Source: Aurantiochytrium sp. KH105 (lineage: Eukaryota; Sar; Bigyra; Thraustochytrida; Thraustochytriidae). From it: 64,000 bases of DNA. The position numbers were made by a program, and so were the translations under genes. This document shows positions 1 to 64,000 of this stretch, in pieces. Below the pieces are notes generated by a model. The model saw only the letters and a program-made list of their open reading frames with translations. It was not told where the DNA came from and made no database searches. Each line of letters opens with the position of its first letter. The first letter of the stretch is position 1. Location of the stretch: contig BGKB01000225.1 of NCBI GenBank assembly GCA_003116975.1, forward strand, positions 1 through 64,000, read 5' to 3'.

Positions 1-994
1 TCCAGCGAAATCGCGCATTTGCCGCTCTGGCATAGGTCTGTTACGCCTCGGCTACAATCTACTTGCGCGTGGCACTCGCAAGTGCGCCTGACCCATTCGC
101 TACCAGGAGAGTTTTTCATTGGAAACCGGCAACCGCGGAGGCGCGCCCGCGCCTCCTCTCCTCTCCTCCTCGCGCAGCGCCGCGCCGCGCTAGCAGGCAG
201 GCGGGCAGGCAGGCGGGTAAGCAGGCAGGCAGGCAAGCAGGCCGCGAGCCCCGCGCCGCGCGCCCCTGGAGGCGGCTGTGCCGCAGTGCCAGCTGCAGCA
301 GCGCGGTCGGTATCTTCGGAAGGGACGAAAAAGCATCGATCGATCGCGGCCTTCAGTGGTTCAAATCGGAGAAAAGAAAAAAACACCCAAAAAGCTTTCT
401 TTTTGAAACCTCGATTTGAACTTGAATGGACTGTGAATTTGAATTTGAATTTGAATTTGAACTCGAAACCTCGATTCAAACCGGGCAAAGAAAGAAAGAA
501 GGAAAAAAAGAAAGAAAGAAAGAAAGGCAAAGCTGAGGAAGGAAGGGAAGGAGAGGAGAGGAGAGAGAGGAAAGCAAGAAGGCAAAGCGGCAGAGCCCGG
601 TCGTCACGCAGGCGCGGGCAGGCAGCGCGCGCGGGCGGGCGGTCGCGAGCCCCGAGCCAGCCAGCCAGCAGCGGCGCGCGTCGGTCCCTCCCGCGGCGAG
701 CGGGCTGCGCGCGCGCGGGCGCAGGAGGAAGGGCAGGCAGGCGAGACGAGGCGGGCGAGCGTCAGCGGCTCCTCGCTCACATCCATCCCCTTCGTTCATC
801 CATCCTCTCAATCTATATCTTATCCGCCGCTCGCCGCGGGCTCGAGCGCGGCGTGAGGCGCTGCGCGGCGCGGCGCGGAGGAGGCAGCCGAGCGATACGC
901 GGGCCGAAGCGCGGCGAGCCGTGAGGCGACGTCCGAAACCCAGCGTCGGCCCCGTGCCCGACGACGGGAAGAGAAGAAGAACAAGAAAAAGGAG
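1..994. promoter_or_regulatory. 5' flank of the PPEF gene, simple-repeat rich
   Basis: No gene is supported here. The stretch holds AGGC/AAGC-type tetranucleotide repeats (about 188-243), a GAATTT hexanucleotide run (about 435-461), an AAAG-rich purine run (about 487-530) and AGCC repeats (about 657-673). The long ORFs on both strands consist of Arg/Ala/Ser-rich low-complexity sequence produced by these repeats and match no family. It is probably promoter plus 5' UTR of the downstream phosphatase gene. Confidence 0.5.
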
Positions 995-3900
995 ATGATG
1001 ATGTCTGACGCAGATGCCAGCGGGCAGCAGCAAGAGGGCCAGGACCAAAGCCAAGGCCCCGCTCCCGAACGCAGCTTCCAGGTGGGCGACCGGGTCGTCG
1101 CGCAGCGAAAGCTGGGCACGGTGCGTTTCTTTGGACCGACGGACTTTAAGCCCGGCAACTGGGTCGGTATCGAACTCGACGAGCCGACTGGCAAGAACAA
1201 CGGCACAGTCCAGGGCCGAACATATTTTCAAGCGGATGAAAACTGCGGCATCTTCGTGCCGGCCAAATACGTCGTACCGCACCAGCAGGACGAGATCGCC
1301 GCCGTCATGCTGCAGTGCAATCTGCGAAAAATGCTGGCCAAACGCAAGGTCAAGGCCCGTCAAGCCGCGCGCACGTGGAACATCCTTGACAACCATTACG
1401 AGGAGGTCGGCCTGCGCAAAGGACGCGCCGTGGAAAAGGCCACCAAGCGACTCAAGGCGAAAACCATCGTGCAGGAAAACCGCACGCAAATCTCAGACGC
1501 GATCGGAATGGAAGGCGTCAACGAGAACGAGAACAACGAGAAAGGCGACGGCGACGCCGCCATGGACACGTCTGGCGCCGCCGGCCCAGCGGAGTCGACG
1601 GCAGGGGCTGCCGACGGCGCCGAGAGCCTGAGCTCGGGCAGCGTCGATGAAGAAGATGAAGACGGTGATGATCTCTTCATGGGGGCCACCGTTGAGGAGC
1701 TGCAGCAGGCCGCCGCCGACGCGGTGGACGAGCTCCTCCCGGAAATGCTGTTTGCCATCAACGTCTCGCCAAGCTACACGGGTCCGAAACTGAACTTTCC
1801 GCTACGCCTCGAGCACATCCTTGAAATGCTCGACGCCTTCAAGCTCGACAAGGTCCTGCACTTCAAGTACTTTATGCTTCTCCTTCTATTTGGCAAGCGA
1901 CTGCTCGATGAGGAAAAGACAGTGCAGGACATTGACATTCCCGAGGGTGTCAAGCTGACCGTCGTTGGCGATACCCACGGCCAGCTCCAGGATCTCTTTA
2001 CCATCTTTACCATCAATGGCGTCCCCTCGGAAACGAACTGGTACCTCTTCAACGGCGATTTTGTAGATCGCGGACCTAAAGGCTGCGAGATCGTGGCCAC
2101 CATGCTTGCCTTTAAGATTCTCTATCCCAGGTGCGTCTTTTTGAACCGCGGCAACCACGAGGCGCGCGCCCAGAATGCCTGGATGGGCTTCGAGGAGGAG
2201 CTTCTCACAAAGTACGGCCATGACGTCGAGGCTGTCCTCATGGACCCCTCGACGCGACTCAGCCGCTCGCTGCGCCGCCCCAAGGCCCCTTCCAATGCCC
2301 CGCCTGGCTCGAACGCCTCCGAATCCTCGGACATGGAAACTGAGGAAAACGGCAACGCGACGGCGTCTGGCGCCAAGTCATCGGCCAACTCTGCTCGCCG
2401 GCCCAAAAAGAAAGTTCGCAGGAACTCGTTAGACCGCGCCACGGGCATGCGCGAAAAGATGAACATGTTTGGCCCTGGGGACCGACTCGCCTCCCTCAAG
2501 CTCTACATGCTTTGCCAGGCTACCTTTGATGCCCTGCCGCTCTGCGCGCTTATCCAGTCACGCGTCTTTGTTTGTCACGGAGGTCTGTTTCGGAACGAAG
2601 GCGTCAAGCTCGAGCACATTCGCGAAATCAACCGCAAGCGGGAACCTCCTCTCGAGGGAACCTCCTTTGAGGACCGCATCTACGAGGACCTTCTTTGGTC
2701 TGACCCCCGACCCACGGCAACATACCCGCGCCCATTGCGATACAAGCGGCCTTCGGATCGCGGCGCCGGCTGTGAGTTTGGTCCTCTCGTCACCAACAAG
2801 TTTTGTGCCACGAACCAGATTGCCCTCGTCGTGCGCTCGCACGAGTGCGTGCCCGAGGGTTTCGAAGTTTTACACAACGGCCGCCTGATCACCATCTTTA
2901 GTGCGAGTCGCTATTGTGGTACGCAAACGAACAAGGGTGCCTTTATCGCCTTTGGACCGGACCTGCAGCCAGAGATCCAGCAATTCTATGCTCACGCCAT
3001 CCAAAAGGGAACTTTTATGAGCGACGAGGAGCGCGAGGCAATGCTGGAGCGAGACGCCGTGAAAATGATCATCGAGAATATTTGCGACAAGCGAATCGAT
3101 CTCTACTGGTACTTTACGCAGAACGATACGGCGCACACGGGCCTTGTCACGCGCGTGGAGTGGGCTCACGGTCTGCAGTCGGTGCTGAACCTCGAAGTCC
3201 CCTTCCTGCATTACCAGTCGCAGCTTGCTGAGCTGGAGCCCAACGCAAAGATGATCAACTACACCAAGTTTCTTTCGCGCTGGCAAATCGGCGTCCGTCA
3301 GGAAGACTCGAGCTGGCAGGATGCCATCGTGCGACGTATCTGCGAAAAGCTGTACAGTATCGTTGGAGCAGATCTGGAGCGCGCATATCGCAAATTTGAT
3401 ATTAACAATGATGGCCGCGTGAGCTTTGACGAGTTCATGCGTACGTTGCGCTCCCTCAACCTCGGCCTTTCCGATCAGGAAATATTTGAGGTCATGCGCA
3501 TCATCGACAAGGACGACTCTGGAGCCATCGACTTCAACGAGTTTTCTTCTCGCTTCGAGGTCACTTTCAATGAGCTTGGAGACGGCGATGCCGCGGACGC
3601 AGGAGCTTCGGGCGCGGCCCCGCTCACCGCCGGGTCCGCCTCTGGGGCCACCGGGACGGGCGCTGCCGTTGTGGCTGCTGCAGCTGCCGAGACAGCTGCT
3701 GCCGATGGCGTCGCCGGCACACGCGGACCGGGTGGCACACGTTTGGCACGAACCCCGAGCATGTTCGAGATTGAGCAAATCACTGAGGCTGCCTTCCCGA
3801 ATCAGCCCAGCTCGCCTCGTAAGGCCAACAAGATGAAGCTTGATTGGATTAACATGGACAACTGGACCAAGGAGCATCTCAAGCTGATTGGTCAGGCTAT

Positions 3901-4639
3901 TTTCCAACGCACGGATTCGATTCGCGACGCCTTCAAGCGCTTCGATACAGAAGATAATGGGTACTTTACCATTGATCAGTGGGCTGATCGCCTCAAGTCT
4001 TGGCTCAATCTCGACCTCTCTCGACCGGACGCGGATAAACTCTTTAAAGCTATCGACACCAACGAATCGGGCCGTCTCTCAGCCATTGAATTTGTCGACG
4101 CCTTTCACGTGCGCGATCGCTCTTCATCGGCCAAGTCGTGGCAGCAGGGTGTGGTGCAGCAAATTGCCAATGCGCTCTACCAGAACCGCATCCACCTCAA
4201 GTCCGCGTTCCGCATGTTCGACGTGGATGGCAATGGTACCATTTCGGTTGAAGAATTTCAGTCTGGTATGGAGACAATCAATGAGTTGCTCGACAAACCT
4301 CTCTCCAAGACGGGTATCGAGGAATTGCGACGATCTCTCGATCGCAATGGCGACGGCATGATCGACTACCGTGAGTTTCTCGCTGGTCTGCATCTCGTGG
4401 ACAGCTCGGCCTCGCATCAGCTTTCACGTCGCGCATCTTCTTACATGGATCTCAATGATCCAATGTTTCAGCCGGCGGCACCTTCGGCAATGGCTTCTTC
4501 GGGAAGCAACGCCTCTTCGATCTCCTCTTCGTCGTCGTCCTCTTCCTCTTCCTCTGCGGCGTCGAGCGTAGTTTCCACGCCCGAGTCTGCTTCTGCCAAT
4601 GCGCAAGCTGATACCAGTATGGAGTTGGACACCGACTAG
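995..4639 (+). CDS. CAP-Gly / IQ / PPEF-type Ser/Thr phosphatase with six EF-hands
   Basis: A 1214-residue single-exon protein. Residues about 29-93 are a CAP-Gly domain (microtubule plus-end or tubulin-tail binding). Residues about 100-120 resemble a calmodulin-binding IQ motif. The phosphatase core runs from about 300 to 690 with all PPP metal and catalytic signatures: GDTHGQ (about 324), GDFVDRG, RGNHE, a VCHGG histidine and the late RSHE and SASRYC blocks. A basic/Ser-rich insert of about 90 residues lies inside the core. Six EF-hand loops follow (about 801, 837, 984, 1021, 1076, 1116: DINNDG, DKDDSG, DTEDNG, DTNESG, DVDGNG, DRNGDG), then a poly-Ser tail. PPEF/RdgC phosphatases normally carry an IQ motif and two or three EF-hands, so the doubled EF array and the CAP-Gly are extra. 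It should be a Ca2+-regulated phosphatase targeted to microtubules; the target is unknown. Three tandem ATGs open the ORF and the first is used. Confidence 0.95.
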   Translation: MMMSDADASGQQQEGQDQSQGPAPERSFQVGDRVVAQRKLGTVRFFGPTDFKPGNWVGIELDEPTGKNNGTVQGRTYFQADENCGIFVPAKYVVPHQQDEIAAVMLQCNLRKMLAKRKVKARQAARTWNILDNHYEEVGLRKGRAVEKATKRLKAKTIVQENRTQISDAIGMEGVNENENNEKGDGDAAMDTSGAAGPAESTAGAADGAESLSSGSVDEEDEDGDDLFMGATVEELQQAAADAVDELLPEMLFAINVSPSYTGPKLNFPLRLEHILEMLDAFKLDKVLHFKYFMLLLLFGKRLLDEEKTVQDIDIPEGVKLTVVGDTHGQLQDLFTIFTINGVPSETNWYLFNGDFVDRGPKGCEIVATMLAFKILYPRCVFLNRGNHEARAQNAWMGFEEELLTKYGHDVEAVLMDPSTRLSRSLRRPKAPSNAPPGSNASESSDMETEENGNATASGAKSSANSARRPKKKVRRNSLDRATGMREKMNMFGPGDRLASLKLYMLCQATFDALPLCALIQSRVFVCHGGLFRNEGVKLEHIREINRKREPPLEGTSFEDRIYEDLLWSDPRPTATYPRPLRYKRPSDRGAGCEFGPLVTNKFCATNQIALVVRSHECVPEGFEVLHNGRLITIFSASRYCGTQTNKGAFIAFGPDLQPEIQQFYAHAIQKGTFMSDEEREAMLERDAVKMIIENICDKRIDLYWYFTQNDTAHTGLVTRVEWAHGLQSVLNLEVPFLHYQSQLAELEPNAKMINYTKFLSRWQIGVRQEDSSWQDAIVRRICEKLYSIVGADLERAYRKFDINNDGRVSFDEFMRTLRSLNLGLSDQEIFEVMRIIDKDDSGAIDFNEFSSRFEVTFNELGDGDAADAGASGAAPLTAGSASGATGTGAAVVAAAAAETAAADGVAGTRGPGGTRLARTPSMFEIEQITEAAFPNQPSSPRKANKMKLDWINMDNWTKEHLKLIGQAIFQRTDSIRDAFKRFDTEDNGYFTIDQWADRLKSWLNLDLSRPDADKLFKAIDTNESGRLSAIEFVDAFHVRDRSSSAKSWQQGVVQQIANALYQNRIHLKSAFRMFDVDGNGTISVEEFQSGMETINELLDKPLSKTGIEELRRSLDRNGDGMIDYREFLAGLHLVDSSASHQLSRRASSYMDLNDPMFQPAAPSAMASSGSNASSISSSSSSSSSSSAASSVVSTPESASANAQADTSMELDTD

Positions 4640-4792
4640 ACTGTGGCAGGATATCATTTTTTTTTAACATAATGGTTCTGCTTCTGGCCTTTTCGAGCAG
4701 AGCAGTTTTGGCTGCCTGCTGAACGCTTGATGTTGTTCCTTCTCTCCTACTTTCTTCCCTTTCTTCATTTCTCCATTATCACCGGCGACATC

Positions 4793-4824
<32 letters not shown>

Positions 4825-5072
4825 AATCTCTGCTTATCAACTTTACCAATCACTGATTCATCCATGCATTGATCGAAGGAAACCGCTGGTTCTGCCTGTT
4901 CGTCTTTTTTTCTTTCTTTCCATTTATTTTTAGAGAGTTCAGTTTCGCCGCCCATCCGCGCTCGCTGGGGACGACGCAGCAGAGGCACACGAACGAAAAC
5001 GGAGCAATAATATCTTCGCGAAAGGAGTCAGTTGAAAGCAGAAAAGAAGAACAAAATGGAGAAGAATGAAAA
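4640..5072. other. Convergent intergenic region with CAT repeat
   Basis: This holds the facing 3' ends of the phosphatase gene (+) and the dynein light chain gene (-). A perfect (CAT)n run of about ten units lies at 4795-4824. It creates the Asp- and Ile-rich ORFs on both strands, which I do not accept as genes. Confidence 0.6.
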
Positions 5073-6012
5073 TTACTTTTTAGGAGCAGACAGCAGGCTT
5101 TCGAGATTCTTCTTGAGTTGCTCATTGGTCTCCTTGAGAAAGTCTACCTCCTCACGGTGCTTTGCCTCTTCCTCTTCCTTGCGTGCCTGCGACGTCTGCT
5201 CAATTTCGTCGCACTTGTTCTTGAGCTCGTCCACCTGCTGGTCGAGATCCTTCTTCTCGGAGCGAAGATGCTTGATGCGAGCTTCGAGCTCAGCTTTGCG
5301 CTGCTCTGCCATAAGGGCCTTGCGCATGCCAAAGGCAATGCTTGATTCGTACAGTGTCTGGTACGCCGCAATCGTCATTCGGATCTCATCGCGCACTCTC
5401 AACAAAAGCAGACCTCGCTCAGCACAATTGATAGTTACCTGACGAATGAGTTCGTCAAAACACTGCGCGTAGAGCTCCTCGCGGATGGGACAAATACCTG
5501 TCTCGCGAGCCTGCCTCTGCTGCAGCTTCTGGTCAAGCTGTTCCTGCAAATTCACCACGTCGAGCCGTGTCGCAGGGGTGCTTGAGACGTACTGCACCCA
5601 GAGCTGCCCATTTTTGGTCCATTCCCTGCGTTCGTGAGCAAACATTCCAATGAATTGATCCAATCAACCAATCGCGTTAGCATTCGATTTCTTCGTAAAG
5701 ATCCTTTCAAGTTCGCGTGCGTGCGTGCGTGCGCGTATGCTTTTGCCATCAACTTCGTTCAATCAAGAGAACTGGTGGAGAATGATTGAATGAATGATGT
5801 GCCGGCGCGCATGAGACTTTGACTTACTTTGGTGGCAAAATAGAGTTGAGAATGTCTTCTGTTTGCGTGAGCTCCTTGCCGCCAATTTCTACGGGCGGAA
5901 GCTTTTTCCCTGCATTCTTGCGCTCGCTCCCCTTGTCCTTGGTGGTGCTCACCAAGACGGGGTTGTTGTATCGCACGAGGCTAGCGTGCGTGCCGCCTGC
6001 CGGGTTACTCAT
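5073..6012 (-). CDS. DNALI1: Axonemal inner-arm dynein light chain p28 (DNALI1-like), two exons
   Basis: The coding sequence joins 6012..5828 and 5625..5073 on the minus strand (245 aa). Exon 1 holds the variable N-terminus and ends in ILNSILPPK; exon 2 continues in phase with EWTKNGQLWVQYVSSTPATR. The core blocks LQEQLDQKLQQRQARETGIC, CFDELIRQVTINCAERGLLL and VRDEIRMTIAAYQTLYE are near-invariant in the p28 family. The C-terminal third is a charged coiled coil ending in APKK. The intron (5827..5626, 202 nt) has GTAAGT and CAG borders and contains a short GTGC repeat. p28 binds monomeric inner-arm dynein heavy chains in motile axonemes, so the organism makes flagella. The gene is divergent from an unrecognised protein starting at 6602. 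Confidence 0.97.
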
Positions 6013-6601
6013 GGTGCTTTTGCACTTTCGCCTCTCCTCGTTGCGGAGAAAACAAACAGGCTAGCTCTCCACCTCCTCCTCGTTCCCGTGCGGGAAGGCT
6101 TCGAGGCCCAATGCCGCCGCGTCTGACTGATCTCTACGAGCGTGCAGACTAGCCGCAGCCGACGCAGTCTTGCTCTGCAGGCCCGCTCGGCGGTCGGCGA
6201 ACTTTTGGCGCCAATATTCTCCTCCTTATTCTTCTTCACCCCCTCTTCCTCATCCTCCTTTCGTCTCCTCCTCCTCTTTTCCCCCATTCTTCTTCTTGCT
6301 TTTCTTCTTGCATGCACAGTTTGTGTCTCCGTAAGCAACGGCATGCGTTTGCGCGGTGTCTTGTTTTCTCAATGTTATTTTATGATTGCGTGCGAACATC
6401 AGCAGACACGAAAACGCCCCAAACGGCTCTATTCATTCATTTCTTTTTTGTTGCATTGGGTGTGCACTTCGATTTTTGCAGAATCTATCCCGAAGAGAAG
6501 ATTATTGAATTGCTCACAACGAAGCGGTCAGTCAAGAAGAATTGTTTAGTTTATTTATTTGCCTTGCGCAAATCCACACTGCCTCGTCGCGCGATCGCGC
6601 G
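6013..6601. promoter_or_regulatory. Divergent promoter region between p28 and an unknown gene
   Basis: 589 bp separate the two divergent start codons. The sequence has C/T-rich blocks (about 6195-6310) and an AT-richer half next to the unknown gene. I see no defined motif. Head-to-head spacing of this size could allow shared control of the two genes. Confidence 0.4.
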
Positions 6602-7735
6602 ATGGAGGCGCGAGCTGGACGCCAGGGAAAGGAGCGCAGCGGCAGGAGGCGAAGGTCAACGAGACCAATCGTAGCTCCTTCGCCAGAAACCTTGGCGAAC
6701 AGCACCCACAAGACATACAGATACCGAGAACGCGGAACTCGGCATCATTTTGCCAATGATGAAAAGGGAGACGTCTTGCACGAGCTGCGTCGTGTATCGC
6801 ACGATGCGGACACGCGCGTACGCCAACGACCGCAGAGCGCACGAAGAGTTGAGATGACGAGCGCTCGTGCTACAAATTTTACCACGAATGGTTCATCCTT
6901 GCGTAGACCGCAGAGCGCTCTTCCTGGTGCCCGGTCATTTACGCGGCCAGGTGGCCCATCCTTGACACGCGATAGGCAAGAGAAGCCATCGGCCCCTAGA
7001 CGGCCGTCGTCCACACAACAGCGAGCCTCTTATTCGAATTGGCACCGCGGCTTTGAGGCGGACCTGAGCAAATTTGCTTCTGTGGCACTTCTCTGCCGTC
7101 TCAAGTTCGACCAAGCGAAGGTGATTTCCGGCGCGTGGACTGGCGAACCTGTTCGCCTTCGCACCGCGATGGCCCTGACGTGCATGGAGCGTCTTGCGGA
7201 CTCACTTCCCAATGAGCAACGGGATCTCATGGCAGAGCTCGTGGACGAGGTCATGCGCAGTGTGTTTTATGACATTGCCAGACGGGACGTGGAACAAGAG
7301 CCCGTCACGGGCGCGGATGTGCTGGACACTGACGCGTATCAGACATTTTTCGACCGATGCAAGGTGCTCTCCCGGGAAGTAAACACTTTACGCGCACAGA
7401 TCTCTCAAATGCAGCAGGAACTCAAGCACTCCTCTAGAAGACCGCGACCAATGGTTTCGCGAAGTGCTGTGCAAGGGGAAGGTTCCAGCGCGGCAAACTG
7501 GGACGGGCGAACGGAAGATGAACCTGTGGATGTGGCAGAGCGCGCCGAGAATATCTCTTTCGAATTTGCCAGTCTTGACGGGAATACCCAGCGCCATCTC
7601 ATTACCGATTTGGTGCTGGAGATGGCAGACAGACCTACGCTGGCCACGGCGCTGACGGTTGTGAATGGTATGGATGCAAGTGATCGAGCAGAATTGCTTG
7701 AAGTTCTGCGCTCGAACGCTTCGGACGCTTTGTAG
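6602..7735 (+). CDS. Uncharacterised protein, divergent neighbour of axonemal p28
   Basis: A 377-residue protein from ATG 6602 (the ORF extends 60 nt upstream without changing the picture). I recognise no family. The first 150 residues are basic, Arg/Ser/Pro-rich and probably disordered; two copies of RPQSA (RQRPQSARR and RRPQSALPG) are visible. A folded, mostly helical domain starts near WHRGFEADLSKFASVALLCR (about residue 148) and runs to about 260. A short coiled coil (LSREVNTLRAQISQMQQELK, about 259-278) follows, then a linker and a final helical segment. The head-to-head arrangement with an axonemal dynein subunit makes a flagellar role a reasonable guess, but only context supports it. 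Stop TAG lies at 7733-7735. Confidence 0.75.
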   Translation: MEARAGRQGKERSGRRRRSTRPIVAPSPETLANSTHKTYRYRERGTRHHFANDEKGDVLHELRRVSHDADTRVRQRPQSARRVEMTSARATNFTTNGSSLRRPQSALPGARSFTRPGGPSLTRDRQEKPSAPRRPSSTQQRASYSNWHRGFEADLSKFASVALLCRLKFDQAKVISGAWTGEPVRLRTAMALTCMERLADSLPNEQRDLMAELVDEVMRSVFYDIARRDVEQEPVTGADVLDTDAYQTFFDRCKVLSREVNTLRAQISQMQQELKHSSRRPRPMVSRSAVQGEGSSAANWDGRTEDEPVDVAERAENISFEFASLDGNTQRHLITDLVLEMADRPTLATALTVVNGMDASDRAELLEVLRSNASDAL

Positions 7736-8149
7736 TATGTGTGTATGGAACAAAAGAAAGAATGAATGGATGACGACTACATGATGGCAGAGTATTCGTG
7801 TTGAACCGCGCTGGCTCGTTCGCAGGCCGGAGAAAAAGTCTCCATCGTGAACATGTTTCCAAACCTTGCGTTATCATTTTCCAAGCCTCCCTTTGGCAAT
7901 TGGTTGATGCTTGATTTCAACTTATGCTCTGGACGGAACGTTCGACTGATAATTTCCCCGCGGCCATCAGCGTCATTGGCACGTTGTTTTGATAAAATGC
8001 CGTGCGTTGAAAATCCCGATCAACTTAAAGCATACCGGTGACATTTTGAGACGGAATGGCATTTAGTTCCACAATAAACAGTGAACGCACGAATCATACT
8101 CAAAGACATAGCAAATAATGAAATCTTATAGTTTGAGGCCTCTGGTTCA
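7736..8149. other. Convergent intergenic region
   Basis: 414 bp between the facing 3' ends of the unknown gene (+) and the K+ channel gene (-). The sequence is AT-richer than the genes. I see no RNA gene, repeat or ORF worth calling. Confidence 0.5.
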
Positions 8150-10492
8150 CTAGCTTTGTTGCTGCGGCTGCGAGCTGTTATTGCTGGTGCTGGCCTTTTT
8201 GATGCGAAGAATGCGGTCGGAGTCATCCTCAACCTGGCGACGAAAGTCGCCGCTCGAGTAGGTGTTGACGAGACGGCCGGGTGCACTTTGCTGATTCTGC
8301 AGCCCGAGAATTGACCGTGCCCAGCGCGCGAGGCGGATGTTGATGACGCGCCAGCGGCCGACAGAATGCCAGACTTCTGGATGGAGACGAAAAAGCGCGC
8401 GAATAGCCTTGCGCGGGACAAAAAGGACCTCGGAAAAGGTCCAAAAGGCAATGGTGACAATCGGTGGCACCTCGGGTGCGTCCTTGGGAAAGAGCACGTA
8501 GTCGTCCATGATTGTTCCTCCGCCCGCAAGGATGCGCATGCTTCGTGTGCGGATCGAATTGGCCTCGCAAACTGCTAGTACGCCCTCGCGGACGATAAAG
8601 ACGCCACGCTTGGTCGCATCCACGTTCCGCTCCAGGTACATGATCTCACCCGTGTCATATTGATGAATTTCACAGAGCGATGCCACGCCTCCAATGGTGT
8701 GCAGATCAATGGCAAAGTGGCGAAAGTAGCTCACGGTGAGGAGATCCTTGCGCACGAGAGCGAGGCAAAGACGATTGCGCAGACGTGGCGGCACCATCGA
8801 TAGCACCGACGCCATTTCCGTGAGCTTAGTGCCGTCAGACTTGCCGCTGGATGCAATCATTTGCTTGTGCAAAAATTGGCGCGCATTGGTTGCGAGATGA
8901 GGATCGTCGAAAGGCAGCGGCTCCTCGTCGTCCTCAACACGCTGAAAGTAACGAGAAAGACGGTTGATTTGCCCGATGCGAGCCTGGAACTCCTTGGTGT
9001 GCTCTTGCATTTCTTCAAGGGTAGAAATCACGACTCCCAGGAAGAACGACCACATGAGGCCAGCGAAAAACATGAACACGGTTGTATACCAGTACTCGGC
9101 AAGCGTGTGCGGCGTCAAATCTCCGTATCCAACCGAGGAGATGGTGGTGATGGCCCAATAGAGACTCAGTGTATAGCGTCCCATGGCGGCATTGATGCCA
9201 TTACCGACGACGTCGACGAGGCCTCCATTGTTGACGTAGGTTTGGAGCCAGTTCGGCTTTGAGTCATCGAGCACGTCCTGTTCGCGGAAGCTTCCTGCTT
9301 CGACGAGCGCCACAAAGCAGTACATGCAGCCTCCCCAATGAGCAAAGAGGAGAAAGATGGACATGACAAAGATGAGGTGAAGAGCAGGTTGCTGCATTCG
9401 CATGCGCAGGTGTAAGAGACGGCTGTTGGTCTGGACGATGCGGTAGGCCCGGTTCAGACGAAAGATGCGGAGAATGTTGACAAAGGCCATGACGTTGATG
9501 CCACCGCCAATGTTGGTGTCCACAAAACGATAAATAATGTCGACGGGCAAACAGGCCAAGACATCGATGAAGAACCATCCACGCAGGTAATGAAGCTGAA
9601 TTCGCTTGCGACTGATCACGGGACGACCCTGGGCATCAAAGTAGACGCGGTAAAAGTTGAGGGCCACGTCGATGATGAAGATGATGTTGATGAAGGTAAA
9701 GACCAGAAAAGCCCAACCCCGCTGGTACACGAGCTGGCCGTCGGAGATGCCAATCTGGAAAGGGACGTAGATGACGCAAAACAGAATGAGGATAAGGATG
9801 AGGAGATCCCAGGCAAGAATCCAGTCGCTATTGGGGAAAATGACGCGGCCCGCGACGCCATCGAAGCGTTCGCGGACTTCCTGCCTGAACTCTTCGAGCT
9901 GTGATGAGGTCTCTGAGACCTTTGTCAGCGTGGACTGGCTGTCGTCGTCGATGTCAACACGATAGTCGAGCTGAGGCATTGCAAAGCCTTGGAGGGTGTT
10001 CTCGCTGCTGTTGATCATGCCGGGTGAAATGACGTCTGATTTGGAGTAAACCGGGGACTCTTCTTCAATAGCCAACGACGTTTCATTGTCATCATTCAAG
10101 GCGGCTTCTCGATCTAAATATTGTGTGCTATAGGCCTTTGGCATTTCACGACGATTCCTCTCGGCTTGTTCTTGCGGCTCGGGGTCCTCTTCTTGCTCTT
10201 CGTTTTCGTCTTGGCCCCTTTCACGGCGCTGGCGACGTACGGCCTCCCCTCCGTGCTCTCTTGCATCAGGATGGGATCCAGCGGGGATTGTCTCCATGGG
10301 ATCTTCTCCGTCGTTGAGTTTGTCTGTCGCGTGATCACGCTCCTGCATTTCCTTGTCCTTGAAGCCGGCCTCTTCTTCATCGTCCTCGTCTTTTCGGAGC
10401 AGGGCGTCTTCTGCGGCGCTCAGCGATGAGCTTGGCTGCTTGTCCGGCTGTTGTTGCTGTTCTGACTGCTTTGGTTGCGAGCTATCCTTCTT

Positions 10493-10541
<49 letters not shown>

Positions 10542-11161
10542 TGCGTCTTCGAGCCGCTCTTCTTTCCGTCTTTGAGCTTCAGGCCTGGGAGTCTCGAGCC
10601 TCTTCGCGTCTGTGACTGTTGCTGCTGTTGCTGCTGTTGTTGCTGCTGACCTGCAGCGGCTTTGCTTTGGCCATTCGCGCGGGATTTGGGCACCGCGTGT
10701 CGCTTGGCGGCGCCGTCGACCGAGTCCACCGTGGACATCCACTGCAGCACCTGCGAGGGTCTCGAGCCGGGGAGGTCGTCATCGTCGTCCTCGGACATGG
10801 CTCTCCACCTCGCGCTGCGCGTGTCGTTCCTCTGTTTGTCCTCCTGGGCGCCCGCGCTGCTCGCGCCCGCGCTCAGCTCGGACGAGCGCTTGTCCAGGTT
10901 TTCCTCCTGGCCGCTCGCCGCGGCGCCGGCCTCGAGGTCGTCGTCCTCCGCCTCCTCGTCAGACCTGCGGCTCGCGCCGGCGGCGCTCCCTCGCCGCGCC
11001 GCCGCGCCGGCCTCGCCGCCGTGCTCGTAGAACTCCGTGAGGTTCGACTGCGACGGCCTGCGCGCCTCGCGCCCGCGCTCGCGCTCGTGAGCCTCGCGAG
11101 GCTGGCCGCCGCGCGCCGCGGCCTCGCCCTTGCCGCCGGCATTGCCCGCGCCGCGCGCCAT
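8150..11161 (-). CDS. Voltage-gated K+ channel with cyclic-nucleotide-binding domain (EAG/HCN/CNG superfamily)
   Basis: From the ATG at 11161 (context GCCATGG) the protein is 1003 residues. The same frame stays open to 11764, but that extension is Arg/Ala/Pro-rich noise. The N-terminal 400 residues are low complexity: acidic, Ala/Gly-rich, with two polyQ tracts. The membrane core starts near residue 445: S1 (WILAWDLLILILILFCVIYV), S2-S3 and an Arg-bearing S4 (NILRIFRLNRAYRIV). S5 is LHLIFVMSIFLLFAHWGGC, the pore helix and filter are TTISSVGYGDLTP (about 675), and S6 follows. GYG predicts K+ selectivity. A C-linker and a CNB fold (about 810-940, with YDTGEIMYLE and FIVREGVLAVCE) follow. The usual phosphate-binding cassette is not obvious, so ligand binding is uncertain. 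It is a plasma-membrane or ciliary channel by family. Confidence 0.93.
10493..10548 (-). repeat. CAG/CTG trinucleotide tract encoding polyQ in the channel
   Basis: A nearly pure CTG run on the plus strand is CAG on the coding strand and encodes about 18 glutamines in the cytoplasmic N-terminus of the channel. A second, mixed CAG/CAA tract lies at about 10617-10648. Pure CAG tracts are prone to length change. Confidence 0.9.
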
Positions 11162-12863
11162 GGCGCCGCCGCTCCTGCGCCCGCGCTCCGGCGATCGCGC
11201 TCTGCTGCGCCGCGCCGCGCCTCGCTTTGCCGCGCCTCGCTTTGCTTTGCTGCGCTGCGCTGCTCCGTTTGGATTTGCGCGCTCGCTCTGGTCTGCTTTT
11301 CTCGCGCCGGTTGGGCTGCGAGATGCGCTTTTGGGGAGCTCGAAGAACGATATGATTGATGTCTTACGGCATCGTCTTGGCCAGCGGCCGCGCGCTCCAA
11401 AGCCGGACGCCGGCGGCTGCTCTCGCGAGCGGCGCAGACAGTGCCGCGCGTGCGTGCGTGCGTGCGGGCGGGCGCCGGGCGCGGATGGATGGATACGCGG
11501 CCTCGAGCGATCGGTCGAAGGATCGGTGGCATACATGCGTGCGCCATACCGCAGAGGAGTCGAAGTGGACCGGCCACTGCTCGAGCCGGTCCAGAGAGGA
11601 GGGTGGTCCCAGGTGCGCGTCTTTCTGGCGAGACAGACCGCGCTGCGCAGGCGAGGCGACGGGGCAGACCTCGGGGGAAGGCGGACCTCGCGGACCTCGC
11701 CTGGTCCCTGCCCGGCCCCGGGATGCAGCAGGGTGACGAGGCTGGCTGCAAGCGGCGGCGGCACGGCGGCGCAGCGTCGAGATTAGATCGACTCGAGACT
11801 TTTGTGCTCGAAGAAGATGATTGGACTTGTTGGAGGTGGCGGAAGGAAGGAAAAACGGAGGCCGGCCAAGGAGGGAAACCATGAAGACCGCTCCTCGAAG
11901 AGTGTGTGTCGCTTGCTCGTGCAGATGGGTTTGGGTGGACAGAAGGGACGTGGGTGCTGGCTGCACGCAGATGATCGGTATACGCGCGCACGCCAACATT
12001 ACTTGCAGCTGCTTGCTGCAGCTGGTGGAGGTTGTGGATCTTGGAGACCTTTGGGGCGTCGGCCCAAATTCAGGGAGCTAGCTGATCGGACCGGGCGGCC
12101 CGGCTGCTCAGCGTCTGCGGAGAATGAACAGCGAGAGAGGCTTGTCTCGCTCGGTCGTGAGGCGTCTCGCGAAAGTCTGCGAGACCAATGTGCAGAGCGC
12201 AGGAGGGCACTTGTGGAGCTTGCTCTTTTGTATCTCAGGAGAGTGCCCAACATCTTCGGCTCTGTGAAAAGCTTCAGGCCATCCTGCGTTCCATGATCGT
12301 GTATAGGTCTGCTCACGACACAAGCGGAGAGCAAGACCCAAGACAAAAGATGCTCAAATTCCGTGAGCTTTCAAGTTGAAAGAGAATATTTCCTATTTTG
12401 CTGACCACAAGAGAAGTCAGTTGGCTCAGCCCTCAAGATAAAGCCTTCAGAGACTTTCCGTTGCTGCAAAATGCCAACCGCTTCAAAAAAAATAACAAGA
12501 GATGTTATGCACAGTCTTGACGTCACAGATCTAATGATCAAAGTAAAGTGGCCACAGCTTGCATCCTGCGGCGCCCTTCTCTCGCTTGCAACTTTTTCGG
12601 AGGCTATCTAGTCATTTGTGTTTTAGAGATTCCTGGGAATCCTTTGCTCGCTCGCCCGCGGCCGCCCTTGTCGGCCTGCAACTACCTCCTTGCCATTGGC
12701 TGCTGCAGCTGGCTTCTGATCAAGTTCGCGCGGGGCTCAGCAGGGGAAGAAGATACGAGGTTCATTCACAGCAGTCCGGCAAGGAAAGAAAGAGCCTGCG
12801 CGCGCGCACGCGTGCTTTGCAGAGCGAGGCGCTCGCTCGGAGGGGACGCGACCTTGTAGCACG
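11162..12863. promoter_or_regulatory. Divergent region between the K+ channel and VAC14 genes
   Basis: 1.7 kb between divergent start codons. The half next to the channel is very GC-rich with CGCG-type repeats (about 11195-11260) and a GTGC run near 11450. The middle (about 12300-12560) is AT-richer. Several ORFs here are Arg/Ser-rich and match nothing; I treat them as compositional. Confidence 0.4.
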
Positions 12864-15623
12864 ATGGAGGCCGGGCAGCAAGACGCCGAGCGCCAGGCTC
12901 AGGAGACGGGCCGGACGGCCTCGCCTGGAGCGGCGGCGGCAGGGTCAGCGTCAACGACGGCAACATCAAGCGCCGCAGCAGGCTCGACGACGCCAACAAC
13001 GACAGCTTCGGCGTCAGCGACAGCGGCGGCGGAGGACTCGAAGGAGAAAAAGTCGAGCGAAGTCGCTGCCAAGGAAGATGCAGACGCCCTTGCCGCCACG
13101 ACGCAGCCTTCGCAGCAGCAACATCACCACCAACAACAACATCAACAGCCACAGGTCGCCAAGCCGCAAGCCTTTGTAAAGGTTGTGCTGTCGCAAGGGG
13201 TAATGCGAGGACTGAGCGACCGCTCGTATGAAAAGCGTAAGGCAGGTGCGATTGAAATCGAGCGCATTGTGCGTGAAAAATCGTCTGGGCCAAACGCCGA
13301 TCCCAATGGCGCCGAGTACGTGGTGACGCTCATCAACATCCTCACGATGGATTACGCGTGCTCAATGAACAGCAGCCAGCGCAAGGGCGGCCTTATTGGT
13401 CTTGCCGCCGTGGCGCTGGGGCTCGGGCCAAGCAATACACCCAAATATCTGCAGTATCTATTGCCGCCCATCCTCAAGTGCTTTGACGATCCAGAGGCCC
13501 GCGTTCGATACTATGCATGCGAGGCTCTTTACAATGTCGCCAAGGTGGCCCGCAAGCACGTGCTCGCGTACTTTAATGCGCTCTTTGACGGACTTTTCCG
13601 GCTCTTTACCGATCTTGACGTAGACGTGAAAAACGGTGCCCAATTGCTCGACCGGCTCATGAAGGAAATCGTCACGGAGAACAGTGATACCTTCCAGGTC
13701 TCGACGTTTGTCCCGCTACTGGAAAAGCACCTCGTCAAATCGAATCCGTACACGCGGCAATTTCTCATTGGCTGGATTCTGGCGCTGGACTCGATTCCCA
13801 ATATAGATTTTCTCAACCACTTGCCCAAGGTTTTGGAGGGCATTTTCAACATGCTTAGCGATCAAAAGCGGGAAATCCGAATGCTGGCCGATAAGGCCTT
13901 GACACGCTTCTTGGCGGAAATTCAACAGGCAGACCGCGACAACTTTGAAAAGGACATTATTCTCGCCATCGTGAATATCCTCACGCACCAATGCGCGACA
14001 GCGCAAAAGTTTACTCGGCTCACCGCCGTCATGTGGATCCAACAGCTCCTTGATATTTTCCAAGAACAACTCACACCTGCATACGCAAGCATTGCTGGCG
14101 TTCTGCTCAATTGCTTGAGCGATAGCGAGGCTGACATCAAGAGCGCTGCAGACAAGGCTCACACAAGTATTCTCGAATTGGTGCGCTCTGGCACGAATGA
14201 GTTCACTTTGCGGCCGCTCATCAACGTGGTGACGGAGAAGCTCTCGTTAGGATCCGCCGCGGCCGCTCGTCGCGGAGGTGACGCTCCTTCTGCCACCGCA
14301 GGAAGTCCTCCTGCTGCCGGAATGGGCGCCGGGATTGGCAACGGAGGAGCTGGGCCAAGTGGCAGTATCGCGGACTTGGGGCTTGGCGCGCACGCGTCTG
14401 GCGAAAGCGCAGCGGCGGTGGTACCTCTGCCAACGCGCATGGCCGCCCTCACATGGATCCTCATGCTTTTGGACAAGTACCCGAATGAGATGATGGAGCA
14501 CTTGGAGAGGCTGACACCGGCGATGCTGACGGCGCTCTCGGACCCGTCGGACGACTTGGTGGTGCAGGATCTCGAGGTGCTTGCGCGTATCGCGCGGAAT
14601 ACGAGTCGCATGGACGAAGTTGTGGGTCAGGTAGTGACTGTGTTCCGAGAGGACCGTGGGCTGTTTGACAGTCGCGGAAGCTTTGTAATTCGGAAATTGT
14701 GCGTGCTGCTGGAACCAAGCACCGTATACCTGATTCTTGCCAAAGAAGTCGACAAGGAGAGCGACATGGACTTTGCGCATCTGATGGTGCAAACACTAAA
14801 TCTGATTCTTCTCACGGGCCCGGAACTTGGTGCATTCCGCGCGCGGCTGAAGCGATCGTGGCGCATTTGCTGCGGCGAGGATCGTTGCGGGGACGAGGAT
14901 AAAGCGCGTGCTGATTCGAATGTCTTTGTGACGCTGTACAAGACGTGGTGCTTTGACCCCGTTGCCACGCTAAGTCTGTGTTTGCTGGCGCAGTCGTACC
15001 ACCTATCGAGTTTGCTCGTGACTCGTCTCGCAGACACGCACGTGACCGTGGGAATTCTTATGGAGATTGACAAGCTTGTGCAGCTCATCGAATCTCCAGC
15101 GTTCCTCAATTTGCGTCTTGAGCTTGTCAACACGGGCAGTAGTTTTCGCCCCGCGCTTTTGCGAACCCTGTATGGACTTTTGATGATCTTACCTCAGGGA
15201 AATGCGTATGGCACGCTGTCCAATCGATTAAACGATGCGAGTGCGATGCATTTAGCGATAGCTTCAAATGGCTCGCATCCACTGCGGGCGCTCATGGCTG
15301 CCGATGCCGGAACGGTGAGCGCACCCAAGACGGTCTCTTCATCGTCGATTCCTTCGGTTTCCTCGTCATCTCACACAGGAAAGAAAAAGTTTTTCGGCAA
15401 GCTTGGCGGCGGAGGCGGAGCAGGAGGAGGCGCAAGCAACAACGCGGTGCCTGATGCGGGCTCGGAGCCGGAGGCGCAGCAGGTCGATGAAGACCCGGAA
15501 GCACAGCGGCGCGAGGTCGAAGCTCAACTTTTGGAGCACTTTATCACCGTTCAATCGCAGGTAATCTCTAAAATTGAGCGCGCCATTCACGCCAAGTCGC
15601 TCGTGGGCCTAGCTTCTAGCTAG
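12864..15623 (+). CDS. VAC14: VAC14 homolog, scaffold of the PIKfyve/Fab1 complex
   Basis: A 919-residue single-exon protein. The first 100 residues are low complexity (Ala/Thr/Ser, then Gln/His). Conserved sequence begins near residue 103 with LSDRSYEKRKAGAIEIERIV, then NSSQRKGGLIGLAAVALGLG and DPEARVRYYACEALYNVAKV, the hallmark HEAT repeats of VAC14. Near 750-770 lies LLRTLYGLLMILPQGNAYGT, typical of the Fig4-binding C-terminal region. The length exceeds the usual 780-880 because of the N-terminus, a Gly/Ala-rich insert near 475-510 and a Gly-rich insert near 840. VAC14 holds the Fab1/PIKfyve kinase and the Fig4 phosphatase together on endolysosomes to make PI(3,5)P2. The start ATG at 12864 follows a purine-rich leader and precedes the conserved part by enough to be safe. 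Confidence 0.95.
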   Translation: MEAGQQDAERQAQETGRTASPGAAAAGSASTTATSSAAAGSTTPTTTASASATAAAEDSKEKKSSEVAAKEDADALAATTQPSQQQHHHQQQHQQPQVAKPQAFVKVVLSQGVMRGLSDRSYEKRKAGAIEIERIVREKSSGPNADPNGAEYVVTLINILTMDYACSMNSSQRKGGLIGLAAVALGLGPSNTPKYLQYLLPPILKCFDDPEARVRYYACEALYNVAKVARKHVLAYFNALFDGLFRLFTDLDVDVKNGAQLLDRLMKEIVTENSDTFQVSTFVPLLEKHLVKSNPYTRQFLIGWILALDSIPNIDFLNHLPKVLEGIFNMLSDQKREIRMLADKALTRFLAEIQQADRDNFEKDIILAIVNILTHQCATAQKFTRLTAVMWIQQLLDIFQEQLTPAYASIAGVLLNCLSDSEADIKSAADKAHTSILELVRSGTNEFTLRPLINVVTEKLSLGSAAAARRGGDAPSATAGSPPAAGMGAGIGNGGAGPSGSIADLGLGAHASGESAAAVVPLPTRMAALTWILMLLDKYPNEMMEHLERLTPAMLTALSDPSDDLVVQDLEVLARIARNTSRMDEVVGQVVTVFREDRGLFDSRGSFVIRKLCVLLEPSTVYLILAKEVDKESDMDFAHLMVQTLNLILLTGPELGAFRARLKRSWRICCGEDRCGDEDKARADSNVFVTLYKTWCFDPVATLSLCLLAQSYHLSSLLVTRLADTHVTVGILMEIDKLVQLIESPAFLNLRLELVNTGSSFRPALLRTLYGLLMILPQGNAYGTLSNRLNDASAMHLAIASNGSHPLRALMAADAGTVSAPKTVSSSSIPSVSSSSHTGKKKFFGKLGGGGGAGGGASNNAVPDAGSEPEAQQVDEDPEAQRREVEAQLLEHFITVQSQVISKIERAIHAKSLVGLASS

Positions 15624-15939
15624 CTAAAGATGCTTCTTCACTCGTTCGTCTTGGCTGGCTAGCTGATTTTGAAAAGGTGACTGGCTGGCTGGTTAACGGC
15701 TGGCTGGCTGGCTGACTGGCTGTTAAGCTGGCCCAACGAGACATACAAAAGCAAACGCTTGTTTTCTTCACCCTCTTTTCCTAAATCTATAGACGCGCAG
15801 TAGGCAGTATAGGGAAATTTCAATGTAAAAGTTGATGCAAATTGAGAATAGCAAGATGTATTATGTTATTTTATTATGGCACGGTGCGCGATACAGAATC
15901 GAGTCAGTCGATTTGAGACAAGAGTTGCCTGCCATGTAT
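15624..15939. repeat. Convergent 3' region with CTGG tetranucleotide repeats
   Basis: 316 bp between VAC14 (+) and the reticulon-like gene (-). Imperfect CTGG repeats fill about 15650-15730, just after the VAC14 stop codon. No gene is seen. Confidence 0.7.
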
Positions 15940-16830
15940 TTAGTCGGTCTTGTTCGTGGCGGGTTGATCCGTCTTGGCCGTCTTTTGCTGCATCTTGTCC
16001 TTGACCTGAGACACCTTCTCGGAGACGACTTGTTCAGCCTTGGCGTACGCCTCTTGGGCCTTGGCCTTGGCCTGCTCCACGTGGGGCTCGACCTTGGACC
16101 AGGCGGCATCGGAGACCTCGTCAATCTTCTCCTGGTTACGCTGATACAGGGCAGGCCAGATCATCTGATGCATAAAGGCAAGATACATGACCGTGTACAC
16201 GGTGAAGATCTTGAAGACGATGATGGTGACGACGAGGTGCGCCAAGACAATCTTGAGGGCGTGGCGTCCGCTCGAGGTCGGCTTGGTTGCCTCGTCGAGG
16301 GACTTGCAGGCACCGTTGATCTTGGCTTCAATGAGGCTGGCGCTGCCACCAATGATGCTCGACACCTGCTTGGGCGCAGGGATTGGCAGCCACTTTTCAA
16401 GACCGTCGCAGAGATTACGGAGGGCGTTGTGCAGCGAGCGTACCTTTTCCGGGCCCTTGGTCGCCTCGAGAGCGTAGTGGCAGGCCGCGACAATGACGAG
16501 ACGCATCATGACCAGATAGCAGAGAAGGTTGACCGCCGAGTAGGCCTCCTCACCCCAGGTCATGACGAAGACAAAGGTGACGGCAGCCACGACAATGGCA
16601 GAGTTAAACGGCTGGTCCCATCGCTGCAGCTCGAGGACCTGCTCCTTGAATGCGCTCTGGGAGCCGGGGAGTTTATCGAGGAGACCGGAGGAGGGCTGCT
16701 TGACGGCATTGGACGCGGCGGTCTTGGCGCTCTGAAACGACTCGCTCACGGACGCAGAGGTCGATCCGGCGTCCTTGCCAATCGGCGCCACGGGCGGCGT
16801 CGCCTCAGTACCAATATCGGGGGCGCTCAT
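15940..16830 (-). CDS. Reticulon-like ER membrane-shaping protein
   Basis: A 296-residue protein. The N-terminal 60 residues are Ser/Ala-rich. Two long hydrophobic regions are separated by a soluble loop: about residues 75-115 (SAIVVAAVTFVFVMTWGEEA then LLCYLVMMRLVIVAAC) and about 200-225 (HALKIVLAHLVVTIIVFKIF). This is the paired-hairpin layout of the reticulon homology domain, and the opening LQRWDQPFNSAIVV fits reticulons. The C-terminal 60 residues form a charged Ala/Lys/Glu helix. Reticulons wedge into the outer leaflet and curve ER tubules. Sequence similarity outside the hairpins is weak, so a related hairpin family such as REEP or ARL6IP1 remains possible. Confidence 0.75.
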   Translation of the reverse strand: MSAPDIGTEATPPVAPIGKDAGSTSASVSESFQSAKTAASNAVKQPSSGLLDKLPGSQSAFKEQVLELQRWDQPFNSAIVVAAVTFVFVMTWGEEAYSAVNLLCYLVMMRLVIVAACHYALEATKGPEKVRSLHNALRNLCDGLEKWLPIPAPKQVSSIIGGSASLIEAKINGACKSLDEATKPTSSGRHALKIVLAHLVVTIIVFKIFTVYTVMYLAFMHQMIWPALYQRNQEKIDEVSDAAWSKVEPHVEQAKAKAQEAYAKAEQVVSEKVSQVKDKMQQKTAKTDQPATNKTD

Positions 16831-18485
16831 CTTCTCCTTGGACGATTGCCTGCCTGCCTGCCTGATGGATAGATGGGTGCACCGATGAAATCTCTTTTGC
16901 TAGGGTGGAGCCTGTGCTATCTATTTGCAGCCAGCGGCGTTATCGTTTCACGTTACGCGTTGTCGTCCACGACGTCGCCACCGTTTCTCTTCCCGTCAGT
17001 GATCCCCTTCCTTCGTGCGCTCCGTCTCTCCTCGCGCGCGCCCATTGCGCTCTCCTCCCTGCTCCCTCCCCTCCCTCGCTCCCTATCGCGCGCAAACCCG
17101 CCTCGGCGCGAGGAGGGAGGCACGTTGTTCGCGTCCGCCATGACGCTGCCGCTGTCCATGCCCACATCAGTCTGAGGCGCAGCGCGGCCGCAGCGCCTCG
17201 CGGGCGTCGCGGGGGCGGAGGCGCGCCCACGCACGCACGCAGGCGGGCAGGCACGCACGCAGGCAGGCGCGCGTCCGCGCGAACGCAAGCAGGCAGGCAA
17301 ACAAACGTACCGAGTGCGCGGGGTTCGTGCGAGCCGACGCTGCGGATCGATCGCGATTCGAGGTCTGGCTGATCGACCGATTGATCGCCTCGTTGGCTTC
17401 ACTCACTCTCTCACTCAAGCAAATGCCGTGCAATGCATGCATAAAATTCCAATCATGTCCACCAAATCGACGAATTCAAATCAAATCCACGCCAATTCAA
17501 TTCAATTCAAATCCGCGCGAATTCAAATCCAAGCCGATTCAAACCGAAGTTCAAATCCACCATGCCCAAACCAGAGTCCCGCCGCGACGCGGCCGTCGCG
17601 ATGCCTCGCGCAGCCGAAGCCGCCCCCGCCGCCCGCGCCCGCGCCTGCGCCCGCGCCCGCGCGCGCGGCTCGCTTTGCGCGGGCGGAGCGGCGTTGGGCG
17701 GTCGGTCGCTGGCTCGATGCGCGTCGCCCGGGAGACGGACGGGAGGGCGGCCAGAGCCGAAGCCGAAGCCGGCCTCGGGAGCGCGCGGGGAGGGAAGAGG
17801 ACGCCGGGGCACGTCGCCCTGGCGGCCGGCAGCGGCAGCGGCGAAAGGCCCGGCCGCTGGAGCCCGGGAGGCGCGCGCGAGAGGCGCTGAGAGCGACGGC
17901 GCGAGTGGCGGGGCGTCAGCGGGCACGCGAGCGGGCTAGCTGGCCAGCGAGCTCCGGAACTTGCTGCCTCTAGGGGTTTCGTCCCCCCTGCGTCACTGGG
18001 CAAGGATCTGCGAAGAACTGCCTCCGCGCAGAGGGAAGAAAGTTCCGCATGGATCCCCGCAGAGAGAGGGCGGATACTCACTGCGGAATCCAGTGGCAGG
18101 GATGGTTCTTTGCAACCGGTGCTCCCAACGCGGCGCGAGTGTGGGAGAATAGAGGCATGCAACGCATGGCAGGACGCTTCAGTGATGGAAGAAGCTGAGG
18201 CCAGGAAGCCCAGGTTTATGATGAAACGGACGAGACTATAACGGCGAAACCTTCGCGCCCCATTGCTGAGCACGGACTGACTGAAATGTGAATCACAGTC
18301 AGGGAGCTGCAGCTGCTGCCGACAGCGACAGGCGACAGCGAGCCGCTGCTGCTGCCGCTGAAGAATAAGCGGCGTGTGAACCCTTTGACTTTTCTTGTGC
18401 TTCGTTCGTCCACTATCGCGCCGCGTGCGGACGACAGCAGCGGTAAAGCTTGAAAGCGCAAGCAGCGTAGAGAGGGAAAGGCAGA
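16831..18485. promoter_or_regulatory. Divergent region with GCCT/AGGC repeats and ATTCAAATC motifs
   Basis: 1.66 kb between the reticulon-like gene (-) and the TMEM53-like gene (+). GCCT repeats (16846-16864) sit just upstream of the reticulon start. ACGC/AGGC repeats fill about 17225-17300. A cluster of ATTCAAATC-like words lies at about 17474-17560, recalling the GAATTT run at 435-461. ORFs in the GC-rich part (17560-17940) are Arg/Ala/Pro-rich and are rejected. Confidence 0.45.
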
Positions 18486-19295
18486 ATGAGCGCCATCGTG
18501 TTCACGCTGGGGTGGTGGCGGAGTAAACCCAAGGCGCTCAGCAAGTATGCTGCCTTGTACGAACGCCAGGCCAAGGTCAAGGCCGTGTGCGTTGACACGC
18601 TCTCGTCGCAAGAGCTTATGCTCACCAGCGCGCGGACAAAGGCTGTGCAGCGCGCTGTGCAAACCTTGAGAGCACAGTGCGAAGCACAGCAGAAAGAAGG
18701 GGGCCGAAACGGGGAGCGACCACGCGTTGTGGTGCACTGTATGAGCAACAATGGAGGCCTGGAACTCAACGATGTGCTCAAGAAACTTGAGCAAGAGGCC
18801 GATGCACCTTGGAAACCAGACATTCGTGGCATTGTCTTTGACAGCTGTCCCGGAAACCTCACCTTTCGGGCTTGGTCCGGAGCTCTGTTCGCCTCGTCCA
18901 GCAACAAGCTTCCTCTTGGTCTTGGACTCGGTGCAGGCATTCTTGCGACGACTCTCGGTCTGCATGCGACGCTCGGGGGTGTAGGAACGATTGCTGCGCT
19001 CGGCGCAGGTCTCGTGGCTGGAAGGTCGTTCGAGAACTTCCTCACGGAACGGTACCATCGTCACATGGTGGAGCGCACTGCCGGTATTCCCAAATTATTT
19101 CTCTATTCGGATGGGGATGACCTCGTCACCTATGATGCCGTGGAGGCTGTGGCAAAGCGGATGAAAGATAATGGCGACGACGTTTCCATGTATCGTTTTG
19201 ATGGTACAATGCACGTAGCACACATGATGGCTGAGCGGGACAAGTACGAGAAAGAGGTTAGCTCATTTCTCGAAAAAGTTTTGCCATCCACGTAA
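18486..19295 (+). CDS. TMEM53/DUF829 family alpha/beta-hydrolase-like membrane protein (copy A)
   Basis: A 269-residue protein of the TMEM53 (DUF829) family. Family landmarks are in order: GWW near residue 9, KALSKYAALY (about 16-25), the nucleophile-elbow-like block VVHCMSNNG (about 82-90), IRGIVFDSCPG (about 113-123), a hydrophobic Gly-rich segment (about 142-178), then KLFLYSDGDDLV (about 203-214) and MHVAHM near 238. The Ser-Asp-His spacing fits an alpha/beta hydrolase fold. Animal TMEM53 sits in the nuclear envelope and ER; no enzymatic substrate is established. A paralog (copy B) begins at 21436 in the same orientation, with two minus-strand genes between them. The ATG at 18486 opens directly on the conserved strand. 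Confidence 0.92.
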   Translation: MSAIVFTLGWWRSKPKALSKYAALYERQAKVKAVCVDTLSSQELMLTSARTKAVQRAVQTLRAQCEAQQKEGGRNGERPRVVVHCMSNNGGLELNDVLKKLEQEADAPWKPDIRGIVFDSCPGNLTFRAWSGALFASSSNKLPLGLGLGAGILATTLGLHATLGGVGTIAALGAGLVAGRSFENFLTERYHRHMVERTAGIPKLFLYSDGDDLVTYDAVEAVAKRMKDNGDDVSMYRFDGTMHVAHMMAERDKYEKEVSSFLEKVLPST

Positions 19296-19489
19296 GCGAC
19301 TAGTCTACAATTATTGTTTTCGTATGAATTGTGTTTTGCACAAATATTGCAATGCCTGTGTGCTTGTGTCATGGCCAACTTTTCCATGAACTATTTTTAT
19401 CTCTCTCTCTCTGCGCCAATTTGATTGAGAGTAACCTCATCATGATATTTGAAAATCATTAACTTTTTTGTCTTCCTGCCTGGGTAGGC

Positions 19490-20176
19490 CTACGTTTGGT
19501 GACTGTTTGGAGATGCTTCCGCGTGTGACACAATGTTTGATAATTTACCAGTGGGTCCGTCTGTCAAGGAAAGGACAAGCTGCGCTTTGGAGAGAGCCTT
19601 GAGTACGCAGGGCCAACCTCTCGACGCAATGACAACCTTTGCCCGAGAGCGCCTTGAGGTCAAGAGACGTACGTCGGCAGTGCTGGCGCCAAACCAAAAG
19701 ACACGGCCAATACTTGGGCAATTCACAGCAAGTGCGCGTACAACCTTGACATGATCATCCACGAACCAGTCGAGCGCGAGTTCATTGCAAATGCGAGCTT
19801 TGTCCTCGTATGTGCGTACGAAGACAAGGTGAGCGCGAAGTACCTTTGTCTCGTTGTAGAAATCGACGCTGTCGAGCCAGGTCCTAATTCGCAACTCCAT
19901 TTCAGGTCCAGCTTTGGAAACAATAAAGACATGTTCGGACCCGCATCTGCCGACAAGGTGTCGTATCGCGGGGAGGGCCAGCGGGACCGGCTCGGGTTGA
20001 TCATCAAGCCCGATCACCTTGCCAAAGTCGACGCCTACGCGCATTGTGGCCCTCTTTTTCGTCTGTTTGCATGCCGAGACGGTGCCGTAACGCCGACCGA
20101 ACCACGATGGAACGGAATCGTCCAGACCCGTTGCCTCCATGCGACGGAACGTGCGGAGACTCGATGGCGATCCCAT
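19490..20176 (-). CDS. HAD-like hydrolase-fold protein
   Basis: 228 residues from ATG 20176; an alternative ATG at 20044 (184 residues) sits immediately before the conserved part and has a good context (CACAATGC). The conserved blocks are VGVDFGKVIG (motif I position), HVFIVSKAGP (motif II Ser region), a Lys/Arg-rich middle and DWFVDDHVKVV (motif IV acidic pair). This order matches the HAD phosphatase fold. Motif I reads D-F-G rather than the usual D-x-D, so the general acid of classic HAD phosphatases is missing and activity is uncertain. It lies 45 bp downstream of the histidine phosphatase gene on the same strand, so the two may share regulation. Confidence 0.75.
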   Translation of the reverse strand: MGSPSSLRTFRRMEATGLDDSVPSWFGRRYGTVSACKQTKKRATMRVGVDFGKVIGLDDQPEPVPLALPAIRHLVGRCGSEHVFIVSKAGPEMELRIRTWLDSVDFYNETKVLRAHLVFVRTYEDKARICNELALDWFVDDHVKVVRALAVNCPSIGRVFWFGASTADVRLLTSRRSRAKVVIASRGWPCVLKALSKAQLVLSLTDGPTGKLSNIVSHAEASPNSHQT

Positions 20177-20221
20177 CGCTCCTTGCGATGAATTGACGTC
20201 GGCATGAGTTCACGACGCTCC

Positions 20222-21023
20222 CTACAGAACATCGGACTCGGTGGCGTCACTGTGCAAATGGTGGTCCTGTCCCCAGGAGGAGATTTCCCACGAGAGCACG
20301 GCGCCATCCGTCACGAGGGCAGATATAGTGCCAATAGAGCTGTATACACACAGTGTACGAGGCATGTTAGTCAGAAATGAACATCAGGCACGCAAGAGGG
20401 CAAAATCAGCGTTACGCTGGTCCAACGTACCAGTTGCCCGAATGAGGCGCGCGATCCGCATTGAGGTCAAGCTGCTTGACAAAGCTGTACAAAACGTTGA
20501 GAACACCTCCGTGCGCAACAAGGAGCACTCGGCGGGAGTTCGGAGCCGAGGCCGCGTCGACAGGTCTGCTAGCGGTTTCGAGAACGACTTGCTCGAGGGC
20601 AGCGCTCGCGCGTTCATACAAGGCGCGACGGGACTCGCCTTCAGGAATTACATAATCGGCATCATTTGTGAAGCCTTCCACAATTTGACGTTTTGCGGGG
20701 TCGCGGCGCGAGTCTGCGATCGAGACGCCCTGCAAGACGCCAGCGTGAAGCTCGCGAAGGCGAGGTTCCTTGTTGACTGTTCCAAGGTTGCAGGCTTTCG
20801 CGATGCAAGTGGCCGTCTCGAAGGCGCGACGCAGGTCTGAGCTAACGGCGTTGTCGAATCCGGTAGCCTTGTGCTGGAGTGCGAGGTAAGAGGCTGTGCG
20901 TGCGGCCTGCTTCTTGCCAAGCTCGGAGAGCTCGGTGTCAAGTTGACCTTGCAAGCGTTTTTCGCGATTAAAGTTGGTCTCCCCATGTCGCACGCACACG
21001 ACGACGACGCGTGTGCCCGCCAT
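20222..21023 (-). CDS. Histidine phosphatase (phosphoglycerate mutase-like), two exons
   Basis: The coding sequence joins 21023..20431 and 20339..20222 on the minus strand (236 aa). Exon 1 has the catalytic RHGETNFNREKRLQGQLD block (about residues 12-29), SDLRRAFETA, RLRELHAGVLQG and LLVAHGGVLN with the second catalytic His. Without splicing the ORF ends in NWYVGPA. Removing the intron 20430..20340 (91 nt, GTACGT to ACAG) restores SGNCSIGTI, the conserved end of the family, and adds 34 more residues. The branch includes cofactor-dependent PGM, TIGAR-like and broad-specificity sugar-phosphate phosphatases; the substrate cannot be fixed. Upstream in-frame sequence to 21551 is Arg/Ser-rich and not used. 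The gene is divergent from TMEM53-like copy B, with 412 bp between starts. Confidence 0.92.
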
Positions 21024-21435
21024 CGTCTCGGCGCGGCGTTGCGCGGAGCGTCGCGCCCAGCGCGGTGTCAGCGCAACCTTTTCCCCTTGCGCGGGCCCTC
21101 TCGCGCGTTGCGGGCGGACACGAGGTTGCTTGTTTTGCGCGAGCCAGCCTCCACTGCACAACCCCACGCGGGACGACGATCCTTCGTTTGTTCCCTTCTC
21201 CTCCCGAGTCCGTGCACCGCTGTGCACCGCGCTTTTTGACTTTCTGCACGTGCACGGGACGAGCGCGGGGAAGAAGAAGCCAAGCTTGGGCGGCCTCCGA
21301 CTTGGGCAGACCCTCAAACCCGCAACTCGACGCGCGCGAGAGCACGGACTTTCGCGGCCCGGGCCTTGGGCGCGCTGCTGCGATTGTCTGGGTCGCGCCG
21401 CGCGGCGACCGAAGGTCGGGTCGGTAGGAAACAGA
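21024..21435. promoter_or_regulatory. Divergent promoter between histidine phosphatase and TMEM53-like copy B
   Basis: 412 bp of GC-rich sequence between opposite start codons. No repeat or defined motif stands out. Frames on both strands stay open by composition, which artificially lengthens both flanking ORFs. Confidence 0.4.
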
Positions 21436-22332
21436 ATGGCGACTTTCGAAGAAGGAGAGCAGGAACAAGACCAAGACCGCCCCCCTTTCGTCGTGCTTGT
21501 GCTGGGCTGGTGGCTGTCGAGCCCAAGGGGCGTGCAAAAGTATGCAGACATTTATGCGTCCCGCGAGGATGTTGCAGAGGTGGTGAGCGTGACATACCAG
21601 ACGTCAGAGCTCATTGTTGACGGCGGGCACGAGCGCGTTTTGCGAGCACTCAAGAGCGCGTGCGACCGCTATCATGCCCAATTCGGCTGCGAGCCGGGTG
21701 TGGTAGTGCATGCCATGAGCAACAACGGAGCCAAGGCCTTGATTGACCTTCTCAAAGCTGTGAAGCGACGCAAGCGGAGATCCAAAAGATCTTCCACCTC
21801 GTCAACATCATCGGCAACTTCATTTGTTCCAGACATTCGAGGATTTGTTTTGGACTCAATGCCTGGAGAACTCACGTTGCGCGCCGCAACTGGTGCAACG
21901 CTCGCTTCGCAAAAGTTGTCAGCGCGAACTGTCGGAGGCGTATCTGGAGCATTGCTTGGATCTCTTGTGCTATTACTGAGACGTACATTGTTGCAGCCAG
22001 CCGTACTTCTCTCGCTTCTGCTCCTCGTCCTTGGAGCACTATACTTGGAAAAAGAGTTGACTCGTATTTACCACTCTTCTTTGACGAGTCTTTCACGCGG
22101 TCCGCCCAAGTTGTTCATGTACTCGCAAGGTGACGATTTGGTTGCTGCCCACGCTGTAGAGTCCGTTGCCGGCGCCATGGAAGCGCAGGGCGATAGTGTT
22201 GCGCTGTGCGAGTTCCAGGCCTCGCCTCACGTCGCGCATCTGCGGACCCACCGCAAGCAGTATCTTACCGCCATTGATGATTTCTTCCGCGACCTGGACA
22301 CTCTTACTGCCGCTGTTGCCGTCGGCCAGTAG
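21436..22332 (+). CDS. TMEM53/DUF829 family alpha/beta-hydrolase-like membrane protein (copy B)
   Basis: A 298-residue paralog of the protein at 18486. Shared blocks: VLVLGWWLSSPRGVQKYADI, VVVHAMSNNGAKAL, PDIRGFVLDSMPGELTLRAA, PKLFMYSQGDDLV and SPHVAHL. Differences include an acidic N-terminus of 15 residues, a Lys/Arg/Ser-rich insert near residue 100-120 and a stronger hydrophobic segment (about 160-205, including LLQPAVLLSLLLLVLGALYL). The residues expected for a Ser-Asp-His triad are present. The frame is open upstream to 20974, but that part is Arg/Ser-rich; ATG 21436 precedes the first conserved strand. Confidence 0.92.
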   Translation: MATFEEGEQEQDQDRPPFVVLVLGWWLSSPRGVQKYADIYASREDVAEVVSVTYQTSELIVDGGHERVLRALKSACDRYHAQFGCEPGVVVHAMSNNGAKALIDLLKAVKRRKRRSKRSSTSSTSSATSFVPDIRGFVLDSMPGELTLRAATGATLASQKLSARTVGGVSGALLGSLVLLLRRTLLQPAVLLSLLLLVLGALYLEKELTRIYHSSLTSLSRGPPKLFMYSQGDDLVAAHAVESVAGAMEAQGDSVALCEFQASPHVAHLRTHRKQYLTAIDDFFRDLDTLTAAVAVGQ

Positions 22333-22873
22333 CAAAAATAAGACGTGGTCTCGTCAGTCTCCATGAACGCCCCCTTTACGAGCTTTCACGGGCCCTTCTC
22401 GCCCGGTCCGATTCATACGCTATGCCTACTAGCCAACTGACTCAGAAAGATCTTTCATTTTGGATTGATTGTGATGGACTGATTGGCTGATTGATCGACG
22501 CCAGTTGCACTGCATTGTAGGTGCCATCATGGTGGTACACAGGGAGGGAAGGAGGTGTCTTTCGCAGCGTGCCCGGGAAGCCTCGTGCCAGCAGCTGCAG
22601 CAGCTGCAGCAGATAAGAAAGGAACGAAAGGAGAAGGCGCGCGGCGGCGACGGGGAGGCGGCCAAGGCGAAGCGACGGAGACGGAGACGGAGACAGCGGC
22701 GACGGGGCCGACGACGGAGAAGCTGGAGGCGTCCTCTGCGGGCGGCGACGATCCTTGCGCACGCGCGCGCCGGGCGCAGACGTCGTCGATTCGAATTGGG
22801 CGTGACGCAAGTGGCGCTCGCGCGGACCGTGCGGCGAGGCGCCTCGGGCTCGCGTACGAAACGGGCGTCGCGG
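22333..22873. other. Intergenic and leader region before the Gag-like ORF
   Basis: The left part is AT-richer and includes a run of GATTGATT-like words (about 22463-22500). The right part is in frame with the Gag-like ORF but encodes a very Arg-rich stretch (about 22610-22870) with no recognisable domain. Translation could start as far up as 22505 or 22529, but I favour 22874. Confidence 0.4.
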
Positions 22874-23731
22874 ATGCGCGCGGCAAGCATGCAGACAGCA
22901 GATGCGAGGAGCGATAGCATCGGGCACGTGTTCGCGAAAGAAACTGTTCCGGAGCTTGATGCCAGCGATGAGCTGCCTTCAGAAAGCGTTCGTATTGCGA
23001 GCCTGAGCAAGCAAGGCGCCGTTGTCGATGTACAAAACGGAAGCAAGCTGTTGCACAGATTTAGCAAGCTTGAACGAAGGAGCGACTGGCCTCTGTTCAA
23101 GCAGAGCATGGAGCTGGTGTTGATGAACTTGGACTGCCATCCGTCTGATATCAAGGTGCAAACCGACGCTGCAACCCAGCGGCAAAAAGATGACGTTCTT
23201 CGGACTCTGCTGGAAAACGCCTTGGAAGACCATTACCTGCACGAATCCCTTTTCGCGGACCCATTACCCTGCGCGGGCCACGAACCGGATCTTCCCGGAC
23301 TGGCGGCTTGGCAGGCGCTCGTCTCCACATATGAGGAACGCTCCGTGTCGAGCAAAATGGAGCTGTACGGAGACTTTATGAGGAGCTTGGAGTCAACGAG
23401 GCGACATGAGCTGACCCCAGAGCGCTTCGCAAGGTGCGTGGCGACCATGAAAGGTCTTGCGGGTCAATTCCGCAATCTCGGGGCGTCAGTGGATGAACTT
23501 GTCATGTTGGGCTTTATGACTGCACTCAATGCGCGAGGAGACAATCGCATCAGCGAGATGCCAGGATTTCATTGTGGCGACTCACTTCGCTGGACACAAT
23601 TTCACGAATTGGCGCGCGATTTCATGGACGAAGAGAGGCGTGCACGCGCTTCACGGCCTGAGCAAGTGCAGCCGAAACGTGGACCTTCTGAGAATGAGGA
23701 TGGAATTTTGTGCAAGCGCGCGAAGCGATAA
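22874..23731 (+). CDS. Copia-type Gag-like (UBN2-like) ORF, solo
   Basis: 285 residues from the ATG at 22874 (22889 also possible; the frame stays open upstream through Arg-rich sequence). The central region follows the layout of Ty1/copia Gag (UBN2-like) domains: FSKLERRSDWPLFKQSMELV, a helical spacer, AAWQALVSTYEERSVSSKME, then a segment with MRSLESTRRHELTPERF and the LRNLGASVDEL-type turn (here FRNLGASVDELVMLGFMTAL). No zinc knuckle, protease, integrase or reverse transcriptase follows, and I see no LTRs. It is either a relic of a retrotransposon or a retained Gag-derived gene; the open frame favours recent insertion or retention. The assignment is from pattern only. Confidence 0.6.
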   Translation: MRAASMQTADARSDSIGHVFAKETVPELDASDELPSESVRIASLSKQGAVVDVQNGSKLLHRFSKLERRSDWPLFKQSMELVLMNLDCHPSDIKVQTDAATQRQKDDVLRTLLENALEDHYLHESLFADPLPCAGHEPDLPGLAAWQALVSTYEERSVSSKMELYGDFMRSLESTRRHELTPERFARCVATMKGLAGQFRNLGASVDELVMLGFMTALNARGDNRISEMPGFHCGDSLRWTQFHELARDFMDEERRARASRPEQVQPKRGPSENEDGILCKRAKR

Positions 23732-24433
23732 GGCCGCCATGTATTTCGGCAGCCTGCAAGCATTCCTTTTATGTATTCAAGTATGAGTCTTTTTGATTGA
23801 TTCTCACACCTCGTCGCCAATTCGCTTTGCAAATATGAAGAGACGAGAGAAGGAGAAAACGATGAAGTTTGGGCGCCCATGTACGTACTTACAGATAAAA
23901 CGTTACCATTTGTGAACAGTTTTTTCTTTGATCCTCTTCCTTTGGGGACGGAACAAGTTTTCGATGTGGCTGCGAGCTTTTATTTCAAGAGTTTTGGCCT
24001 TCAACAAGTAACCGCGTTGCTGCTTTTTTTTTTTTACGGAAAGCAAAGTAAAGAATAATAAGAGTAGGTACGTTTAGGCCTACTCGTTCTTGCATAGCAG
24101 GTCGTGTCACTGTCAACGACATACCTTTTTCCAATCAGCAGACCCCCCAAGGTTCTTCAAGAGAGAGGGGGGAAAAGTCTGTGGCCAAGATCGTCTAGAC
24201 TGATAACGGTGTGTTGCTTATGCAAGCAAGACCGTGTTGGAGTCGTGGGCAAGTCCCTGTATGCAAAAGTAAAAGTCGCTTCGTGCAAGAACGAAGGCCT
24301 GCAAGACCGCGTAGAGGCAAGTCTTTCTAAAAATTTGGCAAATGATCGACAATCGAAACTTGACCATAAAAAAAAAAGCAAATCTCTCGAAAGCTCGACA
24401 ATAAAGAACCAAGAAGGGAGCAAGAAAGGCACA
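23732..24433. other. AT-richer intergenic region
   Basis: 702 bp with a T run near 24026-24037 and no convincing ORF. The frame leading into the HIT gene is open from 24104 but lacks an ATG before 24434, so it is taken as leader. Confidence 0.5.
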
Positions 24434-24901
24434 ATGCGAGCAACGCGCGCGGCGCGGGCGACCGATTGTCTCGGCTGTCGACTGTGCCGGGTTACGGCAG
24501 GGCAGGACGCAGCGCAGCCACTGCTGCACCAAGACTCAAGACTTGTGGCCTTTGCCTCGCAACATCCGCGGAGCGAAGTGCATTGGCTCGTCGCGCCTCG
24601 CGACCACCTCGACCAGGGACACTTGCGGCGGCTTGTCGAAGATGTGAGCGGGCAGGCGCTTTTGCAAGAGATGGTTGACCTCGGCGAGGCGCTCCTGGCG
24701 AAGACCTCGCAGCCGCAGAGCTCGTGGCGGCTCATGTTTCATCGCTGGCCTTTTTACAGTGAGCCACACCTGCATTTGCATGTTATGGCGGGCGATTTTG
24801 TCAACATTTATCGGCGCCTCGCACATGCCACGGGTACGCCGTGGGGGATTTGTGCACGCAGTATGCTAGAAGCCAGCGAGCAAAGTCTTCGTTCTCGTTA
24901 A
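24434..24901 (+). CDS. HIT-family nucleotide hydrolase (HINT3-like)
   Basis: A 155-residue protein starting at ATG 24434 (context CACAATGC). The N-terminus has CLGCRLC, like the Cys pair of HINT proteins. The fold continues with LVAFASQHPRSEVHWLVAPRDHL and ends with WRLMFHRWPFYSEPHLHLHV, which contains the HIT motif H-x-H-x-H. The FHRWPF.S.xHLHLHV layout is closest to HINT3 and aprataxin-like members. HIT enzymes of this branch hydrolyse nucleoside phosphoramidates or adenylylated substrates. No neighbour suggests a pathway. Confidence 0.88.
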   Translation: MRATRAARATDCLGCRLCRVTAGQDAAQPLLHQDSRLVAFASQHPRSEVHWLVAPRDHLDQGHLRRLVEDVSGQALLQEMVDLGEALLAKTSQPQSSWRLMFHRWPFYSEPHLHLHVMAGDFVNIYRRLAHATGTPWGICARSMLEASEQSLRSR

Positions 24902-27900
24902 AAGACCACCGCCGCCACGCGCAGTGCGGCTGTCTCATTCAATGGCATTCAATGGGTCAGCCATGAGCACAGTTTGCTGGCAGCTGCACTGCAAATGTGC
25001 TGGCAATGCAGTGCATCAGGAAATGGTCTGGCGTCGAACCAGTACAAACGTAACGAGACGTAAAAGGGACGTCGGAAGGGGGAGGGGAGAAGCTGCAAAT
25101 CGACACGGTCTCTTTCGGTGAAAGGTACTGGTATACTGCCCGTTCTTGACCGCGCTTTTTCTTTGTTTCGTTCTTTCTTCCTTCCTTCCTTTCTTTCTTA
25201 GCTTGGTTCTCGCTCTTTTTGTATGTCCAGTCGACGGGACGGTCGGGGATGGCATGGGCCACATTTCCTTGTTCAATTCGTGACCGTATCTTTCACTTAG
25301 TGTTTGTTTGCTCAGCGATCACAGGCAAAGCCAGTGCCACTACCAGCTGGAACTGCACTGCATCGGCGCGGAGCTTCGGCAGCGGAGCTTCGGTAGCGGT
25401 CATCAGCAGCTTCAGACGGTCGTTCGGAAGCTGTCTTTTTTTTGTTCTCCCTACCACCGACAGCGAGCACGACTGACAGTAACTACGAGATGAAGCGGTG
25501 CTGCAGCACTCTCTCTCGCTGTCACTGGCCTTCATCCCCTTTGCTCTTTTGGCGGAAAGGAGCGGCAGCGGCAGCGGCGCACGAGCAGCCAGCCCAGACA
25601 TTCGTCTCGATCTGACCGACCGCGAGCATGGCCAGCACAGCACTCCATTACGTTCGAAACTCGTGTCGGCCGCGGCTGCAGCAGCCAGGCAGCGAACCTA
25701 GCCCGCTCTCTCCCGTGCTGCGCGTCCCTCGTGTGCGTCCTTTTGCGGCTTCCGACGCCCACGACTTCAAGGTCTCATTCACGACTGCGATGCGATGGGG
25801 AGCGACGCGACGCGACGCGACGAGCCAGCCTCTGTCAGCAGTGCAGCTCCAGTCAGAAATGGATATGGAATTGTGTGTGTGCCCTCGCACAATTCGCTGC
25901 TTCGTTGGTCGCCGTCGCACAATTCGACTACCTGCCAAGCTACCATCTATCACTGATCAACCGACCACCCACCCACCCACCCACCCACGCTATGGCGGAC
26001 CGCACCTCGACAACCTACCGCCCCTGCTGCAGCTGCAGGTAGCTCGCGCCCGGCGGCAGGCTTTCTTTGCAAGACTGCGCGCACGTACGGGCCGTCGCGG
26101 AGCGGCTGCGGCGCCTCTCGCCGTCGCCGACTTCGGCGGAGGCTTGCTCCATAACGATCCGCAACGAGGCCCCGGCCGCCACCCAGCCGCCATGGCCACC
26201 CGCGTCGAGCCATCAGCCCGGGGCCGAATAATGGATGTCAGCAGTCGCTCGCTCGCTCGCTCGCTCGCTCGTACATTCAATGTCAACAACTGCAGAGGCA
26301 ATGGTTGCTGGCCACGCCATCCATGCCCATGCCTTTCCATCTTTCCCATTCTTTCCTTCCCTTGATGAGAAACGCAGGCTCGGAGCTGCTGTAGGTGTGC
26401 AAAGCGGGGCCCGCGCCGCGGCGCCGACTACCTGGCCGGCCGCCTCCGTCCCATAAGCGCTGTGGGCCGCGGCTGCTTCCAACTCTGCGCGGTCTCTTCG
26501 CGCAGACTCCCCCGGTGCCCCCGGGCCTGCCCCCCTTCCCTTTTTTGCCTTTTGCGTTGTTTCCTGCCTTGAAGCCGCGCGCGACCGGGGCGAGGCCGCG
26601 CGAGGGGAGCGAGACGAGCGCGACGGCGAGGGCGAGACGAACCTGGCGGCGGCGGGCGCGCAGAAATCTGCGGCAAGATGGCGCCGCCGCGGATCCGCTT
26701 GGCGGGTGTTTTCTCGTCTTGTGGTGTTTGGTCTTGGGGTGGCATGGCTGTCGGTCGTGCGCGGGGGCGAGGCGAGGAGGGGCGACTCGAGACCTGCCGG
26801 CGCCGCTGCCAGACCGCAGAGTTGGACCGCCTGGCCGCTCGCTCTGCACGACGCGACGCGGGGCGGGGCGGGGCAGGGCGGGGCGCCATGTGTGGCCGCG
26901 AGGACGGATAAACGACCGAATGAGCGAGGACGAGCGAATGAAGGAATGGAATGAATGAATGAAAGGATGGGAGCCGAGGCGATCCGGGCGACGCGCGAGA
27001 ATCATGTCGAGCAAACCTGGAACGCGAAAGCCGAGCGGGGCGAAGCGAATTATAATCCTGTTACGAGACGCGAAGCGAGAGCAACCAAGTCCAAGCAAGG
27101 ACGCGAGAGAACAAGAACAAGGATAAGAACGAGGATAAGAACAAGCAAGACCACCTCGTTGACACTAACGTCTACTGCGTCCACGTGCACGTGTACGTCT
27201 ACATTCGTAACAAGTTGCAAGCCCAGAGTGAGCGCAAGCGGGGTTGGCCTGTCGAGCGTCACATCGCGTTTGTTCGTTCAGATTGTTGAAAGCCTGAAAG
27301 AAGCTCAACAAAGTCCCCCATCCAGCCGACCCGGAGACTTCCGTTCAAGCATTCGCTCGCTCGATCGCTCGTCCGTCTGTTCCCGGGAAGCGAAGCTCGA
27401 CGCAGCTGCTCCGGCCGAGACCGCAGCGCGAGGCTGATCTCAACGCACGCACGCACGCACGCACGCGCCCCACCCAGCCTGGCCTTTCACAAAGCCGCGA
27501 CCTCGCAACAAGCAAGAGACACGTCGAACGGATCGCGTGCTCGGCCGCATCGCGTCCGGCGGCAATCGCGCGCGGATAGATCCATCCATTCATCGATCCA
27601 TCCGTTCTTCGGCCGCGTCCACGCCGCCGAGGCGGATCGCCTCTGCGCGTTGCCGTTGAATTGACTTGAGCGGAGAAGGACCTACAAAGATACATCAAGC
27701 GAGCAGGACCGAGCAACCGTCTTTCGCAGCGCGGCGCAGCGCGGCCAACTTGGACTGGCCTGACGCCGGTCCACAGCCTCGGAAGGGGGACCCGCGCGCC
27801 TGCCCCACACCAGACAGATAGGCAAAGCAAGCGAGGAGACGCGACGCGGACTCCCGTGACGAGGGGGAGAGAAGGAGCAGTTAGTTGTGTTGAAGCGCGC

Positions 27901-30754
27901 GCGCGACACACGCGGGCGAGAGGACGACCGACGCGCAGCAGTCGAGCGGCGGCGGCCAGCGAAGGCGGCAGTCCTCGATCGCAGCAGTGCGTGTGCCACC
28001 ACCCTCCTGGCTGCTGCAGTCCAGTCGAGCGAGCAGTCCAATCCAAGCTAATCTGGGCCACTCTGCCAGTCGCACTTTCAAGCAACCAAATTCCATTTGT
28101 TGGTTGGTCAATTGTCTCTTTGCGTGCATTTTGCAAGCCCGGCTGTTCCACTTGCGGGCGCCTTTAGTGTAGTGGCGCGGACACGCCCAGCCAGCCAGGT
28201 TGCCAACGCAAGTGCACGCTCGACCGACCTGCCCGCCAGCCGGCCAGCCGGCCAACTTATCTGCGCCCCGCGCGCGATCCCAGGCGGAGGAGGCCAACAA
28301 AGAACCCCCACGCAGCTTTCGCGCGACCGGCCTCGACCCCCCGCGGCGGCCGCGAGCGCAGCCAGGTTTCGAGAAGGGAGCCGATCCCTGCGGCAGAACG
28401 TACTAACAGTTAGTTAGTACTCAGGTGCACAACGGGGCCGCGCAAAAAGAAGAGAGGGGGCACGCGCCGGCAAGCCAAGCCAAGCCAAGCCAAGCCAAGC
28501 GAGGGAGAGCAAGCAGGAGCACGCGTCGGGGCCGCGGGGCTGCAGCCGCCACAGCGAGGGGACAGCCTGCCAGTGGCCGGCCTGTACGCACGGGCAAGTC
28601 TTGGCACGCAGAAGCTCTCATCGCGCGGAGCACCGCGGGCGCGCGCGCGCGTCGCCGGGACCCGCTGCCGGTCGATTTCTTTCATCAATCTCTCCCTCCC
28701 TCATCCATCTCTTGACCTCCCCCGCTCGCACGCGGCAGCAGCAGCCATAACACACCACCCAACCCCGACCTGCCGAGCCGCCAACTCCGTGCTCTAGACG
28801 CCGGGCTCCAGCAGCGCAGGCCGCGTAGCGCAAGCGCCAAACGTAGCCAGCCAGCCCTAGCGGCAGGGGGCGCGCGCCGGCGAGCGGCCGCAGTGGCCGG
28901 CCTTCGCTTCCCTCTCCCTTCTTCCGCGTGCCAAAACCACCAAGCAAAGAAACAAACCCTGGCCGCCCGGAGGAAGCACCGCGGCCGTCTCTGCTGCGTA
29001 CTGCCCGGTGGGGCCCGTGCCGGAGCCAGCCAGCCAGCCCTGCGCAGCAAGCGAGACAGCAATAGATCGATCGATCGATCGATCAAGGGCCGCCGGCTCG
29101 AGGGCTCGTTTGATTGCCTAGTTTCTCCTCCGTCTTTTGTTTACTTGGTCCCGTGTCCCGTGCCGGGCGCGAGAGCCGCTCTCCGAGGCCGCGAGGGCTG
29201 TACGCGCGCGCGGAGAGAGGAGAGAAGAGACAGAGAGCGCGGCGAGCTCGTGCGGCCGTCCCTCGCTCGCGCGCGCTTTCTGTCTCGCGCCGCGTGCACG
29301 CGCACGTCGCTGTCGCGCGTGCATAGATTGAGTGAGAGGCAGCGAGCTAGGCGAGACGTACAGCGAGCGAGGAGCGGCTCTGCGGCCGCCGCAGTGCAGA
29401 GAGAGAAGAGCACAAGGAAGGGCGACAAACCCGAGACCTTCTCTCCGGCAGGCAGCAAGGCGAGCGAGCGAGCGAGCGACAGCAGCGCCCGCCCGTCCGT
29501 CGCCGCCGAGATCTCCCAAGCGAGCCCGAGCCCAGAACCGGCAGAGGCCAGGAGCGAGCGAGCGTAGCGAGCGTCCGCCTTCCGGGTTAGTTGGATCTAC
29601 CTGGCTGGCGATTGCTTGCTTTCTTTCTTTCCTCCTTTCTTCTCCATCGCAGCCAAGCCTACATCCGCACGGCGCTCGCTCAGCCCACTCGGCTCAGCGA
29701 GAGACGCACGACCGCAGGCAGACCGGCAGCAGCAGCGGCGGCGGCAGCAGCAGGAGCAGGCGCGGGACGAGCCCCGTGGCCCCACGGCGGGCAGCCAGCC
29801 CAGGCCTCCCTTGCAGCCCGGTCTCTCTCCCTCCCTCCCAAGCCAGCAAGCAAGCCATCCATCCATCCATCCATCCGCTCGCGCCTCGTCCAGGCGCGCA
29901 GTGCAGCGCACGCCCGTGACGGTCGCGAGCGGGTCTCGAGTGGCCTCCGCAGCGCGTCTGCGCGACGTACGTTCGTCTTGCCCAGGCCTCCGCCCTCCTT
30001 CGCCTCGCTGAGCGCGGGCGCCTCGCAGACGGAGCGTCCCATTCATTCATCCCTCAAGCCCGCTAAAGGCCGAGCGCTGCAAAGCCAAGCAAGCCGCGCC
30101 AAGCCTTGCCAAGCGAGAGCAGAGCAGAGCAGAGCAGAGCAAGACAGCGAGCGAAAGCCGCGCGAGGCCGTCCGTCCGTCTGTCGATTCCAGGCTCGGCC
30201 GAGAGTCTCGCGGCCGTCGCGCGAGATCAGGAAGCAGCGGGCAGGGAAGGCAAGGAGGAAGGAAGGAAGGAAGGAAGGAAGGAAGCAGCGCGAGAGACCC
30301 AGGCTCGCCCCCGCCCGCCTCGCCGGAGATAGATACGCAGAAAGCAAGCAAGCAAGCAAACCCGAGACGCAGGAGACCGGGCGCGACGCGAGGAGACGCG
30401 AGGCGAGGCGAGGATCCGGGCGGCGCGGCCGGCGCGAAGGGAGCTGCGGACGGTCTCGCAGGCCGGGCGGCTTGGCTTGGCGCGGCAGAAGTCGGGTCTC
30501 CGGGAGAGCGGGTCGCAGTCGCTCGCATCGGGGACTCGGGTGGGAGAGCCATCCATCACTCGGCGACCCAAGGCGCCTCGCCTGACCTGACGTCGATCGG
30601 TCGGCCGGTCAGCGGAAGAAGACCAAAAAGCAAAGCGGGGTCGGTCGCCTGACCGACGCGAGCGACCCTGGTTGCCGTCGGCCGCAACGGACTCGGGCAT
30701 CGGCAGAGCGAAGCAGCAGAGCAGACACGGAACGAGCGAGCGCCGGTGAACAGG
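24902..30754. repeat. 5.9-kb gene-free, GC-rich simple-repeat region
   Basis: No ORF in this stretch matches a family; all long ones are Arg/Ala/Pro/Ser-rich on both strands. It is packed with short tandem repeats: ACCC (25970-25992), CGCT (26242-26271), GGATAAGAAC-like repeats (27115-27145), ACGC (27441-27467), CCAAG (28476-28500), GATC (29066-29086), GAGC (29460-29478), CCAT (29852-29876), AGAGC (30116-30140), AAGG (30255-30282) and AAGC (30338-30358). An inverted repeat lies at about 28400-28420. The last part is presumably promoter and 5' UTR of the gene at 30755; the rest could hold a non-coding RNA or chromosomal element, but nothing shows it. Confidence 0.5.
28400..28420. repeat. Short inverted repeat GTACTAAC...GTTAGTAC
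   Basis: Two 8-nt arms separated by 5 nt can form a hairpin. It stands out as AT-rich sequence in a GC-rich stretch. The function is unknown. Confidence 0.5.
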
Positions 30755-31834
30755 ATGGCGCTCGCATGGCTGCGCAGAGCGCTCAAAGGGACGAGCTATG
30801 ACGAGGAGGGCAGGCTCGTCCCGCCGCTCAAGCGGCAGCGCGACGAGATGCACACGAGCGCGCACGCCGCCGCGCCCCAAGAAGAGCGCAAGGACAGCGA
30901 CGACAGCAGGCAAGTCGAGATCTTCAACCGCGAGGACCACCTCTGCACCAGCACAGGGGGGCCTGCGACTCCGAGCCCTTGCGCGAGCCCCTGCGCCAGG
31001 CAACTCGAAAATGAGCGAACGGCGGCCAAGGCTGCGCGCATCGAAAAGCTCGTCGTCGCACGCCTGCAGCGCGACAAGGAACTTCACCAACAGCTGGCCA
31101 AGTACTTTGGCATGCAGAGGCACGTCGTGGTCACCTCGGCCAGCTTTGACATGTGGACCGACGTCCTTGCGTGGCGGCCCATGTTCGAGGGACTCGCCGC
31201 GCTTTGCAAGCATGTCATGAGCGCCACAAAGCGAGAGGTTGCCATTGTCGAAATTCTTACGGTGCTCCTCGTTCTCTTGCACGCGGAGCGCTTCGCTGCG
31301 CTCGTCTCGCTCGATGATCTGGCTGCAATTCTCGCCGATCTCGCTGGAGACGAGACTGTCAACGCAACAAGCGGTTTCGCCACACGCGAGACAGGCATTC
31401 TTGTGCAGCAGCAACAGCAGCACCAGCAGCAACAACAGCAGCAACAACAACAACAAGCGCACCACCACCACCACCACCACCATCACCACACGCACACACA
31501 TGGGAATGCGCATGGCGCAGATGCAGCGGTACGCGGCGCGGCTGCGAGCCTTCCTGGCTGGGACAAGGCGAAATTTTTCGAAATTTTCGAATCCAAGGTT
31601 CTCGAGGGCGAGGTGCGCGGAGACGCCGTCTCCGCAGAGACTCTGGAGAGCATGCTCGCCGGCATGGAGCCTGGCATTGACTCCTCATTTCTCGCCTATG
31701 CCACCTTTACCCTTTTCTCAACTTTTGCCAAATCATGCAAGACCAACCTGACCCTCAGCGAGCTTGCGCAGCTCGTTAACGCCCTCGACCTCGCTGTCTC
31801 CGCGCAGCGTTCCCCGCGCTCCGTGCGCTCATGA
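30755..31834 (+). CDS. Uncharacterised polyQ/polyHis protein
   Basis: A 359-residue protein from ATG 30755 (context AGGATGGCG). I recognise no family. It opens with a short amphipathic segment (MALAWLRRALKG) and a charged linker. A helical region at about 90-200 follows, with WTDVLAWRPMFEGLAALCKH and a hydrophobic stretch IVEILTVLLVLLHAERFAAL. A glutamine run and a block of ten histidines then His-Thr repeats lie at about 220-250. A second helical region (about 265-345) closes the protein. The complexity of the two helical regions and codon-like composition support a real gene. The polyQ/His linker is encoded by CAG/CAA and CAC/CAT codons at 31408-31500. Confidence 0.7.
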   Translation: MALAWLRRALKGTSYDEEGRLVPPLKRQRDEMHTSAHAAAPQEERKDSDDSRQVEIFNREDHLCTSTGGPATPSPCASPCARQLENERTAAKAARIEKLVVARLQRDKELHQQLAKYFGMQRHVVVTSASFDMWTDVLAWRPMFEGLAALCKHVMSATKREVAIVEILTVLLVLLHAERFAALVSLDDLAAILADLAGDETVNATSGFATRETGILVQQQQQHQQQQQQQQQQQAHHHHHHHHHHTHTHGNAHGADAAVRGAAASLPGWDKAKFFEIFESKVLEGEVRGDAVSAETLESMLAGMEPGIDSSFLAYATFTLFSTFAKSCKTNLTLSELAQLVNALDLAVSAQRSPRSVRS

Positions 31835-34800
31835 CTCTTTTCAACCCCCCCGTGCCTGATTCCTAAATTTCATGATGAGCCTGACGCTGATACTCAATCC
31901 TTCCAAGATTATAAATTATGTACGATCTGTATAAATTGCTCTCTCTTCTCATGCCGCATCTGCCGTCACTTGTCTGACCGGACCGCCCAGCCATCAATAT
32001 CTCGGATGCGTCTACCTCAGTGACAGTGAAGACCGCTTCGCTTCGCGATACAAGACCGCAACTGTGGTAGGGAGACAAGGGGGCCCAAGAGCGGGTCGGG
32101 AAACTGCGCCGCACGACGGGCATTGGAGAGTCGCGTAGCGCGCGTTCAGAGGCACACGTTTATTGACCGACAGTGACAGTGACAGTGAGTGCGCACGTCG
32201 AAGATGGTTTCCCCAGCCACTCGCGAGAACGCAAGCCCGGCACGGGCGGTATAATCACGCAACGCGTTCAGGTGCGTGAACGTCGACGTACGGAAAGGAT
32301 GATGCACCTGTCCGCAGACGCTGCTGCGAGTCTCTCGGAGACATAGAGAGAATGAGAACAAAACAGAGAGAGAGAGAGAGAGACCGCTTCAAACAACAAC
32401 CCGTGTATTGATTGGGAAATAGCAGACGCATTCTGCGTCGGTCGGTGCTCTCCAAGCTTGACTTCACGATTCCCGAACTTTTTCGATCGACTGAGGCGGC
32501 GCAAATGCAAGGCTTTTATGCTCTGCTCAAAAGCCACAGCCAATCGCTCGAATACACTTTTGTAAAAGGTAAATGGATAAGCGCTACGAGCATGCGCGTT
32601 TGCATCCTAAAAAATCGTTCGCGTCGAGTCAAAACTTTTATCAGAAAATTCGGAGAATTAATTCTGCTCAAGTTGGGAGCGGGGCGCCTCACTCATTGAA
32701 GCAAAGATCTTCCACGGAATGATCGCTGCCTTTACAATCAGCTGCTGCAGGACAAAACAACGTTGCGTGATGCTGGACGATCATCCAGCCATCCAGCGCG
32801 CAGTGGAAGTAGCCAAGCCAGCAAAAGTTCGAAAGTTTCCAAATTTTTATTCTCGCGCAAAATTCACTTGCGTTCTCATCTTCTGTGCATCGCTACGCTC
32901 AGCGCTAGATACATTGACAGAGAGTGCAGTCATGAAGGTATCCACCACCTCTATAATCAAAATTGCAGCCATGAACAAGACTGATACAATAGAGCTACCA
33001 AAACTCGTTTACCGTGCGAGAGGCGTCGATGGTGATCCGCGTGGCGAGCTTGAATGCCACTTGTTCGTCAAGCTGGAGGGCCCGCACCCGGCCCTAGTTC
33101 TCTCACATGATTTTCGTGTCGCAGGTCTCCTTGAAAGGTCGCGACGCACTCTTCCCGTGCGTAGTACGTCCGCTTGTCCGTGTTTTTCTTTTCATCCGTG
33201 CACTCACTCATGTGGCTCGGTTCTAATGGTGAGATCCTGCTTTTGACGCTTTCGATCGCAGCAAACTCTGGCCAAACAGCGACAGCGCTTGCACAGAAAG
33301 TCACCTTCGAGGCTCTCGGGTTCAGTAAGGTTCAGTAAGTATGCAGTCTGTTCGAGCCACTGACCCGAGGTGTCGTCGCCCATGACCATATTTTCTTTGC
33401 TAAAAGCGTGTCCATGATCGAACTTCAGGATGTTAGCCCCATGCAGCTCCGGCGGACACCGAATTTCCCGTTCGAGCGTCCATGCTGCAAACGCAGCGTA
33501 AGCTTGAAGGGGTACAAGTGTAGTGTGCTTCTCCATGATTTGATTCTTGTCCCGCATTTCAAAGTCGTTCGCGGCTGCATCAAAGGCGTCGAAAATGACA
33601 GATTCGCATCCGAGTGTCTTCATCGAATCAATGTCGTCCTTTCGAGGCAGTGCGACGTTTGCCACAGGTTTTGGCTCTTCGTCCCAGGCGCCGGCAGGGA
33701 GTTTGCACACGATGTGATGCCGAGAAAAGGGCGACGCTGGGGCCGGGTGTAACGCCACCAAATTCTATCTCTGACTCCCACTCGGTCTTAAGAAAGACAC
33801 ATGTTGTAAATCTTGCGAGCAAAACGCCTCACTCTTTTGTTCCTTGTCTTGATAGTAATACGCGGACGCATTGACATGAAGTTGATGTCGCTCCTGACGG
33901 AAATTGTTATTGTACTGTCAGCGCACAAGGAAAAAAAAAGGCAATACTGATGAGGAGGTAATCGGCACTTGACGCTTGCAAAGACGCGGACCTCGCCGCA
34001 GCCAAAGTTCATTCCTGATGCGGCTTTACCGGTGTTTCAAGCAACGACAGAGAGCTTCTCTATAGATTCACTCCGACGTCGGCACCGAAGCCAATCGAAG
34101 GTGGGGAAGGTCAAGGAGCATCTTGCTCGGCCAGGCAGCGATCAAGATGAGTGGGTGCAAGGTTCGCCCACGATGAATCTCGCCCCTCGCTCCGCGTCGT
34201 CCGTCCGTGCGCCCCTGCATTCCCGCCCCTATTCCAAGGCCTGCGCTTTCTGCTGCTTCTGCAACACACATCCCGTTTGAGCCCTCGCGCGTCCTCCCTC
34301 TGCGACGGCAGCGTCGGTCGCGGCTTGAGGCAGACACCGCGAGTGCCGCCTCAACTCGAAGACTGCGACCGCCGGTCGGACCGCCCTCGCCGCATCTCCT
34401 CGCAGCGCGTGCAGAAGAGGAGCGAAGAGTTGCGAAGAGACGAGCGTCGCAGGCGCGCGGTAGTCGCGCGCAGGCGGCTGCGACCGGCAGCACCCGTCGC
34501 GGCGCACGCGATGGAGAAGCGGGGGGGGAAGGCGCCTCTCGCGTTGACGTAGTAGCAAGGCATCGCATGCTGCGCGAGTGTGCTGCGCGGGTGTGCAAGC
34601 AAGGGACGCAAGGCGAGAAGGAAGGTGCACGGCGAAGTAGTATAGTGCAGGAGTCGGCCGGCAGCAGAGCGCAAACGAAGCGAGACAAGCGACCGAAGCG
34701 AACACGAGCGTCCAGGAGCACGTACGCAGCGGATGCAGCAGCGAGCGGAGCGGGGGCGTAGCGCGCGGGGGGAAAGGGGGAAGGAGGAGCGACGCGGCGG

Positions 34801-34896
34801 CACGAGCGATCGCAGCGCGGTGCAAAAAGGGCGAGCGATTACTGAGAGAGAAGGGGAGAAAGAACAAGCGTGTGCACGGCTACTCAAGACGAGAAG
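31835..34896. other. 3-kb region without a convincing gene
   Basis: ORFs up to about 185 residues exist on both strands but none has an ATG start, a family match and supporting context together. The best is a minus-strand frame at 33204-33761, listed separately. A GA dinucleotide run lies at about 32361-32383. The right end (34150-34890) is GC-rich and repeat-like, and presumably leads into the receptor-like gene. Confidence 0.45.
33204..33761 (-). other. Possible coding fragment of unknown function
   Basis: An open minus-strand frame of about 185 codons with no ATG at its start. The stretch VIFDAFDAAANDFEMRDKNQ through HGANILKFDHGHAFS is less biased than neighbouring noise ORFs. The DHGHAF end faintly recalls the D-H-G-x-A-F block of HipA/PI-kinase-like proteins. 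The end is unstructured and there is no clear splice junction. It may be an exon or a decayed gene. Confidence 0.25.
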
Positions 34897-37800
34897 ATGA
34901 ATACCGTGAAGAAGCTCACTGCCCGCATGAAGCGGGCGCCTCGGGCCCATGGTGATGACCATGCGCCTTCTCTCGCGCATGATGCGGCCAATTAAGATGA
35001 CGCGTCGCTCGGTTACCTTTCGGACAATGACGAAGACGTAAACGAGGACGTCCATGAGCATCTTGACAATCATGGGGACGAAGAAGTGGACGAAGCGTAC
35101 GACGGAAGCAAGGCCGGTGACGCGTACAGAGAGAGAGATGAAGGAGAGAGCGATGACGATGACGACGATGAGGACGAAAATTATTATGATGACTATGGCG
35201 GCGGCGGTGGCGATAGCGGTGAAGACGGGCAAGAAGAAGAGGACGATGACGACGAAGATCGCGCCGGTGACGGGAGCGAAGATAAGTCGCCCGAAGAAGA
35301 AGGCCACGAGGAAGAAGGTCAAGAGGAAGAAGGCCTCGAGAAAGGTCTCAGCGGGCAACGTGCGGTCGAGAAGGCAATCGATCTGATGCGGAACGGCGTC
35401 AAAACGATTGAGTACGTTGAAGTGCTAACTAAGGGGATCGAAAGGTTTCGTGCGATTTGACCTATTGACATTTTTTTTTCCAAATTATACTCAGTCTCAC
35501 CAAACGTTCTATCGGCGACGAAGGAACTATTGCGCTGGGAGAAGAGCTTGGTACGAACACCTCACTCGTTTCGTTGAAGTAAGTTAGCGTTTGAGCGAAA
35601 TTTGGTTTGATGGAAGCGCGCGCATGTTTGCGCAAGGATAGAACCGGAGTGGTCGAATTGAGTGCAATATTACACAATGCCAGGAGGACACTGACTTTAT
35701 GTGCTTGTCGCCATCACCCAGTCTCGAAAAGAATGGGATCCATGGAGAGGGCGGCGCTGCTCTGGCCGAAGCCCTGCACCAGAACTCCTCGCTTTCCTCG
35801 CTTTCGTAAGTCAAAGCCTGTCGCGGAGTTGATTAGAGTACAGTACCAATAAGAGCTGCTCTGGTAAAGGCAGCTGAATATTAGCGTCGTAACGACGCCG
35901 TTATACCACAAGCAAGAGACTGACAACCACAGACTTTCAATGAGTGCAGTCTCAAGTGCAACAGCATTGGTGTCGATGGCGCGGTTGCTTTTGCTCACAC
36001 ATTGAGCGTGAACATCGCGCTCTGCTCGCTGAAGTAAGTTGAGCCTCAATCTGTCGTTTTGACACAAAAATGGCCTCGTGCAAATATTGCCGGAATCCTC
36101 TAGTCGAGCACTCAGCTCCGGTGCCATCTTTTCGGTGTCAAGGTCACATCAAGCGAAGAGAGAAATTCCTGGAAATGAGTTGATCGAAGACTCACATGAC
36201 TCGCTCATTGTCACGACGTCAACAGTCTTGGAAGCGACTGGGACCAGAACCACAATAACATTGGAGACGATGGGGTCTTGGCGCTCGTCGATGCTCTGGG
36301 CGACAATACCGTACTTACGTCCTTGGAGTAAGTTGGTGGCTTGAGATAGGTGCAGAGGACTTGTTACGGCACACCTGCGCCAGATTCGGAAATTACAAGA
36401 CTGACATCTCGAGTTGTTTTCACTGGCAACACACAGTCTCAGCTTCAACGGCATCAGCGAGGTTGGCGGCAAAGCAATCGCAGACTTGCTCTCCACGAAC
36501 ACGTCGCTGCATATTCTCAGGTAAGCTCTGATTCAATCTTGACAATGGTCAACGAGGCAACATGCATATATTTCTGCGTGAAGGAAGGCAGGTGGGCGTT
36601 CGTGGCGGAGAGCAGAAAGGCGGGACTGCGCCAAGACGACGGCGACGGCGACATGAGGGTGGACACTGACAGCCATTTCGCGCTCATCACTGAATGCAAT
36701 CAATGCAATGAATGCCATGCCACACCACAATCATCATGCACAGTCTTTCCTCGAACAACATCGGCGACGATGGCGCCGTTGGTCTCGGGGAAGGCTTGGG
36801 CAAGAACAGCTCGCTTACGTCTTTGTAGTAAGTTGGTTCGGTTGTGTTTTGCTGCGTTTGATTGGAGGCAAGACTTTGGATTGGACAACGCAAGAAAGTT
36901 NGCTGCGAAAAACATCGGCGTTGCTGGTCAGATGACAATTGCCGAGGTGCTCTTGACAAAGAATGGTGGCTTGCGTGAAATCGAGTAAGTTGTGTTTGGG
37001 CATGGTTTTTGCCCTGAAGAAAGTATGAAATTTCTGCATACTAATCTCGCCGTTCTATTCTTCAATCAGTGGCCTACCTGAGCTACCATCAAGCTCATGG
37101 ACCGAGATGCTCCAAGCTTCGAAAGGCGACGCTCAGGTGAAACGAATTTGGGAGTATCTCTTTGACAAGGATGAAGAAAAATGGACGTCGGCCGCGCATG
37201 AGCTGGCCGGGGAATCGGCGCACATATTTGCGGTCCTTCTTATTGTTCTCACTCAATTTGACGCGGGGACGCAGGAGACGCAGATGCGTCTCGAGGATCC
37301 CGAATTTTGGCTTTGAAGCACGAAGATGCGAACGAAAAGCAGAAAGAGGGACAGGATGAAGACGCCAATCTTCCCTTAATCCATGCTCTGTTTGACTGTC
37401 ACGCGACCAGAACGGAATTTTCCCTTCTCGAACGTTTTTGCGACGAAGTTCTCATGACGTGCCTGTCTCTCAAAGATGGTCTATCGCTGATGAAGGCTGA
37501 AGACGGCGGTGGTCGAACGGTTCGTTCACTTGCGCTCACAAATAAAAACACCAAGGGGTGGGCCAAAACGTATGGCACATATCTCGATCGTTACAGTGTC
37601 ATGGAAGGCCCTCCAGTCCACGAATCGAAATCATGTGCGGTGCACTACGCGACGGATATTCAAACAAACAAAGCAGTGGCGCTCAAGATCATGCGAGAAA
37701 AAAAGCAGTACAATCGTGAGATTCGTGCACGCACAGCTGCAGACGGCGGAGATGCGAGTCCTAAAGGGTGTTTGCCACTTCTTGACCATGTGGACGAAGA

Positions 37801-40066
37801 GCTATGCCTGGTCATGCAAAGAGGATCGCGTTCGCTTTTCGAAGCCATCAACACGGAGCGCTTTGCTGGCCGCGATCTGCGAAAGATCCGCATGATCGCA
37901 TACAAGATTCTTTCTGCAGTCAAAAGTCTGCACGACAGCGGTCGCATTCATGGCGACATCAAGCCGCGCAACGTTGTGCGTGTTAGTGCTCCAAAGCAAC
38001 ACACGTTTTTGAATGAAGAAAAAGGAGGTCGTCTCGCGGTGCCAGACGAATGGCGAAAAAATGTGACTGGAGAGCGTCCTGACGCCATCGACGACGAAGA
38101 TTGGCAACTCATTGATTTGGACGCATCGGCACCGATTTCGACGCCGGAGAAAAAAAGGGTCGTCACGGAAAAGGTGAGCACTGGCTATGCAGCCCCCGAA
38201 TTAGCCAAATGGCATTTCTTGCCTGAAGCAAAAAGGGACAAGACGCCGCTGGCTGACCCGGCGATCGATGTTTGGGGCTTTGGCGTGGTTCTTTTCCAGA
38301 TGCTCTCGGGCACAAAACTTTTCATGGTCGACGAGTCCGACGACAATCTCGTGGCAAGACACGACAAGGTGGAGCTCATGAATTGGCTTGCGCTGGACGA
38401 TGAACGTCTTCATCGCATCAAGAGTCGTCATGAGAAAGATGAGGAGAAGGAGGGCGAGAACGACGGTGAGATGATCGGGGATGAGGATAGCGTGAAGACA
38501 GATGGTCTCGATGCGGATACTTTCCAGATCGAGGCCGCGCGCGACTTGGTGCGATTTTGTCTTCGCGGCGATGCGAACGAACGCATAAAAATAGATCAAA
38601 TTCTCAACGAGCATCCGTTTTTTGAGACCCTTCGCAACCTAAGCCATGAGAACGAAGAGGTAGATACTACGGCCACCAAGGTCGCGCGCGCGAACAAGCG
38701 CGATTTCTCTCGTTTCTCTCGCCGTGTGATGAGCCTTCACAGGCGCGTGATTCCCAAACGATTCAGTCTTTTTGGTCGCACGACCAAGTCGCGACTGAAC
38801 AGAAATACAAGGTCGAGTATCTTTTACGAGGAACGTGCCCATAACGAACTCATTGCGCTCCCGACATACCACTTTTTCCTGTCGCACGTGCAGTCGCAGG
38901 CGGCAGGGACTGTCAAGGACCTTGCAGCTGGCCTTGATCGCCACCGAATGTCATCTTGGGTGGATATGAATGCCACTGAGATCCACCTCCAGAGCATGCA
39001 TCGCGGCATCCTTTCGTCTCAGTGCTTTATCATGGTGCTCACCAAAGATGTACTGTTTCGGCCCTACTGTCTCGCCGAGTTGCATTATGCCGTTGAGTAC
39101 TTTGGCCGAGCAGAAGGTGGGCTGGCGAAGCACATTTTCTTCATTGTCGAAGAAGATACCCGATTTCACCCATGGAACCATCATAACGTGCCATGGCATT
39201 GTTCTTCCAAAGATCTAGTTGCGGGCGAGGACCTTTCGCATCGACAAGGAGCTGGCGATGACAGAGCTTTCAGTCCTAGCTCAGGCTTGAGCAAGCTGGG
39301 CGCATGCACCTTTTGGTCAACGAGGCAAGACGATGCGTTGCAGCATCCTGGCGGCGACGAGGCAGATGCAGAAACACATGTATCTAAACTTGAGACTTTG
39401 TTGAAGGAGCTAGAGCTGCAGGACTGGAGAGGAGTTCCTGTGCAGCCAGAACAGATACTGAACAATGCGGAGACGGCTCTGTCAGAATGCAAACGTATCC
39501 CATATCGTCGACGTCTCTTTGAGGAAGATGCAATGCTGCGTGTTCTGGCAGAGAGAGCAGGATTCCAAGCCATCCCACATCACATTGGAAAAAATGCTAC
39601 AAACGAGGAGAAGGAAGTTCTTCGACTGGCAGTGGTGGGCAAACAAAGCTCCAAGGCAGTCAAAAGCTTTGGACACAAGCTTCGTGAGCAAAAGGTTTCT
39701 GTGGATGATGCCAATCCTCAAGTCATCGTGGTCATACTTGAGAAAGGTTGCTGGGATGACGTCCAAACATTTTGGGAGGACCAATCCCAAAAAGGAAACG
39801 ATGCTGAGGAAATGGGAGCTCCTCTGCTTGCAGTCGCGGTCTGCGGTACTGATGAGGAGTGGGATTTCAAGTACAAGAATAAGTTTAAAAACCCTGCACT
39901 CCGTTCTATTCTCTTTGACCGCCTCGAGGTGCTCATGTGGCGGGATGCTCCTGGAGCTAAAAACCGGGATCCCGAAAAGTACATTGTGGAACACGAGGAA
40001 CCAGCGCTCATCACGGAGCTTTGCTCACGTGCGAAAATGTTGCAGCGGCCTCCTCTCAAAACCTGA
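34897..40066 (+). CDS. LRR - protein kinase - TIR receptor-like gene (nine exons, with sequence defects)
   Basis: I read one gene joining 34897..35411, 35495..35578, 35722..35805, 35950..36033, 36226..36327, 36437..36520, 36744..36827, about 36899..36984 and 37070..40066. The order is acidic N-terminus, seven RI-type LRRs, a helical linker (KRIWEYLFDKDEEKWTSAAH), a protein kinase domain and a TIR domain, then a weak second TIR-like region. All LRR introns have GTAAGY donors and AG acceptors and are in phase 2, and the spliced frame is LRR-perfect. Three problems remain: an in-frame TAA at 34993 (or a 45-nt intron 34952..34996 that would remove it), an N at 36901 where the phase is one base short, and a one-base break near the T run 37305-37308. 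If these are sequencing faults the gene is intact; if real it is a pseudogene or two genes. No signal peptide or membrane segment is visible, so a cytosolic sensor is likely. Confidence 0.7.
35412..36984 (+). repeat. Exon-per-repeat leucine-rich repeat array
   Basis: Seven exons each encode one LRR. Exons at 35495, 35722, 35950, 36437 and 36744 are exactly 84 nt (28 residues); the one at 36226 is 102 nt; the last, near 36899, is about 86-87 nt. Each starts with TCTC or TCTT (the last is obscured by N) and ends in a phase-2 codon followed by GTAAG. Translations follow the pattern L-x-x-N-x-I-G-x-x-G-A-x-x-L-x-x-x-L-x-x-N-x-S-L-x-S-L, for example LSSNNIGDDGAVGLGEGLGK. This is the ribonuclease-inhibitor/NLRC class of LRR. 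Intron lengths range from about 70 to 223 nt. Confidence 0.88.
37307..40066 (+). CDS. Kinase-TIR part of the receptor-like gene (single open frame)
   Basis: About 919 codons with no internal stop; the frame is open from 37262 and has no ATG at its left end, which supports its being a downstream part of a larger gene. Kinase: a degenerate Gly-rich loop, VALKIM (the Lys that binds ATP, about residue 126), RIHGDIKPRNVV (HGD in place of HRD, about 212-223), LIDLDAS (DLD in place of DFG, about 269), GYAAPELA (about 292-299) and DVWGFGVVLFQMLSG. Linker, then TIR at about 520-620: YHFFLSHVQSQ, SSWVDMNATEIHLQSM, ILSSQCFIMVLTKDVLFRPY and CLAEL. The Glu in NATEIHL sits where TIR NADases carry the catalytic Glu. 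The C-terminal 150 residues (VIVVILEKGCW, ALRSILFDRLEVLMW) resemble a diverged second TIR. Confidence 0.88.
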   Translation: MALKHEDANEKQKEGQDEDANLPLIHALFDCHATRTEFSLLERFCDEVLMTCLSLKDGLSLMKAEDGGGRTVRSLALTNKNTKGWAKTYGTYLDRYSVMEGPPVHESKSCAVHYATDIQTNKAVALKIMREKKQYNREIRARTAADGGDASPKGCLPLLDHVDEELCLVMQRGSRSLFEAINTERFAGRDLRKIRMIAYKILSAVKSLHDSGRIHGDIKPRNVVRVSAPKQHTFLNEEKGGRLAVPDEWRKNVTGERPDAIDDEDWQLIDLDASAPISTPEKKRVVTEKVSTGYAAPELAKWHFLPEAKRDKTPLADPAIDVWGFGVVLFQMLSGTKLFMVDESDDNLVARHDKVELMNWLALDDERLHRIKSRHEKDEEKEGENDGEMIGDEDSVKTDGLDADTFQIEAARDLVRFCLRGDANERIKIDQILNEHPFFETLRNLSHENEEVDTTATKVARANKRDFSRFSRRVMSLHRRVIPKRFSLFGRTTKSRLNRNTRSSIFYEERAHNELIALPTYHFFLSHVQSQAAGTVKDLAAGLDRHRMSSWVDMNATEIHLQSMHRGILSSQCFIMVLTKDVLFRPYCLAELHYAVEYFGRAEGGLAKHIFFIVEEDTRFHPWNHHNVPWHCSSKDLVAGEDLSHRQGAGDDRAFSPSSGLSKLGACTFWSTRQDDALQHPGGDEADAETHVSKLETLLKELELQDWRGVPVQPEQILNNAETALSECKRIPYRRRLFEEDAMLRVLAERAGFQAIPHHIGKNATNEEKEVLRLAVVGKQSSKAVKSFGHKLREQKVSVDDANPQVIVVILEKGCWDDVQTFWEDQSQKGNDAEEMGAPLLAVAVCGTDEEWDFKYKNKFKNPALRSILFDRLEVLMWRDAPGAKNRDPEKYIVEHEEPALITELCSRAKMLQRPPLKT

Positions 40067-43000
40067 ACCCCTTTTGAAACAATTGTATTCCTTTTGCATC
40101 CTTGCTCATCGCTCAAGAGAAGCTCGACATTGAATCTGATCGTATGCTGTATGAAGGGTCCCACTTTGACATTTCTTGAATTCCCCGCGCCACAAGAGCC
40201 TCTCTTAGGTTCAAAGTGATGAGTTGCACAGGTGCAAGTGGACAAAACAATGGGTCTTGGTAAGCAAAAATTATCTCGCCAATTTGCAGCATCTGATCCT
40301 TGACGGATTTTATGAGCCGAGGCATATTTTAGAAGTCCTTTGCCAAGGTTTGCGGCACGATGTGAGTGGCTGAAGGCATGTTGCGCATCCGAGACACGCT
40401 TAAAGACCTCTGCAGATCAGAAGCTAGCGCGAATCCAATCATAGCAGCAGCAGCAGCAGCAGCAAAAGCGACACAAGACAGCGGCAGTAGAAATAGTAAA
40501 AGGATGTCTCTTGCTTGACTTCAATAGATGGATGATCCAGGAAGTGATCCTCTCTGGGAATGCTAGACCAGCTCGGAAGCTCATCATACCAAGGCCTAAC
40601 GGTCATGACACGTAGTGGCTGAGCGATGACTATCAGGCATGCTCGTCGTGTGCCTGAAGAATGTTGCTTGCACACTTTGACTTTGAATGCATCTGTGTCC
40701 TTTCTATCTGAAGCTTCGAGAGATCTTGTCGTGGCCTCCACATTAAATTAAAAATGCGCTGACGCAACAAGAAGGAAAGATGCGTCAACGATCTGCAAAC
40801 AGAAGTGGATCAATTTGGCAAATGTATTCTTTTTGATCTGGTCTATGTCACTTTACACGGGAGTTCACTATGTGATCGAGCCAAAATGGAAGAAGATCAC
40901 TAATCGCTAGATGTGGGACAACAAGTTTGCACAAGCAACAACAAACAAGGTACTCATAATTTTTCGTTGACAAGCAGTCCCTGAAAGGGCAGCCTCATTT
41001 GCATAAGATGAAAAGTTATGGCGCCGTCTGTTGCCCATGCTCCGTGCACCATATAAGACTTTCCACAAAGGCTCTTTGCAACCCCACTTCTTCATTTCCC
41101 CTCTGTCCGCACGAGAACGGTACAACTAAGTCAGAAAAGGTTCAGTGCCGCGGGTGATGACGCAAACCAGAAAGTCCTCCGCTGTCCCCCGTAAGGTGTG
41201 CAAATCCGGCAGGTCCCATCTTACTTGACCCAGTGTTCGCGCTAGGACGGGGCGAGATACGGACTTTCGCCGCTGTTTGCGACGCCGCTTTAGGCAGGAC
41301 CTCGCGTCGTAGTCACCTCAACTCCCTGCCAAATCGTCGAATCGAATCGAATCAAATCAAATCAAATCAAAGCTAGGCAAATCAGATCAAAGAATCCAGA
41401 GCAAACCAAACCGAGGCCGCGGCCCTCGCCATCCTGGCTCTCGCAAGAGCTCGGGGGCACCCCGAAGGACGAACCGCCCTGCCCCGCGCGCGACAGAAAC
41501 GGCGAGACGCAGCTTCCCCGCCCTCGTTCACAATGGGGACGAAGGCACTTCTGTGGTGGCCTCGCCGGCGACCGCGAGCGCGTCGTAGACTGCGGTCTCG
41601 AGGAGGTGAGGGAACATGGCGAGCGCGATGGAGAGCGAAAAGTCGAAGGCACCTTCGGGTCTATGGTCGGCGATAATCAGCGGATGCGTGGCAGCAGTGA
41701 GTTAGTTACGCGTTGAAGATGGTGGGTGTACCACGTGTGTGTGCAGCCTTGACGAGCGGCGTGTGATGTGGCTGCAAGGATGGCTGTGGACGGATGTATT
41801 TTGCTGCGAGCGAGCGAGCGTGCGTGCGTGCGTGCGTGCGTGTGAGCGAGCGCGCACACATCGCTCTTCATCATCTTCCCCTTCCTCTACTTCTCCTTCT
41901 TCATCTTCCGGCTTCTGCTCAGCCGCCGCTTGTTCGGATCATCCTCGACCCTTGACAGACCAACCGACCGACCTGCACCAACCGACCGGCCGGCCCGATC
42001 GACCAAGACGCGCAACGCTGTGAGGCCACTCCGTCCTGACAGAGCGAGCCGTGCCTTCCGCAGTCGCCAGGGCTCTTCTCAGGTCGGTCCCCTGCGAGCC
42101 CTGGCGCGCTGCAGCTTCTTCACTGCCGCCACACCGAGATCAAGGGTTTAGTTTGTAGCGCAGTCAGCCGCCGCAGCCGAGCCCCGTCGCGCCGCGCCAA
42201 GGCCGGAGAAGGAGAGAAAAAAGGAAGCCCGTCTCGACTCTGGTGTCCGCTGGCCCTGGCGGATGTCGGCTTGCTCATTCTGCTCGCCGCCTGATCAAAG
42301 TGCGATTCCTCGCCCGCTCGCTCGCGTCTTTGCTTGCTTCTTGCTTGCTTGCTTTCTTGCTTTCGTCTGCCAGCTTGTTCTCTTGCGTCGGTGTCGATCT
42401 GGCGACCCTGGCGGTGGTAGAGTCATACTGTCTGCCATGGCTGCTGCTACAAAATGAGAAAACCAGAAAACAAAGAAGGAAAAGTAGAAAAGAAAGAAGC
42501 AGAAAAGCGCAGAAAAGCAGGAAAAAGGGGAAAGGCCTCTGTTCGTTCGCTGCTTTCGCCGTCTCGCTGCGCGCGAAGAGGCGGGGCAGCGCGTGCCGGC
42601 AGCAAAGCCGGAGTCGAGTCGAGTCGCGTCGCGTCGCGCCGCGGCCTCGGAGCGGAGCCCGGCGTCTGGCCCAGCCAGCCAGCGAGCCCCGCGCGAGCGA
42701 GCGAGCGAGCGAGCGAGGCACGCGCGCGCGCGCAGGCACGCCGCAGGCAGGCTCGCAGCCGGCCAAGGAGGAGGAGCCGAGCGTCTGCGCAGCGGGAGCG
42801 ACGCGCACGAGGGAGGCGTCATCCATCGGCGCCAGCAGAGCAGAGCAGAGCGGAGCAGAGCGGAGCGGAGCAGAGCGGAGCGGAGCAGGGCAGCGCGAGG
42901 GCGGCCGCGAGAGGCGGGCCCCGGCGACGCGCCGAGGACGAGGAGAGGAGCGCGGCAGCGCCGCTTGCAGCAAGAGCGCGGTGGGTGGAGCGGGTTGAGT

Positions 43001-43242
43001 TGAGTTGAGTTGAGTCTCGGCTCCGCTCGCTCGCCGAGCCAGCCAGCAAGCCAGCTGGCAGCGAGGTCCGCTCGCTTCAGCGGCAAGGTCGGCGCAGCAA
43101 AGTGCGACGAAGCGATAAATAGCGCGGGGCAGCTCAGCAAAGGTTTGCCAGCTCAGCCAAGCCAAGCCAAGCCAAGCCAAGCCAAGCCAAGCCAAGCTAA
43201 GCCAAGCCGAGCGCAGCAAATAAAAAAACACATTCGCCCAAG
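40067..43242. other. 3.2-kb intergenic region, repeat-rich toward squalene synthase
   Basis: The left third (40070-41130) is AT-richer. Minus-strand frames at 40113-40325 and 40439-40741 have mixed composition and could be remnants of a gene, but I cannot join them by plausible splice sites. A CAG run lies at 40442-40464. AATCAAATC words occur at 41339-41370. The right part holds GAGC/GTGC repeats (41808-41843), CTTG repeats (42330-42362), GAGC (42694-42718), AGAGC/GGAGC (42836-42892), GAGTT (42992-43013) and CAAGC pentamers (43152-43207). ORFs in the repeat zone are Arg/Ala/Ser-rich on both strands and are rejected. Confidence 0.5.
43152..43207 (+). repeat. CAAGC pentanucleotide array immediately upstream of squalene synthase
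   Basis: About ten near-perfect copies of a GCCAA/CAAGC pentamer end 35 bp before the squalene synthase ATG, so they are probably in its 5' UTR or core promoter. A similar array occurs at 28476-28500. Confidence 0.85.
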
Positions 43243-44796
43243 ATGATGTCCATGGTCACATTCTCGCTCGAGGTGCTCATCTGCTTCGTGCTGGTGGACT
43301 TCCTCGTGGCGTCGCAGTGGGGATCGCTCATTGCCGCCTTCACCACCTTCCTCTTCATCCTCTCTCAGCTCGACGTCCTCTCCACGTCGCGCAAGGAGGA
43401 CAAGAAGCAAGGCGGCTATGGTCAAATCCAGGAAATCAAGCACCCCCTCATCCAGATGCTCCGTCCCTCGGAGCTCTACGCCGTCATGCGCTACAAGACG
43501 GGCGCCTTTTCTCGGCCATCGTACCTTGGCGCCGGCCTCGAGGGCCTCAACCTCGACAAGGACCACATCGAGTTCTGCTCCGTCAAGCTCAAGCAGGTGA
43601 GCCGCTCCTTTGCCACCGTGATCACCTTTCTCCCCAACACCAGCGAGGCCCCCATTCGCCTCGCTGTTGGTATCTTTTACATTGTCCTCCGCGCACTCGA
43701 TACCGTCGAAGACGACATGAACCTCGCCAACTTTGACAGCTATGTCCTCGACGAGGACAAGACCGACGTTGGTGACGCCCGCCTCGCTGCGAAGGAGCGC
43801 CTTCTCCGCCAGTTCGCCACGCGTCTCCGCGACTCTGTCGAGGGCGCTGCGCACAAGCACCAGCCTCTGGCTGGCTTTGGCGAGGGTGCCGAGCGCGAGC
43901 TCGTTGAAAACATGGAAGCCGTTGTCTACAGCATGTCCGTCCTGCCTCCCAAGCTCCAGGAAGTCATTTACGACATCACCGACGAAATGGCCGTCGGTAT
44001 GGCCGAATTCGCTTCGCGGGATCTCAAAAACGGTACCGAGGACGAAAAGGACTTTGAGCATTACTGCCACACCGTTGCCGGCACCGTTGGCGACGGTCTC
44101 ACGCGCATCTTCGCCGCCGGCGGCTATTGCCCCGCGGACCTTGTCAACCGCCGCGACCTTTGGGACTCCATGGGCAGCTTTCTCCAGCGCACCAACATTA
44201 TCCGCGACTACCTCGAGGACCTCGTCGATGGCCGCGCCTGGTGGCCGCGCTCCGTCTGGGAGCTCTACGTCCCCAAGGACTCCTCCGAGTTCGCCCGCTC
44301 CAAGTCCCTTTCCCGACTTGCTGACACCGCGTCAATTGAGTCCGGCCAGAGCACGAGCTGTCTGAACCACATGATCGCCGATGCCCTGGAGCGCGTCAAC
44401 CATTGTCTTCAGTACTTGGAGAACTTTGACGACCCAGACATTGTCTCCTTTTGTGCTCTGCCCCAGGTTATGGCCATCGCAACGCTTTCTGTCTGCTTTG
44501 ATAACCCCAAGGTTTTTCAAGGCGTCGTCAAGATCCGCAAGGGCCAGGCTGCGCGCATTATGCTTGACCTCAGCCCCATGGAGCATCCCGATATCCGTGA
44601 CCTTCAAAGCAATTACCTCGACTGGTTTGCGCGTTGCACTCGCGAAATCCAGCAAAAGGCCCAGCGCGCATCGCGTCTCGACCCTCAGGCACAGCGCGTC
44701 GACACCATCTGTAGCAAGATCGTCAAGGTTGTCGACGCCAAGCTTCAGTGTCTGCAAGAATCCTCGACCCCTCTTGGCCGTCCCCACGCCGACTAA
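43243..44796 (+). CDS. SQS: Squalene synthase (farnesyl-diphosphate farnesyltransferase)
   Basis: A 517-residue enzyme that condenses two farnesyl diphosphates to squalene, the first committed step of sterol synthesis. Clear motifs: VSRSFA (about 120), YIVLRALDTVEDDM with the first Asp-rich motif (about 145-160), HYCHTVAGTVGDGL (about 270), LQRTNIIRDYLEDLVDGRAW with the second Asp-rich motif (about 313-332) and YVPKD. The N-terminus has about 40 hydrophobic residues (FSLEVLICFVLVDFLVASQW and following), long enough for one or two membrane passes. The usual C-terminal transmembrane anchor is absent: the protein ends in a polar tail (TPLGRPHAD). Two ATGs lie in tandem (43243, 43246). It converges on the AGC kinase gene 188 bp downstream. 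Confidence 0.97.
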   Translation: MMSMVTFSLEVLICFVLVDFLVASQWGSLIAAFTTFLFILSQLDVLSTSRKEDKKQGGYGQIQEIKHPLIQMLRPSELYAVMRYKTGAFSRPSYLGAGLEGLNLDKDHIEFCSVKLKQVSRSFATVITFLPNTSEAPIRLAVGIFYIVLRALDTVEDDMNLANFDSYVLDEDKTDVGDARLAAKERLLRQFATRLRDSVEGAAHKHQPLAGFGEGAERELVENMEAVVYSMSVLPPKLQEVIYDITDEMAVGMAEFASRDLKNGTEDEKDFEHYCHTVAGTVGDGLTRIFAAGGYCPADLVNRRDLWDSMGSFLQRTNIIRDYLEDLVDGRAWWPRSVWELYVPKDSSEFARSKSLSRLADTASIESGQSTSCLNHMIADALERVNHCLQYLENFDDPDIVSFCALPQVMAIATLSVCFDNPKVFQGVVKIRKGQAARIMLDLSPMEHPDIRDLQSNYLDWFARCTREIQQKAQRASRLDPQAQRVDTICSKIVKVVDAKLQCLQESSTPLGRPHAD

Positions 44797-44984
44797 ACCA
44801 GCGAGGCAACTTTACCACCCACCCACCCACCCAGAACAACATTCAAGATCGTAAAATGTCTCCATTTCATGAATCAGTCGGAGCTTTGTCCTCCCAAGCG
44901 TGTGAATGCATTTTTCTTTTCTTACTATTTCTTCTTCTTCTTCTTGTTCTTGAAAAATCGTTTGCTTGTGCTTGAGCTTGAGCT

Positions 44985-46454
44985 TTAGGCAATAGCAATG
45001 GGAAGTTGTTTTGCACCAATGGAGCCGGATTTATACGAGACGGCGCGCGGCGATTGTGGCAGCTCCAAACGAGTATCGACGGATCGATGCACATCCCAGT
45101 TAGCAAAAGCTTGATCCAGGTCCTCGCTCGCTTCCGAACCTTCCCCGGACCGAGGTTGCGAGCCGCCCAAAAGTAAACGGACGTCAAGATGTGTCAAATC
45201 TGCATCAAAGTTTGCGACTTCGTCACGAAAGTTCTTTGAACGCCATGTCGCTTTGCCAGAGCTCACCGCGATCGGGGCTGGATATCCGCGTGCGCGCAGT
45301 CGCGACCAGTCAATCCCTGCGAAAAAGGGGTGCATGTACAATTCATTTACATTTTGGCATCCAAGCCGTCGAGTCGGGGCCCGTTGCAGCAGCGAATGAA
45401 TGAGGCCACGCGCTGTTCTTGACAAACGCACATTGGAGGGGAAGCGAACTTGCTCGACATTGAGAATCCGCCGAAAAGTCAAGATCTCGTTCACCTGCGC
45501 AAAAGGTGTCTCGCCTACGAGCAAGTCATACAGCATTACACCATAGCTCCACCAGTCCGCGGCCCGTCCGTACTCACGAATTGGGCTTCGCCATCGTTGT
45601 GTACGATGGCACAAAAGTACTTCGGGCGCCATGTAAGGCGCGCTTCCGCAAACAGTTCGCGCTCCCATAAAAGCGCCCACGCCAACTCGCGATAGCCCAA
45701 AGTCGGCCAACTTTACATGTCCCGTTGCGTCGAGCAACATATTCTCGCACTTGAGATCGCGATACGCCACGCTACGTCTGTGCAGATATGCCAAAGCGTC
45801 CAGCACTTGAGCCGCATATAAGCGTGCAGTGTCTTCCGAGAAACGTGTAAGCCGGCGAAGATGAAAATACACCTCGCCGCCGGGACAATATTCGCTGACC
45901 AGGCATACTTGCGAAGCGGTCTGAAAGGCGCACTTGAGCTTGAGCACGAAGGGGTGTGACCCGCATTCCATCATGACTCGGCGCTCCGTCAATGTGTGCC
46001 GGATTTGTCCTCGCGCGTGAAGCGATTCCTTGTCCATCACTTTGATTGCCACGAGCTCATCGTTCTTCTCGTCGCCACGCGAGTCCTGCGCGCGCCGTCC
46101 AATGTACACCTGACCAAAGGAACCTCGGCCAAGCATGCATGCAACTTCGAAGCCGCCCAAATTCACAGTTGAGAACGGCCGTGCCTTGCGTGTAACCCAA
46201 AGCGAACGCAGACTTAGTCGCGGTCGCTGCAGCCGACGGCGCGTGGCCGCCAACGCCGTCGCATACTGTTCGAGCTTGTAAAGTCTCGAGGTCTCCTTCG
46301 CGCTTCCCAGACTGGTGTGCTTGCCCTGCTCGTGGAGGCTCACGTGCACTTTCGTGAGCGGCGCCATCTTCCTTGCGCCTTTCTTTGCCTTACGGCAAAT
46401 TTCTGGTTCTTCGAGTCGTAAAACTGGGCTCTCCCTTTTCGGGTTTTGCCTCAT
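44985..46454 (-). CDS. AGC-family Ser/Thr protein kinase
   Basis: 489 residues from ATG 46454; a second in-frame ATG at 46367 is also possible. The kinase core starts near residue 100: FEVACMLGRGSFGQVYIGRR, VAIKVMDK, a regulatory Glu in the alpha-C region (TERRVMME), YRDLKCENMLLD (about 230), LADFGLSRVG (about 249), TVCGSAPYMAPE (about 270), ADWWSYGVMLYDLLVGETPF. The T-loop Thr and the APE sequence match PKA/AKT/S6K-type AGC kinases. After the core comes HPFFAGIDWSRL and NFDADLTHLDV, which look like an AGC tail, but I do not see a clear hydrophobic F-x-x-F motif. It should be active; the upstream signal is unknown. Confidence 0.93.
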   Translation of the reverse strand: MRQNPKRESPVLRLEEPEICRKAKKGARKMAPLTKVHVSLHEQGKHTSLGSAKETSRLYKLEQYATALAATRRRLQRPRLSLRSLWVTRKARPFSTVNLGGFEVACMLGRGSFGQVYIGRRAQDSRGDEKNDELVAIKVMDKESLHARGQIRHTLTERRVMMECGSHPFVLKLKCAFQTASQVCLVSEYCPGGEVYFHLRRLTRFSEDTARLYAAQVLDALAYLHRRSVAYRDLKCENMLLDATGHVKLADFGLSRVGVGAFMGARTVCGSAPYMAPEVLLCHRTQRWRSPIREYGRAADWWSYGVMLYDLLVGETPFAQVNEILTFRRILNVEQVRFPSNVRLSRTARGLIHSLLQRAPTRRLGCQNVNELYMHPFFAGIDWSRLRARGYPAPIAVSSGKATWRSKNFRDEVANFDADLTHLDVRLLLGGSQPRSGEGSEASEDLDQAFANWDVHRSVDTRLELPQSPRAVSYKSGSIGAKQLPIAIA

Positions 46455-47325
46455 CGTGAGGCCACGCGTCGCGCGTCGCGCGAGGCGCGAGGCGAGAGGC
46501 GAGGCGCGAGGCTGGCTTTCACGATTGACCGGCCGCTCGCGAGCATCTGAGAGCGAGACCGGCGCCGCCCGAGGGCCGAGCCAAAGTCTCTAAGAACTGC
46601 CAGGAGCCGGGCTGGGCCCCGACTCGTGGGACGACATCTGCTTGTACTTTACTACTATACACATTGTTCGCATTGTACACTGGCCCTACGACGGGAGCAA
46701 GCAAGCAAGCAAGCAAAAGCAGACTGGACGACAGACAACTCACGGTGGTAGTAGGCTATAGACGGACGAACAAACGGCAAAGGGTCGCACACACCGGAAG
46801 CGGCGAGCCCGTGAGAGGCGGATCATTGACCAACGTCGACAACTTCCTTAGCGTGCCTGCCTGCCTTCCTGCTAGCGAGATTGGCGGATCGAGCAAGAGG
46901 CGGATCACTACCCCTTTTCGTTCGAGATCGCTCGGACGAGTGCCTGATTGCCTGCCTGCTTGGTGATGGACGCTACGAGGAGGATTTGACTTATTTGAGG
47001 GAAGAATAAAAAAAAGCCGGAATGCGCGGTGGTCGGTGAGTGCGCCAGGAAGAAGCCAGCAACTTTTTGTGTGGCGGCTCTGGATCGACCAGCAATCGTT
47101 TCGTTCGAGCTCAACTTGAAGAGCTCGTTTTCAAATGTCCGGCCTTACCTACGTCTTTCGATAGTCACGCGACCTGCGCCGTGATTGATTTTGTATTTTT
47201 AGTTTGAACTAGTGACTGCTTTTTGAGAATTCCGCAAATCACTGGCAGCCCAAGCAAGAAACAGATCGAATGACTTTGCATATTTTGTTACTGCAAAGTA
47301 GGAGTAGGCAATTTCTTTTATTTTT
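46455..47325. other. Intergenic region upstream of the AGC kinase
   Basis: 871 bp between the kinase start and the end of the Tubby-like gene, both on the minus strand. It has GGCGAGGCGCGAG-type repeats next to the kinase start (46480-46512) and an AAGC tetranucleotide run (46698-46717). No gene is supported. Confidence 0.5.
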
Positions 47326-49165
47326 TCAGGTGACAAGTCGCTTTGACGTAAAGGCAGAGACGGCAATAGCCATGGCTTGGAAAGGCGAGATCGGATGGCG
47401 AAAGTCCAGCGAGAAACGGTCCTTGAGCACCTTGCCAAAGCGCAGACAGACAGTGTCTGCTCCAAACTCCTCCTCCATTGTCTCATTTTGCGCTTGCGGC
47501 ACAAGCATAAAGTTCTTCTTGGAGGCCATCTTTACGCGCGAATTAAAATTGAGCGTCCACGCTTGAAGCTCCTCGTTCCATTGAGGCTTCAAGGTGTCAA
47601 ACTCGAGCAGTTCAGAGAGCTCCTCGGACTCTACCGCGCGATACTCGTCTCCTTTGCGAGCTTGCAGCTTTTGAATTAGATTCATATCCTGAGCATGTCG
47701 AGTTCGCGTTGTGCCCTTATAGCGATCGGCCAGCGAACGTCGCTGACCGCGCAAGCCTTGTTCGGGATCCCAGCGCGGAAGCACGGCCTTGAGGCTGTTA
47801 GGGACACGACCCAAGACATTGTGTTCGTACATGATGTAGCCCAGCTCATGGTGCCGTATCTTTCGCGTGGACGTTGGGTTCGAGACACGATAGTCATGCA
47901 CAGTGAGTGCGGTGCCTGCAAAGTTTTGTTCCATACAGCCCAGGTACCGTGACGACTCGGGGTGCATCGGAATGTCCTTGATGTCCCCATCGAGCTTAAT
48001 GTCTTGCGAATTGTGGAAGATGATGCGGCCTTTGCCGCTCCGTGGAAGCACAGCGCCGAGAAGAAATTTATTGTCTGACTCACGGAAAAAGTGAAGCGAG
48101 ATGATCTTCTCGCTGCGCCATCGCAGAATATAGCCATACACCATGTCCATGTGCTCGGGCGGCTCGTAGATTCTGCTTTTTTGTTTGTAAATAATGCTGC
48201 GCGCCTCGGAGGCGTCCTCGTCGCCCACGCCAAAGGCATCCTGTATTCTGGTTGCGGTGCGAAAGCGAATGCGATACGGACCGGCCTTTTGAGCCTCTTT
48301 AAGCATTTCCTCGATCCTCTCCAAACACAGACCTGCGCAAGATTCTCCATTGATGTTGACAAGGAAGTCACCAACGTGAATTTCGTTCGACCATGGCCGA
48401 TCCCCGTCACTCCCGCCAGCCGCACGCGGGCCTCCGTCGAGGAACTCGGAACGAGGGAGTTCGTCCACGACGGCCGACTTGCCCAGCCAGTCGTCATCAA
48501 AGGTTAGACCAGACTTGCCCGGAAGAAATTTCACTTCGTAAATCTCATCTGGGGGTGGTGGCAGCGGTGCAAAGGTTTGCGGGAACGGCCTTGCTGCTGG
48601 GGCCGCGATAGCTCGTTGACCTCCAGGCGAAGGTGGCTGGATGTTGACTAAAGATTTGACATTCATGAACGGATCGTACGAGTCCAAACGCGACCGGTCG
48701 CCTTCGTCATCGCTATCTTCGCCGAGAAACTCAGACGGGTCAACCAGACCTGTGCCGCATTGCGAGCAAGCTTCAATCTCAAGAGGACAGAGAGTCCCGC
48801 ACGAGGTGCAGTAAATCTCTTCGGGGATCGCCTCTTCCTCCTCATCGTCGTCGTCATCATCGTCATCGTCGTCGTCGTTGTCGGCTTCTCCACCGCTGAT
48901 GCCGCGGTCGGCACTGGCGGCTTGCTCGATGCCCACGAGGTCATCTGTTTCAACGAGTTGACCATCGCTCCGTCGTCCCTTNGCCCGCGCCCTCGCCCGC
49001 GCCCGCGCCGCCCGCGCCGCCCGCGCCGCCCGCGGCGGCTCGCGCGGCGGGATGGCGCGGCGGCGGCGCCTGCGAGCCCGCGCCGAAGGCGCCGCGCGGG
49101 GCGGCCGCAGAGGCCGCGGCGGCGCCGCCCAGCAGGCCGCCCTCCTCGTCGCTGTCGCTGTCCAT
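47326..49165 (-). CDS. Zinc-ribbon / PDZ / Tubby-domain protein (frame broken by an N)
   Basis: From ATG 49165 (MDSDSDEEGGLLGG) to stop 47326 the length is one base over a multiple of three, and the frame changes exactly at the N at 48982, so the N must hide an indel. The order is an acidic then Ala/Gly-rich N-terminus; a poly-Asp/Glu run; a four-Cys zinc ribbon (YCTSCGTLCP with CSQCG, about residues 115-140); a PDZ domain (about 205-300: VKFLPGKSGLTF, VGDFLVNINGESCAG); and a Tubby C-terminal domain (about 330-613: HHELGYIMYEHNVLG, LQAWTLNFNSRVKMASKKNF, DRFSLDFRHPISPFQAMAIA). Tubby domains bind PI(4,5)P2 and, in animals, deliver cargo to cilia. PDZ plus Tubby is not a standard combination. 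The gene shares a 158-bp promoter with Dad1. Confidence 0.85.
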
Positions 49166-49323
49166 GGCGCCGCTCCCGCCTCCGCGACACACCGCGGCGC
49201 TCGAGGCGCGCGAATCCAAATCTGAATCCAGGTCTGCAAATCCAAATCTGCCTCGCCCGCGCTCGCCTCCCGCGCCGACCTCGCCCACCTCGAGCTCGAG
49301 CTCGACGCCGCGGCGGAGGAGGG
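49166..49323. promoter_or_regulatory. 158-bp divergent promoter with AATCCAAATC words
   Basis: Only 158 bp separate the Tubby-like ATG (-) and the Dad1 ATG (+). Two AATCCAAATCT/CAAATCCAAATCTG words lie at about 49209-49247, resembling the ATTCAAATC cluster at 17474-17560. A CGAGCTCGAGCTCGA near-palindrome lies at about 49290-49306. Confidence 0.55.
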
Positions 49324-49863
49324 ATGGACGCCGACAAGCGCGCGGACGCGGACGCCTTCCGGACGGAGCGCGACCATCTCCTCGGAGAGATCGTCCAGGT
49401 GCGTGAGGAGAGAGTCGAGGAAAGGGCGCAACCGTCGAGGCGGAGACGGAGACGGAGACGGCGCGCGAGGGCGGCGTGCTCCTGGGGTCGTTGGGGGACG
49501 AAGGGGGAGATGAGCGGCCGCGGCGCGGAGAAAGCGTGTGCGGGCGGATGCGGAAAAGGGGGTGCAGGTGGATTTTGGGCGGAAAGAGGAAATGGTGGAG
49601 ATGGAGGCGATGCGGCAGACGCTTTGGCGAGACGGCGAGCGACGGGTGAGGGCTTGGCGCAGAAGGGATGTACTGACGATGATTTGCAAACGCGTACACT
49701 TTGCTTCGTGTTATACAATGATGATGATCTCCAACAGGGATTGCGCGACGCCACGTCCGAGATGCGCAAGCTGAACCGTAACATGGAGCATGTTGTTGAG
49801 ATCGGCAAGGGTTTCGAGCGTTCTGCCGTGCTCTGGGAGGCTTTCTGCAAGGATCTCAAATAA
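49324..49863 (+). CDS. DAD1: DASH/Dam1 complex subunit Dad1, two exons
   Basis: The coding sequence joins 49324..49398 and 49738..49863, giving a 66-residue protein. Exon 1 encodes FRTERDHLLGEIVQ and exon 2 begins GLRDATSEMRKLNRNMEHVV and ends EIGKGFERSAVLWEAFCKDL. These match Dad1 of fungi: the E-R-x-x-L-I-x-E-I start, the LNRNLE-V core and the VGKEFE...LW..FY end, with the normal very short length. The intron (339 nt) has GTGCGT and CAACAG borders and phase 0. Dad1 is a helix of the Dam1/DASH ring that couples kinetochores to depolymerising microtubules. The single-frame ORF in this place is different and spurious. Confidence 0.9.
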   Translation: MDADKRADADAFRTERDHLLGEIVQVREERVEERAQPSRRRRRRRRRARAACSWGRWGTKGEMSGRGAEKACAGGCGKGGAGGFWAERGNGGDGGDAADALARRRATGEGLAQKGCTDDDLQTRTLCFVLYNDDDLQQGLRDATSEMRKLNRNMEHVVEIGKGFERSAVLWEAFCKDLK

Positions 49864-50520
49864 TCTACTCTTCTCTTTCTCAAGGCTAGAAAACCCGAAA
49901 CTGTATAAATGCTCCGAGAAGGTGTAGACTTCGCATCATCCTTACAGTATACAGTCGTGGCCTCTCACTACGATGAGAGGTCACCGTTCTAATTATCAAA
50001 CGTTCCTCCCCGGCCCGCGTGTCGCGAGCTTGCTTGTTTGCTTGCTAGCTTGTTGCTTGCTAGCTTGTCTGCTTGCTAGCTTGTCTGCTTGTTTATGCGT
50101 TCCTCCTTGGCACGGCTCGCGCTGCTCCTGTTGCCGCTTGCTATGCTTTCGTTGGTCGCAACACGGTAAGATTCCTTCTCTCCTTCCACTATAGTATACC
50201 TAGTAAGTAGGCCTGGTATAACTCAACCACCACTTGAACGCAATGCAATCCAGTTCAACAATCCAGAGCAGGCAAGGCAAACGACCGGTACTGCAGCAGC
50301 AACCGCCGCCGCTCGCGGGCCCGCACGTGCGCGCGAGGACAGCGGGGAGAAGGGCGCGCCGCGGGAGGGTGAGCAGAAGCCCCGCGCAGCGCCTGAGCGA
50401 GTCGCGCGCCGCACAACTTCGAGAGGGCGGAGCGTGCAGCGAGCAAGCCGGCGAGCTCGTTGGCAAAGCACGTCGCGCGTCCGTGGTGTGGCGTAGCGTG
50501 GCGTATCTTGACCGGAGAGG
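49864..50520. repeat. Intergenic region with GCTTG/GCTAG repeats
   Basis: 657 bp upstream of the RCC2-like gene. Imperfect repeats of CTTGCTTG, GCTAGCTTG and GTCTGCTTG fill about 50028-50095. The rest has short GC-rich ORFs on both strands that I reject. It is presumably the promoter and 5' UTR of the RCC2-like gene. Confidence 0.55.
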
Positions 50521-52092
50521 ATGTCGGGCGCAGCGTCGGGCGAGGATGAAAAGAAGGGCGGCGAGGTCGTCTTTGCCGGCCACGCAAGCTGGAGCATGCT
50601 AGGCAAGAACTCCAAGACGAGCAATTTTGACGGCGTGGAAAACCAGCTTTTGTGGGGCTTCCAACGTCTCAAGCCGCTCGTAGGTATCAAGGTGACCAAG
50701 GTCATCTCTGGACCTAACTCCGGAACATGCATCGCACTGAGCGCCACCGGCCAGGCGTACACGTGGGGCCGAAACATGCATGGCCAGCTCGGACATGGCC
50801 ATCAGACAAACCTCTACAACCCCACCCCCGTCGAGGTGCCCAACTCGGAGTCCATCATCGGCGGCGGTGCCGGCCCGAACCATACGCTTCTCTATAGTGC
50901 GCGTGGGTCCCTCTTTGCGGCTGGTCTCGGCAAGTCGGGACAGCTCGGGATTGGGCGCAAGGTCGACATGGTGAAAAAGTTCGTTACCGTCGACATTGCA
51001 AGCGTCATCACCGCGGCCGCCTGTGGCCGTGACTTTTCCATCATCGTCGGCAGCCACGGTGTCATTTACTCTTTTGGTCATCCAGAAAAGGGCGTTCTCG
51101 GCAACGGAACCGAGGGAAAGACCCTCGAGCGCTCCAACAAGTACACCTTTGAGTGCACCACGCGCCCCGAGCCCATCGTCGCCCTGCAACGTGCCTACGG
51201 CGACGTGACCATCACCGATGTGGCCTGTGGCGCCCAGCACACGTGTGCCATGGACACCCAAGGGCGCATCTACACCTGGGGCTTTGGCGGCTTTGGTCGT
51301 CTTGGCCACGGCGACAACAAGGACCACTTTGAGCCCACAGCTGTCGAACTCTTCTCCATGGAACCCCCACCCCTGGACCCGAACATTCCCAAGTTTATGC
51401 AGAACCAGCAACCCAAGATCCGTGGAACGCAAATCACCTGCGGGTCCACTTCTACCTTTGTTGTCGCCGGAGAGCCGTACAACTCACTGTACATGTTCGG
51501 CATCACCAAGCGATCCGGGGAGGCTACTATGCGACCTGTGGTCGAGAACAATGTTCAGGGCTGGCGCTGCCGCTCCGTTTCTTGCGGCAACACCTCCATT
51601 TGCTTTGCGTCTGAGCGTAAGCTCATTACCTGGGGACCCAGCCCAACCTATGGCGAACTCGGCTACGGCGAGGGCGAGAACATTCCGCGCTCTTCTACTG
51701 TTAGCAAGGAGGTCGATGCTCTCTCTGGCGCCCTGACGCTTCAGGTCGCCTCAGGTATGGCCTTTTCTCTCGCCATTATCGACACTTCAGATGACACCTC
51801 CAAGGAAAAGGTTGAAGCCCTGCCAGTCTTTGCACCCGCCGAGGTTGACCCGGCGCTTGCCAAAGCCGCCGCGCAAAAGTCTCTGGAGGAGCGCCGTGCC
51901 AAGCGTGCAAAGAAAAAGACCAAAGCAAAGCGCCCTGCAAATAACGAGGAAGATGACGAAGATGATGACGCGCCCATTGACGTCGATGATGAAGACGACG
52001 ATGACGCTTCAGCCGGCGACGATGACGATGATGACGAAGAGGAGGAAGAGGAGGAAGAAGTCAAGCCCAAGGCCAAGCGCCGCAAGAAGTAG
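50521..52092 (+). CDS. RCC2: RCC2 (TD-60)-like RCC1-repeat protein
   Basis: A 523-residue protein with a seven-bladed RCC1-type propeller at about residues 20-430. RCC1 repeats are clear: YTWGRNMHGQLGHG (about 80-93), AAGLGKSGQLGIG, ACGAQHTCAMDTQGRIYTWG and GFGRLGHGD, ITWGPSPTYGELGYG. The opening VVFAGHASWSMLGKN and the LLWGFQRLKPL block fit RCC2 rather than RCC1. The C-terminal tail is basic, then strongly acidic (poly-Asp/Glu) and ends KPKAKRRKK, likely a nuclear signal. RCC2 works at centromeres and as a regulator of small GTPases in animals and plants; its exact role here is unknown. Confidence 0.9.
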   Translation: MSGAASGEDEKKGGEVVFAGHASWSMLGKNSKTSNFDGVENQLLWGFQRLKPLVGIKVTKVISGPNSGTCIALSATGQAYTWGRNMHGQLGHGHQTNLYNPTPVEVPNSESIIGGGAGPNHTLLYSARGSLFAAGLGKSGQLGIGRKVDMVKKFVTVDIASVITAAACGRDFSIIVGSHGVIYSFGHPEKGVLGNGTEGKTLERSNKYTFECTTRPEPIVALQRAYGDVTITDVACGAQHTCAMDTQGRIYTWGFGGFGRLGHGDNKDHFEPTAVELFSMEPPPLDPNIPKFMQNQQPKIRGTQITCGSTSTFVVAGEPYNSLYMFGITKRSGEATMRPVVENNVQGWRCRSVSCGNTSICFASERKLITWGPSPTYGELGYGEGENIPRSSTVSKEVDALSGALTLQVASGMAFSLAIIDTSDDTSKEKVEALPVFAPAEVDPALAKAAAQKSLEERRAKRAKKKTKAKRPANNEEDDEDDDAPIDVDDEDDDDASAGDDDDDDEEEEEEEEVKPKAKRRKK

Positions 52093-52622
52093 GCGAGTTA
52101 ATCTGCCTCGTTCACCAGAGCAACCCCGAGCTTCGTATTTGGACCGACACTCGAACTGACTGAAGAAAAAAAATTATCCTTCTTCGCGACAATCTATAAG
52201 AGAACACGAGAATATATGTTTGGAAGCTTCAAGCTTGTGTCTTTTGCTTGTATTCGCAGACGGTCTCGATAACGAATGGATCGCGCAGATCCTCATCATT
52301 GGTTCAACCCATTCGATTAGCTCGCTCGTCTTCTCAACTAAGCTTCATCGAATGCCATGTGACGCTCATGGTCAGTCAGACCAGGCAAACGTGGCAAACG
52401 TACTTCCCGTCGGAATTTGGAGCAGACACAAGCCCGTGGATCACATGCGCGAAAGGGGAATCCACGTTTCCCCCGCCCCTTTGGCACCGGAAGAAAACAC
52501 GAAAATTGCACCCCAAAAAGGTATCTCCATTGCGCTCCCACAATTGCGCACTCTTCCAAGACAGTTCAAGCGTCTGGGAATCCAAATCATCAATTTATCA
52601 TCCATCTTCTTACTACTTACAT
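52093..52622. other. Convergent intergenic region
   Basis: 530 bp between the RCC2-like (+) and DMXL-like (-) genes. Plus-strand frames here (52220-52866) have no ATG-supported domain and run into the antisense of the DMXL gene. I see nothing else. Confidence 0.5.
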
Positions 52623-55600
52623 CTACAGCGCAAGCGAAGAGAGAGGGGTCATCTTGACCGTTCCATCAGCGCCGCAAGAATACAAAAAGTCGCGCGAGAA
52701 CGTTACATCCGTTGTGCCACGCTGCGACAGAATGCTGTCACTCGTAAGCTCGTTAACGAACATGTGCGTCGGATGCATGTTCGTCAAGTGTGCATGCGAG
52801 GCCAGTCTGCCCGATCGATATGACCACAACTTGACGGAGCCATCCGTGGACCCACTCGCAAAGTAGCGCCCACCCGTCGGGTGAACCGCGAGAGAGCGGA
52901 TAGCCTTGCTGTGCACATGGTCCTCTTCCAGAATCAGCATGCGCTGTCGCAGGTCAAAGACGCCAATCTGCCCATTGCCGCCACCCACAATCACCACCTG
53001 CTGGTCTTGCAGATATGCGAGTGAGTACGCCACGCTGTGCGCGCAGCAGTGTACGGACGCCACACGACACGACCGGGGTGGCATGGACAAATCCCAGAGA
53101 CATAAATTCTCCGAATGCTGACTCTGTCCCGCCGACGCAAAGATGTTGCCATTGTAGTTCAAAAACGCGCAGTCCAAGGTCCGCTTTGTATGGCACGCAA
53201 ACTGCCCAAAGGGCTCGTTTTCACTATCGCGGCAGTCTGCGAGATTCCACAGCAAGACATGGCCTGCAGAGTCGCACGCCGCGAAGCGCATGCCATCTTC
53301 TGAAATCCGCACTCGCGTCGTATGACCGTGCTTCCATTTGCGGGCGTCATCAGAGGGCTTGCGCAGTCGCACAACGGGCTCCTCCGGATCCCGCGCCGCA
53401 TCCCAAATCATTGCCGAACCGTCGTATTGCGCCGTCACATAGAGCGGGAGAAATGGGTGGCTCGACACATGCATCACCGTTCGCACCGTCTCCTCATTCT
53501 TCTTGTGGTGCGACGAAACGTGCGGAAGCAGTCGTGTCCGCGACCCGCCGTGTCCGCCGTCCGACGCAGACGATCCATTCGAGGACAACGAGCGCGAGCT
53601 CTGAAGGAGCGCTTCCACGCGGCTGTGCGAACTAACACGGTGCAAAAAGCTGTCGCAATAAAGATTGTTGTTGAGAGGAATTCGCAGGGAATCGTTGAAC
53701 CAGATTTGCCCAGCATCCTGACTCACCATCAGCAAAGATTTGGCGGACGAGCTCCATGCATGCTGCAGCACGCTATTTCTGCCTTTCCGCTCGCTCGCAG
53801 ACGACCGTTTGCGCGACGATCGACGAAGGCGAATGTGTGGACGACGAATCTTTGACGCGTGGAGCATAACTCCCCGCGACGAGAGACGCCGCATCGATAG
53901 ATGGTGGTGGTGATGATGGTGATGGTGTGCACTTCGGCTCGAGCCCACCTCACTATTCTCCGTCGACGATCCCACGCCGTGCGCTGTCCCCTTGGCCTTG
54001 GCCAAAGATTCGTCCGACATTGAACGCCGACGCAAGCGGCGCAATGGGTCCGCAGGCTGCGATTGCGCTCGATTGTGAAGAGGAACGGCCGGCGAAGATG
54101 AAACATCCGGACCCGAAACCCCGAGCGGTGATCGCGTCAGTTGCATGGACCGATGCGCACGCAAGGGATAGCTGCCCTCGTCTTCGGAGGTCCCCAACAT
54201 GTCATCATCGTCATCATCATCCCCATCGTTCTCTCCAAATGAATGTCGCACCACCTCGCAACCCTTCTCCGAGGCCACCACCAAGGTTCCGTCGAGAGCG
54301 TGCACCGGATCCACAGACAAAAAGAGCGTTCCCGACGCAGAATGCACAACCTTGGCATTGTCTGTGCAAAAGATTGTCGAGTCCGGAATGATACCCGAGC
54401 GTGCTTGCTCCTGATCGATCGATCTCCCCGTCCAGCGAGCCGTGGCATCGACGATCCGCAGCTGCTCCTTGCCTTTGATTGCGTTCCAAAGTTTCGACTT
54501 GTCTTCGTCGGCAAAGGCTTGCACCTTCATCTGCTCCAGACGCGCGCGCGCCGCACTCGACAAGCCCACCGGAATGCTGCTCATGTAAAGGTTTGCGAGC
54601 ATGGCCCAGTTCACGGGCCAGCACGATTGCACGAGCTCCTCCATGAGTTCCAGACAGTACACCTCGGGATGCAAAGCTTTCTCTGCTGGCGAGGTGGGGC
54701 TCCCCGGAGTGCTACCGGATTTAGGAGAGTGTACGAGTTGAGGCGGCTGTCCCTGCATCAGGTAAAGCTTGTCTCGTACCCGTGTCACGAGAGTGAGAAC
54801 ACTTCGCATCACTGCGACATTCATGAGTCGCTCCGCGTACGTCAGACCCCACGCGACCATGTCCTCTTCCTCGCTTTCGACCTCGTCCTCGCCGACAGTT
54901 CCCGAGAGGGCGGTCAAATCATCGCGAAAGTTTTTGCCCTGACGATGCTGCGCCGATGCAGCAAACATGAGCAGCTCCTCGTAGTCGAACCAAGTGTTGG
55001 CCAACTCGAGACCTGTCTGGCGAATCGCGGACGGTGCAAATGATTCGTCCAAAAGAGCTTGCACGAGCCCGTGCTGGCCCATTGAATACGCAGCAGCAAA
55101 AAGCGCAACCCGCGCGTAGGCGTCGAGCATCTCTCTGTACTGCTGTGCGATTTCCGAGATCTCTTCGTCGGCAGATTCGGGCTCTTGACCTGCCCCGTTA
55201 CCTGCGTCGCCACTGCCATTGTTCACTCCATTGTTGCCATTACTATCGTCGGCGATGTCGTCGCGCGGCTTACGCGCGGTGAGAGCAGGAGGCAAATGAA
55301 GCTTGTCCAGGCCAGGAATGACCGGCGCCGCGTGAAAGATCTCGTGCGCGGCTGCTGCAAGATCGACCAGAAGCACTGCATAGGCGGCAAGTCTGCGCCC
55401 CGGTAGCAAGGTGCGCTCTGCGGCTACGCCCAAAGTGGCATTGCCGTGACCAAGCGCCACAAAGCTATCCATGACCGAATGCAGCAGCTGCTGCAATCGA
55501 ATCAAAAAGGCCGGCTGATTCACGTCGCTAAGCATTCGAATTACCGTAAACTCCACAGCCAAATGGTTCGAGGCACGCGAGATCCGCCAGAGCGACTCGA

Positions 55601-58600
55601 GAATGTCCTGAGGGGGGCAACGAGCAAGCTGCTCGTTGACGGCGTGCAAGTCCTGGCGCAGCTTGGACACACGGTCTGGCGACGGCACCATTCTTGAAGT
55701 GCTACTTTCTCGCGCATCATCGCCCTTGGTGTCAGCTCCGCCGCTACCTGCTCCAGTGCTTGCGTGAGCTTTAAGCAAGAGTGGGTGCAGCACTTGCGCG
55801 GCAAGCCTCAGCCGAGTCTGTTCGATACACGATCGACAGAGACCAGACTCGATCGTCTGCAAAGTAAGGAGTGACAATAGTGGAATACCTGTTGACGCGG
55901 CGTGACTGGCGGCGCGCGCCATACTATCATGGAGCACGCGGTGAGCAGCTCGAGACTGTACAAGGGGTGCCAACGCGCTTTGTTTGCTGCCTGCTTGAAT
56001 CAATGTGCGAATGTACGACGGTTCGAGCGAGTTGAATGAGCGTGTCAGCCCGGGATAGGGCGCGTTACTCAGCTTTTCAAGCAACTCCCTGTTGACGAGA
56101 CCCTTTCGAAGAAGCGTCGGGAGATCATCAAAGACGCGAAAACCCTCCTCGTCCGCACTGGTGGTCCCAAGAATTGCACTTTCGCTTGCATCTCCTGGCA
56201 CGGCACCACCAACCTTGGTTTCACCATGCTGCTGCTGCTCTGCGAGAAAGGCTTCGCGATCCTCAACAAAGGCCAACAAAGCGCCTACAGGGTCTCCGGC
56301 AACAGTGTGACACATGCTTGCGAGCCAGTGGTCCATCGTATACAATGCAAGGGGCTTAATCGTGTACTCCCACACAGTGCGTTGCACCTCGCCGTCCGCG
56401 CCTTCAACGAGCTTGCACACAAAGACAGCAAGCTGAAAATCACCGAGGTTCTTGATGCAGACGTTGACGGCCTCGGCAAGTCGCTTGCCAAGGACAAAAA
56501 AGGAAGCCGCCTCCAGATACTTTTTCTTGCGCAAGAGCGAATAGGCGTTCTTCACGGCCACCGTTTGCCAATGTTCATCTGAAAAATCGTTCGCGAGCAG
56601 CTCCGCGGCCTTGGTGTTCTTGGCAAGCTTGAAAAGCCCGCTCACCACTGACGCCTTGTTGAGCGCAAAATAAAAGAGAGCGCACGAGAATGGATCTTTA
56701 GTCTTGCTCTCCTTGAATTGAACCTTGGCGAGATCCTCTGCCAGAACGCGCACTGCATGAGTGCTTCGAAGCCAAAGACCCACGCCAATCTCCTTTGCGT
56801 CATCCCACGTTGACTCGCCGGGAGGCAAACACTTGGCGAGCAGGGCGTCTTGGCTATCAGAGTCCAGAGCCCAGAGCAGATCGGCCGTGGGCATGGCACG
56901 TGGGCGCTCCGACAACGGAAGCACGCGCTTCGACACACGAAAGAGCTGGTACGCCAGCATAAACTTCGCCCCGCACTTGTCTACAGAGTCCCCAAAGCCA
57001 CCTTTGTCAGCATCGTTCATTCCATACACGTCGTCGAAAACACCCGCGAGCGCTGTCAGCTGGAGCTGTTCCAGCGGGGGCATGTCCTTGATCGTGTACG
57101 AGACCAAGAGCTCCGCCAACTCGGATCGAGATCTTTCGACGTCCTGAGTAGGATCCGAGAGCGTTGTCTGCGCTGCGGAGGAGGTCAGCATGGAGTCCCA
57201 GGGATCCTCGTCAAAGAGCGCCGCAGCGGCACCTCCCGTTGTACGTTGTGTTGATGAGCCACCCATGGACCAGTCGTCGTCCGCAAAAAGAGCTGCTGCA
57301 GTGTCTTTGCCACCCGAGGTATCGTCCTGGCTCTGTGCAGCGTCTTGACTGGCGGCATCCTCATGGTCAGTGGTAGAAGGGGCCATTTCGTTTTCAGCAT
57401 CGTTCCAGATCTCCCGCACAATCTCGTGCAATTCGATATCAGGGGCAGACACGAACATTGCAGAGCGAGGAGGAGCCTCATCTTGTCCGTAAGCGTCTTC
57501 ATTCTCTTGTTTCTTTTCCTCGAGTGCGGCCAGAATGGTCTTAAGAATGGCGCGCACAGGCGAAACGCAACCTGCGCGCAGCAACTCCAAGATTGGCCTG
57601 GGGCGGTGCAGCGCCATGGGCAGCTGGAGGGCGACGGCGGCGTCACCGAGACCATTCAGAGCCTCGAGCTGCTCTGTCCTGCTGCTAGAAACTCCTTTTC
57701 CCTCGAGCTGCATACGGCGACGTAGCATGTTGAGTTCTTTGGCCATGTCGCCCACAGGCGGGTGCCGCACCCAGCCCTGAAAGAGGTGCAGCTGATTTGA
57801 AGTTGCGGCAATAAGGCCAAAGTCGCGTCCGGACCAAGCAATTCCCACGAGCTTGGCGCGACGCAGTGCAGCTCGTGTCGAGCCCAAGAGCTTGAACTCG
57901 ACAGCCTGGTCACGCGCGACAAGACTGAAACCCGATCGCGCGCGCGAGTACAGCAGCACCTTGGCAGCGGCACTTTGCCCGTTTTCAGTCGCTTCGTGGA
58001 TGCCAATGCCCAAGACGCTCACACCGGCCCCGAGATAAAGCGCACTTGCCGTTTCGACAGTGCAACGACCGGCCACGTCATCTTGTACGCAAATCGTACT
58101 CTGCAGACCGTGACTCAAATGACACAGGCCAGGCGCCCAAACGCGCACGAGGCCAGATTCGTGAACCGTAACGATGCCGCCCGAGCTCGCATTTGCAATA
58201 CTCGTGGCGGGGTCATCTGGGATGAGCACAAAGGTCTCGATGGGACCCTCTTCAGCAAAGCCTTGCAGCTCGCATTTACCGTTCTCGAGAGCGACAAGCG
58301 CGAGTGCGCCATGTCCGAAGAGCTGTTTGTCCGAGACCGGAGCGACGCAGAGAGGGGATGCCCCAGAGGAGAATTGGCGCACCCGCGCCTCACCGACCTC
58401 AATGCCGGGAACTGCACGCATAATCTCCGTCACGGGTACAATGACCAAGTCATTGGAAGCAGTGTGAATACCGAAGTGCACCTTGTACCTGCCGTCACGC
58501 ACGGCAAAAACGTATCGAGCAGGCTCCCCAGACAAGGCCCCGATAGCCGTCTGAAGAGCGTCCGGCACAGCCGCTTCGGACCACGAGTAGGCTGCGATAC

Positions 58601-61124
58601 CCAAACGCAGCCACAAGTGCGCCCGTCCGTTATTGTCAATGATGAGACAGATCATGTGATGCTCTGCAATCTCAGAGACGATGGCGCGCGAAATGTTCCC
58701 TTCCATGGGCAAGGGAACTGCACCGCTGCGCACAATGGCGTCCGCGTCGATGTCCTCTTCACGAGACCCGGAGCGCACGGGCCAGGCTACCGCGAAGCCG
58801 CTCCGATCAATCGTTGTGACCCAATAGGCCTCCTCGAGGCTCGAGTAGTTGCTCGCGAGGTCAATGACGCGCTCGTACACGATTTCTGTGATTTCGGTGG
58901 TATGTCCACGGGCAAGGCAAAGCGTCATGTGTGTGACTGTCCCGTACGCAGAGTTCATCTTCATGGTGTCGTTTTCCGCAAACGAGTAAACGAGGCCTGA
59001 TTCGCCAAATGAAAGCGTTTCGATATTTCTCGGGTTGATGTCAAAGACACAGGTCGAAGGCCAGGGATCGCGCTCGGTGTGCGGATCAAACTCCTGCGTC
59101 ACACGGCAGGTGGCCACGAAACTGTTGTAAACGTGGGCTGCCCAGTTGGTGGGCGCCGAGCGCCGTGTCGCAGCCTCGTCAAAAAAGTCCTCGCGAGACT
59201 CGTAGTGCAAGAGCTCCTCGTCCGACTGGCCGCAGACGTGACGCGTCAGGTAGACATCGTCCGGACGACGCAGTACGAGCGGGTTACTGTTGGACCCGAG
59301 CTCGACATGAGAAAAGATCTTGGAACACGACTTATTCCAGGGGGAAATGTGAATGTCGCGGCGCGGCGAATCACTCAGGCCCTCAAGGCTCCACATGCAG
59401 ACCTGGCCGGCCTGGTCCACGGCGACGAGCCAGTCAAGAGAGCTTTGGCTTTCCTGCGCAATGGGACCCGTGCGCAGCTCCACAGACTGCTTTTGATGAT
59501 CTCCCCATACTGTTGTCTGGTGCGCGTGACTTTGGAAAAAGGGGCTCGCCGAGCTAAAACCGACGACAAAGTCCTCCCGAACCTGGGCGTACATGTTGTG
59601 TTCGGGAAAGGGCGAGCGCAAGCCCTCAAAGTAGTTGATGAACTTGAGCCAACCAATGCTGCGGAGGGGTCGATGGCGGGTGTCGATGTGTATTGCCACA
59701 AACATGGCGAGTTCTTCGGTCTGCGGATCAGACTCTTGCCAAATGCGAACAATGTGGTCTGCACAGAGAGTGACGAGACTTTGTGGGGTGTGCGAATGCT
59801 GCGCTTTCACATGATACGAGTGTCCATCGGACCGCGCCCGCCACTGCAGGGCAAGGATCTCGCGCGGATGAAAGAGAGACAGGTAGTCCATATTGCCAAA
59901 GAGGCTGTCACCCTCGAACCAGACGCGAACCTCGAGCGAGTGCTCCGACACGCTGGCAAACATGCGCGAGTCCGCAGAAAAGTCTACGAGGGTGATCTGA
60001 CCTTCTGCCTCTTCGAGAACCCAGCTGGCGTCAAAGGCTGCGATTCGTTCGTCCTCGCTGTCAAGGCTGTTGGCTCCGTCCATGCTCTGACGAGGGAACT
60101 CGTAGCCGGGAAGGTCGTCTTCGTCACGGGGACTAAAGTCCCCGCCGTGTTCACTTGCGGCCCGCAACTCTGATTCCGAGGTGACGTGGTTCCTGCGCCG
60201 GGTGAACGGCTCGCTCCTGACGTCATCTTCGCCGAGGGTCGCTCCAGAGGGTGAGAGTGTTCCGTTTGTGGCAGCTGGAGACCGCGAGGCCAGGAGCCGT
60301 GCATGATTTCTGTCCGTGTTGGCTGACGTAAAGGCTGCAGACCCGCCGCTGTGCACACTGCCTGCGATGCTGCTTGCGCCGCTAGGTCCAATCGCGTTTG
60401 CCTCGGGGGACCAGAGCACAAGTTGTGTTCCGCCCGAGACGAGATGTCTACCCTCGGAAGCCCACGTGAGACACTGTACAGCGCCGGCGGGCTCGAGAAC
60501 GGAAATGAGTTCCCATTCCAGAACATTACGCTCCGTCGGGTTGAAAATGGACACGCGGCCAAAGGAGCCCACCGCAAAGGCCGCGCAATAGCTTGCGTCC
60601 GGATCGAGCGGGTGAGATCCAAGTTTGGCGCTCGGTGGCTTACACCAGGCAAGCGCTGTGATATTCCACTCGGAGGCGTCGTTGTCCGTCCCAGCGTCGC
60701 TTTCTTGTGCGCCAGCACTCGCGCCAGCGCCAGCGCCAGCGTCGGCGCCGTCCCCCGGCGCGTCAGGCGATGGTGACCCTCCTCCATTGCGATGCCGGTG
60801 AAAGTGGTCCCTGTGTCGGCGCAAATCGATTGTCTGCCAAAGACTGAATGATTTGCTTTGACTCGAGGCACCTGCGGCGCCGCTGCAAAGGACCGAGAGC
60901 TGGCCAGCGTTCGAGGCAGCAATCACCCATTCCCTCCCGGCATGCAGGCCCCAGCAAAAAATGGGCTCGCATCCGGGTACCACACGACGCTGTACAACCT
61001 GCGGTATCGCATGTTGTTTCTCATGTCGCATGTTTTTGGCAGCAGCTTCGGCATCACGGTCATCTTGTTGGGAATGCAGGTAGCCGTGCGAGATGACTGC
61101 AGGTCTCCTTGAGTTGCTCGTCAT
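52623..61124 (-). CDS. DMXL: DMXL/rabconnectin-3 alpha (Rav1) V-ATPase assembly factor
   Basis: A 2833-residue single-exon protein. The N-terminal about 1300 residues form WD40 propellers with low-complexity loops. The Rav1 C region (about 1415-1610) is highly conserved: LWALDSDSQDALLAKCLPPG, STWDDAKEIGVGLWLRST, DPFSCALFYFALNKASVVSG, VKNAYSLLRKKKYLEAASFF and DFQLAVFVCKLVEG. A long helical section follows, then poly-Asp and poly-His inserts and a C-terminal propeller (about 2540-2833) with VMHVSSHPFLPLYVTAQYDG, HGHTTRVRISEDG and LAVHPTGGRYFASGSTDGSV. The protein reassembles V1 onto V0 on acidic organelles. The ATG at 61124 precedes conserved sequence closely and is taken as the start. Long opposite-strand frames inside it are shadows. 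Confidence 0.96.
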   Translation of the reverse strand: MTSNSRRPAVISHGYLHSQQDDRDAEAAAKNMRHEKQHAIPQVVQRRVVPGCEPIFCWGLHAGREWVIAASNAGQLSVLCSGAAGASSQSKSFSLWQTIDLRRHRDHFHRHRNGGGSPSPDAPGDGADAGAGAGASAGAQESDAGTDNDASEWNITALAWCKPPSAKLGSHPLDPDASYCAAFAVGSFGRVSIFNPTERNVLEWELISVLEPAGAVQCLTWASEGRHLVSGGTQLVLWSPEANAIGPSGASSIAGSVHSGGSAAFTSANTDRNHARLLASRSPAATNGTLSPSGATLGEDDVRSEPFTRRRNHVTSESELRAASEHGGDFSPRDEDDLPGYEFPRQSMDGANSLDSEDERIAAFDASWVLEEAEGQITLVDFSADSRMFASVSEHSLEVRVWFEGDSLFGNMDYLSLFHPREILALQWRARSDGHSYHVKAQHSHTPQSLVTLCADHIVRIWQESDPQTEELAMFVAIHIDTRHRPLRSIGWLKFINYFEGLRSPFPEHNMYAQVREDFVVGFSSASPFFQSHAHQTTVWGDHQKQSVELRTGPIAQESQSSLDWLVAVDQAGQVCMWSLEGLSDSPRRDIHISPWNKSCSKIFSHVELGSNSNPLVLRRPDDVYLTRHVCGQSDEELLHYESREDFFDEAATRRSAPTNWAAHVYNSFVATCRVTQEFDPHTERDPWPSTCVFDINPRNIETLSFGESGLVYSFAENDTMKMNSAYGTVTHMTLCLARGHTTEITEIVYERVIDLASNYSSLEEAYWVTTIDRSGFAVAWPVRSGSREEDIDADAIVRSGAVPLPMEGNISRAIVSEIAEHHMICLIIDNNGRAHLWLRLGIAAYSWSEAAVPDALQTAIGALSGEPARYVFAVRDGRYKVHFGIHTASNDLVIVPVTEIMRAVPGIEVGEARVRQFSSGASPLCVAPVSDKQLFGHGALALVALENGKCELQGFAEEGPIETFVLIPDDPATSIANASSGGIVTVHESGLVRVWAPGLCHLSHGLQSTICVQDDVAGRCTVETASALYLGAGVSVLGIGIHEATENGQSAAAKVLLYSRARSGFSLVARDQAVEFKLLGSTRAALRRAKLVGIAWSGRDFGLIAATSNQLHLFQGWVRHPPVGDMAKELNMLRRRMQLEGKGVSSSRTEQLEALNGLGDAAVALQLPMALHRPRPILELLRAGCVSPVRAILKTILAALEEKKQENEDAYGQDEAPPRSAMFVSAPDIELHEIVREIWNDAENEMAPSTTDHEDAASQDAAQSQDDTSGGKDTAAALFADDDWSMGGSSTQRTTGGAAAALFDEDPWDSMLTSSAAQTTLSDPTQDVERSRSELAELLVSYTIKDMPPLEQLQLTALAGVFDDVYGMNDADKGGFGDSVDKCGAKFMLAYQLFRVSKRVLPLSERPRAMPTADLLWALDSDSQDALLAKCLPPGESTWDDAKEIGVGLWLRSTHAVRVLAEDLAKVQFKESKTKDPFSCALFYFALNKASVVSGLFKLAKNTKAAELLANDFSDEHWQTVAVKNAYSLLRKKKYLEAASFFVLGKRLAEAVNVCIKNLGDFQLAVFVCKLVEGADGEVQRTVWEYTIKPLALYTMDHWLASMCHTVAGDPVGALLAFVEDREAFLAEQQQHGETKVGGAVPGDASESAILGTTSADEEGFRVFDDLPTLLRKGLVNRELLEKLSNAPYPGLTRSFNSLEPSYIRTLIQAGSKQSALAPLVQSRAAHRVLHDSMARAASHAASTGIPLLSLLTLQTIESGLCRSCIEQTRLRLAAQVLHPLLLKAHASTGAGSGGADTKGDDARESSTSRMVPSPDRVSKLRQDLHAVNEQLARCPPQDILESLWRISRASNHLAVEFTVIRMLSDVNQPAFLIRLQQLLHSVMDSFVALGHGNATLGVAAERTLLPGRRLAAYAVLLVDLAAAAHEIFHAAPVIPGLDKLHLPPALTARKPRDDIADDSNGNNGVNNGSGDAGNGAGQEPESADEEISEIAQQYREMLDAYARVALFAAAYSMGQHGLVQALLDESFAPSAIRQTGLELANTWFDYEELLMFAASAQHRQGKNFRDDLTALSGTVGEDEVESEEEDMVAWGLTYAERLMNVAVMRSVLTLVTRVRDKLYLMQGQPPQLVHSPKSGSTPGSPTSPAEKALHPEVYCLELMEELVQSCWPVNWAMLANLYMSSIPVGLSSAARARLEQMKVQAFADEDKSKLWNAIKGKEQLRIVDATARWTGRSIDQEQARSGIIPDSTIFCTDNAKVVHSASGTLFLSVDPVHALDGTLVVASEKGCEVVRHSFGENDGDDDDDDDMLGTSEDEGSYPLRAHRSMQLTRSPLGVSGPDVSSSPAVPLHNRAQSQPADPLRRLRRRSMSDESLAKAKGTAHGVGSSTENSEVGSSRSAHHHHHHHHHLSMRRLSSRGVMLHASKIRRPHIRLRRSSRKRSSASERKGRNSVLQHAWSSSAKSLLMVSQDAGQIWFNDSLRIPLNNNLYCDSFLHRVSSHSRVEALLQSSRSLSSNGSSASDGGHGGSRTRLLPHVSSHHKKNEETVRTVMHVSSHPFLPLYVTAQYDGSAMIWDAARDPEEPVVRLRKPSDDARKWKHGHTTRVRISEDGMRFAACDSAGHVLLWNLADCRDSENEPFGQFACHTKRTLDCAFLNYNGNIFASAGQSQHSENLCLWDLSMPPRSCRVASVHCCAHSVAYSLAYLQDQQVVIVGGGNGQIGVFDLRQRMLILEEDHVHSKAIRSLAVHPTGGRYFASGSTDGSVKLWSYRSGRLASHAHLTNMHPTHMFVNELTSDSILSQRGTTDVTFSRDFLYSCGADGTVKMTPLSSLAL

Positions 61125-62972
61125 GATAACTATCTATTTGAGGCCGAGCGGAAATGATGGTGCGAGCCAAGAGAAAGGCGCTTGGGGTCTTTTACGAAAC
61201 GGATAAGAGATGTGTCTCGCCTCGCCGCACCTCGCCGCAACGTCGCACCGCACAGACTTGTGCGGTGACTTTCGTACCTGGAAAAAATAATAAAGGCCGG
61301 GCTGAGCGGGTCTCGGACACGTCCTTAGTACCCGGGTCGCAGCCGAAGCCACAGCGCTTTGCCCGCGCTTCTAGCTAGACAGGTCTATCCGAGCCGGCCG
61401 GGAGGCAAGCAGATAGGCAGGCAGGCACGCGGGCGTGCGGGCAGGCGAGCAGGCCAGCGCGCGAGTAGACGTGCCGGCTGATGATGGGGCAGACGAGCTG
61501 TGCCGCGAGCACGCTAGCTGCGCGCTGTGCCAGGGACGGGGCGCTCGCTCTCCCCGACTTCACTCACGCGCCGCGCGCGCGCGCTGTCCCTGCGCCGGGC
61601 CGGGAGGTCGCTCCGGCGCGAGCGGCCTCGGCGGGCGACCGGGCTGCGCCTTCGCGCGACTCGCCGCGGGCTCACGCGACGTCGGGCTCAGGCTGCGAGC
61701 TTCGGATTTGACTGCACAGTGCTCTCTCCGCTCTGCTCCCTCACATCAACGAAAAAGAATCCGGGTCGGTAAGCCCACGTAGCAGAAACCGCTACGATTC
61801 CCAAAAGCCCTGGATCGACAGATACTGTCGAGTCCTCGGGCCTCGTCTCGGGCATTGTGTGACGTCGTGCCACGCGGGTCGGGAGACGGCAGGCCAGGTT
61901 ACACGCTGCTCATATTCCGTTGGTGTCGAACATGCGTTGTGTCTGGGGCCTCGAAAGGAAAAAAAAAAAAAGCGTGTAGGGCCTAGGATCTGGCTAAAGA
62001 AAAAAAGGTGTCGGTACTTTGGATGTGAAGAAAACGCATATGGTTTTTCAGGTTTAGGCCTGGATGCATGGTGATTGATGTTGCACAGGATTTTCTCTGA
62101 AAGCGTAGCGAAAGCATCCTTGTCTTAGTTCGAAATTCTGGGACATCAGATTTCTCATCATCCGTAAGAAGGAAAATAATGAAGGAGAAGAAGAAGAAGA
62201 AGAATTACTCGAAGAAGAAGAGAACGCATACATAAAAACGAGACAAGCTTTGACCTCCTTGTGGAGGCGCGTTTGAGGCAAAGATCCATTGCCAACAAAA
62301 TCAACTTTAAAGGATGAGGGTAATGGGCTGCATGTCGAAATCCTTTCAAGTGACCTCCGCCATATTGTCCCATTATTATAACATTGATAACCTTTAGAAC
62401 AATAGCGGAACCCTTTTTCCGAAGATCTTTTATGCAACGGAAGGTTTACGAAGTCTCGTATGACGTTTATTGTTATTTATACTTGTGCATTTATTCACGG
62501 ATACCAAATAGGAGAGTGAAAGACCTCATTTGAGGGCATTGAAAGACCGGGAGCGTTGCCTCGTGGACGTGATGCTGAAGCAGCTGCTTCTTCTCCAGAA
62601 CAAGATCAGACAGATTCCAAGGTACGTCCCGCGGCGAGGCATTGCGCGAGGCCGCGCTGCGTCACGCCAGGCCGCGCTTTCTCCCCGCGTCAGTAAACCT
62701 TTGTGTTTCTCGCTTCCATACGCGTGCGGCCGACGAAGCCGGCGTGCCGCGCGGCTCGGCCCATCAACGATGGCATCGCCCATGGCCAAAAACCACCCGT
62801 GCTTGACGGTTGCCAGAGCAGCAAGCAACTAACGCTCGAGACTTTTCCCGCGCGAAGCAAGCAAACAGGCACGCACGCACGCACGCACACACGCACATAC
62901 GCACGCGGAAGAGCGAAAAAGAAGCAGATCAGCAAAGGACCGATCGCACGCGATAAAGTCGAGCAGAGAAAA
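61125..62972. other. Intergenic region, repeat-rich at both ends
   Basis: 1.85 kb between divergent genes. AGGC/GGCA repeats lie at about 61398-61455 and ACGC repeats at about 62868-62900, the latter 75 bp before the next start codon. An AGAAG run is at 62190-62222. A plus-strand segment at 62512-62622 (ending QNKIRQIPR before a GTACGT donor) looks mildly coding but has no start and no partner exon I can find. Confidence 0.5.
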
Positions 62973-64000
62973 ATGCCGGCCATGAAGAAGATCGTGCTCG
63001 CCGTTGCGGCCGTGGTGTCCGTTCTCAGCGGCGCCGCTTCGGCTCAACAGCTCGCGTCTGAGACGGTCCGCGTCTCGGTGACGCTGCCCGTCAACGTGCC
63101 TCTGGAGGTTCCCGCTGGCAAGAGCTTCAAGGACGCAGCTGCTGAGTTTTGCGAGCGCAACGGGCTCGCCGCCGTCCACGTGGATACGATCGAGCAGGCG
63201 CTCGAGGCGCGCTGGCAAGAGATGCAGGCGGAGCATCGTGTCCGTGATCAGTGCATTGCTTGGCAGCTGAGCTACGGAGTGGCGCCCAACAAGTCCTGGG
63301 GCACGATGCCGAACGATCTTCGCGTGGAATGGCTCGAAAAGTCGTGCGACACCCTCGTCCCCGCCGACCCTCCGGCCCCGCTCGTCTCCATGGACGTTTC
63401 TGTCGGGGACAACTCGGTGGTGACTCTTCGCGCCTTTGCTGGCGATACGGTCGGTAGCGCCGTGGAGCGATTTTGCAGCACGCACGGAATCGACCTGGAA
63501 GCCAACGAGAGCGTCCTGGTTGAGGCGCTTGCCAAGAAGATCGAGGATATGCGCGCTGCACAGGCGCAACCGCCCGCAGGAAAGGAGGAGCAGCAAAAGG
63601 CGGGCGAGACCGAGCAGGCCGGAGACCGCAAGTTCCTGTTTTCCATTCCTTTCCAGGTCGACGGCGTCCTTGCTCGTCTCCGTGTTCATGAGGGTGACGA
63701 CCTCGAGGAGCTCGTCCGCGTGTTTTGCAACTCGCAGAACTTGAGCATTGCCGAGTACGGCGCGGTGGTGCGTAAGGCTATCATTGACACGAGTGCAGAG
63801 GTCACCAAGCAGCTGGAGCAGGAATTGATGGCGGCCCAGCAAGAAGAGCAGCAGCAGCAGCAGCAGGCTGAGCAGGCGCAATCCAAGACCGGGGTCGAGG
63901 AGAGCTCTGACCCACTCCTCCTCCTCGACGTGCCTATCAGCGTCGACGGCGTTGACTTTAGCATGAAGCTCTACGATGGCGATATCGTCAACCACAAGAT
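62973..64000 (+). CDS. Secreted protein with tandem repeats (partial, runs off the edge)
   Basis: A frame from ATG 62973 stays open to the window end (342 codons). It starts with a good signal peptide: MPAMKKIVLAVAAVVSVLSG then AASA before QQLASE. A domain of about 90-130 residues then repeats: VTLPVNVPLEVPAGKSF with AAAEFCERNGL; VSVGDNSVVTLRAFAGDTVG with AVERFCSTHGI; IPFQVDGVLARLRVHEGDDL with LVRVFCNSQNL; and a fourth starting VPISVDGVDFSMKLYDGD. Each has a beta-rich first half with a G-D turn and an amphipathic helix containing F-C. Cys spacing suggests one conserved Cys per repeat. Linkers are Gln/Glu-rich. I do not recognise the family. The strong minus-strand ORF here (62829-63995) is its shadow. 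Confidence 0.85.
   Translation, partial: MPAMKKIVLAVAAVVSVLSGAASAQQLASETVRVSVTLPVNVPLEVPAGKSFKDAAAEFCERNGLAAVHVDTIEQALEARWQEMQAEHRVRDQCIAWQLSYGVAPNKSWGTMPNDLRVEWLEKSCDTLVPADPPAPLVSMDVSVGDNSVVTLRAFAGDTVGSAVERFCSTHGIDLEANESVLVEALAKKIEDMRAAQAQPPAGKEEQQKAGETEQAGDRKFLFSIPFQVDGVLARLRVHEGDDLEELVRVFCNSQNLSIAEYGAVVRKAIIDTSAEVTKQLEQELMAAQQEEQQQQQQAEQAQSKTGVEESSDPLLLLDVPISVDGVDFSMKLYDGDIVNHK

Follow-up and report, generated by a model that had tools for sequence, protein, structure and literature searches.

LRR-kinase-TIR genes of a thraustochytrid share hypervariable LRR cassettes with ROC-COR-TIR genes

Zambounis et al. reportedly put forward the LRR-ROCO proteins of brown algae as candidate immune receptors in 2012. 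In the part of a later account available to us, brown-algal ROCO genes are described as carrying 72-bp LRR exons with phase-2 introns, as undergoing exon shuffling and as having selected sites on the concave face, and LRR-ROC-COR is given as the sole ROCO domain structure in these algae (PMC11378527). For Tetrahymena, a partial text reports arrays of 90-bp LRR exons, also with phase-2 introns, which are exchanged among genes by ectopic recombination (PMC6564038). Fungal NLRs with highly conserved WD, ANK and TPR repeats are said, in an excerpted source, to evolve concertedly with a few selected surface codons per repeat (PMC4986451), and vertebrate NOD/NLRC genes mostly encode one 28-residue LRR per frame-preserving exon, according to the accessible section of another (PMC6642158). 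Among the matches listed in our literature search, which covered mainly freely readable papers, there was no report of a thraustochytrid or labyrinthulomycete LRR-TIR receptor. Likewise, the order LRR-kinase-TIR was not found among the matches listed for such receptors, protist TIRs, LRR-exon shuffling and ROCO proteins with TIR.

The genes described here resemble the brown-algal LRR-ROCO genes in belonging to a stramenopile and in having one LRR per exon, phase-2 introns and signs of exon shuffling; they differ in that their exons mostly measure 84 instead of 72 bp and that common cassettes precede either kinase-TIR or ROC-COR-TIR, as far as the available text on the algal genes goes (PMC11378527). 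With the LRR genes of Tetrahymena they have in common tandem in-phase LRR exons, phase-2 introns and near-identical units mixed among genes, whereas the Tetrahymena exons have 90 bp, the genes number in the thousands and are associated with a retrotransposon, and the portion of the source at hand contains no kinase-TIR module (PMC6564038). Like the fungal NLRs, they combine a repeat receptor with an effector domain, show signs of concerted repeat evolution and have few variable surface codons per repeat; the fungal proteins, as portrayed in the excerpt, lack LRRs and use a NACHT or NB-ARC switch (PMC4986451). The vertebrate NOD/NLRC genes are alike in their frame-preserving exons of one 28-residue LRR each, but their proteins also have a NACHT switch, and in the accessible section they feature neither kinase nor TIR (PMC6642158). 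Overall, the family shares the cassette principle with known systems; what sets it apart is its effector and the occurrence of common cassettes with two effectors. To our knowledge, fungal NLR repeats are not separated by introns, and we know of no NOD/NLRC exons that are hypervariable tandem copies.

The window, by which we mean the whole 64,000-nt stretch of Aurantiochytrium sp. KH105 DNA that was analysed, contains a predicted gene of nine exons on the plus strand: an acidic exon 1 (34897..35411), which ends in phase 2, seven LRR-type exons and a last exon (37070..40066) encoding a linker, a kinase, a TIR domain and a C-terminal domain. Five of the LRR-type exons have 84 nt (35495..35578, 35722..35805, 35950..36033, 36437..36520 and 36744..36827) and one has 102 nt (36226..36327); the last is degenerate and has lost its 5′ end (~36902..36984). 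Each encodes one LRR, and the introns between them are symmetric and of phase 2. At an N (36901, no strand), the first part of an array intron abuts the middle of the last LRR exon, which means that sequence is missing at this assembly joint and that the LRR count is therefore a lower bound. The nine exons, the acidic N-terminus and the seven LRRs of the earlier note were thus found as claimed, with seven as a minimum.

In single-exon Pfam scans, four of the seven LRR exons matched LRR_6, all under the cut-off, namely the second (E 0.24), the fourth (0.0014), the fifth (0.078) and the sixth (0.0021), which is of the cassette type discussed below. The other three had no LRR match and, taken alone, no Pfam match at all; a ComX match to the window exons was dismissed as chance-like. 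The LRR identity of these exons rests on the units of related arrays and on four proteins of Hondaea fermentalgiana with 42–65 bits for LRR_6. Pfam scans found neither NB-ARC nor NACHT in the exon 1 piece, the seven LRR exons, the linker and the 934-aa kinase-TIR ORF, and neither ROC nor COR in that ORF.

Elsewhere in the window, one ORF (857-4636) combines CAP-Gly, a calcineurin-like phosphoesterase, a PPP5 region and several EF-hands, and the sole other N (48982) lies inside a Tubby-like ORF on the minus strand (47329-49710). Short dispersed repeats (42803-42963 and 31396-31490) match dozens of contigs over ~50–130 bases each. Scans of the 64 kb with Rfam and with ARAGORN (bacterial code) gave no match.

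The kinase and the TIR domain lie in one ORF of 934 residues (P0001, 37262-40066). Profile searches bear out both assignments of the earlier note, with 78.2 bits for Pkinase (cut-off 31.7, 9e-22) and 34.3 bits for TIR_2 (cut-off 28, 3.7e-8). Together with the eight Hondaea homologues described below, these scores place both domains, the TIR included, beyond chance. The kinase domain (residues 126-454; 37637..38623, plus strand) keeps a complete residue set, consisting of the VAIK Lys (K142), the C-helix Glu (E153), the catalytic Asp (D232), the Asn (N237) and the Mg-binding Asp (D285). Kinase activity is predicted, with a DLD in place of DFG and a Gly-poor ATP loop counting against it. In the TIR domain (residues 538-630; 38873..39151, plus strand), Glu 606 occupies what we take to be the catalytic position, where 15 of 18 aligned rows have Glu and three have Gly; a Glu at this position is also found in scaffold TIRs. 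The window TIR alone had no match in a PDB sequence search with E up to 1, and a fold search with the whole model returned, among the matches listed, kinases throughout. The protein ends with a region of alternating beta and alpha elements (residues 788-928; 39623..40045, plus strand), which has no Pfam match. A search with residues 520-934 found three Hondaea proteins among 8000 candidates scored and, at that sensitivity, no relative of the C-terminal part outside Hondaea.

The earlier note had seen no transmembrane segment in this protein. This stands for the kinase-TIR part, with a highest 19-residue hydrophobic mean of 1.36, but is slightly less secure for the linker between the LRRs and the kinase, where a borderline stretch (37203-37259) has a mean of 1.66 over 19 residues; the usual threshold is 1.6. 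Peaks in seven Hondaea proteins range from 1.33 to 1.80 and exceed 1.6 only in P0005 and P0007, where they sit within the kinase or the C-terminal region, and the whole-length maxima of P0002 and P0004 are at most 1.46 and 1.55. The linker stretch weakens the reading of the receptor as cytosolic and, being borderline, leaves a membrane form open; the self-contained cytosolic alarm protein of the earlier note is plausible.

In the window itself, the exons do not form the one reading path that had been proposed for them. Apart from the N, exon 1 contains an in-frame TAA (34993-34995), at which the allele on contig C215 has a sense codon. All nine other long genome matches to exon 1 have longer open frames (181–416 aa vs 154 in the window), which is consistent with read-through at each of them, without proving it. 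Furthermore, the frame of exon 9 meets a stop at 37316, and the kinase-TIR frame is shifted by one (~37.31 kb), at a site where the frame is uninterrupted in four near paralogues and in the C215 allele. We regard C215 as the other haplotype, because no other contig in the genome has near-full-length matches to the flanks tested on the two sides (95% and 90% identity). The two alleles differ in cassette number and in effector: the one on C215 (C215:48766-52424) has an open exon 1, keeps the acidic exon, the LRRs and the C-terminal domain, and has two further cassette matches, one of them partial, beyond the window's one, but it is without P0001 residues 93-770, and hence without kinase and TIR, while its frame is kept. 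Apparently, the window copy is damaged, be it as a pseudogene or through misassembly, and both haplotypes of the locus may be without a working receptor, or else the assembly is at fault.

The damage at this locus is set against an extended family. A search with P0001 gave 11 matches, of which eight are homologues from Hondaea; seven of these have kinase and TIR, and the eighth is partial. In three (P0002, P0004 and P0008; the TIR of P0004, counted here, is under the Pfam cut-off), LRR, kinase and TIR follow each other within a single predicted protein, and P0003 has, by eye, an acidic N-terminus like that of exon 1. Aurantiochytrium itself (76 Mb, 367 contigs) has at least 76 kinase-TIR match rows among the best 49 of 184 candidates, and by manual count there are at least 23 contig places, the window's included, where a single open frame holds both kinase and TIR. 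Many of these form allele-like pairs, and several other places contain stops. Open kinase-TIR frames also lie downstream of LRR exons in the paralogues, so the LRR-kinase-TIR order read in the earlier note holds, and orthologs with this fusion, whose absence it had named as evidence against its reading, exist in Hondaea.

TIR domains are abundant in this genome, with at least 150 TIR_2 matches (the best 150 of 258 candidates), many of which lie in long open frames; the TIR repertoire is very large for a protist and consists partly of ROC-COR-TIR. Long frames also contain 17 NACHT matches, 15 of them over the cut-off, and two NB-ARC matches. The earlier statement that the lineage lacks NLRs is thus unsupported, though such matches, which occur in 11 (NACHT) and 6 (NB-ARC) of 14 control prokaryotes as well, do not by themselves make NLRs. 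Elsewhere, a related kinase followed by a TIR occurs in the environmental proteins P0010 and P0011. A search from P0011 added P0067, an environmental protein of 608 aa with a related kinase followed by CHAT, P0066 and, from Phaeocystis, P0069 with LRRs in front of the kinase, and P0068 from Chrysophaeum with HEAT repeats in front; the stretch ahead of the kinase is also similar in P0069 and P0066. The kinase-CHAT protein indicates that the related kinase has been combined with different effectors. LRR, kinase and TIR occur together in none of the scanned other-protist proteins (P0010, P0011, P0066, P0067 and P0069). In NLR-like systems, TIR and CHAT serve as effectors, and the LRR and HEAT repeats serve as sensors. 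With effectors behind it and sensor repeats in front, the related kinase seems to be at the position of a switch.

The most unusual feature of the family is its hypervariable LRR cassettes, which are common to the ROC-COR-TIR genes. A cassette consists of an intron and an exon and measures ~342 bp; the one in the window (36555..36896, plus strand) has 79 matches in the genome and is tandemly repeated in paralogous loci. On contig C69, the array comprises 9.5 copies of a 341-bp unit (89% matches) and has an N run inside its last part; C116 has two arrays, one of 5.3 and one of 3.6 copies. With at most three mismatches allowed, a 33-nt core of the exon finds 103 matches in the genome and its reversed control finds none. 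At least 50 core matches (50 among the 100 matches listed) lie on C9 at 107222-126195, on the same strand as a flanking acidic exon (127550-127948) and a kinase-TIR ORF (103790-106552); the region from 103790 to 128047 is possibly one gene of ~24 kb, which would then encode about 50 or more LRRs. Contigs C57, C29, C217 and C300 start or stop inside arrays, and with contig ends and N runs falling there, the assembly is weakest exactly within them.

The closest units differ by 6–10% in their introns; two codons next to the concave strand of the LRR, by contrast, are close to saturated. Among 16 close units, the exons differ by 0.176 and the introns by 0.063 and 0.088. Codons 2 and 3, right after the exon's first Leu, reach 0.59–0.73 per site, followed by codons 5, 8, 9 and 26, whereas Leu 1, Asn 4, Gly 7, Leu 14, Leu 18 and Leu 24 are nearly invariant. 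Read against the LRR consensus LxxLxLxxN, codons 2, 3, 5 and 26 are presumably on or beside the concave strand and codons 8 and 9 off it. The pattern is not purely concave, as these latter two vary nearly as much. Codons 2 and 3 were chosen from these 16 exons, and the sets for replication are small and related: in 15 other array exons, the two codons stand at 0.55 vs 0.15, with codons 8, 9, 25 and 26 about equally variable, in nine exons of ROCO genes at 0.53 vs 0.09, and in two old subfamilies, where the contrast is weaker, at 0.72 vs 0.41 (13 exons) and 0.71 vs 0.45 (10 exons). Exons with stops or off-pattern LRRs, or in one set the off-pattern ones, are excluded from the exon sets; of 11 C9 exons, eight remain in that one set. 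Diversity is high at concave-face codons and also at codons 8 and 9, and diversifying selection may act on the former.

The same cassettes precede a ROC-COR-TIR ORF on contigs C342, C303, C90 and C101. Pfam identifies Roc (1.4e-15), COR-A (4.5e-11) and TIR_2 (9.1e-15) in the C342 ORF; those on the other three contigs are 94% identical to it, and it has at least 64 match rows in the genome among the best 53 of 239 candidates. Over its first 69 nt, the array intron of the window shows no difference from introns of C57 and C69, which belong to kinase genes, and of C101, a ROCO gene. We compared 24 young units, a set that excludes C9 and C116 by choice and comprises 15 from kinase genes and nine from three of the four ROCO loci, C90 being left out. 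Their distances between the classes are about those within them (exon 0.160 v 0.168, upstream intron 0.058 v 0.056, downstream intron 0.112 v 0.108), and when the class labels are shuffled, 72%, 74% and 21% of the trials reach the separation seen. For seven of the nine ROCO units, the closest intron found elsewhere belongs to a kinase gene, but it is unit number 4 of C57 in every case. When all units are included, with the older ones of C9 and C116, the upstream introns differ by 0.039 between ROCO units and by 0.074 between kinase and ROCO units, which counts against exchange between the classes. The variable codons of 15 close units are uncorrelated with the adjacent introns (Mantel r 0.005 and 0.013), and the two intron flanks with each other (r -0.17), as expected if short pieces are exchanged. 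The tandem units, their distances and the lack of class structure among young units point to an exchange of near-identical units within and between genes.

Taken together, we lean, with rather more confidence than doubt, towards an expanded family of LRR-kinase-TIR receptors, probably cytosolic and probably immune, which is diversified by cassette exchange between two chassis and of which the window member is probably disabled or misassembled. In such a receptor, expressed as a single transcript, an LRR solenoid of variable length would bind a ligand on its concave face, and binding would release or cluster the kinase-TIR end. The kinase would be the switch, in place of the NB-ARC, NACHT or ROC GTPase found elsewhere; it would signal by phosphorylation, and the clustered TIR domains by NAD+ cleavage or by recruiting and scaffolding other TIRs. 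As each LRR is a self-contained cassette of intron and exon, new specificities could arise as cassettes are duplicated, lost and combined by recombination, both inside a locus and across loci, with LRR-kinase-TIR and LRR-ROC-COR-TIR genes among the partners, and as selection diversifies their surface residues. More tentatively, we suggest as one possibility that a common pool of recombining LRR cassettes is plugged into two unrelated chassis, kinase-TIR and ROC-COR-TIR, forming in a single-celled protist a combinatorial repertoire whose renewal is driven by ongoing and possibly mitotic recombination, with the kinase replacing the NTPase switch of NLRs.

How much of this applies to the window locus is a matter of its own. 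That this copy, as opposed to the family, belongs to a truly decaying pseudogene pair without receptor function is a view for which the odds are just better than even: one haplotype carries the stop and the frame shift, kinase and TIR are gone from the other, and further broken copies exist, with internal stops in matches on C95, C171 and C15. Against it, the window's kinase-TIR ORF is otherwise open over 934 codons, and one-base faults can also come from the assembly, which placed an N in this same gene. The position of the frame shift, between the LRR array and the kinase-TIR part, might even suggest two separate genes that are neighbours by accident. We consider this most improbable, given that LRR exons and kinase-TIR lie on the same strand at the loci read, that paralogue frames run uninterrupted from linker to kinase, and that individual predicted proteins of Hondaea contain LRR, kinase and TIR together.

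The arrays could also be neutral tandem repeats, generated by replication slippage or unequal crossing-over and diverse without any selected function, and the variation of repeat number between loci and alleles agrees with this. Neutral drift, however, predicts equal divergence of exons and introns, whereas in pairwise comparisons of 15 close units, the variable codons (2, 3, 5, 8, 9 and 26 plus the split codon, selected after a first look) differ by 0.483 and the introns by 0.064 and 0.096, with 0.079 for the other codons. Among these units, 84 of 105 pairs differ more in the exon than in either intron flank (15 of the 16 close units and 29 of all 31 array units had enough flank for the comparison); with older units added, the excess is weaker, at 219 of 406 pairs, which speaks for neutrality. 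On balance, a neutral origin appears very unlikely. Somewhat less unlikely, but still improbable, is that the variable receptors serve the recognition of self or of mating partners, in the manner of fungal HET-D/R type proteins. The fungal NLRs with concertedly evolving repeats and selected surface codons include, in the excerpt at hand, genetically identified incompatibility genes (PMC4986451). The allelic difference in cassette number and effector at the window locus is in line with such a role, while the size of the family and the TIR expansion fit pathogen sensing equally. Against self-recognition, we know of no incompatibility in thraustochytrids. As to what is recognized, self, mating type and food are all compatible with these data.

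As an expanded set of LRR-kinase-TIR receptors diversified by cassette exchange, the family appears to represent a new case of an immune-type receptor repertoire. If this is true, cassette-built hypervariable receptors extend to the labyrinthulomycetes, and the position of the kinase suggests that it may stand in for the NTPase switch of an NLR-like receptor. Some thraustochytrids are cultivated on an industrial scale. If two receptor classes exchange cassettes within one cell that can be cultured, the renewal of a repertoire by recombination would become testable.
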